Below are positions 1 through 39,643 of a stretch of DNA of 39,643 nt, one piece after another. The stretch spans positions 1 through 39,643 of the forward strand of contig JAFCDB010000002.1 of assembly GCA_017609885.1 (NCBI GenBank), given 5' to 3'. The notes beneath the pieces are model-generated. The model ran no database searches. It saw only the letters and a program-made list of their open reading frames with translations, and had not been told where the DNA came from. Each line of letters starts with the position of its first letter. The stretch's first letter is position 1. This stretch comes from Candidatus Pacearchaeota archaeon. Its GTDB lineage: Archaea; Nanobdellota; Nanobdellia; Pacearchaeales; GW2011-AR1. The translations under genes were made by a program, and so were the position numbers.

Positions 1-63
1 AATTGAGAGTTTATAAAGTTTTTCATTGATTTAATTTTGTAGTAGTTACAAGATTTAACAAAA

Positions 64-97
64 ACTTTATAAACACATATGAATTATATTTCATATG
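64..97 (+). promoter_or_regulatory. TATA box and palindromic operator of the arsR-isc operon
   Basis: A TATA-like ACTTTATAAAC at 64-74 lies about 26 bp before the ATG at 95, so the mRNA is probably leaderless. A perfect 8-bp inverted repeat, CATATGAA (76-83) and TTCATATG (90-97) with a 6-bp spacer, covers the predicted transcription start and the start codon. A third half site, CATATGAA, follows at 108-115. This placement fits autorepression by the ArsR-type protein encoded directly downstream. The repeat is seen; its use as operator is inferred. Confidence 0.6.
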
Positions 98-412
98 AAT
101 AAAAAATCATATGAAAATTTTTTTATCAACTTTGCAAATAAAACGCGGTTAGGTATAATTCTTTGTTTGAAAGAGAAAAAAATGAATGTTGGAGAAATTG
201 TAAAAAAAGTTGGCGAGGAGCAAAGCAAGGTTTCGCATAATTTAAAACAGCTTTCTGACTGCCATATTGTAAATGTTGAAAAAAATGGAAAGGAAAGAAT
301 TTATTCATTGAATAAAAAAACAGTTCTTCCTCTTCTTAGGCTTGTTGAGAAGCATGTGAAATGCAATTGTTCTGAAAAATGTAAATTTTGTCAAAAGGTC
401 TATGTTATTTAA
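95..412 (+). CDS. ArsR-family winged-helix regulator with C-terminal Cys cluster
   Basis: This 105-residue protein has an ArsR-type winged-helix fold: a helix and turn around residues 28-58 (MNVGEIVKKVGEEQSKVSHN, then LKQL) and a wing around 60-72 (VNVEKNGKERIYSL). The C-terminus carries the cysteine cluster CNCSEKCKFC, four Cys in ten residues, suited to binding a metal or an Fe-S cluster. The gene overlaps iscS by 11 bp and heads an Fe-S assembly operon. I infer an Fe-S- or metal-responsive autorepressor, functionally like bacterial IscR but of another fold family. The start is supported by the TATA spacing. Confidence 0.75.
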   Translation: MNKKSYENFFINFANKTRLGIILCLKEKKMNVGEIVKKVGEEQSKVSHNLKQLSDCHIVNVEKNGKERIYSLNKKTVLPLLRLVEKHVKCNCSEKCKFCQKVYVI

Positions 413-1550
413 AAAAATATATTTGGATAATGGGGCAACAACGCAGGTTGATGAGAGAGTTTTAGAGGCAATGAATTCCTATTTTAATAAAAAATTCGGA
501 AATGCTTCTTCGACTCATGATTTTGGAAGGGATGCAAAAAACTCTTTGGAAGATGCGAGGAAAATAATTGCAAAATCAATTGGAGCGAAAAGTGGAGAAA
601 TTTATTTTACGTCGGGGGGAACAGAGTCAAATAATTTTGCAATTAAAGGAATTGCTTTTGCAAACAAGGGGAAAGGAAACCACATAATTACAACGAAAGT
701 TGAGCATAAGTGTGTTTTAAATTCCTGCAAGTGGTTAGAAAAACAGGGTTTTGAAGTTAGTTATTTGGATGTTGATGGAGAAGGTTTTGTAGATGCAAAC
801 GATTTAGAAAATGAGATTAGAAAAGAAACAATTTTAGTTTCAATTATTCATGGAAACAATGAGATTGGGGCAATTCAGAAATTAGAAGAATTAGGAAAAA
901 TTTGCAGAGAGAATAAAGTTTATTTTCACACAGATGCGTGCCAGAGCTATACAAAAACTGGATTAGAGGTAAATAAACAAAATCTTGATTTAGTTACTTT
1001 AAATTCGCATAAGATTCACGGACCCAAAGGTGTTGGGGCGTTGTATATTCGGGAGGGAACAAAAATAGAACCGTGGCAGCATGGCGGCGGACAGGAAAAA
1101 GATTTTCGAAGTGGAACTGAAAATATTTCAGGGATAGTTGGTTTTGCCGAAGCTGTAAAAATTGCAATGGATGAAAAACATGTTGAACAAATGAATTTTT
1201 TAACAAAAAAATTAATTAAAGGAGTTTTAAAAATTCAGGGTACAAGATTAAACGGGTCAATGAAGGAAAGGCTGTGCAACAATGCAAATTTTTCATTTAG
1301 CAAAGTTGAAGGAGAAGCAATCGGTGGCTATTTAGACCAAAAAGGAATTTGTTCTTCAACTGGAAGTGCCTGCTCTGAAATGAATTTAGAGCCAAGTTAT
1401 GTTTTGAAAGCAATCGGACTTTCAGATGAGCAGGCAAATGGAAGTTTGAGATTAACACTAAGTAGATTCACAACAGAAAAAGAAATTGATTATGTTCTAA
1501 AAGTTCTTCCAGGAATAATTAAAAAATTAAGGAGGTTTTCGCCGCTATAA
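402..1550 (+). CDS. iscS: Cysteine desulfurase (IscS/NifS family)
   Basis: This PLP-dependent enzyme of 382 aa takes sulfur from cysteine as an enzyme persulfide for Fe-S cluster building. Visible marks are the N-terminal YLDNGATTQ, the cofactor-stacking His in VEHKCVLN (His102), the PLP lysine in NSHKIHGPKGVGALY (Lys204) and the catalytic Cys in STGSACS (Cys324). Length is normal for the family (about 380-400). The ATG lies inside the arsR gene and the stop abuts the iscU ATG (TAATG), so translation of regulator, desulfurase and scaffold is probably coupled. Confidence 0.95.
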   Translation: MLFKKIYLDNGATTQVDERVLEAMNSYFNKKFGNASSTHDFGRDAKNSLEDARKIIAKSIGAKSGEIYFTSGGTESNNFAIKGIAFANKGKGNHIITTKVEHKCVLNSCKWLEKQGFEVSYLDVDGEGFVDANDLENEIRKETILVSIIHGNNEIGAIQKLEELGKICRENKVYFHTDACQSYTKTGLEVNKQNLDLVTLNSHKIHGPKGVGALYIREGTKIEPWQHGGGQEKDFRSGTENISGIVGFAEAVKIAMDEKHVEQMNFLTKKLIKGVLKIQGTRLNGSMKERLCNNANFSFSKVEGEAIGGYLDQKGICSSTGSACSEMNLEPSYVLKAIGLSDEQANGSLRLTLSRFTTEKEIDYVLKVLPGIIKKLRRFSPL

Positions 1551-1924
1551 TGTACTCGAAAAAAGTTATTGAGAGATTTGAAAATCCAAAATTTGTTGGA
1601 GAAATAAAAAACCCCGATGCTGTCGGCGAAGTGGGGAATATGAAATGCGGAGATGTAATGAAAATTTATTTGAAAATTGAAAAAGGAAAAATTAAAAATA
1701 TAAAATTTAAAACTTACGGATGCATTGCTGCAATCTCTGCATCAGATGCAATGTGCGAACTTGCAAAAGGCAAAACTTTAAAACAAGCAGAAAAAATAAC
1801 TCATGAGGAGATAATTGAAAAAATGGGAGGGGATGTTCCACAAATTAAAATTCATTGCTCGGTTTTGGGAACAAGGGCGTTGAGAAAAACGATTGAAAAC
1901 TACAAAAATGAAAAAAATAAATAA
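1550..1924 (+). CDS. iscU: Fe-S cluster assembly scaffold IscU
   Basis: IscU/NifU N-terminal domain scaffold of 124 aa on which IscS-derived sulfur and iron form clusters. The three family Cys ligands are present: Cys33 in MKCGDVM, followed by the conserved Asp, Cys58 in TYGCIAAISASDAMCE, and Cys103 in IHCSVLG. It starts at the last base of iscS and is followed by an overlapping DUF1858 gene. No HscA/HscB or IscA partner is seen nearby. Confidence 0.93.
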   Translation: MYSKKVIERFENPKFVGEIKNPDAVGEVGNMKCGDVMKIYLKIEKGKIKNIKFKTYGCIAAISASDAMCELAKGKTLKQAEKITHEEIIEKMGGDVPQIKIHCSVLGTRALRKTIENYKNEKNK

Positions 1925-2117
1925 AAATTCTACTTTAAAAGAAGTTCTGGAAGTCAAAGGAGCTGAAAAAGTTTTGGAAAAATTTGACTTTCCTTGTTTG
2001 CACTGTCCGATGATGCAGTCAGAAATTAAGTTTTTGAAAATTGGAGAGGTTTGTGAAAGTTATGGAATTGATTTGGGGAAAGTTTTGGAGGATTTGGGGA
2101 AGTTGGGATTAAATTAA
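1908..2117 (+). CDS. DUF1858-type redox-disulfide domain protein
   Basis: Small protein of 69 aa from the ATG at 1908, inside the end of iscU by 17 bp. A TTG further upstream is less likely. It matches the DUF1858 / hybrid-cluster-associated disulfide pattern: an N-terminal NSTLKEVLEVKGAEKVLEKF segment, then FPCLHCPMMQ with a CxxC, then a helical tail. A CxxC partner encoded directly after IscU suggests a redox or sulfur-relay role in cluster assembly; that role is inferred from context. Confidence 0.75.
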   Translation: MKKINKNSTLKEVLEVKGAEKVLEKFDFPCLHCPMMQSEIKFLKIGEVCESYGIDLGKVLEDLGKLGLN

Positions 2118-2246
2118 TATTATTGATTGGCGTATATATTCTCTCCATCTTTCAATTAATTCATTGTTACGATTAGATTTTTCAACCCATTCTTCAATAA
2201 AATTTCCTTGATCTACTCCCGAATAATTTTCTTTTTCATTTATCAT
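2109..2246 (-). CDS. Possible 45-aa hypothetical protein
   Basis: A 45-residue reading frame begins at an ATG inside the last codons of the upstream protease gene on the same strand (overlap 11 bp) and ends convergently over the DUF1858 stop codon. The peptide starts MINEKENYSG and is rich in Glu, Asn and Trp, with the look of a short helical protein. Its overlap with the preceding gene suggests coupling, but it is short, unrecognised and could be chance. Confidence 0.35.
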   Translation of the reverse strand: MINEKENYSGVDQGNFIEEWVEKSNRNNELIERWREYIRQSIILI

Positions 2247-3134
2247 CTTTTTTCACTTCAAAATTTTCTTTCTTACATTCATCCGATACATAATATCTAA
2301 TAATGTGTTTGTTAGCACTTTTTAATAAATTTTTTGCCAACCAATTTCTCAATGTTTCCCATTCTTCTTTATATTCTAAGTGATCTTTTATATTTAAACC
2401 TAACTCTTTTGCACTATTAGCATTTATGACCTGTTCATGAGCAATAAAATCATTAACTAATTTTTCTGCAATTTCCTTTGATATTTCTTTATCTTTTCCA
2501 CTAAGTTCTAAAATTTCTTGTGCATACCTCTCCATCATAAGCAATCCAGAAAAAGCTTCATCAAGTTCAGAAGAATCTAACTTCTCTGCTAAAATTTTTA
2601 AAGGATATGGGCATCTTCTTCAGACATAGTTTCAAAATTATTTGTTACATTCTTAAATCCTCTAACTATGGATAAAGCAGACTTCCCTCCGCTACTCGGA
2701 TCTATTGGGCTAAGTTGACTCATCATGCCCATAACAATCTCGTTTCCTATCAAAGAAATTAATGTTCCTCCACTAGCGGCTACATATGGAATAAATACGA
2801 TTATTTCTTCAAAATTTTTTCTAATAGCCCTTGCAATTTTATATGAAGATTGTACTAAACCTCCCGGACTATTAATTAATAATATAAGCTTTTTGCAATT
2901 TGTGATTTCTCGAATACTTTCAATTGCAGTTTCAACTCCAAACTCTTCTGATAATCCCAAACTTGCAATAGCTTCTTTTGAAGGACTAATTTTCTTTCCA
3001 ACATAGGGAGCAATCAAAGCTAAAAATACACAATCTTTTTTACAAAATAAATTTTCAAATTGATTTGTCATCTCTTGATCTTTTTCCTCCTCCACATCAA
3101 GTATTTCTTTTAAATCTTTACTAGTTTTTGACAT
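2236..3134 (-). pseudogene. SDH-type (ClpP-fold) serine protease, frameshifted
   Basis: The 5' frame (2598-3134) has the ClpP-like core of the SDH/serine dehydrogenase proteinase family: LLINSPGG at residues 86-92, the nucleophile Ser in VAASGGT (Ser121) and LSPIDPSSGG. It then stops after MSEEDAHIL. The other half continues in another frame to 2236. Adding one base to the G run at 2609-2611 (C run on the coding strand) changes this to ...SEEDAPYPLKILAEKLD... and gives an uninterrupted protein of about 299 aa, normal for the family. No signal peptide is visible. This is either a true frameshift or a homopolymer sequencing error. Confidence 0.8.
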
Positions 3135-3191
3135 ATAATCAAGACGACTTATAATTATTTAAGGTTATATATCTAAAAACATATATATTAA

Positions 3192-4358
3192 TCACTTCAC
3201 AAACTCAATACCTAACTCACTCGACAATTCGCCTTTCATTCTTTCTTCAACAGGAATCACATTAGAATATCCTGAGATTTGAGGGGACTTGACTCCAGTA
3301 ATTATCAACATAACCCTTACTGTTTTGTCCATGTCAGGAGAAATCTGAGCTCCCCAGATTAACCTAGCGTTTTCCCCAAGGTGATTTCCAATCTCTTCAA
3401 TTACAACTTTTGATTCATCTAAACTTAAATCAGTGCCTCCAATAACATTTACTAAAGCTCCCTTTGCGTTTGAAACATCAACATCGAGAAGAGGATTGTT
3501 TAAAGCTTTGTCAACTGCTTCTTTTGCCCTATTCTCAGAATCTGATTCGCCGACACCTATTAAGGAAACTCCACCATTTGCCATTATTGTTTTAACGTCA
3601 GCAAAATCCAAATTAACAAGTCCAGCTTTTGTTACAAGCTCTGCAGTTCCTTTTACTGCATTTGTCAAAATTTCATCTGCAACTTTGAAAGCTGTTTGCA
3701 GGGGCAAGTCAGGAACAATTTCTAAAAGTTTATCATTAGGAATTACAATTAAAGTATCAACAATGCTTTCGAGTTTTTCAAGTCCTATGTTTGCGTTTTC
3801 AATTCTCTTTTCTCCTTCAATTGTAAAGGGCATTGTCACAACGCCGATAACTAAGGCACCTTGTTTTTTTGCAATATCTGCAATTACAGGAGCTGCACCT
3901 GTTCCAGTTCCTCCGCCCAAACCACAAGTAATGAAAATCATATCTGCTCCTTCAAGTTTTTTCTTTATTTCAGCTTCTGATTCTCTTGCTGCTTCCTCCC
4001 CAATTTGAGGGTTGCTTCCTGCTCCAAGTCCTTTTGTCAATTCCCTCCCAATAAGAACTTTTTTATCTGAATTTGCATAAAGCAAATCTTGTGCGTCTGT
4101 ATTAACTGCAATCATTTCTCCTCCCCTAACTCCAATTTCATGAATTCTTGATAAAGTATTATTTCCTCCGCCTCCAATTCCAACGACTTTGATTTTTGCA
4201 TTTTGTTTTTTCAAAAGCTCTTCCAACTCTCTATCAATTTCCATTGTGTCTTGAGCAAGAGGTTGGACAATGGAAGTTTTTTCAGACTCATATTCGGGAG
4301 TTTGATTATATTCATTAGAACTTTGCTGCATTTCCTCTTCTTTATAAATTTCTTCCAT
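3192..4358 (-). CDS. ftsZ: Cell division protein FtsZ
   Basis: Tubulin-like GTPase of 388 aa that forms the division ring. Visible are the nucleotide-binding GIGGGGNNTLSRI near residue 60, the tubulin signature GGGTGTG, the T5-T6 stretch with NAN and the T7 synergy loop with NLDFADVKTIM. An N-terminal extension of about 50 residues rich in Gln and Glu precedes the GTPase core. The C-terminus ends soon after the activation domain, with no clear bacterial-type conserved tail peptide. A TATA-like CCTTATAAATTT on the minus strand (about 4377-4388) lies about 25 bp before the start, so it has its own leaderless promoter. Confidence 0.96.
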   Translation of the reverse strand: MEEIYKEEEMQQSSNEYNQTPEYESEKTSIVQPLAQDTMEIDRELEELLKKQNAKIKVVGIGGGGNNTLSRIHEIGVRGGEMIAVNTDAQDLLYANSDKKVLIGRELTKGLGAGSNPQIGEEAARESEAEIKKKLEGADMIFITCGLGGGTGTGAAPVIADIAKKQGALVIGVVTMPFTIEGEKRIENANIGLEKLESIVDTLIVIPNDKLLEIVPDLPLQTAFKVADEILTNAVKGTAELVTKAGLVNLDFADVKTIMANGGVSLIGVGESDSENRAKEAVDKALNNPLLDVDVSNAKGALVNVIGGTDLSLDESKVVIEEIGNHLGENARLIWGAQISPDMDKTVRVMLIITGVKSPQISGYSNVIPVEERMKGELSSELGIEFVK

Positions 4359-4389
4359 TTATTTAATTAATTTGGTAAATTTATAAGGT

Positions 4390-5058
4390 TTATTGTGATG
4401 GGGTAGGGGGTTTAGAAGGATCCATCTTAACAACTTCCAAAACAATCTCCTTTCCCAAAACATCTTTGAATCTTTTGTTAAGTTCTTCAATTAATGGTTT
4501 GTAAAATTCCTGCGCTTTGAAAATTATTTTGTCTTTTATTTCAAAATCAATCTTCTGGCCTTTTAAAAAAAAGTCAATAATCACAAAAATCCTTTCTTTT
4601 ATATCTTTAACTTCCCGAACAATCTTAAAATTATAAATTAAAGTTTTTCCTGCAAGGGGATTATTAAAATCAACAAGCACTCTCCCTCCTGAAACAGAAG
4701 CAATTCGAACTAAAGTTGTATCTAAAGCAAGTGTCATCCCAGGGCGAGGGTCTAGATTTTTTTTAGTAAAAATTTTTTTGGGCATTAATTTTATTAATTC
4801 TCCTTTTCTTGGGCCAAATGCCTCATTTTGTTCAAGTTCAATCTCGTAGGTTTTTGCAATTTCCTTCCCCTCAAGAGCTTTGTCAAATCCTTTGATAAGC
4901 ATTTCCTGTCCGACGCAAACAATCAGTGGTTTTATTTCTTTAGGATTTATATTTATTTTCTCTGCATCTTCTTTAATATTTGTATCAAAAATTTCTCCGT
5001 CTTTTATTTTTCCTGTAAATTCTATTTCAACAAAATCATTTCTTTTAATTTTTTCCAT
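4390..5058 (-). CDS. FKBP-type peptidyl-prolyl isomerase (long SlyD-like form)
   Basis: 222 aa. The first 70 residues have the FKBP start (NDFVEIEFTGKIKDGEIFDT, then VGQEMLIKGFDKALEG), interrupted as in SlyD by an insert-in-flap chaperone-type segment around residues 80-135 (LEQNEAFGPR, LVDFNNPLAGKTLIYNF). A C-terminal alpha/beta extension of about 75 residues is typical of long archaeal FKBPs. The likely role is proline isomerase and folding chaperone in the cytoplasm. It lies upstream of ftsZ on the same strand and shares a short divergent promoter region with aIF5A. Confidence 0.9.
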   Translation of the reverse strand: MEKIKRNDFVEIEFTGKIKDGEIFDTNIKEDAEKININPKEIKPLIVCVGQEMLIKGFDKALEGKEIAKTYEIELEQNEAFGPRKGELIKLMPKKIFTKKNLDPRPGMTLALDTTLVRIASVSGGRVLVDFNNPLAGKTLIYNFKIVREVKDIKERIFVIIDFFLKGQKIDFEIKDKIIFKAQEFYKPLIEELNKRFKDVLGKEIVLEVVKMDPSKPPTPSQ

Positions 5059-5079
5059 TCAATGAAACAGGGGAAAGGG

Positions 5080-5088
5080 TTTATAAAT
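5080..5088 (+). promoter_or_regulatory. TATA box for aIF5A
   Basis: TTTATAAAT centred about 25 bp upstream of the ATG at 5109, in the 50-bp gap between divergent FKBP and aIF5A genes. The spacing predicts a leaderless transcript. Confidence 0.55.
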
Positions 5089-5108
5089 CTATTTTCTCAT
5101 CAATTTGT

Positions 5109-5498
5109 ATGGCGCATAAAATTATTAATGCAACAGATGTGCGAAACGGAACTGTAATAATTATCGAGGGAGAGCCATGCACAGTGAAAAAATTTGATGT
5201 TTCAAAAACAGGCAAGCATGGACATTCAAAAGTTCGAATTGAGGCTGTTGGGCTTACTGACGGAAATAAAAGAGTTATTGCGCGTCCCGGACATGAAAGA
5301 TTTGAGGTTCCATTAATACTTAAGAAAAAAGCGCAGGTTCTTTCTGCAAGCGGGGAAAGTGTAAGTGTAATGGATTTAGAAAATTTTGAAACAATTGAAT
5401 TGCCCTCTCCAAAAGATATAGAAGAACCAATCAAACCAGAAGATCAAGTTGAATATTGGGACATTGAGGGAATTAAAATAATTAAGAGGAAATTATAA
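5109..5498 (+). CDS. eif5A: Translation factor aIF5A
   Basis: aIF5A/EF-P homologue of 129 aa that rescues stalled peptide-bond formation. The N-terminal SH3-like domain carries the loop SKTGKHGHSK; Lys36 in TGKHG is the residue that becomes hypusine in archaea and eukaryotes. The C-terminal OB domain follows from about residue 70. The stop overlaps the ATG of eL40 by one base (TAATG), so the two are co-translated. Confidence 0.96.
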   Translation: MAHKIINATDVRNGTVIIIEGEPCTVKKFDVSKTGKHGHSKVRIEAVGLTDGNKRVIARPGHERFEVPLILKKKAQVLSASGESVSVMDLENFETIELPSPKDIEEPIKPEDQVEYWDIEGIKIIKRKL

Positions 5499-5659
5499 TG
5501 GCAAAATTACAAGCAGCACACAACAGAATGTTTCACAATGTTTTTTTATGTAAAAATTGCGGGGCAAAAAGAAAAATTGACCCTAAAAAAATACTTGAAG
5601 GAAAAATTTCGTGCAGAAAATGCGGAAAAAAGAAATTCAGGGCTATGAAAAAGAAATGA
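5498..5659 (+). CDS. rpl40e: Ribosomal protein eL40
   Basis: A 53-residue basic zinc-ribbon protein starting MAKLQAAHNRMF. It has the two CxxC pairs of archaeal L40e (CKNCGAKRKID and CRKCGKKK) and a Lys-rich tail. It belongs to the large ribosomal subunit. It sits one base over the aIF5A stop and 7 bp before the site-2 protease gene. Confidence 0.93.
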   Translation: MAKLQAAHNRMFHNVFLCKNCGAKRKIDPKKILEGKISCRKCGKKKFRAMKKK

Positions 5660-5666
5660 GGTTTAG

Positions 5667-7130
5667 ATGAGTTTTTTTGATGTTGTCAATGTATATGATT
5701 TTGGGATTCTTGTAGCTTTTGCATTATTTCTTTTAATTATTTTTTACAAAAACAGAGATAGAATAAAAATTGAAGGAGTTATGATTCTTTATCGAACAGG
5801 GCTTGGCATTGAGATTATGGATAAAATTGGGCAGAAGTATAAAAAAACTTTGAAGGTTTTAAGTTATTTTTCAATTGTTACGGGGTATATTTTAATGTTA
5901 TGTATTCTTTATCTTGTGGGGCTTATTCTTTACAGCTATATTAAATTTCCGCAGATAACTGAAATTATTAGTGCGCCTCCTGTTGTTCCAATCTTTCCTT
6001 ATTTTACAAATGTGTTTGGCTTGGAAAGTTTTTTTCCTACTTTTTACGCAACTTATTTTATTTTAGTTGTTGGAATTACAATGTTTGTGCATGAATTTGC
6101 GCATGGAATTTTCATGAGATTTAATAAAATAAAAATTAAATCCACTGGCTTGGCATTTTTGCTTTTGCTTATTCCTGGGGCGTTTGTTGAGCAGGATGAT
6201 AAAAGCATGAATTCAAAAAGCAAATTCGCGCAGATGTCTGTTTTGTCAGCAGGAGTTTTTGCAAATACGATTGCTGCACTTATTTCATTTATGCTTTTAA
6301 TTTTATTTTTCAGTAATTTTTTTGTTGCAAGCGGGGCAATTTTCAATACATATCCTATGGCAGTGATTAATGGCTCGGAGATTGATTTAATTGGAGGATG
6401 GGAAGTTTCAGGAATGGATAATAGAGGAATCCTAGATTTAATTGAAGAATATGAAATTAAAGATGAACAAATTGGAGAATTTAATCTAACAAAAGTGACT
6501 TATCAAAATGTGGAGTTTCTTGTCCCAATTGAAAATTTGAAAAATTCCTTGGAAAATGGCGGAGGCGTTCAAATTTTTTATGATTCTCCTTCGATAAATG
6601 CGGGTTTTCCAAAATTGGAGTTTTTTCAAAGTGCTGCTATCACTGAAATTAATGGTATGAAAATAAATGATTATGAAAGTTTGACAAGTGAAATGGAAAA
6701 TTATTCTCCTGGAGATAAAGCAAATATGAAAATAAAATTTAGTGGGGAGATTAAAGAATTTGATTTAACTCTTGGAACAAATCCTTTTGACAATGAGTCG
6801 CCATTTATCGGAATTTCATATTATCAAACAAAAAACCCTCTTCTTAATTTTTATAAAGATGAACAAACACTTTACGAACCAAAAGATGGAAGGAATAGCT
6901 ATATTTTGATTCATGATTTTTTATGGTGGCTTGCTCTGATAAATATTCTTGTTGCATTGTTTAATATGCTTCCTGTTGGAATTCTCGACGGCGGAAGATT
7001 TTTTTATCTGACAGTTCTGAAAATTACAAAATCTGAAAAAGTTGCAAAAAAAAGTTTCAAAGTTTTCACATGGCTTATTTTATTTTCATTTGTTCTTTTA
7101 ATTTTAAGGTGGCTATTTTTAAGATTTTAA
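5667..7130 (+). CDS. Membrane site-2-type zinc metalloprotease (M50) with PDZ region
   Basis: 487 aa multi-pass intramembrane protease. The zinc motif HEFAH is at residues 142-146 in a membrane segment, and the third zinc ligand motif LDGG is at 440-443 in the C-terminal hydrophobic block. Between them lies an extracytoplasmic part of about 200 residues with a PDZ-like stretch (AAITEINGMKINDYESLTSEM). This is the standard order of archaeal S2P homologues. Such proteases release membrane-bound factors; the substrate here is unknown. It follows eL40 by 7 bp, so it is probably in the same operon. Confidence 0.9.
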   Translation: MSFFDVVNVYDFGILVAFALFLLIIFYKNRDRIKIEGVMILYRTGLGIEIMDKIGQKYKKTLKVLSYFSIVTGYILMLCILYLVGLILYSYIKFPQITEIISAPPVVPIFPYFTNVFGLESFFPTFYATYFILVVGITMFVHEFAHGIFMRFNKIKIKSTGLAFLLLLIPGAFVEQDDKSMNSKSKFAQMSVLSAGVFANTIAALISFMLLILFFSNFFVASGAIFNTYPMAVINGSEIDLIGGWEVSGMDNRGILDLIEEYEIKDEQIGEFNLTKVTYQNVEFLVPIENLKNSLENGGGVQIFYDSPSINAGFPKLEFFQSAAITEINGMKINDYESLTSEMENYSPGDKANMKIKFSGEIKEFDLTLGTNPFDNESPFIGISYYQTKNPLLNFYKDEQTLYEPKDGRNSYILIHDFLWWLALINILVALFNMLPVGILDGGRFFYLTVLKITKSEKVAKKSFKVFTWLILFSFVLLILRWLFLRF

Positions 7131-7138
7131 TTACCGTC

Positions 7139-7159
7139 GGAAAATTTGCATAATTTTCC
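7139..7159 (+). terminator. Hairpin downstream of the S2P gene
   Basis: Perfect 8-bp inverted repeat GGAAAATT / AATTTTCC with a 5-base loop, 9 bp after the S2P stop and followed by A/T-rich sequence including a T run. It fits a transcript end, although archaeal terminators often need only the T run. Confidence 0.45.
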
Positions 7160-7189
7160 AAGAAAAAACTAATTTTTTAAAAAAGAAAA

Positions 7190-7242
7190 AATATTTAAAC
7201 CGAAATATCGTTACTAAGATAACAAAAAGTAAAACTTTTTGT
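7190..7242 (+). promoter_or_regulatory. Promoter and leader hairpin of the basic peptide gene
   Basis: A TATA-like AATATTTAAACCG near 7190-7200 is followed by a leader of about 45 bp. The leader holds a perfect 9-bp hairpin, ACAAAAAGT and ACTTTTTGT with a three-A loop (7222-7242). An AAGAGGT Shine-Dalgarno precedes the ATG at 7266. A structured leader is unusual here, where most genes look leaderless. Confidence 0.45.
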
Positions 7243-7265
7243 AAATTAAATAAAAAGAGGTATAA

Positions 7266-7448
7266 ATGAAAAAACCAAAAACACCAAAGCAGTTTTCTGC
7301 TGCAATTAAAAGAGCTAAAAAAGAAGTAACTAAATTAGAGAAAGCTAAGAAAGCAGCTGCTAAGAAAAAGAAACCGGCAAAGAAAAAAGCAGTAAAGAAA
7401 AAAGTGGCAAAGAAAAGAAGACCTGCTAAAAGAAAGAAAAGAAGGTAA
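7266..7448 (+). CDS. Very basic Lys/Ala-rich peptide (histone H1-tail-like)
   Basis: 60 residues. The first 30 form a possible helix (MKKPKTPKQFSAAIKRAKKE), followed by about 30 residues of almost only Lys, Ala, Pro and Arg with KKPAKKK and KRRPAKRKKRR motifs. This composition is typical of nucleoid-associated or RNA-binding tails, as in bacterial histone-H1-like proteins. Low complexity prevents a homology call. It has its own promoter and Shine-Dalgarno, which supports a real gene. DNA compaction is an inference. Confidence 0.7.
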   Translation: MKKPKTPKQFSAAIKRAKKEVTKLEKAKKAAAKKKKPAKKKAVKKKVAKKRRPAKRKKRR

Positions 7449-7505
7449 ATTTTAAATTGATTTATTTTTTATTTGTTTAATCTAGTTCTTTTTTTATTTT
7501 TTTAA

Positions 7506-7859
7506 TCATAAAAAAACAACACCATCCTTAGTCAAAGCAGTAAATCTAATTCCTGTTGGAATTGATAAAAGTGCTGAGATTAAAGCCATATGTTCTTTGC
7601 CGTTTCCAGATGCAATTGTTAAAGCAACTTCTGTTCCATTAATTTTTCCTTTGAGTTTTTCCTGAAATTCTGTTTTTAAGTCGCGGAGTTTTTTAGTTAA
7701 ATCGACTTGGATAAATTCAAAATTTTTTCCTTCAATTGAAAATGTTTTTGCATCTGCATTTCCAAGGACAATTGTGTTTTCCCATTCTCCCTTTTTTATT
7801 AGTCCTGAAACCTGGGACCAAGTTTCTTTGTTTGAAGATAAAAGTGCTATGAGTTCCAT
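7506..7859 (-). CDS. Conserved-looking alpha/beta hypothetical protein
   Basis: 117 aa from the ATG at 7859 (MELIALLSSNKETW). This start is preferred over the longer frame because a TATA-like TTTATAAATT on the minus strand lies about 25 bp upstream. The sequence alternates strands and helices and includes NTIVLGNADAKTF and ALTIASGNGKEHMALISALL, which resemble a small Rossmann-like or CARF-like fold. I do not recognise the family with confidence. The longer frame reaching 7976 would run over the next gene. Confidence 0.65.
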   Translation of the reverse strand: MELIALLSSNKETWSQVSGLIKKGEWENTIVLGNADAKTFSIEGKNFEFIQVDLTKKLRDLKTEFQEKLKGKINGTEVALTIASGNGKEHMALISALLSIPTGIRFTALTKDGVVFL

Positions 7860-7899
7860 CAAAGAAAAAACTCTCTGGAATTTATAAATTTTTATATAC

Positions 7900-8166
7900 T
7901 CAATCCTCCAAATTAATTCCCAATTTGCTAATTTTCTTCCTATTTTCAAATAATCTATTATTAAAAAATAAGACAATAATTAAAACAACAACTCCAACAA
8001 TAAAGATGCTCAAAAATTTTAAAATAAGAACACTCTCTTTTTTCAATATTGGAATCGAACTAAACATAAATGCGATAAAAAGTGTAGCAACAATTACAAG
8101 AGAAACATTCAAATAATTTAAATCTGTTTGATATTTTAAATCATATAAATTTTTTCTAACATCCAT
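7900..8166 (-). CDS. Small membrane protein, two TM segments
   Basis: 88 aa from the ATG at 8166 (MDVRKNLYDLK), one base after the stop of the upstream gene. Two hydrophobic segments are visible (VSLVIVATLFIAFMF and FLSIFIVGVVVLIIVLFF), with a basic C-terminal tail. The role is unknown. It probably forms a two-gene operon with the 69-aa membrane protein. Confidence 0.6.
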   Translation of the reverse strand: MDVRKNLYDLKYQTDLNYLNVSLVIVATLFIAFMFSSIPILKKESVLILKFLSIFIVGVVVLIIVLFFNNRLFENRKKISKLGINLED

Positions 8167-8167
8167 T

Positions 8168-8377
8168 TTAATTAACAAATGCATCTAAAAAATAAAACAA
8201 ACCAATAAAAAATAACACCAACCCAATTATCCCACTCACCAAAGCAATTGCCTCTATTTTAATCACAAATGGAGCAGTAACAAACATCACAAGTAATCCT
8301 GCAATAAGAATAATTATCGAAAAAACTTTCTGGTCTTTTAATGTTTTAAACGGAAACATTCCTTTATTTTTTACCAT
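8168..8377 (-). CDS. Small membrane protein, two TM segments
   Basis: 69 aa with a short Lys-rich N-terminus and two hydrophobic segments (VFSIIILIAGLLVMFVTAPF and ALVSGIIGLVLFFIGLFYFL). A TATA-like TTTAAATAATT on the minus strand (about 8395-8405) predicts a leaderless start at 8377. Function unknown; the downstream gene starts one base after its stop. Confidence 0.6.
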   Translation of the reverse strand: MVKNKGMFPFKTLKDQKVFSIIILIAGLLVMFVTAPFVIKIEAIALVSGIIGLVLFFIGLFYFLDAFVN

Positions 8378-8423
8378 GTTAATTCAAAAACAACCAATTA
8401 TTTAAATTTTTATATATTCTCTC

Positions 8424-8693
8424 CTACAACCCAAAATTCTCAATAAAATTTTCAATAACTCGATATTCATGAAGAAAGTCATTCCCCTTCTTTGTCAGAA
8501 CAAAAAACTTCTTATCCTTCTTATCATTCTCAAGCTTAACAAAATTCTTCTTCAACAACTCATCAACATAATTCTTAAACATCTGCGGAGAAAGATTCGA
8601 AGCATAAAGCAGCCGCGTCGGCTTAATCTGCCTGTTCTCTCTAATCGCACCAAGTATGTCCCTTATGATATCCAGTCGCTCTCTTTTCGCCAT
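8424..8693 (-). CDS. Winged-helix DNA-binding protein (Sso10a/HTH_45-like)
   Basis: 89 aa. The pattern is that of small archaeal winged-helix proteins: first helix RLDIIRDILGAIRENRQIKPTR, recognition helix SPQMFKNYVDELLKK, wing FVKLENDKKDKKFFVLTKKG, then a C-terminal helix that in Sso10a-like proteins makes a dimer coiled coil. The gene begins 8 bp after the stop of the polytopic membrane protein gene on the same strand, so the two probably work together, perhaps as membrane sensor and regulator (inferred). Confidence 0.75.
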   Translation of the reverse strand: MAKRERLDIIRDILGAIRENRQIKPTRLLYASNLSPQMFKNYVDELLKKNFVKLENDKKDKKFFVLTKKGNDFLHEYRVIENFIENFGL

Positions 8694-8701
8694 TTTATTT
8701 T

Positions 8702-9361
8702 TTATTTAATTACATTGATTATTCCGTAGAGGAATAGTAGGAAAATGATTATGTTTAAAATATAGATGCTGATGAGAGCAACAGGTGACCATTCAAGATA
8801 CAGGGCGGCGATTGCATTTAAAATCCAGGCAATTAGACTTAGCATCATCGCAACAAAATAAAATTTTAGGAATTTTCTTTGGCTTCCTTTTTTTCTAAAA
8901 TTCACATAACTTATTATCGACGCAGAAATGAAAAGGATAATTTGTGAGAGGAACATAAAACAAAAAGCACTCCAAATATAATCTAAGAGAACAACTACAA
9001 AGGCCATTGTATAAAAGATTAAAAGTTTCTTGTTGAATAATGAACTATAAAGTTTTTGTTTGCTGATTTCAAATTTTTTCCAAATAAGACTAAACAAAAG
9101 AAAAAATCCAGCCATAATTATAAAAAATTCAAAAAAGAATTTTGTTGTTGCAGGACAGGAATATATTGTCGGTAAAACATGCCGTATTGCAAATGCAATT
9201 CCATAAAAAAAGAACGCGTTTCTGAAAAATCTGATTCCATGATGCATACTTAATCGAAAAAGTTTGTCTGTTCTTAAAACTATGAAAACACAAATAAGTG
9301 TAACTATAATTCCGTAAATTAATTTTATCAGCTCTTTGTTTTCTATTATGATGTCTAACAT
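8702..9361 (-). CDS. Polytopic membrane protein (about seven TM)
   Basis: 219 aa with about seven hydrophobic segments separated by short basic loops, and no extracytoplasmic domain of note. I do not recognise the family; it resembles seven-helix membrane proteins encoded beside small winged-helix genes in archaea. A TATA-like GGTATATAAATCC on the minus strand about 25-35 bp upstream supports a leaderless start at 9361. Confidence 0.6.
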   Translation of the reverse strand: MLDIIIENKELIKLIYGIIVTLICVFIVLRTDKLFRLSMHHGIRFFRNAFFFYGIAFAIRHVLPTIYSCPATTKFFFEFFIIMAGFFLLFSLIWKKFEISKQKLYSSLFNKKLLIFYTMAFVVVLLDYIWSAFCFMFLSQIILFISASIISYVNFRKKGSQRKFLKFYFVAMMLSLIAWILNAIAALYLEWSPVALISIYILNIIIFLLFLYGIINVIK

Positions 9362-9471
9362 GGAAATAGAATTGGAGAGAGTTATTTAAGGATTTATATA
9401 CCTCTCCTACATATTTCCCCTAACTATCTTTTCTTCTTATCGCTTATAAACAACTTTTTACTAAATTAATT

Positions 9472-9684
9472 ATGGAAAAAAGAGATTCGTCAGCACTTAT
9501 CGAAAACTTTTTTATGAATCCTGTCCTCTTTAGGGCAGGCCTTGTCAATAGGTCAGAAACAAATCGCCGGAACATAATGGCAAAATTCCTCCACCATCGG
9601 AATTCAATATCTCTCGGCTCATCTGATACAAGGTCTGCTCTTATTCTCAATCTAAATAAAAAAGGAGGTAAAAATGGAGAGTGA
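9472..9684 (+). CDS. Possible 70-aa hypothetical protein
   Basis: A 70-residue frame (start MEKRDSSALIENFF) with an ATG about 26 bp after a TATA-like GCTTATAAAC (9442-9451), which supports transcription from here. The protein is Arg/Asn/Ser-rich without recognisable motifs. Near its end lies a strong AAGGAGGT (9662-9669) in front of an ATG at 9674 that opens only a seven-codon frame. The segment could be a structured or leader RNA rather than a gene; CCTGTCCT / AGGGCAGG near 9519-9538 can pair. Confidence 0.35.
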   Translation: MEKRDSSALIENFFMNPVLFRAGLVNRSETNRRNIMAKFLHHRNSISLGSSDTRSALILNLNKKGGKNGE

Positions 9685-9746
9685 AATTCCACCTTAATAA
9701 ACAAAAATATCAAAACATTAATAAAAGTTGTTTGTATCTCAACTAT

Positions 9747-10193
9747 ATGAAAGATACAGGACTAAGCGAAATAACACTGCGAAAATACGAACGGCCTTAT
9801 AATATGGGTCAGCGGCAGTTGGTGAAAAAAATATGCCTTTCTCTTGGCTTGTTGCAACCTGGAGATTCAAGAGATGTTGTCGTTGATATTTTGACAGTGT
9901 TGATTAATTCTCAAAAACAAAAAAAGAAACTTAATTCTGAAGAAATTAGAGGGCGAGTTGAAAAAATCCGTAGAGAAAATAAACTTGAATTGAGAGGACT
10001 TGCAGAATCAAACATCAGAAGACAATTAAAGCGTTTGAGAGATTTAATGATGGTTGATAAAAACGCGAATTTGTATAATTTAAGTGAGTTTTCTAAGATG
10101 AGCGAAATTTTCGAGGAGAAAATCCTGAAGTTTCATGTTGAACCAAGTGTTGTGAGGATACGGGAATATCTTTCTGAACTTGATAAAGAATAA
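9747..10193 (+). CDS. Conserved-looking DNA-binding-type hypothetical protein
   Basis: 148 aa from the ATG at 9747 (MKDTGLSEITLRKYERP). A longer GTG start at 9681 adds residues that do not look like the rest. The sequence has an N-terminal segment with KKICLSLGLLQPGDSRDVVVDILTVLI, then a Lys/Arg-rich helical part (SEEIRGRVEKIRRENKLELRGLAESNIRRQLKRLRDL) like a winged helix, and a C-terminal helical tail. A role in transcription regulation is plausible. I cannot name the family. Confidence 0.6.
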   Translation: MKDTGLSEITLRKYERPYNMGQRQLVKKICLSLGLLQPGDSRDVVVDILTVLINSQKQKKKLNSEEIRGRVEKIRRENKLELRGLAESNIRRQLKRLRDLMMVDKNANLYNLSEFSKMSEIFEEKILKFHVEPSVVRIREYLSELDKE

Positions 10194-10200
10194 AACCAAA

Positions 10201-10231
10201 AAATATAAATACTTATATCAATTGATATAAG
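10201..10231 (+). promoter_or_regulatory. TATA box and 20-bp palindromic operator of a toxin-antitoxin pair
   Basis: AAATATAAAT (10201-10210) is followed directly by the perfect 20-bp palindrome CTTATATCAATTGATATAAG (10212-10231), which ends one base before the ATG at 10233. The palindrome covers the expected transcription start, as expected for autorepression by the DNA-binding antitoxin. Confidence 0.6.
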
Positions 10232-10232
10232 A

Positions 10233-10517
10233 ATGCTAACTCAACTAAAAATAAGAAAAAATGCTGCACGTTATCCTCGTCTAGACACAGTTCTAATGGT
10301 CGAGAAATTTATAGAAGAATATTCTGGAGAATTTAAACTCTACCAACTTTGGAAAAATTTGCCAAAAAAAATAATGTACCAGACATATAAGATAATAATT
10401 CTTTACCTTATAAACATAAATAAAATCGCGATTGACAGTCAGGGAGTTGTTGGATATATTTGGAATCCAGAACTAGGAAAAAAATATGAGAATAAACCAG
10501 AATTAACATGGGAATAA
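10233..10517 (+). CDS. Winged-helix protein, probable antitoxin
   Basis: 94 aa. The core VEKFIEEYSGEFKLYQLWKN, then MYQTYKIIILYLININKIAI, and the wing-like VVGYIWNPELG, fit a small winged-helix domain. It overlaps the downstream RelE-like gene by 10 bp. A perfect palindrome lies immediately upstream. Together these suggest an autoregulating antitoxin; the pairing is inferred from layout. Confidence 0.6.
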   Translation: MLTQLKIRKNAARYPRLDTVLMVEKFIEEYSGEFKLYQLWKNLPKKIMYQTYKIIILYLININKIAIDSQGVVGYIWNPELGKKYENKPELTWE

Positions 10518-10846
10518 GAAAACCAAGTAAAAGTGTTGTGTTTGCAGATGAAAGAATCAAACAAGCCTGGAAAGAGATTCTAAAAACAGATCCAGAATTT
10601 TCAAAACATTTGTTAAGAGCAAAAAAAGATTTAATAGATAATGCTTTTTGCGGTGTGCAGATTAGAAAGAGGTTAATTCCAAAAGTTCTAATCCAAAAAT
10701 ATGATATTAATAACCTCTGGAAATATAATTTACCAAATGCCTGGAGACTATTATACACTATTACAACTCCAAATAAAGTTGAAATTATTACAGTTGTTTT
10801 AGATTGGATGGATCATAAAGATTACGAACAGATTCTTGGATTTTAA
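10508..10846 (+). CDS. RelE/ParE-superfamily toxin-like protein
   Basis: 112 aa. The second half has the RelE/ParE core pattern: helices in the first half, then VQIRKRLIPK, NAWRLLYTITTPNKVEIITVVLDWMDHKDYEQIL, with a central strand pair and a C-terminal His-x-x-x-Tyr. Such proteins are ribosome-dependent mRNA interferases or gyrase poisons. It is translationally coupled to the winged-helix gene in front. Confidence 0.7.
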   Translation: MGIRKPSKSVVFADERIKQAWKEILKTDPEFSKHLLRAKKDLIDNAFCGVQIRKRLIPKVLIQKYDINNLWKYNLPNAWRLLYTITTPNKVEIITVVLDWMDHKDYEQILGF

Positions 10847-10879
10847 TCAGAATTAGAAAAAACTGCGAGAGTTGGATAA

Positions 10880-11089
10880 TTAATCCTTAAATTTACTTTC
10901 AATAATCTGAGAAATTGGTTTCCCTGTTTTCTTTTTTATTTTCTTAAGTTTATTTATAGTTTTCACTGAAAGAGTTATATCTATCCTTTTTCTTTGAAAC
11001 GGTAGTTGTTTAGTTTTGTCGTAGTTTTCAAGCGCTTCAAAAACTTCTTTATTCTCTTTCAAAATTTTTTTAATTTTACCTAATTGCAT
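10880..11089 (-). CDS. Ribbon-helix-helix protein, probable antitoxin of the Fic/Doc gene
   Basis: 69 aa. The C-terminal half, RKRIDITLSVKTINKLKKIK then GKPISQIIES, is a typical ribbon-helix-helix DNA-binding unit: one beta strand and two helices. The N-terminal 30 residues are Lys/Glu-rich and may contact the toxin. Its start lies 14 bp inside the end of the Fic/Doc gene. The toxin-first order is the reverse of the usual one. Confidence 0.65.
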   Translation of the reverse strand: MQLGKIKKILKENKEVFEALENYDKTKQLPFQRKRIDITLSVKTINKLKKIKKKTGKPISQIIESKFKD

Positions 11090-11411
11090 TTTTTAATCTA
11101 TACTTTATATTTCTTATATTTGAAATATTATTTTTTGCTATTGATATTATATGATGAATCAAAAGTTCTCTGTCAACTTGTTTTTTTTGTTCACTTGCAA
11201 AAGCAAATGCAACAAATGCTGCAGTTCTTTTATTTCCGTCAGAAAACGGATGATCAACAATGATGGCTCTCCACAAAAATGCAAGTCTTTTATATGGACC
11301 AATTTTTTTGTTTTCCATCATTTTAAATGCAAAATCTACACTAGAATCGCTTCTCAGGTTTCCTCCAAATCCCTCATTAACCCTCAATAAATCTTTCTGA
11401 CGAATATTCAT
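11076..11411 (-). CDS. Fic/Doc-family protein (probable toxin)
   Basis: 111 aa from the ATG at 11411, preferred over an ATG two codons upstream because a TATA-like AGTTTAAATAGT on the minus strand lies about 26 bp before it. The Fic motif HPFSDGNKRT is complete (HxFxDGNxR), so the enzyme should be active; Doc-type proteins phosphorylate EF-Tu and other Fic proteins AMPylate targets. The short length fits Doc. It overlaps a ribbon-helix-helix gene, forming a toxin-antitoxin-like unit. Confidence 0.85.
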   Translation of the reverse strand: MNIRQKDLLRVNEGFGGNLRSDSSVDFAFKMMENKKIGPYKRLAFLWRAIIVDHPFSDGNKRTAAFVAFAFASEQKKQVDRELLIHHIISIAKNNISNIRNIKYRLKNAIR

Positions 11412-11491
11412 ACACATAAATAATGGTTAGATACTATTTAAACTTTTCGCTACACAAATAATTTTATAAATCCTTTTTTCTTTATTTAACT

Positions 11492-11662
11492 ATGAGAAAT
11501 AAAAGAGCTTTCCCAGTTTTTGCAGTTATCTTATTGATTTTTGCACTTGTCTGGCTGTTAAGCGACTTAGGATTTTGGAACATTGACATTCCCTGGATTC
11601 CTTTGATCGTAGCAGTTATTGCTGTTGGACTGATTTTTAATAGATTAATTTATGGAAAATGA
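11492..11662 (+). CDS. Small membrane protein, DUF5668/LiaI-LiaF TM-like
   Basis: 56 aa with two hydrophobic segments (FPVFAVILLIFALVWLLSDL and IPLIVAVIAVGLIF) joined by a short turn with Trp and Pro, then a basic end. The pattern resembles the LiaI/LiaF-type transmembrane domain. The stop overlaps the next gene start (ATGA). A TATA-like TTTATAAAT lies about 25 bp upstream of the ATG. Confidence 0.6.
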   Translation: MRNKRAFPVFAVILLIFALVWLLSDLGFWNIDIPWIPLIVAVIAVGLIFNRLIYGK

Positions 11663-12105
11663 AATCTAATGTTAAAAAAATTAAGAGGAGAATATTTTGG
11701 ATAGTTTGGAGTTTAATTGCAATTTTTATTTTGCTTGTAGGGTTGTTTATTGGAGTTAACGAGGAATTTTTGAAAAGAGAGTTTTTTATGGTTGGTGCTT
11801 TTTTGGCACTTTTGTTTCTTGTTTTAGGAGGGGTGTTAATTTATCTAACAAAAAAAGCAAAAATAAAGGGAAAATTAAAATGGTTTTTGATGATGACCGG
11901 AAGTTCGTCTGTGGCTTTTTTAGCGTCGGTGTTGCTTCATAACTTTTTTTATGCTCTTACTATGATTAGTGAAAACATTGTTGTTTTGAAATATTTTTTT
12001 GAGGCTCTTCATGTAATTTTCTTTTTGATTGGAATTCCTGCAAGTCCAATAGTTTTTATAATTGGAGCAGTCGGAAGTATTTTATTACTCAGGAGAAAAG
12101 TTTAA
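11659..12105 (+). CDS. Four-TM hypothetical membrane protein
   Basis: 148 aa with a basic N-terminus (MKSNVKKIKRRI) and four hydrophobic segments: around residues 10-30, 42-65, 73-95 and 115-143. No motif is recognised. It is translationally coupled (ATGA) to the 56-aa membrane protein in front, so the two may form one membrane unit. Confidence 0.6.
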   Translation: MKSNVKKIKRRIFWIVWSLIAIFILLVGLFIGVNEEFLKREFFMVGAFLALLFLVLGGVLIYLTKKAKIKGKLKWFLMMTGSSSVAFLASVLLHNFFYALTMISENIVVLKYFFEALHVIFFLIGIPASPIVFIIGAVGSILLLRRKV

Positions 12106-12144
12106 ACTAACTAAACAAGTAATTTAACTAATTAGAAGAACTTA

Positions 12145-12273
12145 TCAATATCTTTCTTTTTTTCTAAGCTCAAATTCGCAGTGAGTGCATTTCCATTTTT
12201 CATAAACGTCTTCTTTAAATGAAAACGGCACCAACTTCCCCTCCTCGCACTTCGGACATTTTGGAAATTCCAT
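12145..12273 (-). CDS. 42-aa zinc-ribbon protein
   Basis: A short minus-strand frame with two CxxC pairs (CPKC near residue 6 and CTHC near residue 29), about 20 residues apart, in a Lys/Glu-rich context. That is the full size of a zinc ribbon. The Cys pattern makes a chance ORF unlikely. Function unknown; such mini-ribbons are common in archaea. Confidence 0.6.
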   Translation of the reverse strand: MEFPKCPKCEEGKLVPFSFKEDVYEKWKCTHCEFELRKKERY

Positions 12274-12331
12274 AATTATTGATTTGTTTAAGGGTTTATA
12301 AAAGTTTGCAGAAATTTCCGCAAATAGGTAA

Positions 12332-12434
12332 ATTTAAAAACCTCTATTTCAATCAAATATTGTAAACTATACTACATCATCAACATTTGATTTTCTTAAA
12401 TGTCGATGCATCGGTAGAAGGTTTTAATCAGAAA
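12332..12434 (+). promoter_or_regulatory. Promoter and leader of the uL1 operon
   Basis: A TATA-like ATTTAAAAA at 12332-12340 predicts transcription from about 12362, which leaves a leader of about 70 nt before the uL1 ATG. It contains the palindrome CGATGCATCG (12404-12413). Archaeal uL1 is known to repress its own mRNA through a site that mimics its 23S rRNA target, so this leader is a reasonable place to look; I cannot show the mimic by eye. Confidence 0.4.
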
Positions 12435-13073
12435 ATGAACAACTTAAAACACAACTTAAAACTTGAAAAAGCATTAATAGAAATCCGCAAAAATGCAAAG
12501 GAAAGAAAATTCGACCAATCAATAGATTTAATTGTAAATTTAAAAAAATTCGATGTTAAAAAAACTCAGATAAATATTTATGCCTCGCTTCCAAATAAAA
12601 TAAAAGATAAAAAGGTTTGCGGATTCATTGAATCGAAAAATGATGCAATTGACACAATTCCAAAAAAGAATTTTCCGCTCTATAAAGATAAAAAGAAAGT
12701 TAAAAAATTAGTTGCTAAGTATGATTTTTTTATTGCATCTGGACCAAATATGCCAGGAGTTGCAACAACTTTTGGAAGAGTTTTGGGACCTGCAGGAAAA
12801 ATGCCGTCGCCAAAAATGGGAATTATAATGCAGGAAAATGAAAAAGCTATTAAAGATTTGGTAGATAAGATTAATCATAGTGTAAGAATTCAAACAAAAG
12901 AGCCCTCAATTAAAATAATTATTGGAAAGCAAAGTATGAATGATGAGCAGATTATTGAGAATGTAAAATCAGCTTATTCTGCAATTTTGCATGAACTGCC
13001 TCTTAAAAAAGATAATATGAAAAGTGTTATGATTAAATTTACAATGGGGAAACCATTACGCGTGGAGGTTTGA
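12435..13073 (+). CDS. rpl1: Ribosomal protein uL1
   Basis: 212 aa from the ATG at 12435; an upstream TTG gives unfamiliar residues. It forms the L1 stalk on the large subunit and helps release E-site tRNA. The signature region FFIASGPNMPGVATTFGRVLGPAGKMPSPK is complete (residues about 98-127). The usual archaeal neighbour uL11 is not encoded before it. Confidence 0.95.
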   Translation: MNNLKHNLKLEKALIEIRKNAKERKFDQSIDLIVNLKKFDVKKTQINIYASLPNKIKDKKVCGFIESKNDAIDTIPKKNFPLYKDKKKVKKLVAKYDFFIASGPNMPGVATTFGRVLGPAGKMPSPKMGIIMQENEKAIKDLVDKINHSVRIQTKEPSIKIIIGKQSMNDEQIIENVKSAYSAILHELPLKKDNMKSVMIKFTMGKPLRVEV

Positions 13074-13074
13074 G

Positions 13075-13137
13075 ATGGAAAAAATATATCTTGAAGGGGG
13101 AGGAGATGTTAGAAAAGGAGAAAGTAAATTAAAATGA
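13075..13137 (+). CDS. 20-aa micro-ORF between uL1 and uL10
   Basis: An ATG one base after the uL1 stop opens a frame of 20 codons (MEKIYLEGGG, then DVRKGESKLK) that ends with ATGA over the uL10 start. It contains GGGGGAGGAG and AAAAGGAG, strong Shine-Dalgarno-like stretches. It may carry ribosomes from uL1 to uL10 rather than make a useful peptide. It is not a copy of the hairpin micro-ORF repeated in the uL3 operon, but its placement is the same. Confidence 0.45.
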   Translation: MEKIYLEGGGDVRKGESKLK

Positions 13138-14039
13138 CGCCCCAAAAACAAACTCATGTATCAAAAGAAAAACTCGCACTAGTAAAAGAACTTGTAAATT
13201 TAATGAACGCAAAAAATACAGTAATGATTGCTTCAATAAAAGGACTTCCCGCAGCACAGTTCCAACAAATAAAAAAATCCTTAAGAGGAAAAGTTGAAGT
13301 CCGAGTTGTAAAAAAAAGAATGCTAATTCGAGCGCTTGAAAACACAGATAAAGAAACACTAAAAAAATTAAAAAGTCATGCTAAGGAAGACATTGCAATT
13401 TTAATTTCTGATATGGATGCATTTGAACTTTCGAAAAAACTTTCAGAAAACAAAAATCCTGTAAAAGCAAAAACAGGACAGGAAGCTCCAGAAGATGTAG
13501 AAATCGAAGCAGGTCCAACAGATTTACCAGCAGGTCCGGCAGTCAGCGAGTTAGGAAGTTTAGGATTAGTAGTAAAGATTACAGACGGAAAAATAGAAAT
13601 CTTAGAACCAAGAGTAGTTGTAAAAAAAGGAAAAATAATTAATGAAGAGGCTGCAAGTGTTATGGGGAAACTGGGCATTTTACCTTTTTCAGTTGGATTT
13701 ATTCCAGATGTTGCATATGATTCAAAAGATAACATAATTTTTGAAGAACTAAAAATTGATAGTAAAGAAACTGTTGATGAAATGAAAAATATTTTTGCAA
13801 AAGCTAAGGGTTTTGCTGTTTCACTGAATTGGATTTGCAAAAATACAATTAGGATTTTGTTGTCGAAGGCAGCGAGCCATGAAAGGGCTTTAAATGGATT
13901 GATTGGGGAGGAGAAAGTTGAAGAAAAACCTGCAGAGGAATCGCCGGCCGAAGAAAAACCAGTAGAATCTGCAAAAGAAGAACCAACAGAAGAAAATATT
14001 CCGCAAGAATCTAAATCAGAGGAAGAAAAAAATGCATAA
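13134..14039 (+). CDS. rpl10: Ribosomal protein uL10 (P0)
   Basis: 301 aa base of the ribosomal stalk, which anchors P1 dimers and recruits translation GTPases. The N-terminal RNA-binding domain (KGLPAAQFQQIKKSLRGK) and the archaeal insertion domain (AGPTDLPAGPAVSELG) are present, then the C-terminal spine for P1 binding. The tail of about 40 residues is Glu/Pro/Lys-rich (EEKPAEESPAEEKP) and lacks the usual terminal SLFG-type hydrophobic end; it stops at SEEEKNA. Confidence 0.94.
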   Translation: MTPQKQTHVSKEKLALVKELVNLMNAKNTVMIASIKGLPAAQFQQIKKSLRGKVEVRVVKKRMLIRALENTDKETLKKLKSHAKEDIAILISDMDAFELSKKLSENKNPVKAKTGQEAPEDVEIEAGPTDLPAGPAVSELGSLGLVVKITDGKIEILEPRVVVKKGKIINEEAASVMGKLGILPFSVGFIPDVAYDSKDNIIFEELKIDSKETVDEMKNIFAKAKGFAVSLNWICKNTIRILLSKAASHERALNGLIGEEKVEEKPAEESPAEEKPVESAKEEPTEENIPQESKSEEEKNA

Positions 14040-14184
14040 ATATGAATATAGACTAAGAATGCAAAACATAGAACATATGGTTAAACATCAAGAACTTTCA
14101 CACGACGAATTTAATTTAGCTATTGGAGAATACATGGAATTGCAAAGTTTATATTTTGAATCTAAATTAGGAGAAGATGAATAA
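14032..14184 (+). CDS. 50-aa helical ORF between uL10 and P1
   Basis: The frame starts 8 bases inside the end of uL10 and ends one base over the P1 start (TAATG). The product (MHKYEYRLRMQNIEHM, then HQELSHDEFNLAIGEY) looks like two short helices with a C-terminal acidic end. I recognise no family. Tight coupling on both sides argues for translation. It parallels the extra ORFs in the uL3 operon. Confidence 0.6.
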   Translation: MHKYEYRLRMQNIEHMVKHQELSHDEFNLAIGEYMELQSLYFESKLGEDE

Positions 14185-14471
14185 TGGAGTATGTATACGC
14201 AGCTCTTTTATTGCACAAGCTCGGAAAACCAGTTGACGAAGAAGGCTTGAAAAAAGTCATCGCAGCAACAGGTGCAGAAGTTGACGAGGGAAAAGTAAAA
14301 CTTTTAGTAGCAAATCTCAAAGACGTTGACATTGATAAAGAACTTGAAAGTGCAGTTGCAGCAGCACCTTCAACATCAAGCAACGAGCCAGCAAAAGAAG
14401 AGAAAAAACAAGAAAAGAAAGAAGAAAAAGCATCTGCAGCAGCAGAAGGTTTGTCGTCGCTATTTGGTTAA
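14184..14471 (+). CDS. rpl12: Ribosomal stalk protein P1 (aL12)
   Basis: 95 aa acidic stalk protein. The N-terminal dimer domain starts MEYVYAALLLHKLGKPVDEEGL, followed by an Ala-rich hinge, a Glu/Lys charged stretch and the C-terminal GLSSLFG, the conserved hydrophobic end that contacts elongation factors. Confidence 0.95.
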   Translation: MEYVYAALLLHKLGKPVDEEGLKKVIAATGAEVDEGKVKLLVANLKDVDIDKELESAVAAAPSTSSNEPAKEEKKQEKKEEKASAAAEGLSSLFG

Positions 14472-14578
14472 TTTATTTTTACTTTACTAAATAGTAAGGC
14501 AAGCCAATTATAGTTCTTACTAGGTCATATATTACAGAGTAGCAAACTTTAAAATGTCTAAATCAATGATTAAATTAT

Positions 14579-14663
14579 GCTGACATCGCATAGTTCGGAA
14601 TGAAAAATTCCTCTTGCCTAAAAGGCGAACACGACATCGCATAAACACTGCCGACATCGCATA
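14579..14663 (+). repeat. Three copies of the tRNA-Ser 5' end sequence
   Basis: GACATCGCATA occurs at 14582, 14633 and 14653. The last is in the tRNA gene itself. The first copy matches the first 16 bases of the tRNA with one mismatch (GCTGACATCGCATAGT, 14579-14594). Between the first two lie small hairpins (GGAAT/ATTCC and GCC/GGC). The segment lies between the P1 stop and the tRNA. It could be tRNA 5' fragments left by recombination or a structured tRNA leader. Confidence 0.6.
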
Positions 14664-14729
14664 GTGGTATTGCATCTGGCTTGAGACCAGAGCCCTTTGG
14701 GCCCCCCGGTTCGATTCCGGGTGTCGGCG
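14650..14729 (+). tRNA. tRNA-Ser (anticodon UGA)
   Basis: An 80-base cloverleaf. The acceptor stem GCCGACA pairs with TGTCGGC; the anticodon arm is TCTGG, loop CTTGAGA, CCAGA; the long variable arm GCCC-TTT-GGGC is typical of type II tRNA; the T arm has loop TTCGATT between CCCGG and CCGGG. Loop positions 34-36 read TGA, so it decodes UCA, and the long variable arm agrees with serine. CCA is not encoded. Confidence 0.93.
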
Positions 14730-14768
14730 TATCACAAATCTTATATAATTTAAAACCTTAATATTCCA

Positions 14769-15341
14769 ATGGAAAACGGATATCAAATTAAAGATGAAAC
14801 AATAATTATCAACAGAGAATTAACAGAATTAGACATCTTCTTAAAAGATTTTCTTGACATATTAAAAAACCACTCTGATTATTTAGTTGTGTCAGAATTT
14901 GTTAGTATTTCGACAGGAAGAATTAGAGGAACAGAAGACATTGATGTATTAGTTCCAATCATGAAAAAAGAGAAATTTATCAAGTTTTTCAAAGATATAG
15001 AAGACAACGGATTTTGGTGTTATCAAGGAGACGACGTAAATAAAATTCAATCCTATTTAGATGAATCAATAAATATTCGTTTTGCAAGAAAAAATTAAAT
15101 GTTCCCAAATATTGAATTCATGCCAATTGACCAAACAAGAAAAGCAAAATATTATGAATTTTCACATCCCCAAAAAATAAGGATAGATGGTTTTACTTTC
15201 AACATTCCTCAAATCGAATTTGAAATCCTATATAAAGAAATAATTTTGTCTGGGAAAAAAGATATTGAAGATGCAAGACATCTTAGGACTTTCTTTTCTG
15301 AAATTTTAAAAAAGAAAAATTCGAAGAATATGAAAAAATAA
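14769..15341 (+). pseudogene. Nucleotidyltransferase-like protein interrupted by a stop codon
   Basis: Two abutting frames in the same phase, 14769-15098 and 15099-15341, are separated only by a TAA at 15096-15098. The first holds a nucleotidyltransferase-like motif (STGRIRGTEDIDVLVP) and the second continues as the rest of such a domain (QIEFEILYKEIILSGKKDIEDARHL). One substitution would restore a single protein of 190 aa. A one-base shift in the A runs near 15308-15319 would also extend it over the next gene start (EKFEEYEKIIKEG). It may be a decayed MNT/AbiEii-type antitoxin or toxin, or a true split gene. Confidence 0.65.
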
Positions 15342-15356
15342 TAAAGGAGGGAAAAA

Positions 15357-15557
15357 ATGGAAGTGCCAATAACTGATTTAGATTATGTCAAACTTTTTGC
15401 AGAAAAATTAAAAAATGACAATAGATTATTTGTTGAACAAAAAAAATTCATCGAAAGTCAAATAAAAATGAGCTCTTCATTATTTCAAAAAATGTTCGCT
15501 GAAGATTTTAAAACTAATGCCCGGAAATATTTTAGAAAAAGAAAGATAATTGAGTGA
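15357..15557 (+). CDS. 66-aa hypothetical partner of the nucleotidyltransferase gene
   Basis: A helical, Lys/Phe-rich 66-residue protein (MEVPITDLDYVKLFAEKL) preceded by a clear AAAGGAGGG Shine-Dalgarno 6 bp from the ATG. It follows the nucleotidyltransferase frames by 15 bp on the same strand. Small partners of this kind occur with nucleotidyltransferase-type toxin-antitoxin pairs, so that is a possible role. No motif proves it. Confidence 0.5.
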   Translation: MEVPITDLDYVKLFAEKLKNDNRLFVEQKKFIESQIKMSSSLFQKMFAEDFKTNARKYFRKRKIIE

Positions 15558-15610
15558 AGGATTATTGGGTGTTGGTGTAGCAATACATTTTTATATGCCC
15601 AATTATTAAA

Positions 15611-17338
15611 ATGAATATAAAGATGGTGACAGCATTAAGTTCATTAGTCCTGACAATTCCTGAAAATTTCATAATTTTATTTGAAATAGGTGTGATGATA
15701 ATTGCTGCAGGGCTTCTTGCATTTGTTTTCAAATTGCTAAGGCAGCCGAAAATTCCGGCATATATTGTCGCAGGAATTTTGCTCGGGCCGCTTGCATTGG
15801 GGGTTGTGAGCAGTTCTGAAGTTATAAGAGCATTGTCAGAAATTGGGGTTGCATTTTTGCTTTTTTTTGCAGGACTTGAAATAAATTTTAAAAGTTTAAA
15901 GCAAGTTGGAAAGGTAGCGACAATTACAAGTTTAGTTCAAATGATTTTGATTTCATTGATTGCAGGGGGAATTATTTTTGGACTTGGATTTAATAGTATG
16001 GAAATAATTTATGCGACGCTGGTTGTTGCATTTAGCAGTACTATGGTTGTTATTAAGTTAATTTCTGATAAAAATGAGCTCGGAACTTTGCATGGAAGAA
16101 TTATTATTGGGATTTTGCTAATTCAGGACATTGTTGCGATTATTGCACTTACAATTTTGACAACTAATTTTACCTTAGAGACAATTAGTTTGTCGCTGGC
16201 AAAAGCAGTTGTTTTTGCAATTGTTGCTTTTGTTTTGGCAAAGTTGTCAAATCCGATTTTCAGATTATCTGCGAAGTCAAGTGAACTTTTATTAATAACT
16301 GCAATTTCGTTTTTGTTTATGTTTTCAATGGCTGCTTATTTTTTTGGGTTGTCATTAATTATTGGGAGTTTTTTTGCAGGAGTTGCACTTGCAAATTCAA
16401 CTTTTAAAACAGAAATTAAAGGAAGAGTCCATCCGCTGAGGGATTTTTTTGGGGCGATACTTTTTGTTTCTTTGGGAATGCAGCTTGTTTGGATTTCAAA
16501 GGAGCACTGGTGGTTGTTTTTGACTCTTTTATTTTTAATTATGTTGATTAAACCGATAATAATTTTTATGAGTGTAAGATTATTTGGCTATACAAACAGG
16601 ACTGCTTTTTTAACAGGGAATTCTCTGGGACAGTCAAGTGAGTTTGCATTAATTATTTTAATTGCAGGTTTAATTTCTGCTCAAATAAGTCAGGACATTT
16701 TCAGTGTGTTGGTTTTTGTGACGATAATTACAATGTCGCTAACAAGTTACTCGATTAAATATGAATCTCTGATTTATAAAATCAATTCGCACCAAATTAA
16801 TTTGTTTAACAAAGTTCATACAAAGAAAGAAGAACTTAATTATGGATTGAAAAGAAAAAAGAAAATTATTTTGTTAGGGTGTCACAGAATGGGGTCGCTG
16901 ATATTGAAAGAATTAGGAAATGCAAAAAAAGAAGTTTTAGTCATCGACCACAATCCCGAAATAATTAAAGCGCTCATGAATAAAAAAATTTCTTGTTTGT
17001 ATGGAGACTTTGGAAATCCCGATGTTGTTGAAAAATTGGGGCTTATAGACCCAAAGATAATTATTAGCACAATTCCAGACAGGGAAGATAATTTAAATCT
17101 TATTGAGAAAATTAAGAAGATTCATAAAAAAACATCAATTATAGTTGTTGGAAATAGCATTGATGATGCTCTGGAACTATATAAAAAAGGGGCAGATTAT
17201 GTGATTTTGCCGAAGCTGTTAGGCGGAGAGAAGATAACTCAAATTTTAGGGAAAGTTAAACTAGGAGAGAAGGGGTTGAAGAAAAGGGAAATTGGTTTTT
17301 TAGAGAATTTGCATTATTTTTTGTATAGGGGGGATTAA
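15611..17338 (+). CDS. Kef-type cation:proton antiporter (CPA2) with TrkA-N domain
   Basis: 575 aa. About twelve membrane segments fill residues 20-385 and include CPA2-like stretches such as PAYIVAGILLGPLALG, LFFAGLEINFKSL and IGSFFAGVALANS. From about residue 412 a cytoplasmic Rossmann domain of the TrkA-N/KTN type starts with IILLGCHRMGSLILKEL and continues to about 540; it should bind NAD(H) and gate transport. A TATA-like TTTTTATATG sits about 30 bp before an internal ATG at 15623, which may be the true start. The likely role is K+ or Na+/H+ homeostasis. Confidence 0.9.
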   Translation: MNIKMVTALSSLVLTIPENFIILFEIGVMIIAAGLLAFVFKLLRQPKIPAYIVAGILLGPLALGVVSSSEVIRALSEIGVAFLLFFAGLEINFKSLKQVGKVATITSLVQMILISLIAGGIIFGLGFNSMEIIYATLVVAFSSTMVVIKLISDKNELGTLHGRIIIGILLIQDIVAIIALTILTTNFTLETISLSLAKAVVFAIVAFVLAKLSNPIFRLSAKSSELLLITAISFLFMFSMAAYFFGLSLIIGSFFAGVALANSTFKTEIKGRVHPLRDFFGAILFVSLGMQLVWISKEHWWLFLTLLFLIMLIKPIIIFMSVRLFGYTNRTAFLTGNSLGQSSEFALIILIAGLISAQISQDIFSVLVFVTIITMSLTSYSIKYESLIYKINSHQINLFNKVHTKKEELNYGLKRKKKIILLGCHRMGSLILKELGNAKKEVLVIDHNPEIIKALMNKKISCLYGDFGNPDVVEKLGLIDPKIIISTIPDREDNLNLIEKIKKIHKKTSIIVVGNSIDDALELYKKGADYVILPKLLGGEKITQILGKVKLGEKGLKKREIGFLENLHYFLYRGD

Positions 17339-18813
17339 CCAACAACAATTGACCTTGACTCTTTGTAAAATTCCTTCGCATCCTTCAATCTCTTTTTTGA
17401 ACTTGAATAAATCGTAATCAATTTATCTCCTTTTTTTATTTTGTCTCCTACATGTTTGTGCAAATAAAGACCTGACTTTTTATTTTTAGGAGAACCTGCA
17501 AATCTCGCAAGAAGATTTATTTTTTTATTATTTATTTTCTTAATTTTTCCACTTTTAGATGCCCTAAAATTATAAGAGAATTTTGCTAAAGTTAAATGAG
17601 ATTTTATTTTTTTAATTTCTGCTCCTTGAGCTTTGATAATCTGATTGAATTTCTCCAGCGCTTTTCCTGATGAGAGAGTTTGTTCTGCGAGTTTTTCTCC
17701 CTGGCCTTTTTTTGCTTTTCCTGCAAGTTCAAAAAGTTCTCCTGCAAGAAAAACAGATTTTTTTCTTAAATCTTCAGGGCCTTTATTTTCTAATACAGAG
17801 ATTACATCACGCAGTTCAAGAACAGGGCCGACTCCGTTTCCAATTGGCTGGTTTCCATTAGTTAGGACAACTTTCATTTTTAGTTTGAATTTTTTTCCAA
17901 GAAGTTCAAATTTATTTTTCAAATCCTGAGCCGTTTTCTTATTTACTTTTGCGTATTTTCCATATGGAATATCAATTAAAACATATTTGCTGCTTACTGC
18001 TAATTTTTTTGAAAGAATTGATGCTAAAAGATTTGGTTCAGGATCTATGTGAATCATTTTTTCAACTCTTATTATTTTGTCATCGGCAGGGGCAAATCCC
18101 AATCCGCTTCCCCAAACAAAACATGCATTTGTTTTTTTAATTATTTTTTTAAGCTCTTTTAATTTAAAGTTTACATTGCAGATAGTTTCCATTGTGTCTG
18201 CTGTTCCAGATGCAGAAGTAATTGCTCGAGAGGAAGTCTTGGGAAAAACCAACCCCTGAGCTGCGCAAATAGAAACAACAATTGGAGTTGTCCTGTTCCC
18301 TGCAATTCCCCCAATACAGTGTTTATCTACAACAATTTTATTTTTTAATTTCAATTTTTTTCCTGTCTTGAACATTGCTTTTGTTAAAAATACTGTTTCT
18401 TCTGTAGTCATCCCGCATTTGTAGATTGATGAAATGAAAAATGCAATTTCAATTTCTGTAAGAGAATTATTGACAATTGATTTAACTATTTTGTAAATTT
18501 CTCTTTCTGAAAGCGGCTTACACTGTAGTTTTTTGTTGATAAGTTTTGTCACTTTGGGTTTTTGCGCGATTTCAATTTCTACTCTTTGATTATTTTTTAT
18601 GTCTAAATTGTCTATTATTTCTTTAGAAAGAACTATTTGATTTTTTTTCGCGATTTGAGAGGATAAATCAAGAGTTGCTATGATTGTTCCTGATTTTGAT
18701 TTTATTAAAATTCTATCGTTCACATGAGCGCTGAGCTTCTTAGCTGTTTCTCTATTTAAAATTGCAATCGGCCTTCCAGTAGACCACTCAGAGTGTTTTA
18801 CTTTTACTCTCAT
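17335..18813 (-). CDS. deoA: AMP phosphorylase
   Basis: 492 aa. It matches archaeal AMP phosphorylase: an N-terminal beta domain of about 80 residues (MRVKVKHSEWSTGRPIAIL), then the thymidine-phosphorylase-type core with KHCIGGIAGNRTTPIVVSI, SSRAITSASGTADTME and NGNQPIGNGVGP, and a C-terminal barrel domain. It converts AMP and phosphate to adenine and ribose-1,5-bisphosphate, feeding the archaeal RuBisCO-linked nucleotide salvage route. The other pathway genes are not in this window. Its start lies 26 bp inside the AI-2E gene. Confidence 0.92.
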   Translation of the reverse strand: MRVKVKHSEWSTGRPIAILNRETAKKLSAHVNDRILIKSKSGTIIATLDLSSQIAKKNQIVLSKEIIDNLDIKNNQRVEIEIAQKPKVTKLINKKLQCKPLSEREIYKIVKSIVNNSLTEIEIAFFISSIYKCGMTTEETVFLTKAMFKTGKKLKLKNKIVVDKHCIGGIAGNRTTPIVVSICAAQGLVFPKTSSRAITSASGTADTMETICNVNFKLKELKKIIKKTNACFVWGSGLGFAPADDKIIRVEKMIHIDPEPNLLASILSKKLAVSSKYVLIDIPYGKYAKVNKKTAQDLKNKFELLGKKFKLKMKVVLTNGNQPIGNGVGPVLELRDVISVLENKGPEDLRKKSVFLAGELFELAGKAKKGQGEKLAEQTLSSGKALEKFNQIIKAQGAEIKKIKSHLTLAKFSYNFRASKSGKIKKINNKKINLLARFAGSPKNKKSGLYLHKHVGDKIKKGDKLITIYSSSKKRLKDAKEFYKESRSIVVG

Positions 18814-19834
18814 TTTGAATTTTTTTGTTATAGTCCCTGTAAATTTCGAACAGAGCTCCTAAATACGCTACAATTAGCGGGCCTAAAATAATTCCGAATA
18901 TTCCGAACAAAAATAATCCTCCTATTAACCCTATCAGGGTTAAAGAAGTTGGAATGTGGGTTTGCTTTGAGATTATCACTGCATGGAGGATATTGTCTAC
19001 AAATGAAATGAAAAGTCCGCAGTACAAAAAAAGGATAAATGCAGTAACTGTTTCTCCTGCAATGAACAAACTTATAACTACAGGTATCCAAACAATCCAT
19101 GGGCCAATTATTGGGATAATCGCTGCTGTAATTGAAAGGAAAGTTAAAAGAATTGAATTGTTCACCCCTGCGAGGAAAAAACTTATTCCTGTTAAAATTC
19201 CAGTTAAAATTCCAATAACAACTCTTCCGAAAACAACTGAGAAAGTTACGTCTTTTGATTTTTTTATAAATTTATTTGTAATGTCTCGTTTAAAGGGCAG
19301 GGTTTCTTTTATTAATTTAATTAATTTGTCTCCGTCGCGCAGAGAATAGAAAAAAACAATTAAAACTACAAGAGATTTCAGCAAAAGTCCTGGCAGGTCA
19401 ACTAAAAAATCTGTAAGTTTATGGAGAGTTGTGTTCACAGTATTTGTAACAAAATTATTATATGCTGCGATAAAATTTGAGGTAATTTGTTCTGAAGTGA
19501 ATAAGAAAGGGAAAAACCTTTTGAATAAGCCGAGGACATCCCATGACTGAACTGCACTGTAAGAATCAAAAATCTGCGACGCTAAAACTGGAATGAGAAA
19601 CCAAATTGAAACAAAAAACAAAGAAAGAACAATTATACAGGTAATTGAAGCAGAGATTGTTTTATTTCTAAAAATCTTCAAAATAATTTTGTAAACAGGA
19701 TTTAAAATATATGCTAAAACAAGGCCAAAAATAATTGCCATTGCAACTGGACGGAGAATTAAAATAGTAAAAAAAACAAGAACTATAACCATAGCAATTA
19801 CAACTAACTGTTTTAGTGTCTTTTCATTAATCAT
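18788..19834 (-). CDS. AI-2E transporter family membrane protein
   Basis: 348 aa with about eight hydrophobic segments and the family layout: hydrophobic N-terminal pairs, a polar central loop (VQSWDVLGLFKRFFPFLF) and a C-terminal half with SITAAIIPIIGPWIVWIPVV and GLIGGLFLFGIFGIILGPLI. Members export small molecules or exchange Na+/H+; the substrate cannot be told here. It shares an intergenic region of alternating T/A with the opposite GC-rich segment. Confidence 0.88.
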   Translation of the reverse strand: MINEKTLKQLVVIAMVIVLVFFTILILRPVAMAIIFGLVLAYILNPVYKIILKIFRNKTISASITCIIVLSLFFVSIWFLIPVLASQIFDSYSAVQSWDVLGLFKRFFPFLFTSEQITSNFIAAYNNFVTNTVNTTLHKLTDFLVDLPGLLLKSLVVLIVFFYSLRDGDKLIKLIKETLPFKRDITNKFIKKSKDVTFSVVFGRVVIGILTGILTGISFFLAGVNNSILLTFLSITAAIIPIIGPWIVWIPVVISLFIAGETVTAFILFLYCGLFISFVDNILHAVIISKQTHIPTSLTLIGLIGGLFLFGIFGIILGPLIVAYLGALFEIYRDYNKKIQNESKSKTL

Positions 19835-19875
19835 GTTGTGAAATATATTTTAATATATATAAAACTTTGGAATGA

Positions 19876-20085
19876 TTTCAGTATCTCCGACAGTTACGAA
19901 TGATTTTGGAATTCACAATCTTGGGGGGGCGAATACGGGAGTGGCGAGTGATTTGACGAGTGAGTTTCAAAAGGGTGCAAAAAGGCGAGTCAAGTCGCGA
20001 GAAAGGGCGGGTTTCCGACGAAGGAGGATTTATAGGGGGAATCTAGAATTCTAAAATCATTATGTGTCATCGGACAGATCCTGAT
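19876..20085 (+). ncRNA. Candidate structured non-coding RNA
   Basis: A GC-rich core of about 130 nt (19915-20045) stands out in an A/T-rich genome. Long complementary arms flank it: AATGATTTTGGAATTC (19899-19914) pairs with GAATTCTAAAATCATT (20046-20061) with one G-U, and TCCGA further out (19886-19890) pairs with TCGGA (20070-20074). A TATA-like run (TTAATATATATAAAAC, about 19850-19865) lies just upstream. A 60-codon frame inside has no protein-like features. I do not find RNase P, SRP or 5S signatures. Strand is inferred from the TATA. Confidence 0.4.
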
Positions 20086-20090
20086 TTAGG

Positions 20091-20231
20091 GGCTTTGGTG
20101 AAATCATTAAATTTTTGAACATTTTTCTCAATTCCCTACCCGCCCGCCCAGCATTGCTCGACATGATTTGTCTCGCAATGTAGATTTTAAATTGAGAAAA
20201 ATGTTATATATCTTATGATTTCACCAAAGCC
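20091..20231. mobile_element. MITE-like element, 141 bp, with 8-bp target duplication
   Basis: The terminal inverted repeats are perfect over 17 bp: GGCTTTGGTGAAATCAT at 20091-20107 and its complement at 20215-20231. After about 10 unmatched bases, a second perfect 16-bp pair follows (AACATTTTTCTCAATT, 20118-20133; complement 20190-20205). Directly outside both ends is the same 8-mer, GATTTAGG (20083-20090 and 20232-20239), a classical target-site duplication. There is no transposase frame inside; the centre has a C-rich stretch and a small CATTGC/GCAATG hairpin. An 8-bp duplication with ends starting GGC recalls IS6- and IS1595-type elements, which may supply the transposase. Confidence 0.85.
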
Positions 20232-20273
20232 GATTTAGGAAAAGTTTATAAATTTATTTTGAAATTTATATTT

Positions 20274-20993
20274 ATGGAAAGTTTTGTGAAAAAGATTTTT
20301 GATGGAAGCATTGATGAAAGTGTTAAGTTGCAATTTATGAAATTTAGCAGGGGAGAATTTAAAGATAGGGCGCTTGTTGATGCTAGAAAATCAAGAGGCA
20401 AATTTTCGATTGCTATGAGTTATGAATATGCTAATGAATTGGTGAAGGCAGTTGCTGAAAAGATTGATGAGGGTGAAAGTGTTTTGATGAGTGGGGCGAT
20501 TATTTCTACGAGGAACTTAAAAGAGATTCCGGAGTTTCATAATTTATTAGCTCATTGTAAAGTTAAACAGTTTCAGGGTGTTCGAAAATTTTTAATTGAT
20601 ACTGAGATATCAAAAGAAAAGATATTTGAATTATGTGAGAAATTTCCTAAATCTTTTTTGGCGCTTTCTTTTAAAGTGGGAGATAGTGAATTAAAGATAA
20701 AGCCGAAGGCGCCGAAATCTGGGAAACCGGGGAAGGGAGATAAAAAACCCAAAGTTGATTTTTGCAAGTTGAAGACTACTGATGTTAATTTGGTTAAGGG
20801 AATTTTATTTGATGTTGGAGAGTTTAAGAAAATTTCAATTAATCACACATTTTTAATAAATGAAATTGATATCCCAAAAGATGAAAAAGATTCTGTTTTA
20901 ATGAGAGAGAGGGCGGTAAGGAAGGGGAAGGTAATTCGGAAGATTGAGGTTGATGGGAGAGAAGAGGAAAGAGAAGTTGAGTTTGTGATTTGA
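20274..20993 (+). CDS. Conserved-looking hypothetical protein, 239 aa
   Basis: The start at 20274 (MESFVKKIFDG) is chosen because a TATA-like GTTTATAAAT (20244-20253) lies about 26 bp upstream; a TTG at 20259 is less likely. The sequence has an N-terminal alpha/beta part (MKFSRGEFKDRALVDARKSR), a central Lys/Pro-rich linker (KPKAPKSGKPGKGDKKPK, about residues 144-161) and a C-terminal beta-rich domain ending in charged strands. The MITE lies directly upstream of its promoter. I do not recognise the family. Confidence 0.7.
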   Translation: MESFVKKIFDGSIDESVKLQFMKFSRGEFKDRALVDARKSRGKFSIAMSYEYANELVKAVAEKIDEGESVLMSGAIISTRNLKEIPEFHNLLAHCKVKQFQGVRKFLIDTEISKEKIFELCEKFPKSFLALSFKVGDSELKIKPKAPKSGKPGKGDKKPKVDFCKLKTTDVNLVKGILFDVGEFKKISINHTFLINEIDIPKDEKDSVLMRERAVRKGKVIRKIEVDGREEEREVEFVI

Positions 20994-21085
20994 GATTGTT
21001 TGTCAAATTGTGAGTGTTTGTCCGTATTGCATAAGCCTGCCAACCTTGGAAAGCTGCGATGATTTTATTAAAACTAAAATAGAAA

Positions 21086-21110
21086 AATTTATATAGTAAG
21101 ACAATCTTAC
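21086..21110 (+). promoter_or_regulatory. TATA box and inverted-repeat operator of the AbrB/RelE pair
   Basis: AATTTATATAG (21086-21096) is followed by the perfect inverted repeat GTAAGA-CAA-TCTTAC (21096-21110), ending 6 bp before the ATG at 21117. It covers the predicted transcription start of a leaderless mRNA, where an autoregulating antitoxin should bind. Confidence 0.55.
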
Positions 21111-21116
21111 ATTATT

Positions 21117-21368
21117 ATGGAAATTACAAAACTAAGTACAAAAGGGCAAGTAGTAATTCCAGAAATTGCTAGAAGAAATTTGGAAGTTGGAACTGCATTT
21201 ATTGTAGTTAGAAAAAGGGATTTAATAATTTTAAAAGAGGTTGAGGGACTCAGCGATTGGGAAATAAAAGAGATGCAGGAGCTTGATAAAATCTGGAAAG
21301 AAATTGACATGGGCAAGAAAGTAACAAAAAGCAGAGACGAATTCTTCAAGGAAATGGATTCTTGGTAA
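21117..21368 (+). CDS. AbrB/SpoVT-type DNA-binding protein, probable antitoxin
   Basis: 83 aa. The N-terminal swapped-hairpin AbrB domain is clear (ITKLSTKGQVVIPEIARRNL, then GTAFIVVRKRDLIILKEV). The C-terminal 35 residues are charged and helical, suited to wrapping a toxin. The stop is one base from the RelE-type gene, and an inverted repeat sits at its promoter. Confidence 0.85.
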   Translation: MEITKLSTKGQVVIPEIARRNLEVGTAFIVVRKRDLIILKEVEGLSDWEIKEMQELDKIWKEIDMGKKVTKSRDEFFKEMDSW

Positions 21369-21369
21369 A

Positions 21370-21624
21370 ATGTGGGGGAAAATCAAAAAAATAACGAGAT
21401 CTTCTCATTTCATCAAACAAACAAAACAACTTGATGATTTTCTTTTAGAAAAATTAAAGAAACAAATAAGAAAGATTATTGAGAATCCTAAAGTTGGGAA
21501 ACCTTTAAAATATAGAAGAGGAGAAAGAACAATGTATGTTTGGCCATTTAGATTAATTTATGCTATTCAGGGTGATGAATTGATTTTATTGAAATTTGAT
21601 CATCGTAATAAAGTTTACAAATAG
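21370..21624 (+). CDS. RelE-family toxin
   Basis: 84 aa. The compact RelE/ParE fold is visible: N-terminal helices (HFIKQTKQLDDFLLEKLKKQIRKI), PKVGKPLKYRRGERTMYVWPFRLIYAI, then ELILLKFDHRNKVYK with the terminal His-x-x-x-Val-Tyr, a typical end of active RelE-like nucleases that cut mRNA in the ribosomal A site. The AbrB-RelE order matches a type II toxin-antitoxin unit. Confidence 0.85.
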   Translation: MWGKIKKITRSSHFIKQTKQLDDFLLEKLKKQIRKIIENPKVGKPLKYRRGERTMYVWPFRLIYAIQGDELILLKFDHRNKVYK

Positions 21625-21659
21625 TGATGCGGGAGAAGAATTTTTAGACAATAAGAAGT

Positions 21660-21669
21660 TTTATAAATG
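21660..21669 (+). promoter_or_regulatory. Promoter of the main ribosomal-protein operon
   Basis: TTTATAAATG at 21660-21669 is the only good TATA-like element before uL3, about 60 bp from its ATG, predicting a leader of about 34 nt. An ATG at 21696 in this leader opens a 29-codon frame that runs into uL3 out of phase. No further clear promoter is seen until secY. Confidence 0.45.
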
Positions 21670-21723
21670 TATTTTTCGGATGAAAATTAAGTAACATGGT
21701 AAAAATTACTTTATATTGGAATC

Positions 21724-22680
21724 ATGACGCAGAAATCAAGACCTCGAAGAGGAAGTTTGCAGTATTGGCCAAGAAAACGAGCTAAAAAAATTTTGCCCAG
21801 TGTGAACTGGAGGGGTGTAAATGAAAAAAATTCTTCGAAGAAATTAATGGGGTTTGTTGGATATAAAGTTGGAATGAAAAGTGCTTATGTTAAAGATGAC
21901 ACACCTGATTCAATGACAAAAGGCAAGAGAATTTCAATTCCTGTAACTGTTATTGAGTGTCCACCGATGAAAATTTTTTCTGCGAGATTTTATAAAAATA
22001 GTGTTGTTAAAGAGGAGGTTTTGGGTTCAAATTTGGATAAGGAACTAAAAAGAAAGTTAAAAATTCCAAAAGAAGTAAAAAAAAGAATTGACGAGGTGAA
22101 AGATTATGATGATGTTTGTGTTATTTTATATTCGGTTGTTTCTAAAACTGGGTTGAAGAAAAAACCAGATATGATTGAAGTTGCACTTGGAGGGACGAAG
22201 GAAAAGAAATTTAATTTTGTTAAGGAAAATTTGGGAAAAGAAATTTCTATTAAGGATGTTTTTGAAAATATGCAGTTAATTGATGTGCGAGGAGTTACAA
22301 AGGGAAAGGGAACGCAGGGGCCTGTGAAGAGGTTTGGGATTGCTCTTCGTCAACATAAGTCAGAGAAGGGATTGAGGAAAGTAGGGAGTATTGGACCGTG
22401 GCATCCTGCGCGGGTGACTTTTAGAGTTCCGATGGCAGGGCAAATGGGGATGTTTACAAGAGCTGTTTTTAATAGTAAAGTTATTGATATTGGTTCGATA
22501 AAAGAAAAAAATATTAATTTGTCATCGGGGTTTAAGAAATACGGGAATATTAAAACTGATTTTGTAGTGGTTTATGGGAGTGTGCAGGGGCCTTCGAAAC
22601 GTGCTTTAGTGTTAACACAGCCTTTGAGAGCGACGAAGAAGCAGGAAAAGAAAAATTATGAGGTGCTGGAGTTACGATGA
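21724..22680 (+). CDS. rpl3: Ribosomal protein uL3
   Basis: 318 aa, large-subunit protein near the peptidyl-transferase centre and the first gene of the operon. The N-terminus RPRRGSLQYWPRKRA and the RGVTKGKGTQGPVKRFG and GPWHPARVTFRVPMAGQMG regions are diagnostic. The last codon and stop overlap the next ORF as ATGA. Confidence 0.96.
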   Translation: MTQKSRPRRGSLQYWPRKRAKKILPSVNWRGVNEKNSSKKLMGFVGYKVGMKSAYVKDDTPDSMTKGKRISIPVTVIECPPMKIFSARFYKNSVVKEEVLGSNLDKELKRKLKIPKEVKKRIDEVKDYDDVCVILYSVVSKTGLKKKPDMIEVALGGTKEKKFNFVKENLGKEISIKDVFENMQLIDVRGVTKGKGTQGPVKRFGIALRQHKSEKGLRKVGSIGPWHPARVTFRVPMAGQMGMFTRAVFNSKVIDIGSIKEKNINLSSGFKKYGNIKTDFVVVYGSVQGPSKRALVLTQPLRATKKQEKKNYEVLELR

Positions 22681-22904
22681 AAACATATGAAGTTAATTGG
22701 GGATTAATGAGACAAGGAATAGAAGAATTATTGAAAGATAAAGTAAATCAAATTTTAGATAATGGGGGCCCTTTTACATTAGCAAGTGCTTTTAAGGGTT
22801 ATCGAGAAGTTCAACAATTAGCGATTCAGAAAGGAGTTTCTACTCGAGAATATGATACTCAAATAAGAAAATTTGAAGAAGAAATTGCAGGAATGTTAAA
22901 ATGA
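22677..22904 (+). CDS. Inserted 75-aa ORF between uL3 and uL4
   Basis: Begins at ATGA over the uL3 stop and ends at ATGA over the uL4 start. The product (MKTYEVNWGLMRQGIEELLK, with SAFKGYREVQQLAIQKGVST and a last helix REYDTQIRKFEEEIAGML) is probably all-helical. In known archaea uL3 is followed directly by uL4. No family recognised. It uses TTA, AGA and GAA heavily, less G-rich than its neighbours (by eye). Confidence 0.75.
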   Translation: MKTYEVNWGLMRQGIEELLKDKVNQILDNGGPFTLASAFKGYREVQQLAIQKGVSTREYDTQIRKFEEEIAGMLK

Positions 22905-23689
22905 AAACGCAAATATTATCAGTTGAAGGAAAGAAAGTGAAAGAAATTGAATTGCCTAAAATGTTTTCTGCTCGAATTCGTGAGGATATTTTGAAAAAAG
23001 TTTTTGAGGCAGAGAAAACTATGCAACCCTATGCCCCGAATTTTAAAGCAGGGAAAAAGCATTCAGCATCTGGAATTATTCGGCATCTTCGGCATGTTTG
23101 GAAATCTGGTTATGGACATGGGCGTTCAAGAGTTCCGCGAAAAATCATGTGGAGGAGAGGGACACAGTTTAATTATGTTGGTGCAGAGATTTCTTCAACG
23201 CGGGGTGGAAGGCGAGCGCATCCTCCAAAAATTGATCATATATTAAAAGAAAAGAAAATAAATAAGAAGGAGAGGGAGATTGCATTTGCAAGTGCTGTTG
23301 CTGGGACTGGAGATTTTAGCAAGGTTATGAATCGTTATTCTCGTTTAGCAGAGATGGATGTTAAAAATTTGCCGATTGTTGTTGAGTCAAAGATTATTTC
23401 CTTGAAAACTAAGGAGTTAGTTTTGGCGATGGAGAAAATTTTAGGAAATCTTTTTGTTGCTGCGGTTCCTGAGAAAAAAGTTAGAGCTGGGCGAGGGAAA
23501 TTGAGAAATAGAAAATATAAAAAATTTGCAGGAGTTTTGGTTGTGATTGGGAATGATGAGGAATTAAAGACAAAGGCATTTGATGTTAGGAGAGTTAAGG
23601 ATTTGATGATGAATGATTTGTATCCTTTAGGGAGGCTGGTTGTTTATACTGAGGGTGCGATGGAGGAATTAGGGAAAGAAGCAAGATGA
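22901..23689 (+). CDS. rpl4: Ribosomal protein uL4
   Basis: 262 aa. The long internal loop that lines the exit tunnel is present (GKKHSASGIIRHLRHVWKSG, GRSRVPRKIMWRRGTQFNYV, RGGRRAHPPK). It overlaps the inserted ORF in front (ATGA) and the first hairpin micro-ORF behind (ATGA). Confidence 0.96.
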   Translation: MKTQILSVEGKKVKEIELPKMFSARIREDILKKVFEAEKTMQPYAPNFKAGKKHSASGIIRHLRHVWKSGYGHGRSRVPRKIMWRRGTQFNYVGAEISSTRGGRRAHPPKIDHILKEKKINKKEREIAFASAVAGTGDFSKVMNRYSRLAEMDVKNLPIVVESKIISLKTKELVLAMEKILGNLFVAAVPEKKVRAGRGKLRNRKYKKFAGVLVVIGNDEELKTKAFDVRRVKDLMMNDLYPLGRLVVYTEGAMEELGKEAR

Positions 23690-23739
23690 AAATAAGGAAA
23701 TTTTCAAGATATAAATTCCAAGGAGAATTTACAAAATGA
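23686..23739 (+). CDS. Hairpin micro-ORF copy 1 (uL4/uL23 junction)
   Basis: A 17-residue frame (MKIRKFSRYKFQGEFTK), ATGA-overlapped with uL4 and with uL23. The RNA can form TGAAAA-(8)-TTTTCA at 23687-23706 and AAATTC-CAAGGA-GAATTT at 23713-23730; the second loop holds the Shine-Dalgarno AAGGA of uL23, and its stem ends 5 bases before the uL23 ATG. Three further copies lie in this operon. It is the most diverged of the four. Confidence 0.8.
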   Translation: MKIRKFSRYKFQGEFTK

Positions 23740-23978
23740 TAAAAAAACCAATAACAACAGAAAAGGCAATTAGGATGGTTGAGGTAGACAATGTTCTGCT
23801 TTTTGAAGTTGATGGCAAGGATAATAAGAAAAAGATTAAGGCAGATTTTGAGAAAATGTTTAAAGTCAAGGTTGTTAAGATTAATACTTTAAATAAATTA
23901 AATAAAAAGTTTGCGTACATCACTTTGGATAAGAAAAATCCAGCGATTGATGTTGCGACAAAGTTGGGGATGATTTAA
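23736..23978 (+). CDS. rpl23: Ribosomal protein uL23
   Basis: 80 aa, located at the tunnel exit, where it helps dock SRP and the translocon. The start IKKPITTEKAIRMVE and the C-terminal FAYITLDKKNPAIDVATKLG are diagnostic of the archaeal form. The ATG is at the end of micro-ORF copy 1. Confidence 0.95.
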   Translation: MIKKPITTEKAIRMVEVDNVLLFEVDGKDNKKKIKADFEKMFKVKVVKINTLNKLNKKFAYITLDKKNPAIDVATKLGMI

Positions 23979-24161
23979 ATGAAAACAGAATATTTAGGAG
24001 ATAGAAGAACAAGAACTGAAAATGGAAATGAACATTGGATTGAAAATGATTTTCAAAGAAAATCTTGTGATGTTTATAGAGTGGGAGGTGTTGAATTCAG
24101 AATTGGAAGAATAACATTTTCAGAAATTAATAAATTATCTAAATTAGGAGATAGGAAATAA
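23979..24161 (+). CDS. Inserted 60-aa ORF between uL23 and uL2
   Basis: Exactly fills the space between the uL23 stop and the uL2 start, with no spare base on either side. The product (MKTEYLGDRRTRTENGNEHW, one Cys, then VGGVEFRIGRITFSEINKLS) looks like a small beta-rich protein. No family recognised. The perfect fit suggests translation by reinitiation. Confidence 0.65.
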   Translation: MKTEYLGDRRTRTENGNEHWIENDFQRKSCDVYRVGGVEFRIGRITFSEINKLSKLGDRK

Positions 24162-24875
24162 ATGGGAAAGAGAATAATTTCACAGGCGCGAGGGCATGGA
24201 AGCATGACTTACAGAGTTAGGAAAAAAGCATTTAGGCATAAGATAAAATATTTGAAGGATTTGAAAGGAGAGGGAACTATTGTAAAACTGATTCATTCAG
24301 CTGGGCATTCTGCTCCATTGACGAAAATTCAAATTGGGAGTGAGATTTTTTTTAATCCTGCTGCTGAGGGAGTTTATGAAGGGCAGAAAATTAATTTTAG
24401 TAAAAGCGAAGTTGGAGGAGTGGCTACTTTGAAAGATATAACTAGGGGTGCAGAAGTTTTTAATATTGAATCACAGCCTATGGATGGAGGCAAGTTTATT
24501 CGAAGTGCAGGAAGTTCTGCAACAGTAGTTAAAAAAGAAAAGGGGAAAGTTACTTTACTGATGCCTTCGAAGAAACAAAAAGTATTTAATAGTGATTGTC
24601 GGGCGAGTATTGGGGTTGTTGCTGGAGGCGGGCGAGGAGATAAGCCAGTTGTGAAAGCAGGGAAGAAATATCATATTAAGAAAGCAAAATCTAAATTATG
24701 GCCTCGGACTTCGGCAGTCTGCATGAATGCAATTGACCATCCTTTTGGTTCAGGGCGGGGGAAAAATTTAACTCATGGGCAGACAGGGAAAATTCCAAAG
24801 AGAAATGCTCCTGCAGGGGCGAAAGTCGGTTCGATAAGGGCTTCGAGAACTGGAAGAAAAAGGGGGAAGAAATAA
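24162..24875 (+). CDS. rpl2: Ribosomal protein uL2
   Basis: 237 aa core large-subunit protein at the peptidyl-transferase centre. GKRIISQARGHGSMTYR opens the archaeal form and the C-terminal CMNAIDHPFGSGRGKN carries the conserved region around the functional His. Follows the inserted ORF without a gap. Confidence 0.97.
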   Translation: MGKRIISQARGHGSMTYRVRKKAFRHKIKYLKDLKGEGTIVKLIHSAGHSAPLTKIQIGSEIFFNPAAEGVYEGQKINFSKSEVGGVATLKDITRGAEVFNIESQPMDGGKFIRSAGSSATVVKKEKGKVTLLMPSKKQKVFNSDCRASIGVVAGGGRGDKPVVKAGKKYHIKKAKSKLWPRTSAVCMNAIDHPFGSGRGKNLTHGQTGKIPKRNAPAGAKVGSIRASRTGRKRGKK

Positions 24876-24878
24876 AAA

Positions 24879-25286
24879 ATGGCAGAAAGAATAGTTCAAA
24901 GGAAAAAGGAATTTACTTTTCGAGGTAAGACAATGGAAGAGTTGAAGAAACTTGATATTCGGGAATTTGCACAGTTTGTTGCTTCGAGGGAAAGGAGAAC
25001 ATTGCTTAGGAATACAGATGTTGTTGAGACTTTTCTTTTAAGGAGCAGAAAGAAAATTGAGAAAAGCAAGAAGGTTAGAACTCATGACAGGAACATTATA
25101 ATTGTGCCTGCGATGGTTGGAATGAGGATTGGGATTTACAATGGGCAGAATTTTGTTGAGATTGATATTGAGCCTGAGATGTTAGGGCATCGGTTAGGAG
25201 AATTTTCACAGACAAGAGTTAATGTTAAACATGGTTCAGCAGGAATTGGGGCGACAAGAAGTTCAGCTTCAAGGAGTGTGAAATAA
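24879..25286 (+). CDS. rps19: Ribosomal protein uS19
   Basis: 135 aa small-subunit head protein. KKEFTFRGKTMEELKKLD at the start and RTHDRNIIIVPAMVGMRIGI then LGEFSQTR are diagnostic. The stop shares a base with the uL22 ATG. Confidence 0.95.
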   Translation: MAERIVQRKKEFTFRGKTMEELKKLDIREFAQFVASRERRTLLRNTDVVETFLLRSRKKIEKSKKVRTHDRNIIIVPAMVGMRIGIYNGQNFVEIDIEPEMLGHRLGEFSQTRVNVKHGSAGIGATRSSASRSVK

Positions 25287-25981
25287 TGGCAGATGAACAA
25301 TTAATACAACAAGACATGATGAAAAAGCAAAAGCAGATTAAGCCAGCAGTAGTTAAAGCTCCTGCTCCTATTGTGCAGAAAGAAAAGAAAGCAGAGATTG
25401 CAGAGAAAGAAGAGGAAAAGCAAATTGCTGAAGATAAGGCAAAGGAGAGTGGGGAAAAAGTTTCTGGCGAGGGGAAAGGCGCGGCTTCGGGGAAGGGCTC
25501 GGAGAAGAGTGGCGCGAAAAAAGATGCTAAAGAAAAGCCAAAAAAGAAAAAGAAAGTTGTTGTTGAAAACAAACATGTTGCGAGTGTTCATGGGAAAAGT
25601 TTGCCGATTTCTCTAAAGTATAGCAAAGCAATTGGAAAGTTTATTAAAAATAGGAAAATTGAAGAGGCAATTAATAATCTTAAAATGGTTGAACAGAAAA
25701 AAATGGCTGTTCCGATGAAAGGGGAGTTGGCGCATCGGAAGGGGAAGAAGTTGAATGGCAAGGGCATGATGTCTGGAAAATTTCCTGTTAAAGCTTCTGG
25801 ATATTTTATTAAATTGCTTAAGAGTTTGGATGCAAATAGTGCGATGAATGGGCTTGAGATGGAGAACACTCGAATAAGAGAAGTTATTGTGAATAAAGCG
25901 CCAGACCAAATGCATCGGTTTGGTGGGACAAAATACAAGAGGACGCATGTTATGATTAAATGTGGAGATAGAAAAAAATAA
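25286..25981 (+). CDS. rpl22: Ribosomal protein uL22 with long N-terminal extension
   Basis: 231 aa. The uL22 core occupies about residues 92-231 (HVASVHGKSLPISLKYSKAI, MMSGKFPVKASGYFIKLLKS, TRIREVIVNKAPDQMHR). It is preceded by about 90 residues of low-complexity Lys/Glu/Ala/Gly sequence. Usual archaeal uL22 is about 150 aa and lacks this. The ATG overlap with uS19 and a Shine-Dalgarno-poor interior leave no obvious downstream start. Confidence 0.92.
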   Translation: MADEQLIQQDMMKKQKQIKPAVVKAPAPIVQKEKKAEIAEKEEEKQIAEDKAKESGEKVSGEGKGAASGKGSEKSGAKKDAKEKPKKKKKVVVENKHVASVHGKSLPISLKYSKAIGKFIKNRKIEEAINNLKMVEQKKMAVPMKGELAHRKGKKLNGKGMMSGKFPVKASGYFIKLLKSLDANSAMNGLEMENTRIREVIVNKAPDQMHRFGGTKYKRTHVMIKCGDRKK

Positions 25982-25982
25982 A

Positions 25983-26612
25983 ATGGAAGAGAGAAAATTT
26001 GTTGAGTTAAAGAAAGAAGAATTTAATATTCGGGAATTTATCAAGAATTATCTTGGGAAGGGGAAAGTGAGCAAAGTTGCAATTATTTATACGCCTATTG
26101 GAGAAAAAGTTGTTATGAGGACAAATAAGCCGGGATTGGTGATTGGAAGGGGAGGGGAGAGAGTTGATACTTTAACGCGGATTTTGAAAAAGAGATATAA
26201 TTTTGAAAATCCTCAGATTGAAATTCAGGAAGTAACTGAAAAATATTTGGATGCACAAACTGTTGCTGATGATATTGCGATGAGTATTGAGAATTTTGGG
26301 AGTTTAAAATTTAAGATTGTTGCTTACAGAATGTTAAAGCAAATTGAGGATGCAGGAGCAATGGGAGTTGAGTTAAAACTTTCAGGAAAGTTACCGGGTG
26401 CGCGGGCGCGGACATGGAGATTTAAGAAAGGATATTTGAAAAAAGTCGGGGACAGTTCAAAAGTTGTAAATAAGGCAAAGGCAGTTGCGCAAACAAAGTC
26501 AGGGACTGTTGGAATTGAGGTTAGTATTTTACGGCCAGATGCAAAGATTCATGATCATATTGATTTGACAAAGAAGCAGATTGTGGAGGAAGTTGAAAAT
26601 GGTAAAGTTTAA
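25983..26612 (+). CDS. rps3: Ribosomal protein uS3
   Basis: 209 aa from the ATG at 25983, one base after the uL22 stop; the earlier in-frame start would overlap. A KH domain with the GxxG loop GLVIGRGGERVDTLTRIL and the C-terminal domain with LPGARARTWRFKKGYLKKVG are present. It lines the mRNA entry site. Confidence 0.96.
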   Translation: MEERKFVELKKEEFNIREFIKNYLGKGKVSKVAIIYTPIGEKVVMRTNKPGLVIGRGGERVDTLTRILKKRYNFENPQIEIQEVTEKYLDAQTVADDIAMSIENFGSLKFKIVAYRMLKQIEDAGAMGVELKLSGKLPGARARTWRFKKGYLKKVGDSSKVVNKAKAVAQTKSGTVGIEVSILRPDAKIHDHIDLTKKQIVEEVENGKV

Positions 26613-26775
26613 AGAGCTATCAAAATTGACAGATAAAGAAGTAAAGCAGAAAATCAGCGAGTTGGATTTGGATTTGGTGAAGGCGCGCGTGACTGCGAGC
26701 AAGGGTGGAAAAGTTAAAATTCGGGAGCTGAAAAAGACCCTTGCGAGATTAAAAATGCTCTCGAGGAAGAAATAA
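26599..26775 (+). CDS. rpl29: Ribosomal protein uL29
   Basis: 58 aa from the ATG at 26599, which overlaps the uS3 end by 14 bp. Two-helix L29: FKELSKLTDKEVKQKISELD and IRELKKTLARLKMLSRKK. Close to the tunnel exit. Confidence 0.93.
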   Translation: MVKFKELSKLTDKEVKQKISELDLDLVKARVTASKGGKVKIRELKKTLARLKMLSRKK

Positions 26776-26780
26776 TACTC

Positions 26781-27080
26781 ATGGAAATAGATCCACGAAC
26801 AGGGTTGCCTGTTGAAGCCATGGCATGGGATGACCTTGCCAAGAGCGAGCAAAGAATTCAAGTTTCGACTGTGAAGCGGAAGTTCGGGAAAATCATGACA
26901 GTGATTTCGGGGTTTGACAAGAGCATCGATTTGAAAAAAATCGCAAAACAGCTCAAAGCAGAACTTGGTTGCGGAGGAACAGTAAAGGGAAGGGAAGTTG
27001 AACTTCAGGGAAATCACCGGAAGAAGATTCGACCATTGCTGGTCGAACTTGGATTTGACCAAAGCTCGATAAGTGCTTAA
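26781..27080 (+). CDS. Translation initiation factor aIF1 (SUI1)
   Basis: 99 aa. The SUI1 fold is clear: STVKRKFGKIMTVISGFD, LKAELGCGGTVKGREVELQG and the terminal helix. It monitors start-codon pairing on the small subunit. It occupies its usual archaeal place after uL29. The region from about 26640 to 27080 is visibly richer in G+C than the rest of the operon. Confidence 0.95.
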   Translation: MEIDPRTGLPVEAMAWDDLAKSEQRIQVSTVKRKFGKIMTVISGFDKSIDLKKIAKQLKAELGCGGTVKGREVELQGNHRKKIRPLLVELGFDQSSISA

Positions 27081-27099
27081 ACAAAAGAAAAAACAAAAA

Positions 27100-27471
27100 A
27101 TGGAAAAGGAAAAAGAAAACAAAAAGACAGAAGTAGGAACAGTTAGCAGGGACTCTTTGGGTGCTGGCAAGGGTGGGATGAGTGAGGAGGTTTTGGGCTC
27201 TTTAAGGATTTCGGCACGGGGGCGGAAATTTGCAGGAATGGTTATTCGAAAATTTGAAAAAAGAGTTACAATAGAATTTGAAAGAGTTAAATTTGTAAGT
27301 AAATATGAAAGATATACAAAATCAAAGACGAAGATTCATGCTCGGCTTCCTGAGAGCATGGCGAGGGAGATTCAGATTGGGGATTTGATTGAGATTCAGG
27401 AATGCCGGCCTTTGAGCAAGATTACACATCATGTTGTGGTTAGGAAAATCAGGGGAGAGGAAGTAAAATGA
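27100..27471 (+). CDS. rps17: Ribosomal protein uS17
   Basis: 123 aa from the ATG at 27100; an upstream GTG inside the SUI1 gene is less likely. An N-terminal Lys/Glu/Gly-rich extension of about 30 residues precedes the OB core (ARGRKFAGMVIRKFEKRVTI, KTKIHARLPE, IGDLIEIQECRPLSKITHHV). The RNase P protein gene rpp29, which often lies before uS17 in archaea, is absent here. Confidence 0.94.
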   Translation: MEKEKENKKTEVGTVSRDSLGAGKGGMSEEVLGSLRISARGRKFAGMVIRKFEKRVTIEFERVKFVSKYERYTKSKTKIHARLPESMAREIQIGDLIEIQECRPLSKITHHVVVRKIRGEEVK

Positions 27472-27803
27472 AAAATAAAATAGTAGAAAGACAGGAAGCT
27501 GAAATTGGGAAAGTGTACTCTGAAGAGTATTGTGAAACTATGTATATAGGACAAAAAAAGAAGAATGTAAGCTCACAAGAAAGTATGACATTTAAAAATA
27601 TGAGATTTGTTGTCTTAAGAAGAACAAGCGAAAGTATAAGGGCTATTTATTTAGAGGATAATCCTAAAGTTAAGATGGGGAGATTAATTAGAAAAAGAGG
27701 AGGTATTATTTTAGGAGACCTATATTGGAAAGATGCAACTAACACAACTACAAAAAGAGGGTATATAGAATTAAATGAACTTTGGGAGGAAAGTCGAAGA
27801 TGA
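27468..27803 (+). CDS. Inserted 111-aa ORF between uS17 and uL14
   Basis: ATGA overlap with uS17 and ATGA overlap with uL14. The protein is mixed alpha/beta and charged, with MRFVVLRRTSESIRAIYLED, MGRLIRKRGGIILGDLYWKD and a C-terminal YIELNELWEESRR. No family recognised. It could be a small beta-barrel. Its Leu and Arg codons (TTA, AGA) contrast with the TTG/AGG/CGG-rich neighbours by eye. Confidence 0.75.
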   Translation: MKNKIVERQEAEIGKVYSEEYCETMYIGQKKKNVSSQESMTFKNMRFVVLRRTSESIRAIYLEDNPKVKMGRLIRKRGGIILGDLYWKDATNTTTKRGYIELNELWEESRR

Positions 27804-28201
27804 AGGCAATTACTGCAAAAGCAACACGAGGACTAAACATAGGCAGTTTAGTTGAAGCTGCTGATAATAGTGGGGCGAGGATTGTGAAGATTGTTTCTGT
27901 TAAAAAAGGAAAGACAACTAAGAAAAGACAGCAATATGCGAAGATTGCTGATTGGGTGAAGGTTTCTGTGAGGAAGGGGAAGCCAGAGATGAAAGGAGAG
28001 GTTTTTGATGCAGTTGTTGTTCGAATGAGGAGGCCTTATCGGAGGAAAAGTGGAGAGAGGATTATGTTTAGTGATAATGCTGTTGCTCTGCTTAAGGATG
28101 ATAAAGGGAATCCAAAGGGCACGCAGATTAAGGGGCCTCTTGCGCGGGAAGTTCAGGAAAGATGGAAAAGTGTAGCTAAAATCGGGAGGATTGTTGTTTA
28201 A
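27800..28201 (+). CDS. rpl14: Ribosomal protein uL14
   Basis: 133 aa from the ATG at 27800 inside the inserted ORF stop (ATGA). Core L14 pattern: LVEAADNSGARIVKIVSV, KGEVFDAVVVRMRRPYRR, then MFSDNAVALLKDDKGNPKGT. Contacts the factor-binding site on the large subunit. Confidence 0.95.
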   Translation: MKAITAKATRGLNIGSLVEAADNSGARIVKIVSVKKGKTTKKRQQYAKIADWVKVSVRKGKPEMKGEVFDAVVVRMRRPYRRKSGERIMFSDNAVALLKDDKGNPKGTQIKGPLAREVQERWKSVAKIGRIVV

Positions 28202-28202
28202 G

Positions 28203-28616
28203 ATGAAACGAAAATTTAGCACAGCGTGGAAATCAAGTTCGCAAACTCGAAAGCAGAGAAAATACATAGCTAATGCTCCATTGCACACAAAAAGAAAAAT
28301 GATGAGTGCGAATTTATCAAAGGACTTAAGAAAAAAATATGAGAAGCGAAGTTTTCCTGTGCGAAGTGGGGATGAGGTTAAAATCAGGGTTGGAAAGTTT
28401 AAAGGAAAAACAGGAAAGATTTCAGTTGTTGATGTTTCTCGAAGGCGGGTTGCTGTTGAAGGAATTCAGATAAAGAAAAAAGACGGGACAAAGATAAATA
28501 TATTTTTTAATTGTTCAAATTTGCAGATTCAGAAATTGAATTTGGATGATAGGAAAAGATTAAAGGCGTTAAACAGAAAAGCTCCTGAGAAAAAAGAGAA
28601 GGAGAGGAAAAAGTAA
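28203..28616 (+). CDS. rpl24: Ribosomal protein uL24
   Basis: 137 aa from the ATG at 28203, one base after the uL14 stop. The archaeal N-terminus (RKYIANAPLHTKRKMMSANL) and the KOW motif (VRSGDEVKIRVGKFKGKTGK) are clear. The tail is Lys/Glu-rich. Confidence 0.95.
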   Translation: MKRKFSTAWKSSSQTRKQRKYIANAPLHTKRKMMSANLSKDLRKKYEKRSFPVRSGDEVKIRVGKFKGKTGKISVVDVSRRRVAVEGIQIKKKDGTKINIFFNCSNLQIQKLNLDDRKRLKALNRKAPEKKEKERKK

Positions 28617-29261
28617 ATGGCATACACAACAAGACACTCAGTGAGCAAGACATGGCCGATTCCTCGAAAAGGAACAAAGTATTTAGTTGTTCCAAGTCAT
28701 GATAGGAAAAACGGCATTCCGTTGCTTGTGGTTATGAGAGATATTTTAGGATTTGTTAAAACAAGAAAAGAATTAAAGAAAATATTAAAGGAAGAAAAAG
28801 TTTTGGTTAATGAGAAAATTACAAAGGAAGAAAAATTGAGTCTTCTGTTATTTGATACTTTGTCCTTGAAAGAATTAGGAAAATATTATAGGGTTAGTCT
28901 TGGAGAAAATAAGAAAATTAATCTTTTTGAAATTAGTGAAAAAGAAACAGGGCATAAGATTTCTAAGGTAATTGGGAAAAAGATTTTGAAAGGGAAGAGG
29001 GTGCAAATTAATTTGCATGATGGCCGGAATATTTTGAGTGAAGACAAAATTGCAGTGGGGGATTCTGTGATGGTCAATTTTAAAGATAAAAAAATTGAAA
29101 AAGTTTTGCATGTTAGGAAAGGGGCAAAGGCGATGGTGATTAAAGGGAAGCATATGGGAAAGATGGGAGAAATTATGAAAGTTGAAGATGGAGAGGTTGT
29201 TGTTAAAGGTTCAGCCGGAGATATTAAAATTAAAGCGGAGGAACTTATTGTTTTAAATTGA
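28617..29261 (+). CDS. rps4e: Ribosomal protein eS4
   Basis: 214 aa, archaeal/eukaryotic small-subunit protein. S4-like RNA-binding domain (PLLVVMRDILGFVKTRKELK, EEKVLVNEKI) and C-terminal KOW segment (AMVIKGKHMGKMGEIMKVED). It starts directly at the uL24 stop. Confidence 0.95.
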   Translation: MAYTTRHSVSKTWPIPRKGTKYLVVPSHDRKNGIPLLVVMRDILGFVKTRKELKKILKEEKVLVNEKITKEEKLSLLLFDTLSLKELGKYYRVSLGENKKINLFEISEKETGHKISKVIGKKILKGKRVQINLHDGRNILSEDKIAVGDSVMVNFKDKKIEKVLHVRKGAKAMVIKGKHMGKMGEIMKVEDGEVVVKGSAGDIKIKAEELIVLN

Positions 29262-29262
29262 G

Positions 29263-29706
29263 ATGGAAAGAGAAAAAGCATTTAAAGATGAATTGGAAAA
29301 AATAAATGAAAAACACAATCTTAGGGATCGGAGAATATCTAAGATGATTAGAGAAAATAGAATAGGTGGAAATCTTGCAAACTATTCTTTAAATTTATCT
29401 AAGATGAATAGAATTTGCAAAATCGCTGAACTCCTTATAAGGTATGTTGATGTTAAAGGTTGTGCAATTTCTTTAAGTGATGCCAAACGAGAATTAGATG
29501 GAGTATATACCTCTTATTTAGAAGCGGATAAACAAGATTCAAGATTTGTAAGTCCTGAATCTGCAATACAATTACTTACAGGAAATGCACATAGAAAAGA
29601 ATTAATAGAATTAGCAGGAGAAAGATATGAATCTTATGTTCAAAAATGTGAAAATATTCTTGAAGAACAGTGTAAAACTTCAGAAGAAGTAGCGAGGAGA
29701 AATTAA
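29263..29706 (+). CDS. Inserted 147-aa ORF, paralogue A
   Basis: One base after the eS4 stop. It is a helical, charged protein that aligns by eye over most of its length with the gene at 29758 (LRDRRISKMIRENRIGGNLA with LRSNRVREMVGGGRISKSLG; DSRFVSPESAIQLLTG with DSRFADPKESLQLLQG). Both end in Arg-Asn. No family recognised. A tandem duplication in the middle of the ribosomal operon is the best explanation. Confidence 0.8.
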   Translation: MEREKAFKDELEKINEKHNLRDRRISKMIRENRIGGNLANYSLNLSKMNRICKIAELLIRYVDVKGCAISLSDAKRELDGVYTSYLEADKQDSRFVSPESAIQLLTGNAHRKELIELAGERYESYVQKCENILEEQCKTSEEVARRN

Positions 29707-29707
29707 A

Positions 29708-29758
29708 ATGAAAAAAGGAAACTTTTCAAAATATAAATTCAAGGAGGAATTTACATAA
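29708..29758 (+). CDS. Hairpin micro-ORF copy 2 (between paralogues A and B)
   Basis: A 16-residue frame MKKGNFSKYKFKEEFT ending TAATG over the start of paralogue B. Hairpin 1 is TGAAAA-(8)-TTTTCA (29709-29728) and hairpin 2 is AAATTC-AAGGAG-GAATTT (29735-29752). The second loop holds the Shine-Dalgarno sequence, 5 bases and one stem arm before the ATG. Layout is identical to copies 1, 3 and 4. Confidence 0.8.
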   Translation: MKKGNFSKYKFKEEFT

Positions 29759-30195
29759 TGGCAGAAGGAATTAATTATAGAGTTGAGATGAAAAAAATCG
29801 ATGATAGTTATTTTTTGAGAAGCAATAGGGTTAGAGAAATGGTTGGTGGTGGGAGAATTAGCAAAAGTCTTGGAAGATATGTTCTGAGTTTATTAAGTGT
29901 TGAGAAATCTGGAGAAAAATCTAAAATCTTAGCAAGAAATGGACAGGTTGGTTATTCTATGGAAGTTTTACTTAATGTTAGATTTGAATTAGATATAGGA
30001 TATGCCGCATTTGTAAAACGTGATGAAGAGGATTCTAGATTTGCTGATCCGAAGGAATCTTTGCAATTACTCCAAGGAGAACATTCAAAGCAAGAATTAA
30101 TGAATCGTGGAATGGAAAAATTTTATGTGTATGTAGAAGAATATGATTCAATTATTGGTGATAATATATTTTCTGGAGTGAACTGGAGAAATTAA
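29758..30195 (+). CDS. Inserted 145-aa ORF, paralogue B
   Basis: Begins at the TAATG end of micro-ORF copy 2 and ends one base before uL5. It is the partner of the gene at 29263, with shared blocks at the start (helix plus GRISKSLGRYVLSLL), centre (FELDIGYAAFVKRDEEDSRF) and end (SLQLLQG, YVYVEEYDSII). Family unknown. The pair and the micro-ORF together fill the eS4/uL5 junction. Confidence 0.8.
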   Translation: MAEGINYRVEMKKIDDSYFLRSNRVREMVGGGRISKSLGRYVLSLLSVEKSGEKSKILARNGQVGYSMEVLLNVRFELDIGYAAFVKRDEEDSRFADPKESLQLLQGEHSKQELMNRGMEKFYVYVEEYDSIIGDNIFSGVNWRN

Positions 30196-30196
30196 A

Positions 30197-30745
30197 ATGG
30201 TAGAAGAAAAAGAAAAAATAGTTAAGGAAGGAAAAACAAAATCGACAGAAAACAAAATGAGGAAAGTTGAAATTGAGAAACTTATACTTTCAGTTCGTGG
30301 AGTTAAAGAAGATTTAGATAAAGGTGTTAAATTGCTTGAAAAAATTTCTGGGAAAAAACCTGCAAGGAAACAGACGACGAAGAGAATTCCAAGTTTTGGA
30401 ATAAGACCTAAACTGGAAATTGGGGCGATGGTTACTTTGAGAGGAAAGGAAGCAACTGAGCTTTTGGTTCGATTATTGTCTGCGATTGAAAATGAAATTT
30501 CTAAAAAACATTTTGCAGACAATCATTTTTCTTTTGGGATTAAGGAATATATTGAGATTCCAGGGGAAAAATATGACAGAGATATTGGGATGAGTGGATT
30601 TGGAGTTACTGTTGTTTTTTCGAGAAAGGGCAAAAGAGTGGCAAGGAAAAAGATTAAAAGGGGAAAGTTAGTTTCTAAACAGATGGTTAGCAAGAAAGAA
30701 ATAATTAAATTTATGGAGGACAATTTTGAGACAATTGTTGAGTGA
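30197..30745 (+). CDS. rpl5: Ribosomal protein uL5
   Basis: 182 aa. A short charged N-terminal extension of about 20 residues precedes the L5 core (MRKVEIEKLILSVRGVKEDL, FGIRPKLEIGAMVTLRGKEA, FSFGIKEYIEIPGEKYDRDI). Binds 5S rRNA. The stop abuts the uS14 ATG. Confidence 0.95.
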   Translation: MVEEKEKIVKEGKTKSTENKMRKVEIEKLILSVRGVKEDLDKGVKLLEKISGKKPARKQTTKRIPSFGIRPKLEIGAMVTLRGKEATELLVRLLSAIENEISKKHFADNHFSFGIKEYIEIPGEKYDRDIGMSGFGVTVVFSRKGKRVARKKIKRGKLVSKQMVSKKEIIKFMEDNFETIVE

Positions 30746-30976
30746 ATGACGCAAAGTAGCTGGAGAAAATTATACAAGCAACTGAAAGCAAAACCAGCTA
30801 TAGCCCGGAAGTTTTTGAAACACAATAAGCCAAAAGAGCGAAAGACTGGTTATGCGATTCATCGGTGTGAAAGGTGTGGGAGAATTGGGGCAAATGTTGG
30901 GCAGTATGGCTTGAATTTTTGCAGGCAGTGTTTTAGGGAAATTGCTGAGGAGATAGGATTTAAAAAATATAGTTAA
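30746..30976 (+). CDS. rps14: Ribosomal protein uS14 (zinc form)
   Basis: 76 aa; the conserved C-terminal part has two CxxC pairs for zinc ([12 protein letters not shown] and [11 protein letters not shown]). The first 35 residues are a basic extension ([20 protein letters not shown]). Archaeal forms of about 50-56 aa are usual, so this one is longer. Confidence 0.95.
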
Positions 30977-30993
30977 AATGGAAACTGAACAAA

Positions 30994-31371
30994 ATGAGTC
31001 ACGATGTAATATCAGATGCACTAAATAATATAATGAATGCCAAGAGGGCAGGAAAGAATTTAGTAGTTGTGCGTCGGTATTCAAGAGTTTTGGTGAAAGT
31101 ATTGGAGATTGCTGAAAAGGAAAATTATATTGAAGAGTTTAAAGAAGATGATGGGAAAGTTTTAATTAAGTTTGGGAAGGAGTTGCATGTTTGTCGAGGA
31201 ATAAAGCCACGGCACAATGTGAATAAAAAGAAAATTGATTTTTATATGCGAAGGTATTTGCCAGCAAGAGGAATGGGAACTATAATTATTTCGACAAATC
31301 AAGGATTGATGACACACTACGAAGCAGTTGAGAAAAATTTAGGAGGAAGCTTGATAGCTTATTTTTATTAA
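30994..31371 (+). CDS. rps8: Ribosomal protein uS8
   Basis: 125 aa small-subunit assembly protein. ISDALNNIMNAKRAGKNLVV and the C-terminal LPARGMGTIIISTNQGLMTH are diagnostic. Confidence 0.95.
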   Translation: MSHDVISDALNNIMNAKRAGKNLVVVRRYSRVLVKVLEIAEKENYIEEFKEDDGKVLIKFGKELHVCRGIKPRHNVNKKKIDFYMRRYLPARGMGTIIISTNQGLMTHYEAVEKNLGGSLIAYFY

Positions 31372-31372
31372 G

Positions 31373-31783
31373 ATGGAATTACAAGATTTACAAATATTAG
31401 AAACTCTCCGCATAGAAGATAGAGGATTACAAAGACTGTTAAGGAAAAGAGCATATTCAATGTTGAAAGAATGTTATCAATTTATTGAGTATAGTACTTC
31501 ATTTGAAAAATATGCCGGGATAAGAAATAATAAGGTAAAAGCGACATTTCAAAATATCTCTGAATACAGAACAATCAGAAATATTGCATTAAAACTTGGA
31601 CTAAGAAAAAAGAAAATTAGAAAATTAGATGAAGGCGTTTCAAAAAGGTTGCTTAGATTTTCTGAGCTTGCAAGAATCTTTTCAATTCCAATAACTGATG
31701 AAGAAATTAGAAGGAGAAATGAAGATATGCAAGAATTAAGTAGTTTAACATTAAAAAAGATTAGAGATTCATACATAAGATAA
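31373..31783 (+). CDS. Inserted 136-aa ORF between uS8 and uL6
   Basis: Starts one base after the uS8 stop and ends 18 bases before uL6. The product is all-helical and Arg/Leu-rich (MELQDLQILETLRIEDRGLQ; ISEYRTIRNIALKLGLRKKK; FSIPITDEEIRRRNEDMQEL). The middle part might be a helix-turn-helix or ribosome-binding helix bundle, but I recognise no family. TTA and AGA codons dominate. Confidence 0.75.
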   Translation: MELQDLQILETLRIEDRGLQRLLRKRAYSMLKECYQFIEYSTSFEKYAGIRNNKVKATFQNISEYRTIRNIALKLGLRKKKIRKLDEGVSKRLLRFSELARIFSIPITDEEIRRRNEDMQELSSLTLKKIRDSYIR

Positions 31784-31801
31784 AAAAAGTAAATCAAAAA
31801 A

Positions 31802-32350
31802 ATGAAAAAACAAATAACCGAAAAAATTGAAATTCCCAAGGGAATTGAAGTTACTATGGATCATAATACTGTGAAAGTTAGCTTTGAAAATAAAAAAGCA
31901 GAAAGAACTTTTAATTTGACAAATATCAAATTGAGAAAGGAAGGAAATGAGCTAATTCTTGAATCAAAAAAAGCAACAAAAAGAGAGGGTGCGATGATTG
32001 GGACAGTTAAAGCGCATTTGAAAAACATATTAAAGGGGATGAAAGAGTCGTTTGTTTACAAACTCGCAATTGAGTTTGTGCATTTTCCAATGACTGTTGA
32101 GCATGATAAAGACAAGAATCAAATTGTAATTAAAAATTTTCTTGGGGAGAAAAAGCCGAGGGTTTGTGATGTAATTCCTGAAGTTGAAATTAAAGTTGAT
32201 AAGAAAGAAATTGAGGTTTCGTCGCATAATCGGGAGCTTGCTGGGCAGATGGCTGCAAATTTGGAAAAGTTAACAAAGGTAAGGAAGAAAGATAAAAGGA
32301 AGTTTCAGGACGGAATATACTTGGTCGAAAAATGCGGGAGGAAAATATGA
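31802..32350 (+). CDS. rpl6: Ribosomal protein uL6
   Basis: 182 aa with the doubled L6 fold: IEIPKGIEVTMDHNTVKVSF first and NFLGEKKPRVCDVIPEVEIK in the second half, then the archaeal C-terminus FQDGIYLVEKCGRKI. The stop overlaps the ATG of micro-ORF copy 3 (TGATG). Confidence 0.95.
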   Translation: MKKQITEKIEIPKGIEVTMDHNTVKVSFENKKAERTFNLTNIKLRKEGNELILESKKATKREGAMIGTVKAHLKNILKGMKESFVYKLAIEFVHFPMTVEHDKDKNQIVIKNFLGEKKPRVCDVIPEVEIKVDKKEIEVSSHNRELAGQMAANLEKLTKVRKKDKRKFQDGIYLVEKCGRKI

Positions 32351-32400
32351 TGAAAAAAGGAAACTTTTTAAGATATAAATTCTGGGAGGAATTTACATAA
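32350..32400 (+). CDS. Hairpin micro-ORF copy 3 (uL6/eL32 junction)
   Basis: A 16-residue frame MKKGNFLRYKFWEEFT ending TAATG over the eL32 start. Hairpin 1 TGAAAA-(8)-TTTTTA (32351-32370) keeps its stem by a G-U pair where the other copies have G-C. Hairpin 2 AAATTC-TGGGAG-GAATTT (32377-32394) shows GGGAG in the loop. Confidence 0.8.
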   Translation: MKKGNFLRYKFWEEFT

Positions 32401-32930
32401 TGAAAAAAATAAAATTTCTTCGAAGAAACACGAGAGAATATTCGCGTTTAGGCAAAGGAAGGAAGAAATTGCAGAAGTGGCGAAAGCCAAAAGGTAGAGA
32501 TAATAAAATGAGACTTCGAAGAAAAGGAGTTCCTCGGACTGTTGAAATCGGGTATAAGCAAGATGCTCAAACTCGTGGAAAGATTAAGGGCAAAAAAATT
32601 GTTGTCGTTCGCACTATTAGTGAATTAAAGAAGGCAAATGGGAAGATAATTGTTTTAGGAAAAATTGGGATTAAGAAAAAAATCGAGATTGCAAAGTTTG
32701 CAAAGGAAAAGAAAATTGAAATTATGAATTTGGATATTGGAGAATTTTTGAGGGGGATTGAAGAAGCAAAGAAAAAAGAAAAAGTAGAGGATAGGAAGAA
32801 AGATTCTATTGAAGAGAAAAAAGAGGAAGAAAAAGCTGAAGAGGGGAAAGGTGTGGTTGCGGGTGAGGGCGAGGAGAAGAAAGAAAAGAAGAAAAATGTT
32901 AAAGAAAGTGAGGAGGAAAAGAAAAAATGA
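32400..32930 (+). CDS. rpl32e: Ribosomal protein eL32 with Lys/Glu-rich C-terminal extension
   Basis: 176 aa. The eL32 core is in the first 105 residues (KFLRRNTREYSRLGKGRKKL, WRKPKGRDNKMRLRRKGVPR, VEIGYKQDAQTRGKIKGKKI). From about residue 120 to the end it is a low-complexity Lys/Glu tail. Preceded by micro-ORF copy 3; overlaps eL19 by 4 bases (ATGA). Confidence 0.93.
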   Translation: MKKIKFLRRNTREYSRLGKGRKKLQKWRKPKGRDNKMRLRRKGVPRTVEIGYKQDAQTRGKIKGKKIVVVRTISELKKANGKIIVLGKIGIKKKIEIAKFAKEKKIEIMNLDIGEFLRGIEEAKKKEKVEDRKKDSIEEKKEEEKAEEGKGVVAGEGEEKKEKKKNVKESEEEKKK

Positions 32931-33325
32931 AGCTCAATGCGAAAAAAAGGTTGGCTGCAAGTGCGCTGAAAGTTGGAGTGAACAGAATTGTGTTTAATAG
33001 TGAAAGGCTTGATGAAATAAAGGAAGCAATTACAAAACAGGATATTCGGGATTTGAAAGAAGGCGGTGCAATTAGTATTAGGGAAGTCAAAGGGAGAAGA
33101 AAACAGGTTAAGCGAAAAACCAGAAGAAGAGTTGGGAAAATAAAAGTTAAAGTAAATACAAGGAAGCAGGATTATGTTAAGGTAACTCGGAAATTGCGAG
33201 GATATCTTAAGGAACTTTTGAAGAGAGGACAGATTGAGAAAGAAGATTATAAGGAAGCGCGGAAGAAAATTAGAAATCGCGATTATAAAAGCAAGAGAAA
33301 TTTAAAGGAGGGTTTGAAAGTTTAA
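32927..33325 (+). CDS. rpl19e: Ribosomal protein eL19
   Basis: 132 aa, very basic. NAKKRLAASALKVGVNRIVF, GAISIREVKGRRKQVKRKTR and KLRGYLKELLKRGQIEKEDY are diagnostic of the archaeal form. Confidence 0.95.
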   Translation: MKLNAKKRLAASALKVGVNRIVFNSERLDEIKEAITKQDIRDLKEGGAISIREVKGRRKQVKRKTRRRVGKIKVKVNTRKQDYVKVTRKLRGYLKELLKRGQIEKEDYKEARKKIRNRDYKSKRNLKEGLKV

Positions 33326-33326
33326 A

Positions 33327-33554
33327 ATGGCTGAAACAGTATATCAAAGAAGTCAAAGGAAATTTAGAGAGAAATGTTCAGAATTGAGAAGGAAATATGG
33401 AGACAAAGATCTGCTAGGATTTAGGGATAGAAGAGGGCGAATTCATTTTGTTATTTCTGAAAATACAGATTACACCATTTTATTAGAAAGATCTGCTGGA
33501 GAAAAAGGAGGAAGATTAAAATTAAAAGTAATATCAGGATACTACTTAATTTAA
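33327..33554 (+). CDS. Inserted 75-aa ORF between eL19 and uL18
   Basis: One base after eL19 and one base before uL18. The product is a basic helix then a beta-rich part (MAETVYQRSQRKFREKCSEL; LLGFRDRRGRIHFVISENTD; GRLKLKVISGYYLI). The size and layout suggest a small barrel or ribosome-binding protein, but no family is recognised. Confidence 0.75.
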   Translation: MAETVYQRSQRKFREKCSELRRKYGDKDLLGFRDRRGRIHFVISENTDYTILLERSAGEKGGRLKLKVISGYYLI

Positions 33555-33555
33555 A

Positions 33556-34047
33556 ATGCCAAAAATACAAAAACAAAGAAAACAGGAAAGGAAAACAAAT
33601 TACAAAAAACGACTTGGAATGTTGAAATCAGGAAAAAATAGGATTGTAATTAGAAAGACAAATAATTATATTATTATGCAATTAGTTTATAGTAGCGAAG
33701 CAAAAGATAAAGTTATTTTTGGTGTAACATCTAGGGAGCTTTTGAAAAATGGTTGGTCTGAAAATTTGAAGGGAAGTTTGAAGTCGTTGCCTGCTTGTTA
33801 TTTGGCTGGATATTTATTTGGAAAAAAATTAATTGAAAAAGAAGAGAAGGAAAAGATTTTAGATATTGGTTTGGCTCGAAATATTCATGGGGGGAGAATT
33901 TATGCTGCTTTGAAAGGGATTGTTGATGCAGGAGTTGAAATTAAAGTTAATGAAAAGGTTTTTCCTTCAGATGATAGAATAATGGGAAAACATTTAAAGG
34001 AAGATGTTCAGAAAGTTTTTAATGAAGTAAAGGAGAAAATAAAATGA
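33556..34047 (+). CDS. rpl18: Ribosomal protein uL18
   Basis: 163 aa 5S rRNA-binding protein. RKQERKTNYKKRLGMLKSGK, RIVIRKTNNYIIMQLVYSSE and CYLAGYLFGKKLIEKEEKEK with ARNIHGGRIYAALKGIVDAG are diagnostic. Confidence 0.95.
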   Translation: MPKIQKQRKQERKTNYKKRLGMLKSGKNRIVIRKTNNYIIMQLVYSSEAKDKVIFGVTSRELLKNGWSENLKGSLKSLPACYLAGYLFGKKLIEKEEKEKILDIGLARNIHGGRIYAALKGIVDAGVEIKVNEKVFPSDDRIMGKHLKEDVQKVFNEVKEKIK

Positions 34048-34895
34048 GCGGAGAAAAAGTTGAGCAAAGAATTGAAGAAAAAGCAGAAAAGTTAGTTGAA
34101 GATGAAATTAGGGAAAAAGTTGAAACTAAAGTTGATGAGAAAACTGAAAAGTTGGTTGAAACTACTGAAAAAAAACCTAAATCTGCTTTGTCTAAAAAAG
34201 AAGCAAAAGGACCACGAGGTTTTAGAGGAAGAAGGCCAAGGAAAACTACAGAGGAGTTGTTAGCAGAGCATCTTGGTTCGTGGAAACCAAAGACAAAACT
34301 TGGAAGAGAAGTTAGAAATGAGAAAATAAAAAATTTAGATGAGATACTGGATAAAGAACTAAAGATTCTTGAGCCTGAAATTGTTGATACTTTGGTAAAA
34401 CTTGAAACTGAGCTTTTGTTTGCAGGGCAGAGCAAGGGGAAATTCGGGGGCGGAAAGAGAAGGGCATGGAGGCAGGCACAGAAAAAAACAAAGGAAGGAA
34501 ATATTGTAACGTTTTCTGCTTTGGTTGTTGTAGGAGATAAAAACGGACATTTAGGGGTTGGATTTGGAAAAGCAAAAGAGACTTTACCTGCAAGAGAAAA
34601 AGCAATTAGAAAAGCAAAAATGAATATTTTTAAGATTAAGCGAGGAAGTGGAAGTTTTGATGGGAGTTCAACAGAATTGCATAGTATTCCTTACAAAGTT
34701 AAGGGTAAGTGTGCGAGTTGTCATATCAAACTCATGCCTGCGCCACAGGGAACAGGGTTGGTTATTGGAGATGAAGGCAAGAAGATTTTGAGATTGGCAG
34801 GGGTTGAAGATATTTACAGCAATTCAAAAGGACAATCGCGGACTACATTAAATTATACAAAAGCAATTATTGATGCTTTAGAGAAGTTGAAATAA
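34044..34895 (+). CDS. rps5: Ribosomal protein uS5 with long N-terminal extension
   Basis: 283 aa, ATGA overlap with uL18. The S5 core runs from about residue 88 to the end (GGGKRRAWRQAQKKTKEGNI, VVVGDKNGHLGVGFGKAKET, LMPAPQGTGLVIGDEGKKIL). The first 70 residues are Glu/Lys/Val repeats (EKAEKLVEDEIREKVETKVD) of coiled-coil type. Normal archaeal uS5 is about 210-220 aa. Confidence 0.94.
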   Translation: MSGEKVEQRIEEKAEKLVEDEIREKVETKVDEKTEKLVETTEKKPKSALSKKEAKGPRGFRGRRPRKTTEELLAEHLGSWKPKTKLGREVRNEKIKNLDEILDKELKILEPEIVDTLVKLETELLFAGQSKGKFGGGKRRAWRQAQKKTKEGNIVTFSALVVVGDKNGHLGVGFGKAKETLPAREKAIRKAKMNIFKIKRGSGSFDGSSTELHSIPYKVKGKCASCHIKLMPAPQGTGLVIGDEGKKILRLAGVEDIYSNSKGQSRTTLNYTKAIIDALEKLK

Positions 34896-34896
34896 A

Positions 34897-34947
34897 ATGA
34901 AAAAAGGAAACTTTTCAAGATATAAATTCCTGGAGGAATTTACATAA
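34897..34947 (+). CDS. Hairpin micro-ORF copy 4 (uS5/uL30 junction)
   Basis: A 16-residue frame MKKGNFSRYKFLEEFT one base after the uS5 stop and ending TAATG over uL30. Hairpin 1 TGAAAA-(8)-TTTTCA (34898-34917), hairpin 2 AAATTC-CTGGAG-GAATTT (34924-34941). GGAG is in the loop; the spacing to the ATG is the same as in the other copies. Confidence 0.8.
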   Translation: MKKGNFSRYKFLEEFT

Positions 34948-35342
34948 TGATAGCGATAATTAGAATTACAGGAATGGTAGATAAAAACAAAGACATAGCT
35001 GAGACTTTGCATAGATTAAGATTAAGGAGAAAATATAGTTGCGTTGTTGTTGAAGAGAACAAAGTTGTAAAAGGAATGTTGAAAAAGGTAAGGAGTTTTG
35101 TTGCTTATGGAAAAATTGATGAAGAAACTTTAAAAGAGTTGGTTAAAAAACGGGGGCAGAAATTAGATAAGAAAAAGGAGATTGGAAAATTAGATGGATT
35201 GAAATTTAAGGAAGCTAATTTAAAGCCATTTTTTAGATTGCATCCTCCTCGAGGCGGGATAAACAGCAAACAGCATTTTCCAAAGGGAGTTTTAGGGAAC
35301 CATAAGGAGAAAATAAATGATTTGATTAGGAGGATGTTATAA
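34947..35342 (+). CDS. rpl30: Ribosomal protein uL30
   Basis: 131 aa. MIAIIRITGMVDKNKDIAET, LRLRRKYSCVVVEENKVVKG and FFRLHPPRGGINSKQHFPKG are the archaeal uL30 pattern. Starts in the stop of micro-ORF copy 4 and abuts the next inserted ORF. Confidence 0.94.
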   Translation: MIAIIRITGMVDKNKDIAETLHRLRLRRKYSCVVVEENKVVKGMLKKVRSFVAYGKIDEETLKELVKKRGQKLDKKKEIGKLDGLKFKEANLKPFFRLHPPRGGINSKQHFPKGVLGNHKEKINDLIRRML

Positions 35343-35609
35343 ATGATAAATAGATTTAGTGAAGATACAAAATATAATGTAAATGGTGGAGTAGATAGAA
35401 TTTTCGTAGGGAGAACTGAAGAAGGAGATTGTCTTTTTTTAGTTGATGGATTATCAGGGCTTTCTATTTATACTAATGATAATTCTCCTGTACAGAGAAA
35501 TTGGATAAATGCAAAATATTTTAAAGATTTAACAGTAGATGAAGAAAAATATGCTTGGAGATTATTTGAGCGAAGAATGAAAAAAATTCAGAGAGAGGTG
35601 GCAGCGTAA
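35343..35609 (+). CDS. Inserted 88-aa ORF after uL30
   Basis: ATG directly after the uL30 stop. A beta-rich first part (VDRIFVGRTEEGDCLFLVDG; LSIYTNDNSPVQRNWINAKY) is followed by a helical, charged end (EEKYAWRLFERRMKKIQREV). No family recognised. It is followed one base later by the zinc-ribbon ORF, so the uL30/uL15 junction holds two extra genes. Confidence 0.7.
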   Translation: MINRFSEDTKYNVNGGVDRIFVGRTEEGDCLFLVDGLSGLSIYTNDNSPVQRNWINAKYFKDLTVDEEKYAWRLFERRMKKIQREVAA

Positions 35610-35610
35610 A

Positions 35611-35787
35611 ATGTCAACTACAGGAATAATGTTTGAATGCAGCTGCGGAGAAATTTTTTATGGAGAGGAGGCGCCTGAAGAATGTTCAAAGTGCAAGAAG
35701 TTGGGAGGGTTTGTTCAGCTTCCTGAAGAAATTGTAAAGGAAAGAGAAGAAGATATTAAAGCAGAGGAATTTGAAGATGGGTATTAA
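35611..35787 (+). CDS. Inserted 58-aa rubredoxin-like zinc-ribbon protein
   Basis: The frame starts one base after the preceding ORF and overlaps the uL15 start by 11 bp. The CxC (ECSCGEIFYG) and CxxC (ECSKCKKLGG) pairs about 13 residues apart resemble the rubredoxin-like knuckles of rubrerythrin. An acidic helix forms the C-terminus (EEIVKEREEDIKAEEFEDGY). It may bind zinc or iron. The Cys pattern makes it the best supported of the inserted proteins. Confidence 0.78.
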   Translation: MSTTGIMFECSCGEIFYGEEAPEECSKCKKLGGFVQLPEEIVKEREEDIKAEEFEDGY

Positions 35788-36208
35788 TAAAAAACGAAAA
35801 AAGTCGACGAGAATGCGAGGAAGTCAGACACATGGAAGGGGATTTATGAAAAAGGCGCGAGGAAGTGGGCATAGGGGAGGATTTGGAATGGCTGGAACAG
35901 GAAAGCGGGCAGATCAGAAAAAGACACTGATTACAAATTTAAAATATAAATACTTTGGAAAGAGTGGTTTGAAGGCAAAGAAGAAAAAATATAAAATTAT
36001 TAATGTTGGAGATTTGAAGAGAGTTGCTGGGGGGAAGAAGGAAATTTCATTGCTGAATTATAAACTTTTGGCGAAGGGGGAAGTAAAAAAGAGTTTGAGT
36101 GTAAAAGTTGGGGCGACGAGTAAAGGAGCTGTTGAAAAAGTTGAGAAAGCGGGGGGGAAGGTTGAAGTTGTTGAAAAAAATAAAAAGGATGAGAAAAATG
36201 GAGATTAA
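35777..36208 (+). CDS. rpl15: Ribosomal protein uL15
   Basis: 143 aa from the ATG at 35777 inside the zinc-ribbon gene. The Gly/Arg-rich N-terminal arm (RMRGSQTHGRGFMKKARGSG then HRGGFGMAGTGKR) and the C-terminal beta domain (ISLLNYKLLAKGEVKKSLSV) are diagnostic. The last 15 residues are Lys/Asp/Glu-rich. Last ribosomal gene of the operon. Confidence 0.94.
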   Translation: MGINKKRKKSTRMRGSQTHGRGFMKKARGSGHRGGFGMAGTGKRADQKKTLITNLKYKYFGKSGLKAKKKKYKIINVGDLKRVAGGKKEISLLNYKLLAKGEVKKSLSVKVGATSKGAVEKVEKAGGKVEVVEKNKKDEKNGD

Positions 36209-36224
36209 TTTTTCAACAAAACAT

Positions 36225-36236
36225 TTTTTAAACCAA
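36225..36236 (+). promoter_or_regulatory. TATA box for secY
   Basis: A TATA-like TTTTTTAAACCA about 24 bp before the secY ATG, in the 45-bp gap after uL15. secY probably has its own leaderless transcript besides any read-through. Confidence 0.45.
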
Positions 36237-36253
36237 ATTTCCCAAGAATAATC

Positions 36254-37612
36254 ATGGCATTTAAAGATATACTTCACAATCTTCCAGAAGTTACGCCTCC
36301 GGTTGAGAAGAAGCTGAGTTTTGGAGTTAAGGCAAAATGGACAATTGCTATTTTAGTTACGTTTTTTGTTTTGGCGACGATTCCGCTTTATGGAATTACT
36401 GAAGGGGGGTTGAATTTATTTAAGGAATTTGAAGTTATACTTGGGGCGAGTTTTGGAAGCATTATCACTTTAGGAATTGGGCCTATTGTAATGGCTTCGA
36501 TTATTTTACAGCTTTTGGTTGGAAGCAAGATAATTGACATAGATACTTCTACAGAGGAGGGAAAGAAGTTTTTTCAGGGAATTCAAAAGCTAATGGTTTT
36601 GTTTTTTATAGTTTTTGAGGCAAGTGTTTATGTTTTGATGAGGGGAATTGAGGCCGCTCCGGGTTTTACAGGAATTGTGATTGCGCAGTTGTGTGTTGGA
36701 GGACTTGCGATTTTATTTATGGATGAAATTTCGAGCAAGTGGGGATTTGGAAGTGGGGTAAGTTTATTTATTGCAGCAGGAGTTAGTAAAAGTTTGTTTA
36801 CTGCTCTGTTTCAATTTATAGGAAAAGAGGGGACTATTGAATGGGTTGGAAGAATTCCTGTTCTTATTAGTTCAATAATTCAGGGAAATACAATGGGAGC
36901 GATGTTGGCGGGAGTTGCAATAATTATCACTGGGCTGATTTTTCTTGCTATTATTTGGCTGCAAGGATTGAAGGTTGAGATTCCTTTGTCTTATGATAGA
37001 TTAAGAGGTTACGGGATTAAATGGCCACTGGCTTTTTTCTATACTTCTGTAATTCCAGTTATTTTAGTTTCTGCTTTGGCTGCGAATATTCAGTTGTTTG
37101 GGAGTTTAATTCATGGCAAATTAGGATGGACATTTTTAGGGACATTTTCAGAAGGAGTTGCACAAAGCGGTTTTTCTAAATGGATTAGCGCTGTGAATGT
37201 TGTAACTCCTTTAATCACTAATAGTTTTCAAAATGAAATGATTTTGCAGGTTTTGGGGCATGTTTTATTTTACATGATTTTTAGCACAATTTTTGCTTTG
37301 TTCTGGGTTAAGACATCAGGGATGGATGCGCAGAGTCAGGCAAAGAATATTATGAACTCTGGTTTGACAATTCCAGGGTTTAGAAAAGATGAAAGGATTT
37401 TGGAAAGTGTTTTGAATAGGTATATTATGCCGTTGACAATTATGGGCGGGGCAATGATTGGATTAGTTGCATCATTGTCAAATGTTTTAGGAGCTGTTGT
37501 TGGGGGAACTTCGATTTTATTGGTTGTAATGATTATGTATCAGTTTTATCAAAACATTGCTCAACAGCATGCGGTGGATATGCATCCTGCGATGAAGAAA
37601 TTTATTAAATAG
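36254..37612 (+). CDS. secY: Protein translocase subunit SecY
   Basis: 452 aa, ten membrane segments. Archaeal SecY signs include the N-terminal amphipathic helix (KDILHNLPEVTPPVEKKL), the plug-region segment (ITEGGLNLFKEFEVILGASF, then GSIITLGIGPIVMASIILQL) and the C-terminal cytoplasmic tail. It forms the protein-conducting channel with SecE/Sec-beta, not in this window. The usual adk gene after secY is missing. Confidence 0.96.
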   Translation: MAFKDILHNLPEVTPPVEKKLSFGVKAKWTIAILVTFFVLATIPLYGITEGGLNLFKEFEVILGASFGSIITLGIGPIVMASIILQLLVGSKIIDIDTSTEEGKKFFQGIQKLMVLFFIVFEASVYVLMRGIEAAPGFTGIVIAQLCVGGLAILFMDEISSKWGFGSGVSLFIAAGVSKSLFTALFQFIGKEGTIEWVGRIPVLISSIIQGNTMGAMLAGVAIIITGLIFLAIIWLQGLKVEIPLSYDRLRGYGIKWPLAFFYTSVIPVILVSALAANIQLFGSLIHGKLGWTFLGTFSEGVAQSGFSKWISAVNVVTPLITNSFQNEMILQVLGHVLFYMIFSTIFALFWVKTSGMDAQSQAKNIMNSGLTIPGFRKDERILESVLNRYIMPLTIMGGAMIGLVASLSNVLGAVVGGTSILLVVMIMYQFYQNIAQQHAVDMHPAMKKFIK

Positions 37613-37657
37613 ATTTTCATTAAATAGATTTAAAAAAGAGGAATGAGTTATTAAAAA

Positions 37658-38194
37658 ATGAATAAAGAAGGAAGTTTTAAGCCGATAATTATCGTGATGA
37701 TTTTGTCTTTGCTGATTGTGTATCTTTGGAACAAGGTTCCAGCAATTGGTAATGCAGCGCATGCTATTTTAGATCCAAGTGTTGGAGTTTTGCTGGATTG
37801 GAATGTAACTTGGGGAATGGTGATTATTGTTTTTATAATAAGTTTGATTATGAGTTTGTTTCAGAAATATGCGACTGATCAAGAAACATTGAAAGAATTG
37901 AAAAAAGAACAAAAGCTACTTTCTGAAGAAATGAAGAAATATAAGGAAGAGCCTGCGAAGTTAATGGAATTGCAGAAAAAACAGTTCGAGTTTATACCGA
38001 AGACAATGCAGTTAACGATGAGACCAATGATGTATACTGGTGTTCCGATTATTTTATTTTTTAGATGGTTCCATGATTATTTTTCTCTAATTCCTGATTT
38101 TCGGTTTTTTGGTTTTCTTTCTTGGATATGGTTTTATTTGATTACAACAATTATTTTTAGCAGTATTCTTAGGAAAGTTTTGAAAGTTGCTTAA
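37658..38194 (+). CDS. DUF106 membrane insertase (YidC/Oxa1/EMC3-like)
   Basis: 178 aa. Three main hydrophobic segments surround a charged coiled coil (TLKELKKEQKLLSEEMKKYK, about residues 78-110). This is the layout of archaeal DUF106 proteins, relatives of Oxa1/EMC3/TMCO1 that help insert short membrane proteins. Its place after secY is classical in archaea and fits a role at the translocon. Confidence 0.9.
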   Translation: MNKEGSFKPIIIVMILSLLIVYLWNKVPAIGNAAHAILDPSVGVLLDWNVTWGMVIIVFIISLIMSLFQKYATDQETLKELKKEQKLLSEEMKKYKEEPAKLMELQKKQFEFIPKTMQLTMRPMMYTGVPIILFFRWFHDYFSLIPDFRFFGFLSWIWFYLITTIIFSSILRKVLKVA

Positions 38195-38231
38195 TCAAAA
38201 GGTTTTTAACTGCAGGATTTTAATGATTTAA

Positions 38232-38675
38232 ATGGAAGCGCAAAAAGAATATTTTATGAAATTACAGGCATTGGAATATGAGGCAAATCATCTTGGAGAG
38301 CAGTTGAAAGTTATAGAGCAACAAGTTGTTGAGATGAATGGTTTAAAAGAAAGTGTTGGGAAACTTGAAAATTCTGGAGAGCAGGAGATTTTTTCTGAAC
38401 TTGGTAAGGGAATTTTCTTAAAAGCAAAATTAAAAAAAAGCGATTTATTAGTTGATGTTGGAGATAAAATTTTAGTTCCAAAAACATTTAAAGATGTTGA
38501 TAAAATTGTTGACGAACAAATTGAGAAGTTTGAAGGAGTTAAAGGAGAAATTTCTTCGAGAATAAGAGATATTAATGCTGAGTTAAATGGACTGATTGTT
38601 GAGGCGCAGGAGAAGGAGGGGAAGAAAGGAACAGATAAGAAAAAGAAAGAAGATGGGAAGAAGAAAGGGAAGTGA
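38232..38675 (+). CDS. pfdA: Prefoldin alpha subunit
   Basis: 147 aa with two long coiled-coil helices flanking beta hairpins (ISEL-type segment EIFSELGKGIFLKAKLKKSD and LVDVGDKILVPKTFKDVDKI), the alpha-type layout with four central strands. It makes the hexameric chaperone with prefoldin beta. A Lys/Glu-rich tail follows. A TATA-like GTTTTTAAC sits upstream. Confidence 0.88.
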   Translation: MEAQKEYFMKLQALEYEANHLGEQLKVIEQQVVEMNGLKESVGKLENSGEQEIFSELGKGIFLKAKLKKSDLLVDVGDKILVPKTFKDVDKIVDEQIEKFEGVKGEISSRIRDINAELNGLIVEAQEKEGKKGTDKKKKEDGKKKGK

Positions 38676-39527
38676 TTATTTTTTCTTCATCACAATTCCT
38701 AAGATAACCAATAGAATAATTAAAACCGCGAGCAATATCCCAAAAATATACCAAAATCCTTCGAAAAATATTGAGCCTTCCTTGCAAATTCCTTCTTCAC
38801 AGTTTCTGCTCTGACATTCAAAATCTCTTTGGCAAATTTCATCAATGGTTTTTTGTTCAACCCAAATTCTTTCAGATGAACAATATTCTCCTGATTTTCT
38901 TTTTCCGACTTGGGTGCAGGCGTTTGCGTTTTTTGGAGTTGGGCAATCTTGATATTCTTTTCTATAATTCCCACACCCATCATAACATCCTCGAGTCATA
39001 TTCCCTATTTCTTCTTCTGATGGAGCTTCACTACCCATCCCACTCCAATCCATATCTAAATCACACGTCCAATTACTCCAACTTCCACATTCCCAATTCG
39101 GCGTGCAATCAGGCATAGCAGATTCTGTAATAATCAAAACATCATGCAAGTTTTCATCAAAAGTATTTATATCTGAATATTCCCAAACCCATGTTTTGTA
39201 ATTGTCTTCATTTGAAATCAAATTTATTGGATAATGCTCATTAAAAATAGCGTCGCAGTAACCTTCCACAGTTATTTTTTCATGTTTTGCTGATTGGTAA
39301 GTTGAAAGGCTGTCTAAATAGTAGTTGAAGGGCATATGTATGCTTTCATAAAAAATTTCTACTTCGATTTCTTCGTTGGGTTCAAAACTATAGTTAAAAG
39401 CAAGGTAATCATTTCCATCAATATTCAAAACAAATCCATCATAATAACCTTCTCCATTAATATCAATAAATGCAGAATATTCAATTTCGAAATCATCAAC
39501 TTCATAACATTCTCCATAACACTCCAA
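38676..39527 (-). CDS. Cys-rich surface protein with C-terminal membrane anchor, 5' end uncertain
   Basis: 283 codons from a TTG; no ATG or signal peptide is visible before the in-frame TAA at about 39592. The first 130 residues are acidic and Tyr-rich (FEIEYSAFIDINGEGYYDGF). Then come a thrombospondin-type block (CTPNWECGSWSNWTC, later CYDGCGNYRKEYQDC) and a second Cys repeat (CQRDFECQSRNCEEGICKEG), and a C-terminal membrane helix with a KKK end. It should face the outside, so the missing signal peptide suggests that the 5' part has been lost. Confidence 0.75.
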   Translation of the reverse strand: MECYGECYEVDDFEIEYSAFIDINGEGYYDGFVLNIDGNDYLAFNYSFEPNEEIEVEIFYESIHMPFNYYLDSLSTYQSAKHEKITVEGYCDAIFNEHYPINLISNEDNYKTWVWEYSDINTFDENLHDVLIITESAMPDCTPNWECGSWSNWTCDLDMDWSGMGSEAPSEEEIGNMTRGCYDGCGNYRKEYQDCPTPKNANACTQVGKRKSGEYCSSERIWVEQKTIDEICQRDFECQSRNCEEGICKEGSIFFEGFWYIFGILLAVLIILLVILGIVMKKK

Positions 39528-39560
39528 CCGAGCGTGTCTAAAAAATAATTCTAAAAAGGA

Positions 39561-39602
39561 AGTTTACCTCCCCTAATAAAATAAAGGAGGTAAACTACCA
39601 TG
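39561..39602 (+). promoter_or_regulatory. Hairpin covering the Shine-Dalgarno of the last gene
   Basis: AGTTTACCTCC (39561-39571) is the perfect complement of GGAGGTAAACT (39586-39596), with a 14-base loop. The right arm is the Shine-Dalgarno GGAGGT, 8 bases before the ATG at 39600. If the RNA folds, the ribosome site is fully paired. This fits a translational on/off switch, or the read-through protection common in mobile elements. Confidence 0.7.
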
Positions 39603-39643
39603 AAATACAGATGGAACACGGCTGTAAACAATTTAAACTTTGT
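39600..39643 (+). CDS. Start of an unidentified gene, cut by the window end
   Basis: ATG after a strong Shine-Dalgarno opens a frame reading MKYRWNTAVNNLNF before the window ends. Too short for a family call. The site-masking hairpin and the apparent loss of the neighbour's 5' end make a mobile-element gene possible. Confidence 0.5.
   Translation, partial: MKYRWNTAVNNLNF

Follow-up and report, generated by a model that had tools for sequence, protein, structure and literature searches.

The window, a stretch of 39,643 nucleotides, corresponds to contig C5 in a Pacearchaeota genome of 750 kb and 37 contigs that is about 89% complete (a metagenome bin, as are all the genomes compared here), and it harbors an inverted-repeat element directly upstream of a protein-coding gene. 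The features of this locus are as follows.

20083 to 20090, no strand: target site duplication (TSD) GATTTAGG, left copy, 8 bp
20091 to 20231, plus strand: MITE of 141 bp, non-coding, with about 30 copies genome-wide
20091 to 20107, plus strand: left terminal inverted repeat (TIR) GGCTTTGGTGAAATCAT, common to the IS5-type parent
20118 to 20133, plus strand: inner inverted repeat, left arm AACATTTTTCTCAATT
20134 to 20189, plus strand: core, with a C-rich stretch and an inner small hairpin
20190 to 20205, plus strand: inner inverted repeat, right arm AATTGAGAAAAATGTT
20215 to 20231, plus strand: right TIR, the promoter-facing end
20232 to 20239, no strand: TSD GATTTAGG, right copy, -42 to -35 from the ATG
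20240 to 20244, plus strand: BRE-like purine-rich AAAAG, directly upstream of the TATA box, -34 to -30
20245 to 20252, plus strand: TATA box TTTATAAA, -29 to -22
20274 to 20993, plus strand: target gene, encoding a conserved protein whose function is unassigned

The right end of the element (20215-20231) is the exact reverse complement of GGCTTTGGTGAAATCAT at 20091-20107, and the inner arms (20118-20133 and 20190-20205) form a perfect 16-bp pair. Re-checking of the coordinates showed that the original description of an intact MITE, its 17-bp ends perfect, its inner pair 16 bp long and its duplicated target site 8 bp, was exact to the base. The single-strand fold of the region has a z of -7.7, with 0 of 200 dinucleotide shuffles as good, and a search for a known RNA family at the hairpin found none. 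The 141 bp seem non-coding, as none of the six frames is both free of stops and at least 50 codons long, and the core (20134-20189) is unrelated to the IS ends, the likeness stopping at the TIR.

The proposed search of the same genome for further copies of the TIR yielded about 30 catalogued MITE copies, nearly all of them intergenic, together with ends of a longer element. Identity among most of the full-length copies is 90-97%, dropping to near 75% in diverged subfamilies, so that the recent movement initially suggested is plausible, if undated. The 8-bp duplications of the intact copies differ (TTTGATTT, CCAAAAAC, TGAATATC, TATCTTAG, ATTAATGG, CGTTTTCA, TCAATAGA and others). Because the same sequence occupies about 30 places in the genome, and each intact duplication is a different 8-mer, the repeat is not a product of chance. 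It is a genuine MITE of a multicopy element family: short, non-coding, bounded by TIRs and a target duplication, present at unrelated sites and sharing its TIRs with an autonomous element. When the MITE core was sought in 139 relatives, marginal short matches only were obtained. Directly to the left of the MITE, the window also carries a dispersed G-rich repeat unrelated to it (19860-20075), with 35 matches in the genome, the best being 83-97% identical over parts; this repeat also adjoins the MITE copy at C26:16222.

The longer element bearing the MITE termini is represented in this genome by at least 14 ends, recovered with the TIR and mostly lying at contig breaks, about 95-115 bp from a contig end, which indicates that contigs were cut short within a longer repeat. 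One of its ends opens a reading frame (MNKQSELYKFLASARN...) and the other closes one (...YHQRSKVETVFSVIKRKYGSFVLSRSFETQKRE...), and the transposase pieces of this genome match the DDE transposase family PF01609. Complete copies of about 0.9 kb are found in related genomes: L076 (308 aa) in G030, which belongs to the same family as the own genome, and L192 (919 bp, flanked by the exact TSD AATAAACG) in G142. The transposase from G030, tested in place of the own-genome one, which is assembled in pieces, scores 150.6 bits against the NCBIfam IS5 model NF033579 (cut-off 140). The parent transposase contains the DDE domain (PF01609, 3.8e-20) and a Y(2)R(3)E(6)K-type stretch, YHQRSKVETVFSVLKRK, while the TIR starts with GG and begins GGCTTTGGTGAA; the 919-bp length of L192, its TIRs and the constant 8-bp TSDs are those of the IS5 family. 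A full-length IS with the same ends thus exists, as had been anticipated; the earlier remark that the C-rich internal segment has nothing obvious in common with known IS missed the recognisable IS5-family parent to which shared ends and transposase lead. Searched against the genome contigs, the G030 transposase matched only G030's own record. ISL3 and IS1595, considered on account of the 8-bp TSD and the GGC ends, were rejected as parents, PF01610 and PF12762, respectively, not being found in this genome. In contig C15 of the own genome, transposase pieces run, across a stretch of N, into the beginning of an open frame unrelated to them (L059, 1-852), where the assembly has probably made a false join or collapsed an IS; the same contig gives, on the minus strand, an Rfam match to the 3' part of a large-subunit rRNA (bacterial model; L006, 2152-2391).

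The shared TIR (GGCTTTGGTGAA...) and 8-bp TSD suggest that the IS5-family transposase would move the MITE in trans. Elements of MITE size (about 120-150 bp) that have these ends around other cores are present in G005 (L107/L123) and G185 (L200, L212, L214), and because the ends are kept while the cores differ, this IS5-type family seems to have given rise to MITEs more than once. Some MITE copies have no second terminal arm: their sequence stops within the inner arm, at or just inside the arm equivalent to 20190-20205, so that 106-113 bases are kept. The second TSD follows directly after this internal stop at C29:21539 (AGTTTTCA), C29:4808 (TGAATTTA) and C26:16222 (TTAAATTA), and of the lost end about two bases remain at C36:39864, 8 at C27:63920 and about 12 at C19:2348. 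One-armed copies could also be read as assembly errors; the exact TSD directly adjoining the internal stop suggests interrupted gap repair after excision, in which copying would have stalled at the hairpin. Such interrupted repair is known for cut-and-paste elements in animals.

The protein encoded by the target gene has no Pfam or NCBIfam match, and a homologue was found in 24 of the 24 genomes searched. As originally noted, a TATA box (TTTATAAA, 20245-20252) begins 13 bases past the element, ahead of the ATG at 20274. Over the whole window, TATA scores peak at -29 from the ATG, which is the layout of leaderless archaeal genes, and the genome encodes a TFB. The orthologous locus was inspected in the six congeneric genomes G001-G006, where the proteins are 51-60% identical; all six promoters have the TATA box at -29 and none has the MITE, hence the promoter pre-dates the insertion. 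In Pyrococcus furiosus, the BRE has been mapped at -36 to -32 and the TATA box at -30 to -23 (PMC6640164), and by these positions the TSD lies right against the BRE on its upstream side, and the insertion has not disrupted the core promoter. The suggestion that the MITE may alter the promoter is consequently doubtful for the core promoter, as only the DNA upstream of about -42 has been replaced. The possibility that the TATA box is part of the element was rejected: the TSD separates the two, the TATA box is usually one-sided and the orthologous promoters possess it although they lack the MITE.

The nearness of the TATA box, true as it is at this locus, is no local accident; the flanks in the own genome reveal it as a general insertion rule of the family. 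The set comprises 44 entries with 61 flanks (one IS insertion accounts for two entries, one per flank), an ATG was counted only where it opens a frame of at least 40 codons, and promoters and transcription starts in the spacing analysis were called from sequence. Aligned outward from the element, the flanks consist of the 8-bp TSD, five A-rich bases, the TATA box, about 21 bases and the ATG, that is, element, TSD (-42 to -35), BRE, TATA (-29) and start. In half of the sites (22/44, versus 4.0% of random intergenic window positions, p about 2e-19), the first base of the TATA box is 14 nt away from the end of the element, and a match of at least 7/8 at 0-based offset 13 occurs in 38% of the flanks versus 1.1% at distant offsets. 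A start codon lies 42-49 nt from the element end at 26/44 sites and an ATG at 42-44 at 20/44 (versus 4.1% of random intergenic window positions, p about 1e-16); in 17 flanks the ATG is at exactly 43 nt, where offsets outside 42-49 average 0.19 (Poisson tail about 1e-25). The rule is obeyed by both element orientations and by MITE and IS alike, and the site C6:12661, which has a longer leader with the ATG at 53, still keeps the element-TATA distance. About one third of the sites have no clear TATA box at the right place (e.g. C26:10205, C23:11020 and C36:50605). We consider it probable, from these alignments, that members of this IS5-type family insert at one set distance from archaeal core promoters, immediately upstream of them.

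The spacing recurs in several other genera, in genomes of the order that carry this terminal repeat. Of 51 flanks there, 37% have the TATA box at offset 13, versus 1.6%; since chance pattern matches and far flanks were left in this list, the figure probably understates the true fraction per site. The ATG is at 43 in eight of these flanks, the clear cases being G185, G141, G193, G005, G073 and G019. On contig C35 of G142, the complete IS (L192, 1501-2419) lies upstream of TTTATAAA, which is followed by a 16S rRNA gene, a target without a start codon, indicating that the mark is the promoter and not the start codon. At least two copies in G057 lie in long open frames and have, at this same offset, weak TATA-like words only. 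In G114 (loci L160-L175), an abundant IS that is more distantly related, makes 9-bp duplications and has the ends GGCTCTGTAGAAATCC, and which serves as a comparison set and no clean negative control, gives a weaker TATA signal at offset 15, and promoter preference may therefore be wider among archaeal IS5-type elements.

The model proposed here is that the transposase would make an 8-bp staggered cut just upstream of the BRE, at about -42 to -35 from the leaderless start, using either element orientation at this fixed position, and that the spacing would be set at integration and not by selection. The transpososome could recognise the promoter through TBP-TFB, the pre-initiation complex on the BRE-TATA, or could read the BRE-TATA DNA directly; we think the former slightly likelier. 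The spacing to the TBP/TFB site, as located from sequence, is fixed, as tethering to these factors demands. Among intergenic TATA-like words, a gene start at 42-44 is found for 40/463, as compared with 14/23 at insertion sites (p about 3e-9), and tethering is favoured because insertions choose promoters among words that are mostly non-promoter.

In a credible variant of this model, which we rate distinctly below even, TBP and TFB take no part: the transposase itself would recognise an A-rich BRE together with TTTAWAWA at about 9 nt from the cut centre, and promoters would be hit for carrying this motif. A TATA-like word is found at the same offset in some coding insertions (L131, L133), and under a strict motif (a perfect TATA box plus AA in the BRE) the promoter excess, 4/5 versus 11/21, is not significant, so that direct recognition stays in contention. 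It fits poorly, however, with the degeneracy of the TATA boxes used and with the one-sidedness of the signal, since a strand-transfer complex should be symmetric, and it does not account for the choice of promoters when TATA-like words of at least 7/8 are mostly non-promoter. Much less probable is near-random insertion followed by selection, the survivors being just those copies located upstream of promoters in a gene-dense genome. Open reading frames fill about 91% of the window, nearly every own-genome copy lies between genes and the purging of harmful insertions can explain the empty TATA-to-start interval, yet selection cannot bring 17 of the 44 sites to the very same base, and tolerated intergenic positions farther upstream are not comparably used; since selection alone cannot yield single-base precision, we infer targeting during integration. 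Hardly tenable is an immobile cis-regulatory or RNA hairpin unit kept for promoter function, which the strong hairpin and the constant place upstream of promoters might recall, but which is refuted as the sole explanation by the exact site-specific 8-bp duplications, the occurrence of the element in both orientations, the ends common to a transposase-encoding IS and the orthologous promoters without the repeat; single copies may still have been co-opted later.

An element that lands upstream of the core promoter leaves the host gene unharmed, a benefit where the genome is compact. Should the model be correct, the insertion sites would be natural promoter maps for uncultivable archaea, and could lead to promoter-directed insertion tools.

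Among known systems, the family resembles the IS903- and ISH1-like groups of IS5 in its DDE transposase, the YHQRSKVETVFSVLKRK stretch, the GG-starting TIRs and the length of about 0.9 kb. The TIR of the MITE and its parent resembles the end of IS903, GGCTTTGTTGAA; ISH1 makes an 8-bp TSD, and IS903 prefers palindromic targets. Unlike these relatives, the elements described here would use as target a directional promoter element at fixed spacing. Prokaryotic MITEs such as the Correia elements are likewise short and non-autonomous, have TIRs and are often found upstream of genes; no fixed core-promoter spacing was found described for them in a review, which mentions neither TATA nor DPANN (PMC10969869). 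A literature search, which reached few subscription papers, found no description of promoter-spaced IS insertion in archaea.

A counterpart in targeting is Ty3, in which TFIIIB (TBP-Brf1) guides the integrase by proven protein tethering (PMC8632968). Ty3 shares with the present family the precise distance to the transcription start, the use of promoters bound by TBP and a TFIIB-type factor, and the sparing of the gene; it differs in being a yeast LTR retrotransposon that targets Pol III genes and inserts 2-3 bp upstream of the start (PMC8632968), on the other side of the TBP site, and its tethering is established where that of the archaeal elements is proposed from sequence. We tentatively suggest, with a little less than even confidence, that in a whole clade of IS5-type DNA transposons of DPANN archaea the transpososome is guided by the TBP-TFB pre-initiation complex, an independently evolved prokaryotic counterpart of TFIIIB targeting by Ty3. 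Transposons of compact genomes are pressed to land harmlessly, and the answer of Ty3 is TBP plus Brf1; if the suggestion holds, the same solution would have evolved again in archaea, whose TBP and TFB are homologues of the machinery that targets Ty3.

Follow-up and report, generated by a model that had tools for sequence, protein, structure and literature searches.

A hairpin covering the transposase Shine-Dalgarno sequence as a probable lock against read-through translation in a multi-copy archaeal insertion sequence

The window, i.e., the whole stretch of 39,643 nucleotides of Pacearchaeota DNA that was analysed, ends with a hairpin followed by the first codons of a gene, and this locus raises the question of what a stem that buries a ribosome-binding site is for. 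Read directly, the arms AGTTTACCTCC (39561–39571, plus strand) and GGAGGTAAACT (39586–39596, plus strand) form a perfect 11-bp stem around a 14-nt loop (39572–39585, plus strand). The whole Shine-Dalgarno (SD) sequence GGAGGT (39586–39591) lies inside the 3′ arm, and ACC and then ATG (39600–39602) stand directly 3′ of this arm; the earlier note, which had described a perfect 11-bp stem holding the complete GGAGGT with the ATG just outside, was exact to the base. Extra pairing of GG (39558–39559) with CC (39598–39599) is possible. The last 104 nt of the window gave a folding energy of −24.1 kcal/mol (z = −4.53), and none of 200 shuffled sequences was equally stable. The cost of opening the SD core was 14.9 kcal/mol, while the maximum over 55 host SD+ATG sites was 9.7 kcal/mol. 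The gene start (39600–39643, plus strand) contains 14 codons (MKYRWNTAVNNLNF) up to the window edge, which is the end of contig C5 (39643 bases) and cuts the gene; its relatives start with M-[LK]-x-R-W and are DDE transposases of the PF01609 family. The only match in an Rfam search of the window was a tRNA.

The last 114 bases of the window (39530–39643) were found to be the left end of a multi-copy insertion sequence (IS), and an identical copy of the first 111 of them stands at the end of another contig of this genome, C15. The left terminal inverted repeat GAGCGTGTCTAA (39530–39541, plus strand) has the same start on C15 and is found inverted, as GAGCGTGTCTAATAATT, at seven other contig ends; the terminal repeat, as GAGCGTGTCT, recurs inverted and is followed by AATAATTAGCACG at the seven further ends. 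The own genome (G000) contains two left ends and seven right ends of the IS, all at contig ends, with GAGCGTGTCTAA present on both sides. Contig C5 breaks at the window edge because the IS is repeated. The earlier note had advised examining whether the hairpin lies at the end of a mobile element, and it does: the hairpin starts 32 bases inside the left terminus. By-eye inspection of the right ends in G000 (e.g., L015) also revealed an 11-bp palindrome, AATAATTAGCA/TGCTAATTATT, after the terminal repeat, which is less perfect in relatives. With seven right ends but only two left ends (contig ends L002, L013–L020), the partners of five copies are missing from the assembly or bin.

Directly before the IS lies the left copy of a 9-bp target-site duplication, ACTCCAACC (39521–39529), and the identical right copy was located at the end of contig C12. 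Joining of the two flanks (C5 and C12, with one copy of ACTCCAACC removed) gave a single open frame of 557 codons. The window's copy of the IS interrupts a minus-strand surface-protein gene, the 3′ part of which (38676–39529; ORF 38676–39527) encodes a membrane-anchored, cysteine-rich protein. Putative ribosomal-protein and secY-like genes, named from sequence, lie upstream of the IS in the direction of the transposase gene and may be a source of transcription entering the IS.

A complete relative of 924 bp with both ends and a 9-bp duplication (AAACAGAAG) was found in another Pacearchaeota genome (G124). The transposases of the relatives matched PF01609 (DDE_Tnp_1) with 46.8 bits (G124) and 38.1 bits (G339) at a cut-off of 23, and the family assignment of the window's IS rests on them, its own gene being cut after 14 codons. 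The alignment of the relatives contains the DDE motifs, namely D[AS]T[KE]F, a second D in AD[AP]..D, and RGES; the G030 row, the frame of which is broken, stops before a readable RGES. The domain above the Pfam cut-off and the DDE motifs are shared with IS5, but the best score against the NCBIfam IS5 equivalog families (42.6 bits) was far below the cut-off of 140. Judged by these relatives, the IS is an IS5-like DDE element with inverted repeats. Matches to the transposase were found in 6 of 371 genomes of the phylum (E 1e-10) and 7 of 200 genomes of the order (E 1e-15), and one further relative in a Woesearchaeota genome. No relative was found by sequence in the PDB at E values up to 1, and no viral relative was found.

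Membership in the IS200/IS605 family (HUH Y1 transposase, no inverted repeats or target duplication) was also considered and is ruled out by the DDE transposase, the inverted repeats and the 9-bp duplications. Thus, of the comparison with a translation switch and with IS200-type geometry made in the earlier note, the sequestered SD stands in silico, while the element itself is not of the IS200 type.

Eight distinct readable leaders of the window's IS, designated type A, were available: one each from G000, G124, G339, G408, G479 and G030 and two from G165. Matches without a start in the match or contig (G510, G499, G172, G474 and, twice, G313) gave no leader. In all eight, a stem pairs the SD with an upstream arm, and the perfect Watson–Crick stems are 6 to 12 bp long. 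Six pair positions were changed on both sides, as judged by minimum free energy folds of each sequence. The G479 leader has a different SD (GGGGTGA), together with a 5′ arm that is changed accordingly. These pair counts were taken from a per-sequence table and complemented with an arm-swap test in place of the MAFFT alignment of the eight leaders, in which three 5′ arms were misplaced. In the arm-swap test, the leaders paired with their own arms at −17.4 kcal/mol on average and with swapped arms at −13.1 kcal/mol, and 6 of 20,000 permutations were as good. The exact hairpin sequence occurred in only one of 92 genomes, namely the own genome, and the exact hairpin pattern was not found in viral contigs. 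The comparison of leaders indicates that the type A hairpin is conserved as a structure and not as a sequence. The earlier note had counted an ordinary housekeeping gene and a hairpin not conserved in relatives against its reading; what was found is a transposase gene and a structure kept with compensatory changes.

The median energy needed to open the SD was 11.1 kcal/mol in type A and 1.8 kcal/mol for the 55 host SD sites, which were SD+ATG sites preceding frames of 60 codons or more, taken from 219 kb of the own genome, this one genome only. Among these 55 sites, the longest perfect Watson–Crick stem on an SD was 5 bp, and a narrower control of 30 host genes gave a score of 0 in all. Compared with 200 mononucleotide shuffles of the upstream part, the opening energy was significant in all eight type A leaders (p ≤ 0.045; the p values are nominal, the leaders being related by descent). 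SD sequestration in type A exceeds that of host genes.

To place type A among the mobile elements of its genome, all 74 contig ends were compared, at least 23 of which share sequence. Four IS types with a transposase start at contig ends were distinguished (A, B, C and D), and all four have an SD hairpin. Type B (GGCTTTGGTGAAAC ends) encodes a PF01609 transposase, type C (GATACTGTC ends) a zinc-ribbon protein below the Pfam cut-off and type D (CAGTATCTCCGCA ends) a putative transposase. The opening energy was 7.9 kcal/mol for type B (median of 5 leaders; p < 0.05 in 4), 7.2 kcal/mol for type C (median of 15 leaders; p < 0.05 in 8; three leaders at 1.4 or below) and 9.4 kcal/mol for the one type D leader (p = 0.025); 7 of the 15 type C leaders were not above their shuffles at 0.05. 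Identical leaders were counted once in this set (the type A copy on C15 of G000 and type C repeats in G000, G063 and G040). The arm-swap test for type C, in which 13 of 15 leaders were used, gave 0 of 20,000 permutations as good; for type B, 3 of 5 leaders were used, and three distinct leaders decide nothing. A stem on the SD is likewise present in a type C relative inside contig C1. Contig C15 of this genome carries an IS200-type transposase gene next to the second left end of type A (L003, ~8110–8590, minus strand; named from sequence and apparently broken), and the SD of this gene is unpaired.

All these characteristics allow us to propose, with a probability of about 0.66, that the hairpin is an anti-read-through RNA translation lock in the transposase leader of a multi-copy archaeal IS5-like (DDE) IS. 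An mRNA entering the IS from outside would contain both arms and fold, so that the SD would be hidden and little transposase would be made. The own promoter of the IS, with a TATA box in or beside the terminal repeat, would give an mRNA that starts in or behind the 5′ arm, and such a self-initiated mRNA, having lost most or all of the stem, would be translatable. In silico, the hairpin is predicted to sequester the transposase SD in read-through mRNA in all eight type A leaders, and a 5′ end beyond the 5′ arm is predicted to free it; in vivo, the hairpin would presumably repress translation. The suggestion of the earlier note, a putative SD-sequestering switch or protection of a transposase gene, gains support from the position of the hairpin before the transposase gene of an IS.

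The proposed lock depends on where the native mRNA begins. TATA-like hexamers in 128 upstream regions of the own genome are concentrated between positions −29 and −27 relative to the ATG, and in the position weight matrix learnt from these regions the box TTTATAAA begins at −29. Many host genes appear leaderless because the TATA signal clusters about 29 bases before their ATG. The host genes of contigs C5, C18, C27 and C36 show a strong TATA peak at −29 and few SD sequences. The anti-SD GGATCACCTCCT is present in the 16S rRNA of G003 (same genus) and G033 (same family), the 16S gene of the own genome being cut. The 16S matches in G000 (C20:8826–9649, L200), G124 (C5:9108–9915) and G002 (C10:105–914) end at the same model position (828), and about 100 bases further on the contigs of G000 and G002 stop; an intron or other insertion in the 16S gene at this position is possible.

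Using the host calibration, the start of transcription was predicted 29 bases after the start of the TATA box. Two candidate boxes TCTAAAAA were found in the window: a weak one at 39537–39544 (plus strand, score 2.3), with a predicted start at ~39566, inside the 5′ arm, and a second at 39550–39557 (plus strand, score 2.3), with a predicted start at ~39579, behind this arm. Type A has weak TATA matches, with scores of 2.3 to 2.7 in the window's copy, close to the host median of 2.6. Of the type A boxes, the most consistent one would place the start at element position 37, inside the 5′ arm of the window's copy, with 8.3 kcal/mol left, and the native type A mRNA may therefore be still partly locked. 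Another box would give a start at position 50 with 2.9 kcal/mol of opening energy left, and a third (G000, G124) would give a nearly leaderless mRNA. When the 5′ end was swept in silico, the opening energy of type A was at most 4.5 kcal/mol once the end reached element position 39 (7 leaders swept). For most leaders of types B and C of the own genome and of their relatives, the best box leads to starts at element positions 45–46 and 53–57, behind the 5′ arm, and the opening energy from such starts was at most 4.7 kcal/mol in nearly all leaders swept, the exception being the G122 type C leader (~9). The sweep covered 16 of the 29 leaders of all types, and the TATA analysis was made without the type C matches G504 and G063_C26, the leader of which is not homologous. 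A native start behind the 5′ arm is thus weakly supported for type A and better supported for two other IS types of the genome.

The same data bear on a second explanation, namely that the native mRNA also starts upstream of the 5′ arm and the hairpin reduces the amount of transposase made from any transcript, perhaps being relieved by an antisense RNA or a protein. Such constitutive damping would agree with the weak and ambiguous TATA signals of type A, one of which puts the start inside the arm, and it has a parallel in ISPpu9, whose leader buries the ribosome-binding site and is relieved by antisense RNA according to the part of PMC8450116 used here. The host-calibrated TATA position (−29) in types B and C, however, predicts a start behind the 5′ arm in most leaders, and the element end and the arm are only approximately 31 bases apart, which hardly leaves space for a promoter with a start upstream of the arm. 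We regard this explanation as unlikely, although it retains an appreciable chance.

If the palindrome acted at the DNA level, it would belong to the site recognised by the transposase or be a terminal transposition hairpin, as in IS200/IS605. It does lie less than 70 bases from the terminus, and the element has a second palindrome at its right end. Three complete short elements share the termini of the window's IS: 132 bp twice in G064 (L129:980–1111 and L130:2442–2573) and 165 bp in G124 (L132:1031–1195). They have perfect 9-bp target duplications and contain neither the transposase start nor the SD hairpin. The hairpin being absent from these three non-autonomous copies, the IS ends move without it. 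In addition, the DDE transposase, the inverted repeats and the 9-bp duplications argue against an IS200/IS605-like end, and it is the pairing with the SD that is kept, not the sequence. The hairpin is a feature of the leader rather than a transposition end, and a DNA-level role is very improbable.

A little less probable again is a riboregulator of the transposase gene that senses a ligand or temperature. The geometry would suit an RNA thermometer, but the hairpins are simple, their stems and loops vary without a common ligand-binding core, and Rfam yielded nothing in the window except the tRNA. A chance palindrome has a negligible probability: 219 kb contain two other 11-bp stems on SD-like sites, which are both strands of one palindrome with an ATG on each (G000, C36, ~50475–50511) before 34-codon frames, but the window's hairpin is conserved in 8/8 type A leaders with compensatory changes.

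The generality of the translation lock was evaluated in a sample of PF01609 loci (30 loci, 137 genomes searched), 11 of which have an SD by rule, some at doubtful start codons. An opening energy of 7 kcal/mol or more was reached by only one of these 11 SD-led starts; in two others, the SD sits in the apical loop of a stem. With only 1 of the 11 sampled starts at this level, the lock belongs to particular IS types and is not universal. By eye, L223, L237 and the type C leaders of G063 and G166 have an SD that falls, entirely or in part, within the apical loop of a stem ending beside the ATG, a geometry unlike that of an SD in the 3′ arm. The idea that SD-less transposases of the family escape read-through by being leaderless was unsupported: a TATA box at leaderless distance was found at 4 of 29 first ATGs versus 62 of 128 host genes. 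Somewhat short of even odds, we suggest tentatively that several unrelated IS types of Pacearchaeota each gained an SD lock with a 5′ arm ending just before the native start. This would be a convergent anti-read-through design, tied to the archaeal TATA spacing and to hosts with many leaderless genes, in which only self-initiated transposase mRNA could be translated.

To our knowledge, the control of transposase expression in archaea and their IS has been little studied, and no report of SD hairpins in archaeal IS was found in the literature searched, most subscription papers being outside its scope. If the proposed lock is confirmed, it would explain how short archaeal IS escape activation by the genes next to which they insert. 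It would also provide a search rule (a TATA box, 29 bases to the start, the anti-SD arm before the start and the SD arm behind it) and, in DPANN archaea, a contrast that can be tested, with leaderless host genes on one side and SD-led, lockable transposase genes on the other.

Several bacterial IS have comparable leaders. In IS10 and IS50 of the IS4 family, mRNA from outside forms a hairpin that hides the ribosome-binding site of the transposase, while transcription from the own promoter of the element begins within the first arm. The window's IS resembles them in the hiding of this site in read-through mRNA; it differs in that IS10 and IS50 have bacterial sigma-70 promoters, whereas the window's IS has archaeal TATA/start geometry with a predicted start, an IS5-like transposase and an unrelated sequence. 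For IS200 of Salmonella, PMC3196728 reports one stem-loop that occludes the ribosome-binding site of the transposase gene and a second that terminates transcripts running into the element; it describes IS200 as having no inverted or direct repeats, while the window's IS has inverted repeats, 9-bp duplications and a DDE transposase. Several IS of Amoebophilus asiaticus are mentioned in the same source as having predicted stable hairpins in the first 50 bp; these IS are bacterial, the data are not shown, and the passages concerned contain no covariation or start-site argument. For ISPpu9 of Pseudomonas putida, the sections of PMC8450116 considered here report that mutations weakening the leader structure raise translation, and the leader is long (translation start at +245), unlike the short hairpin beside the terminus of the window's IS. 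The lock mechanism itself is not new: it is known in bacteria, and a hairpin probably serving it is seen here in several archaeal IS.
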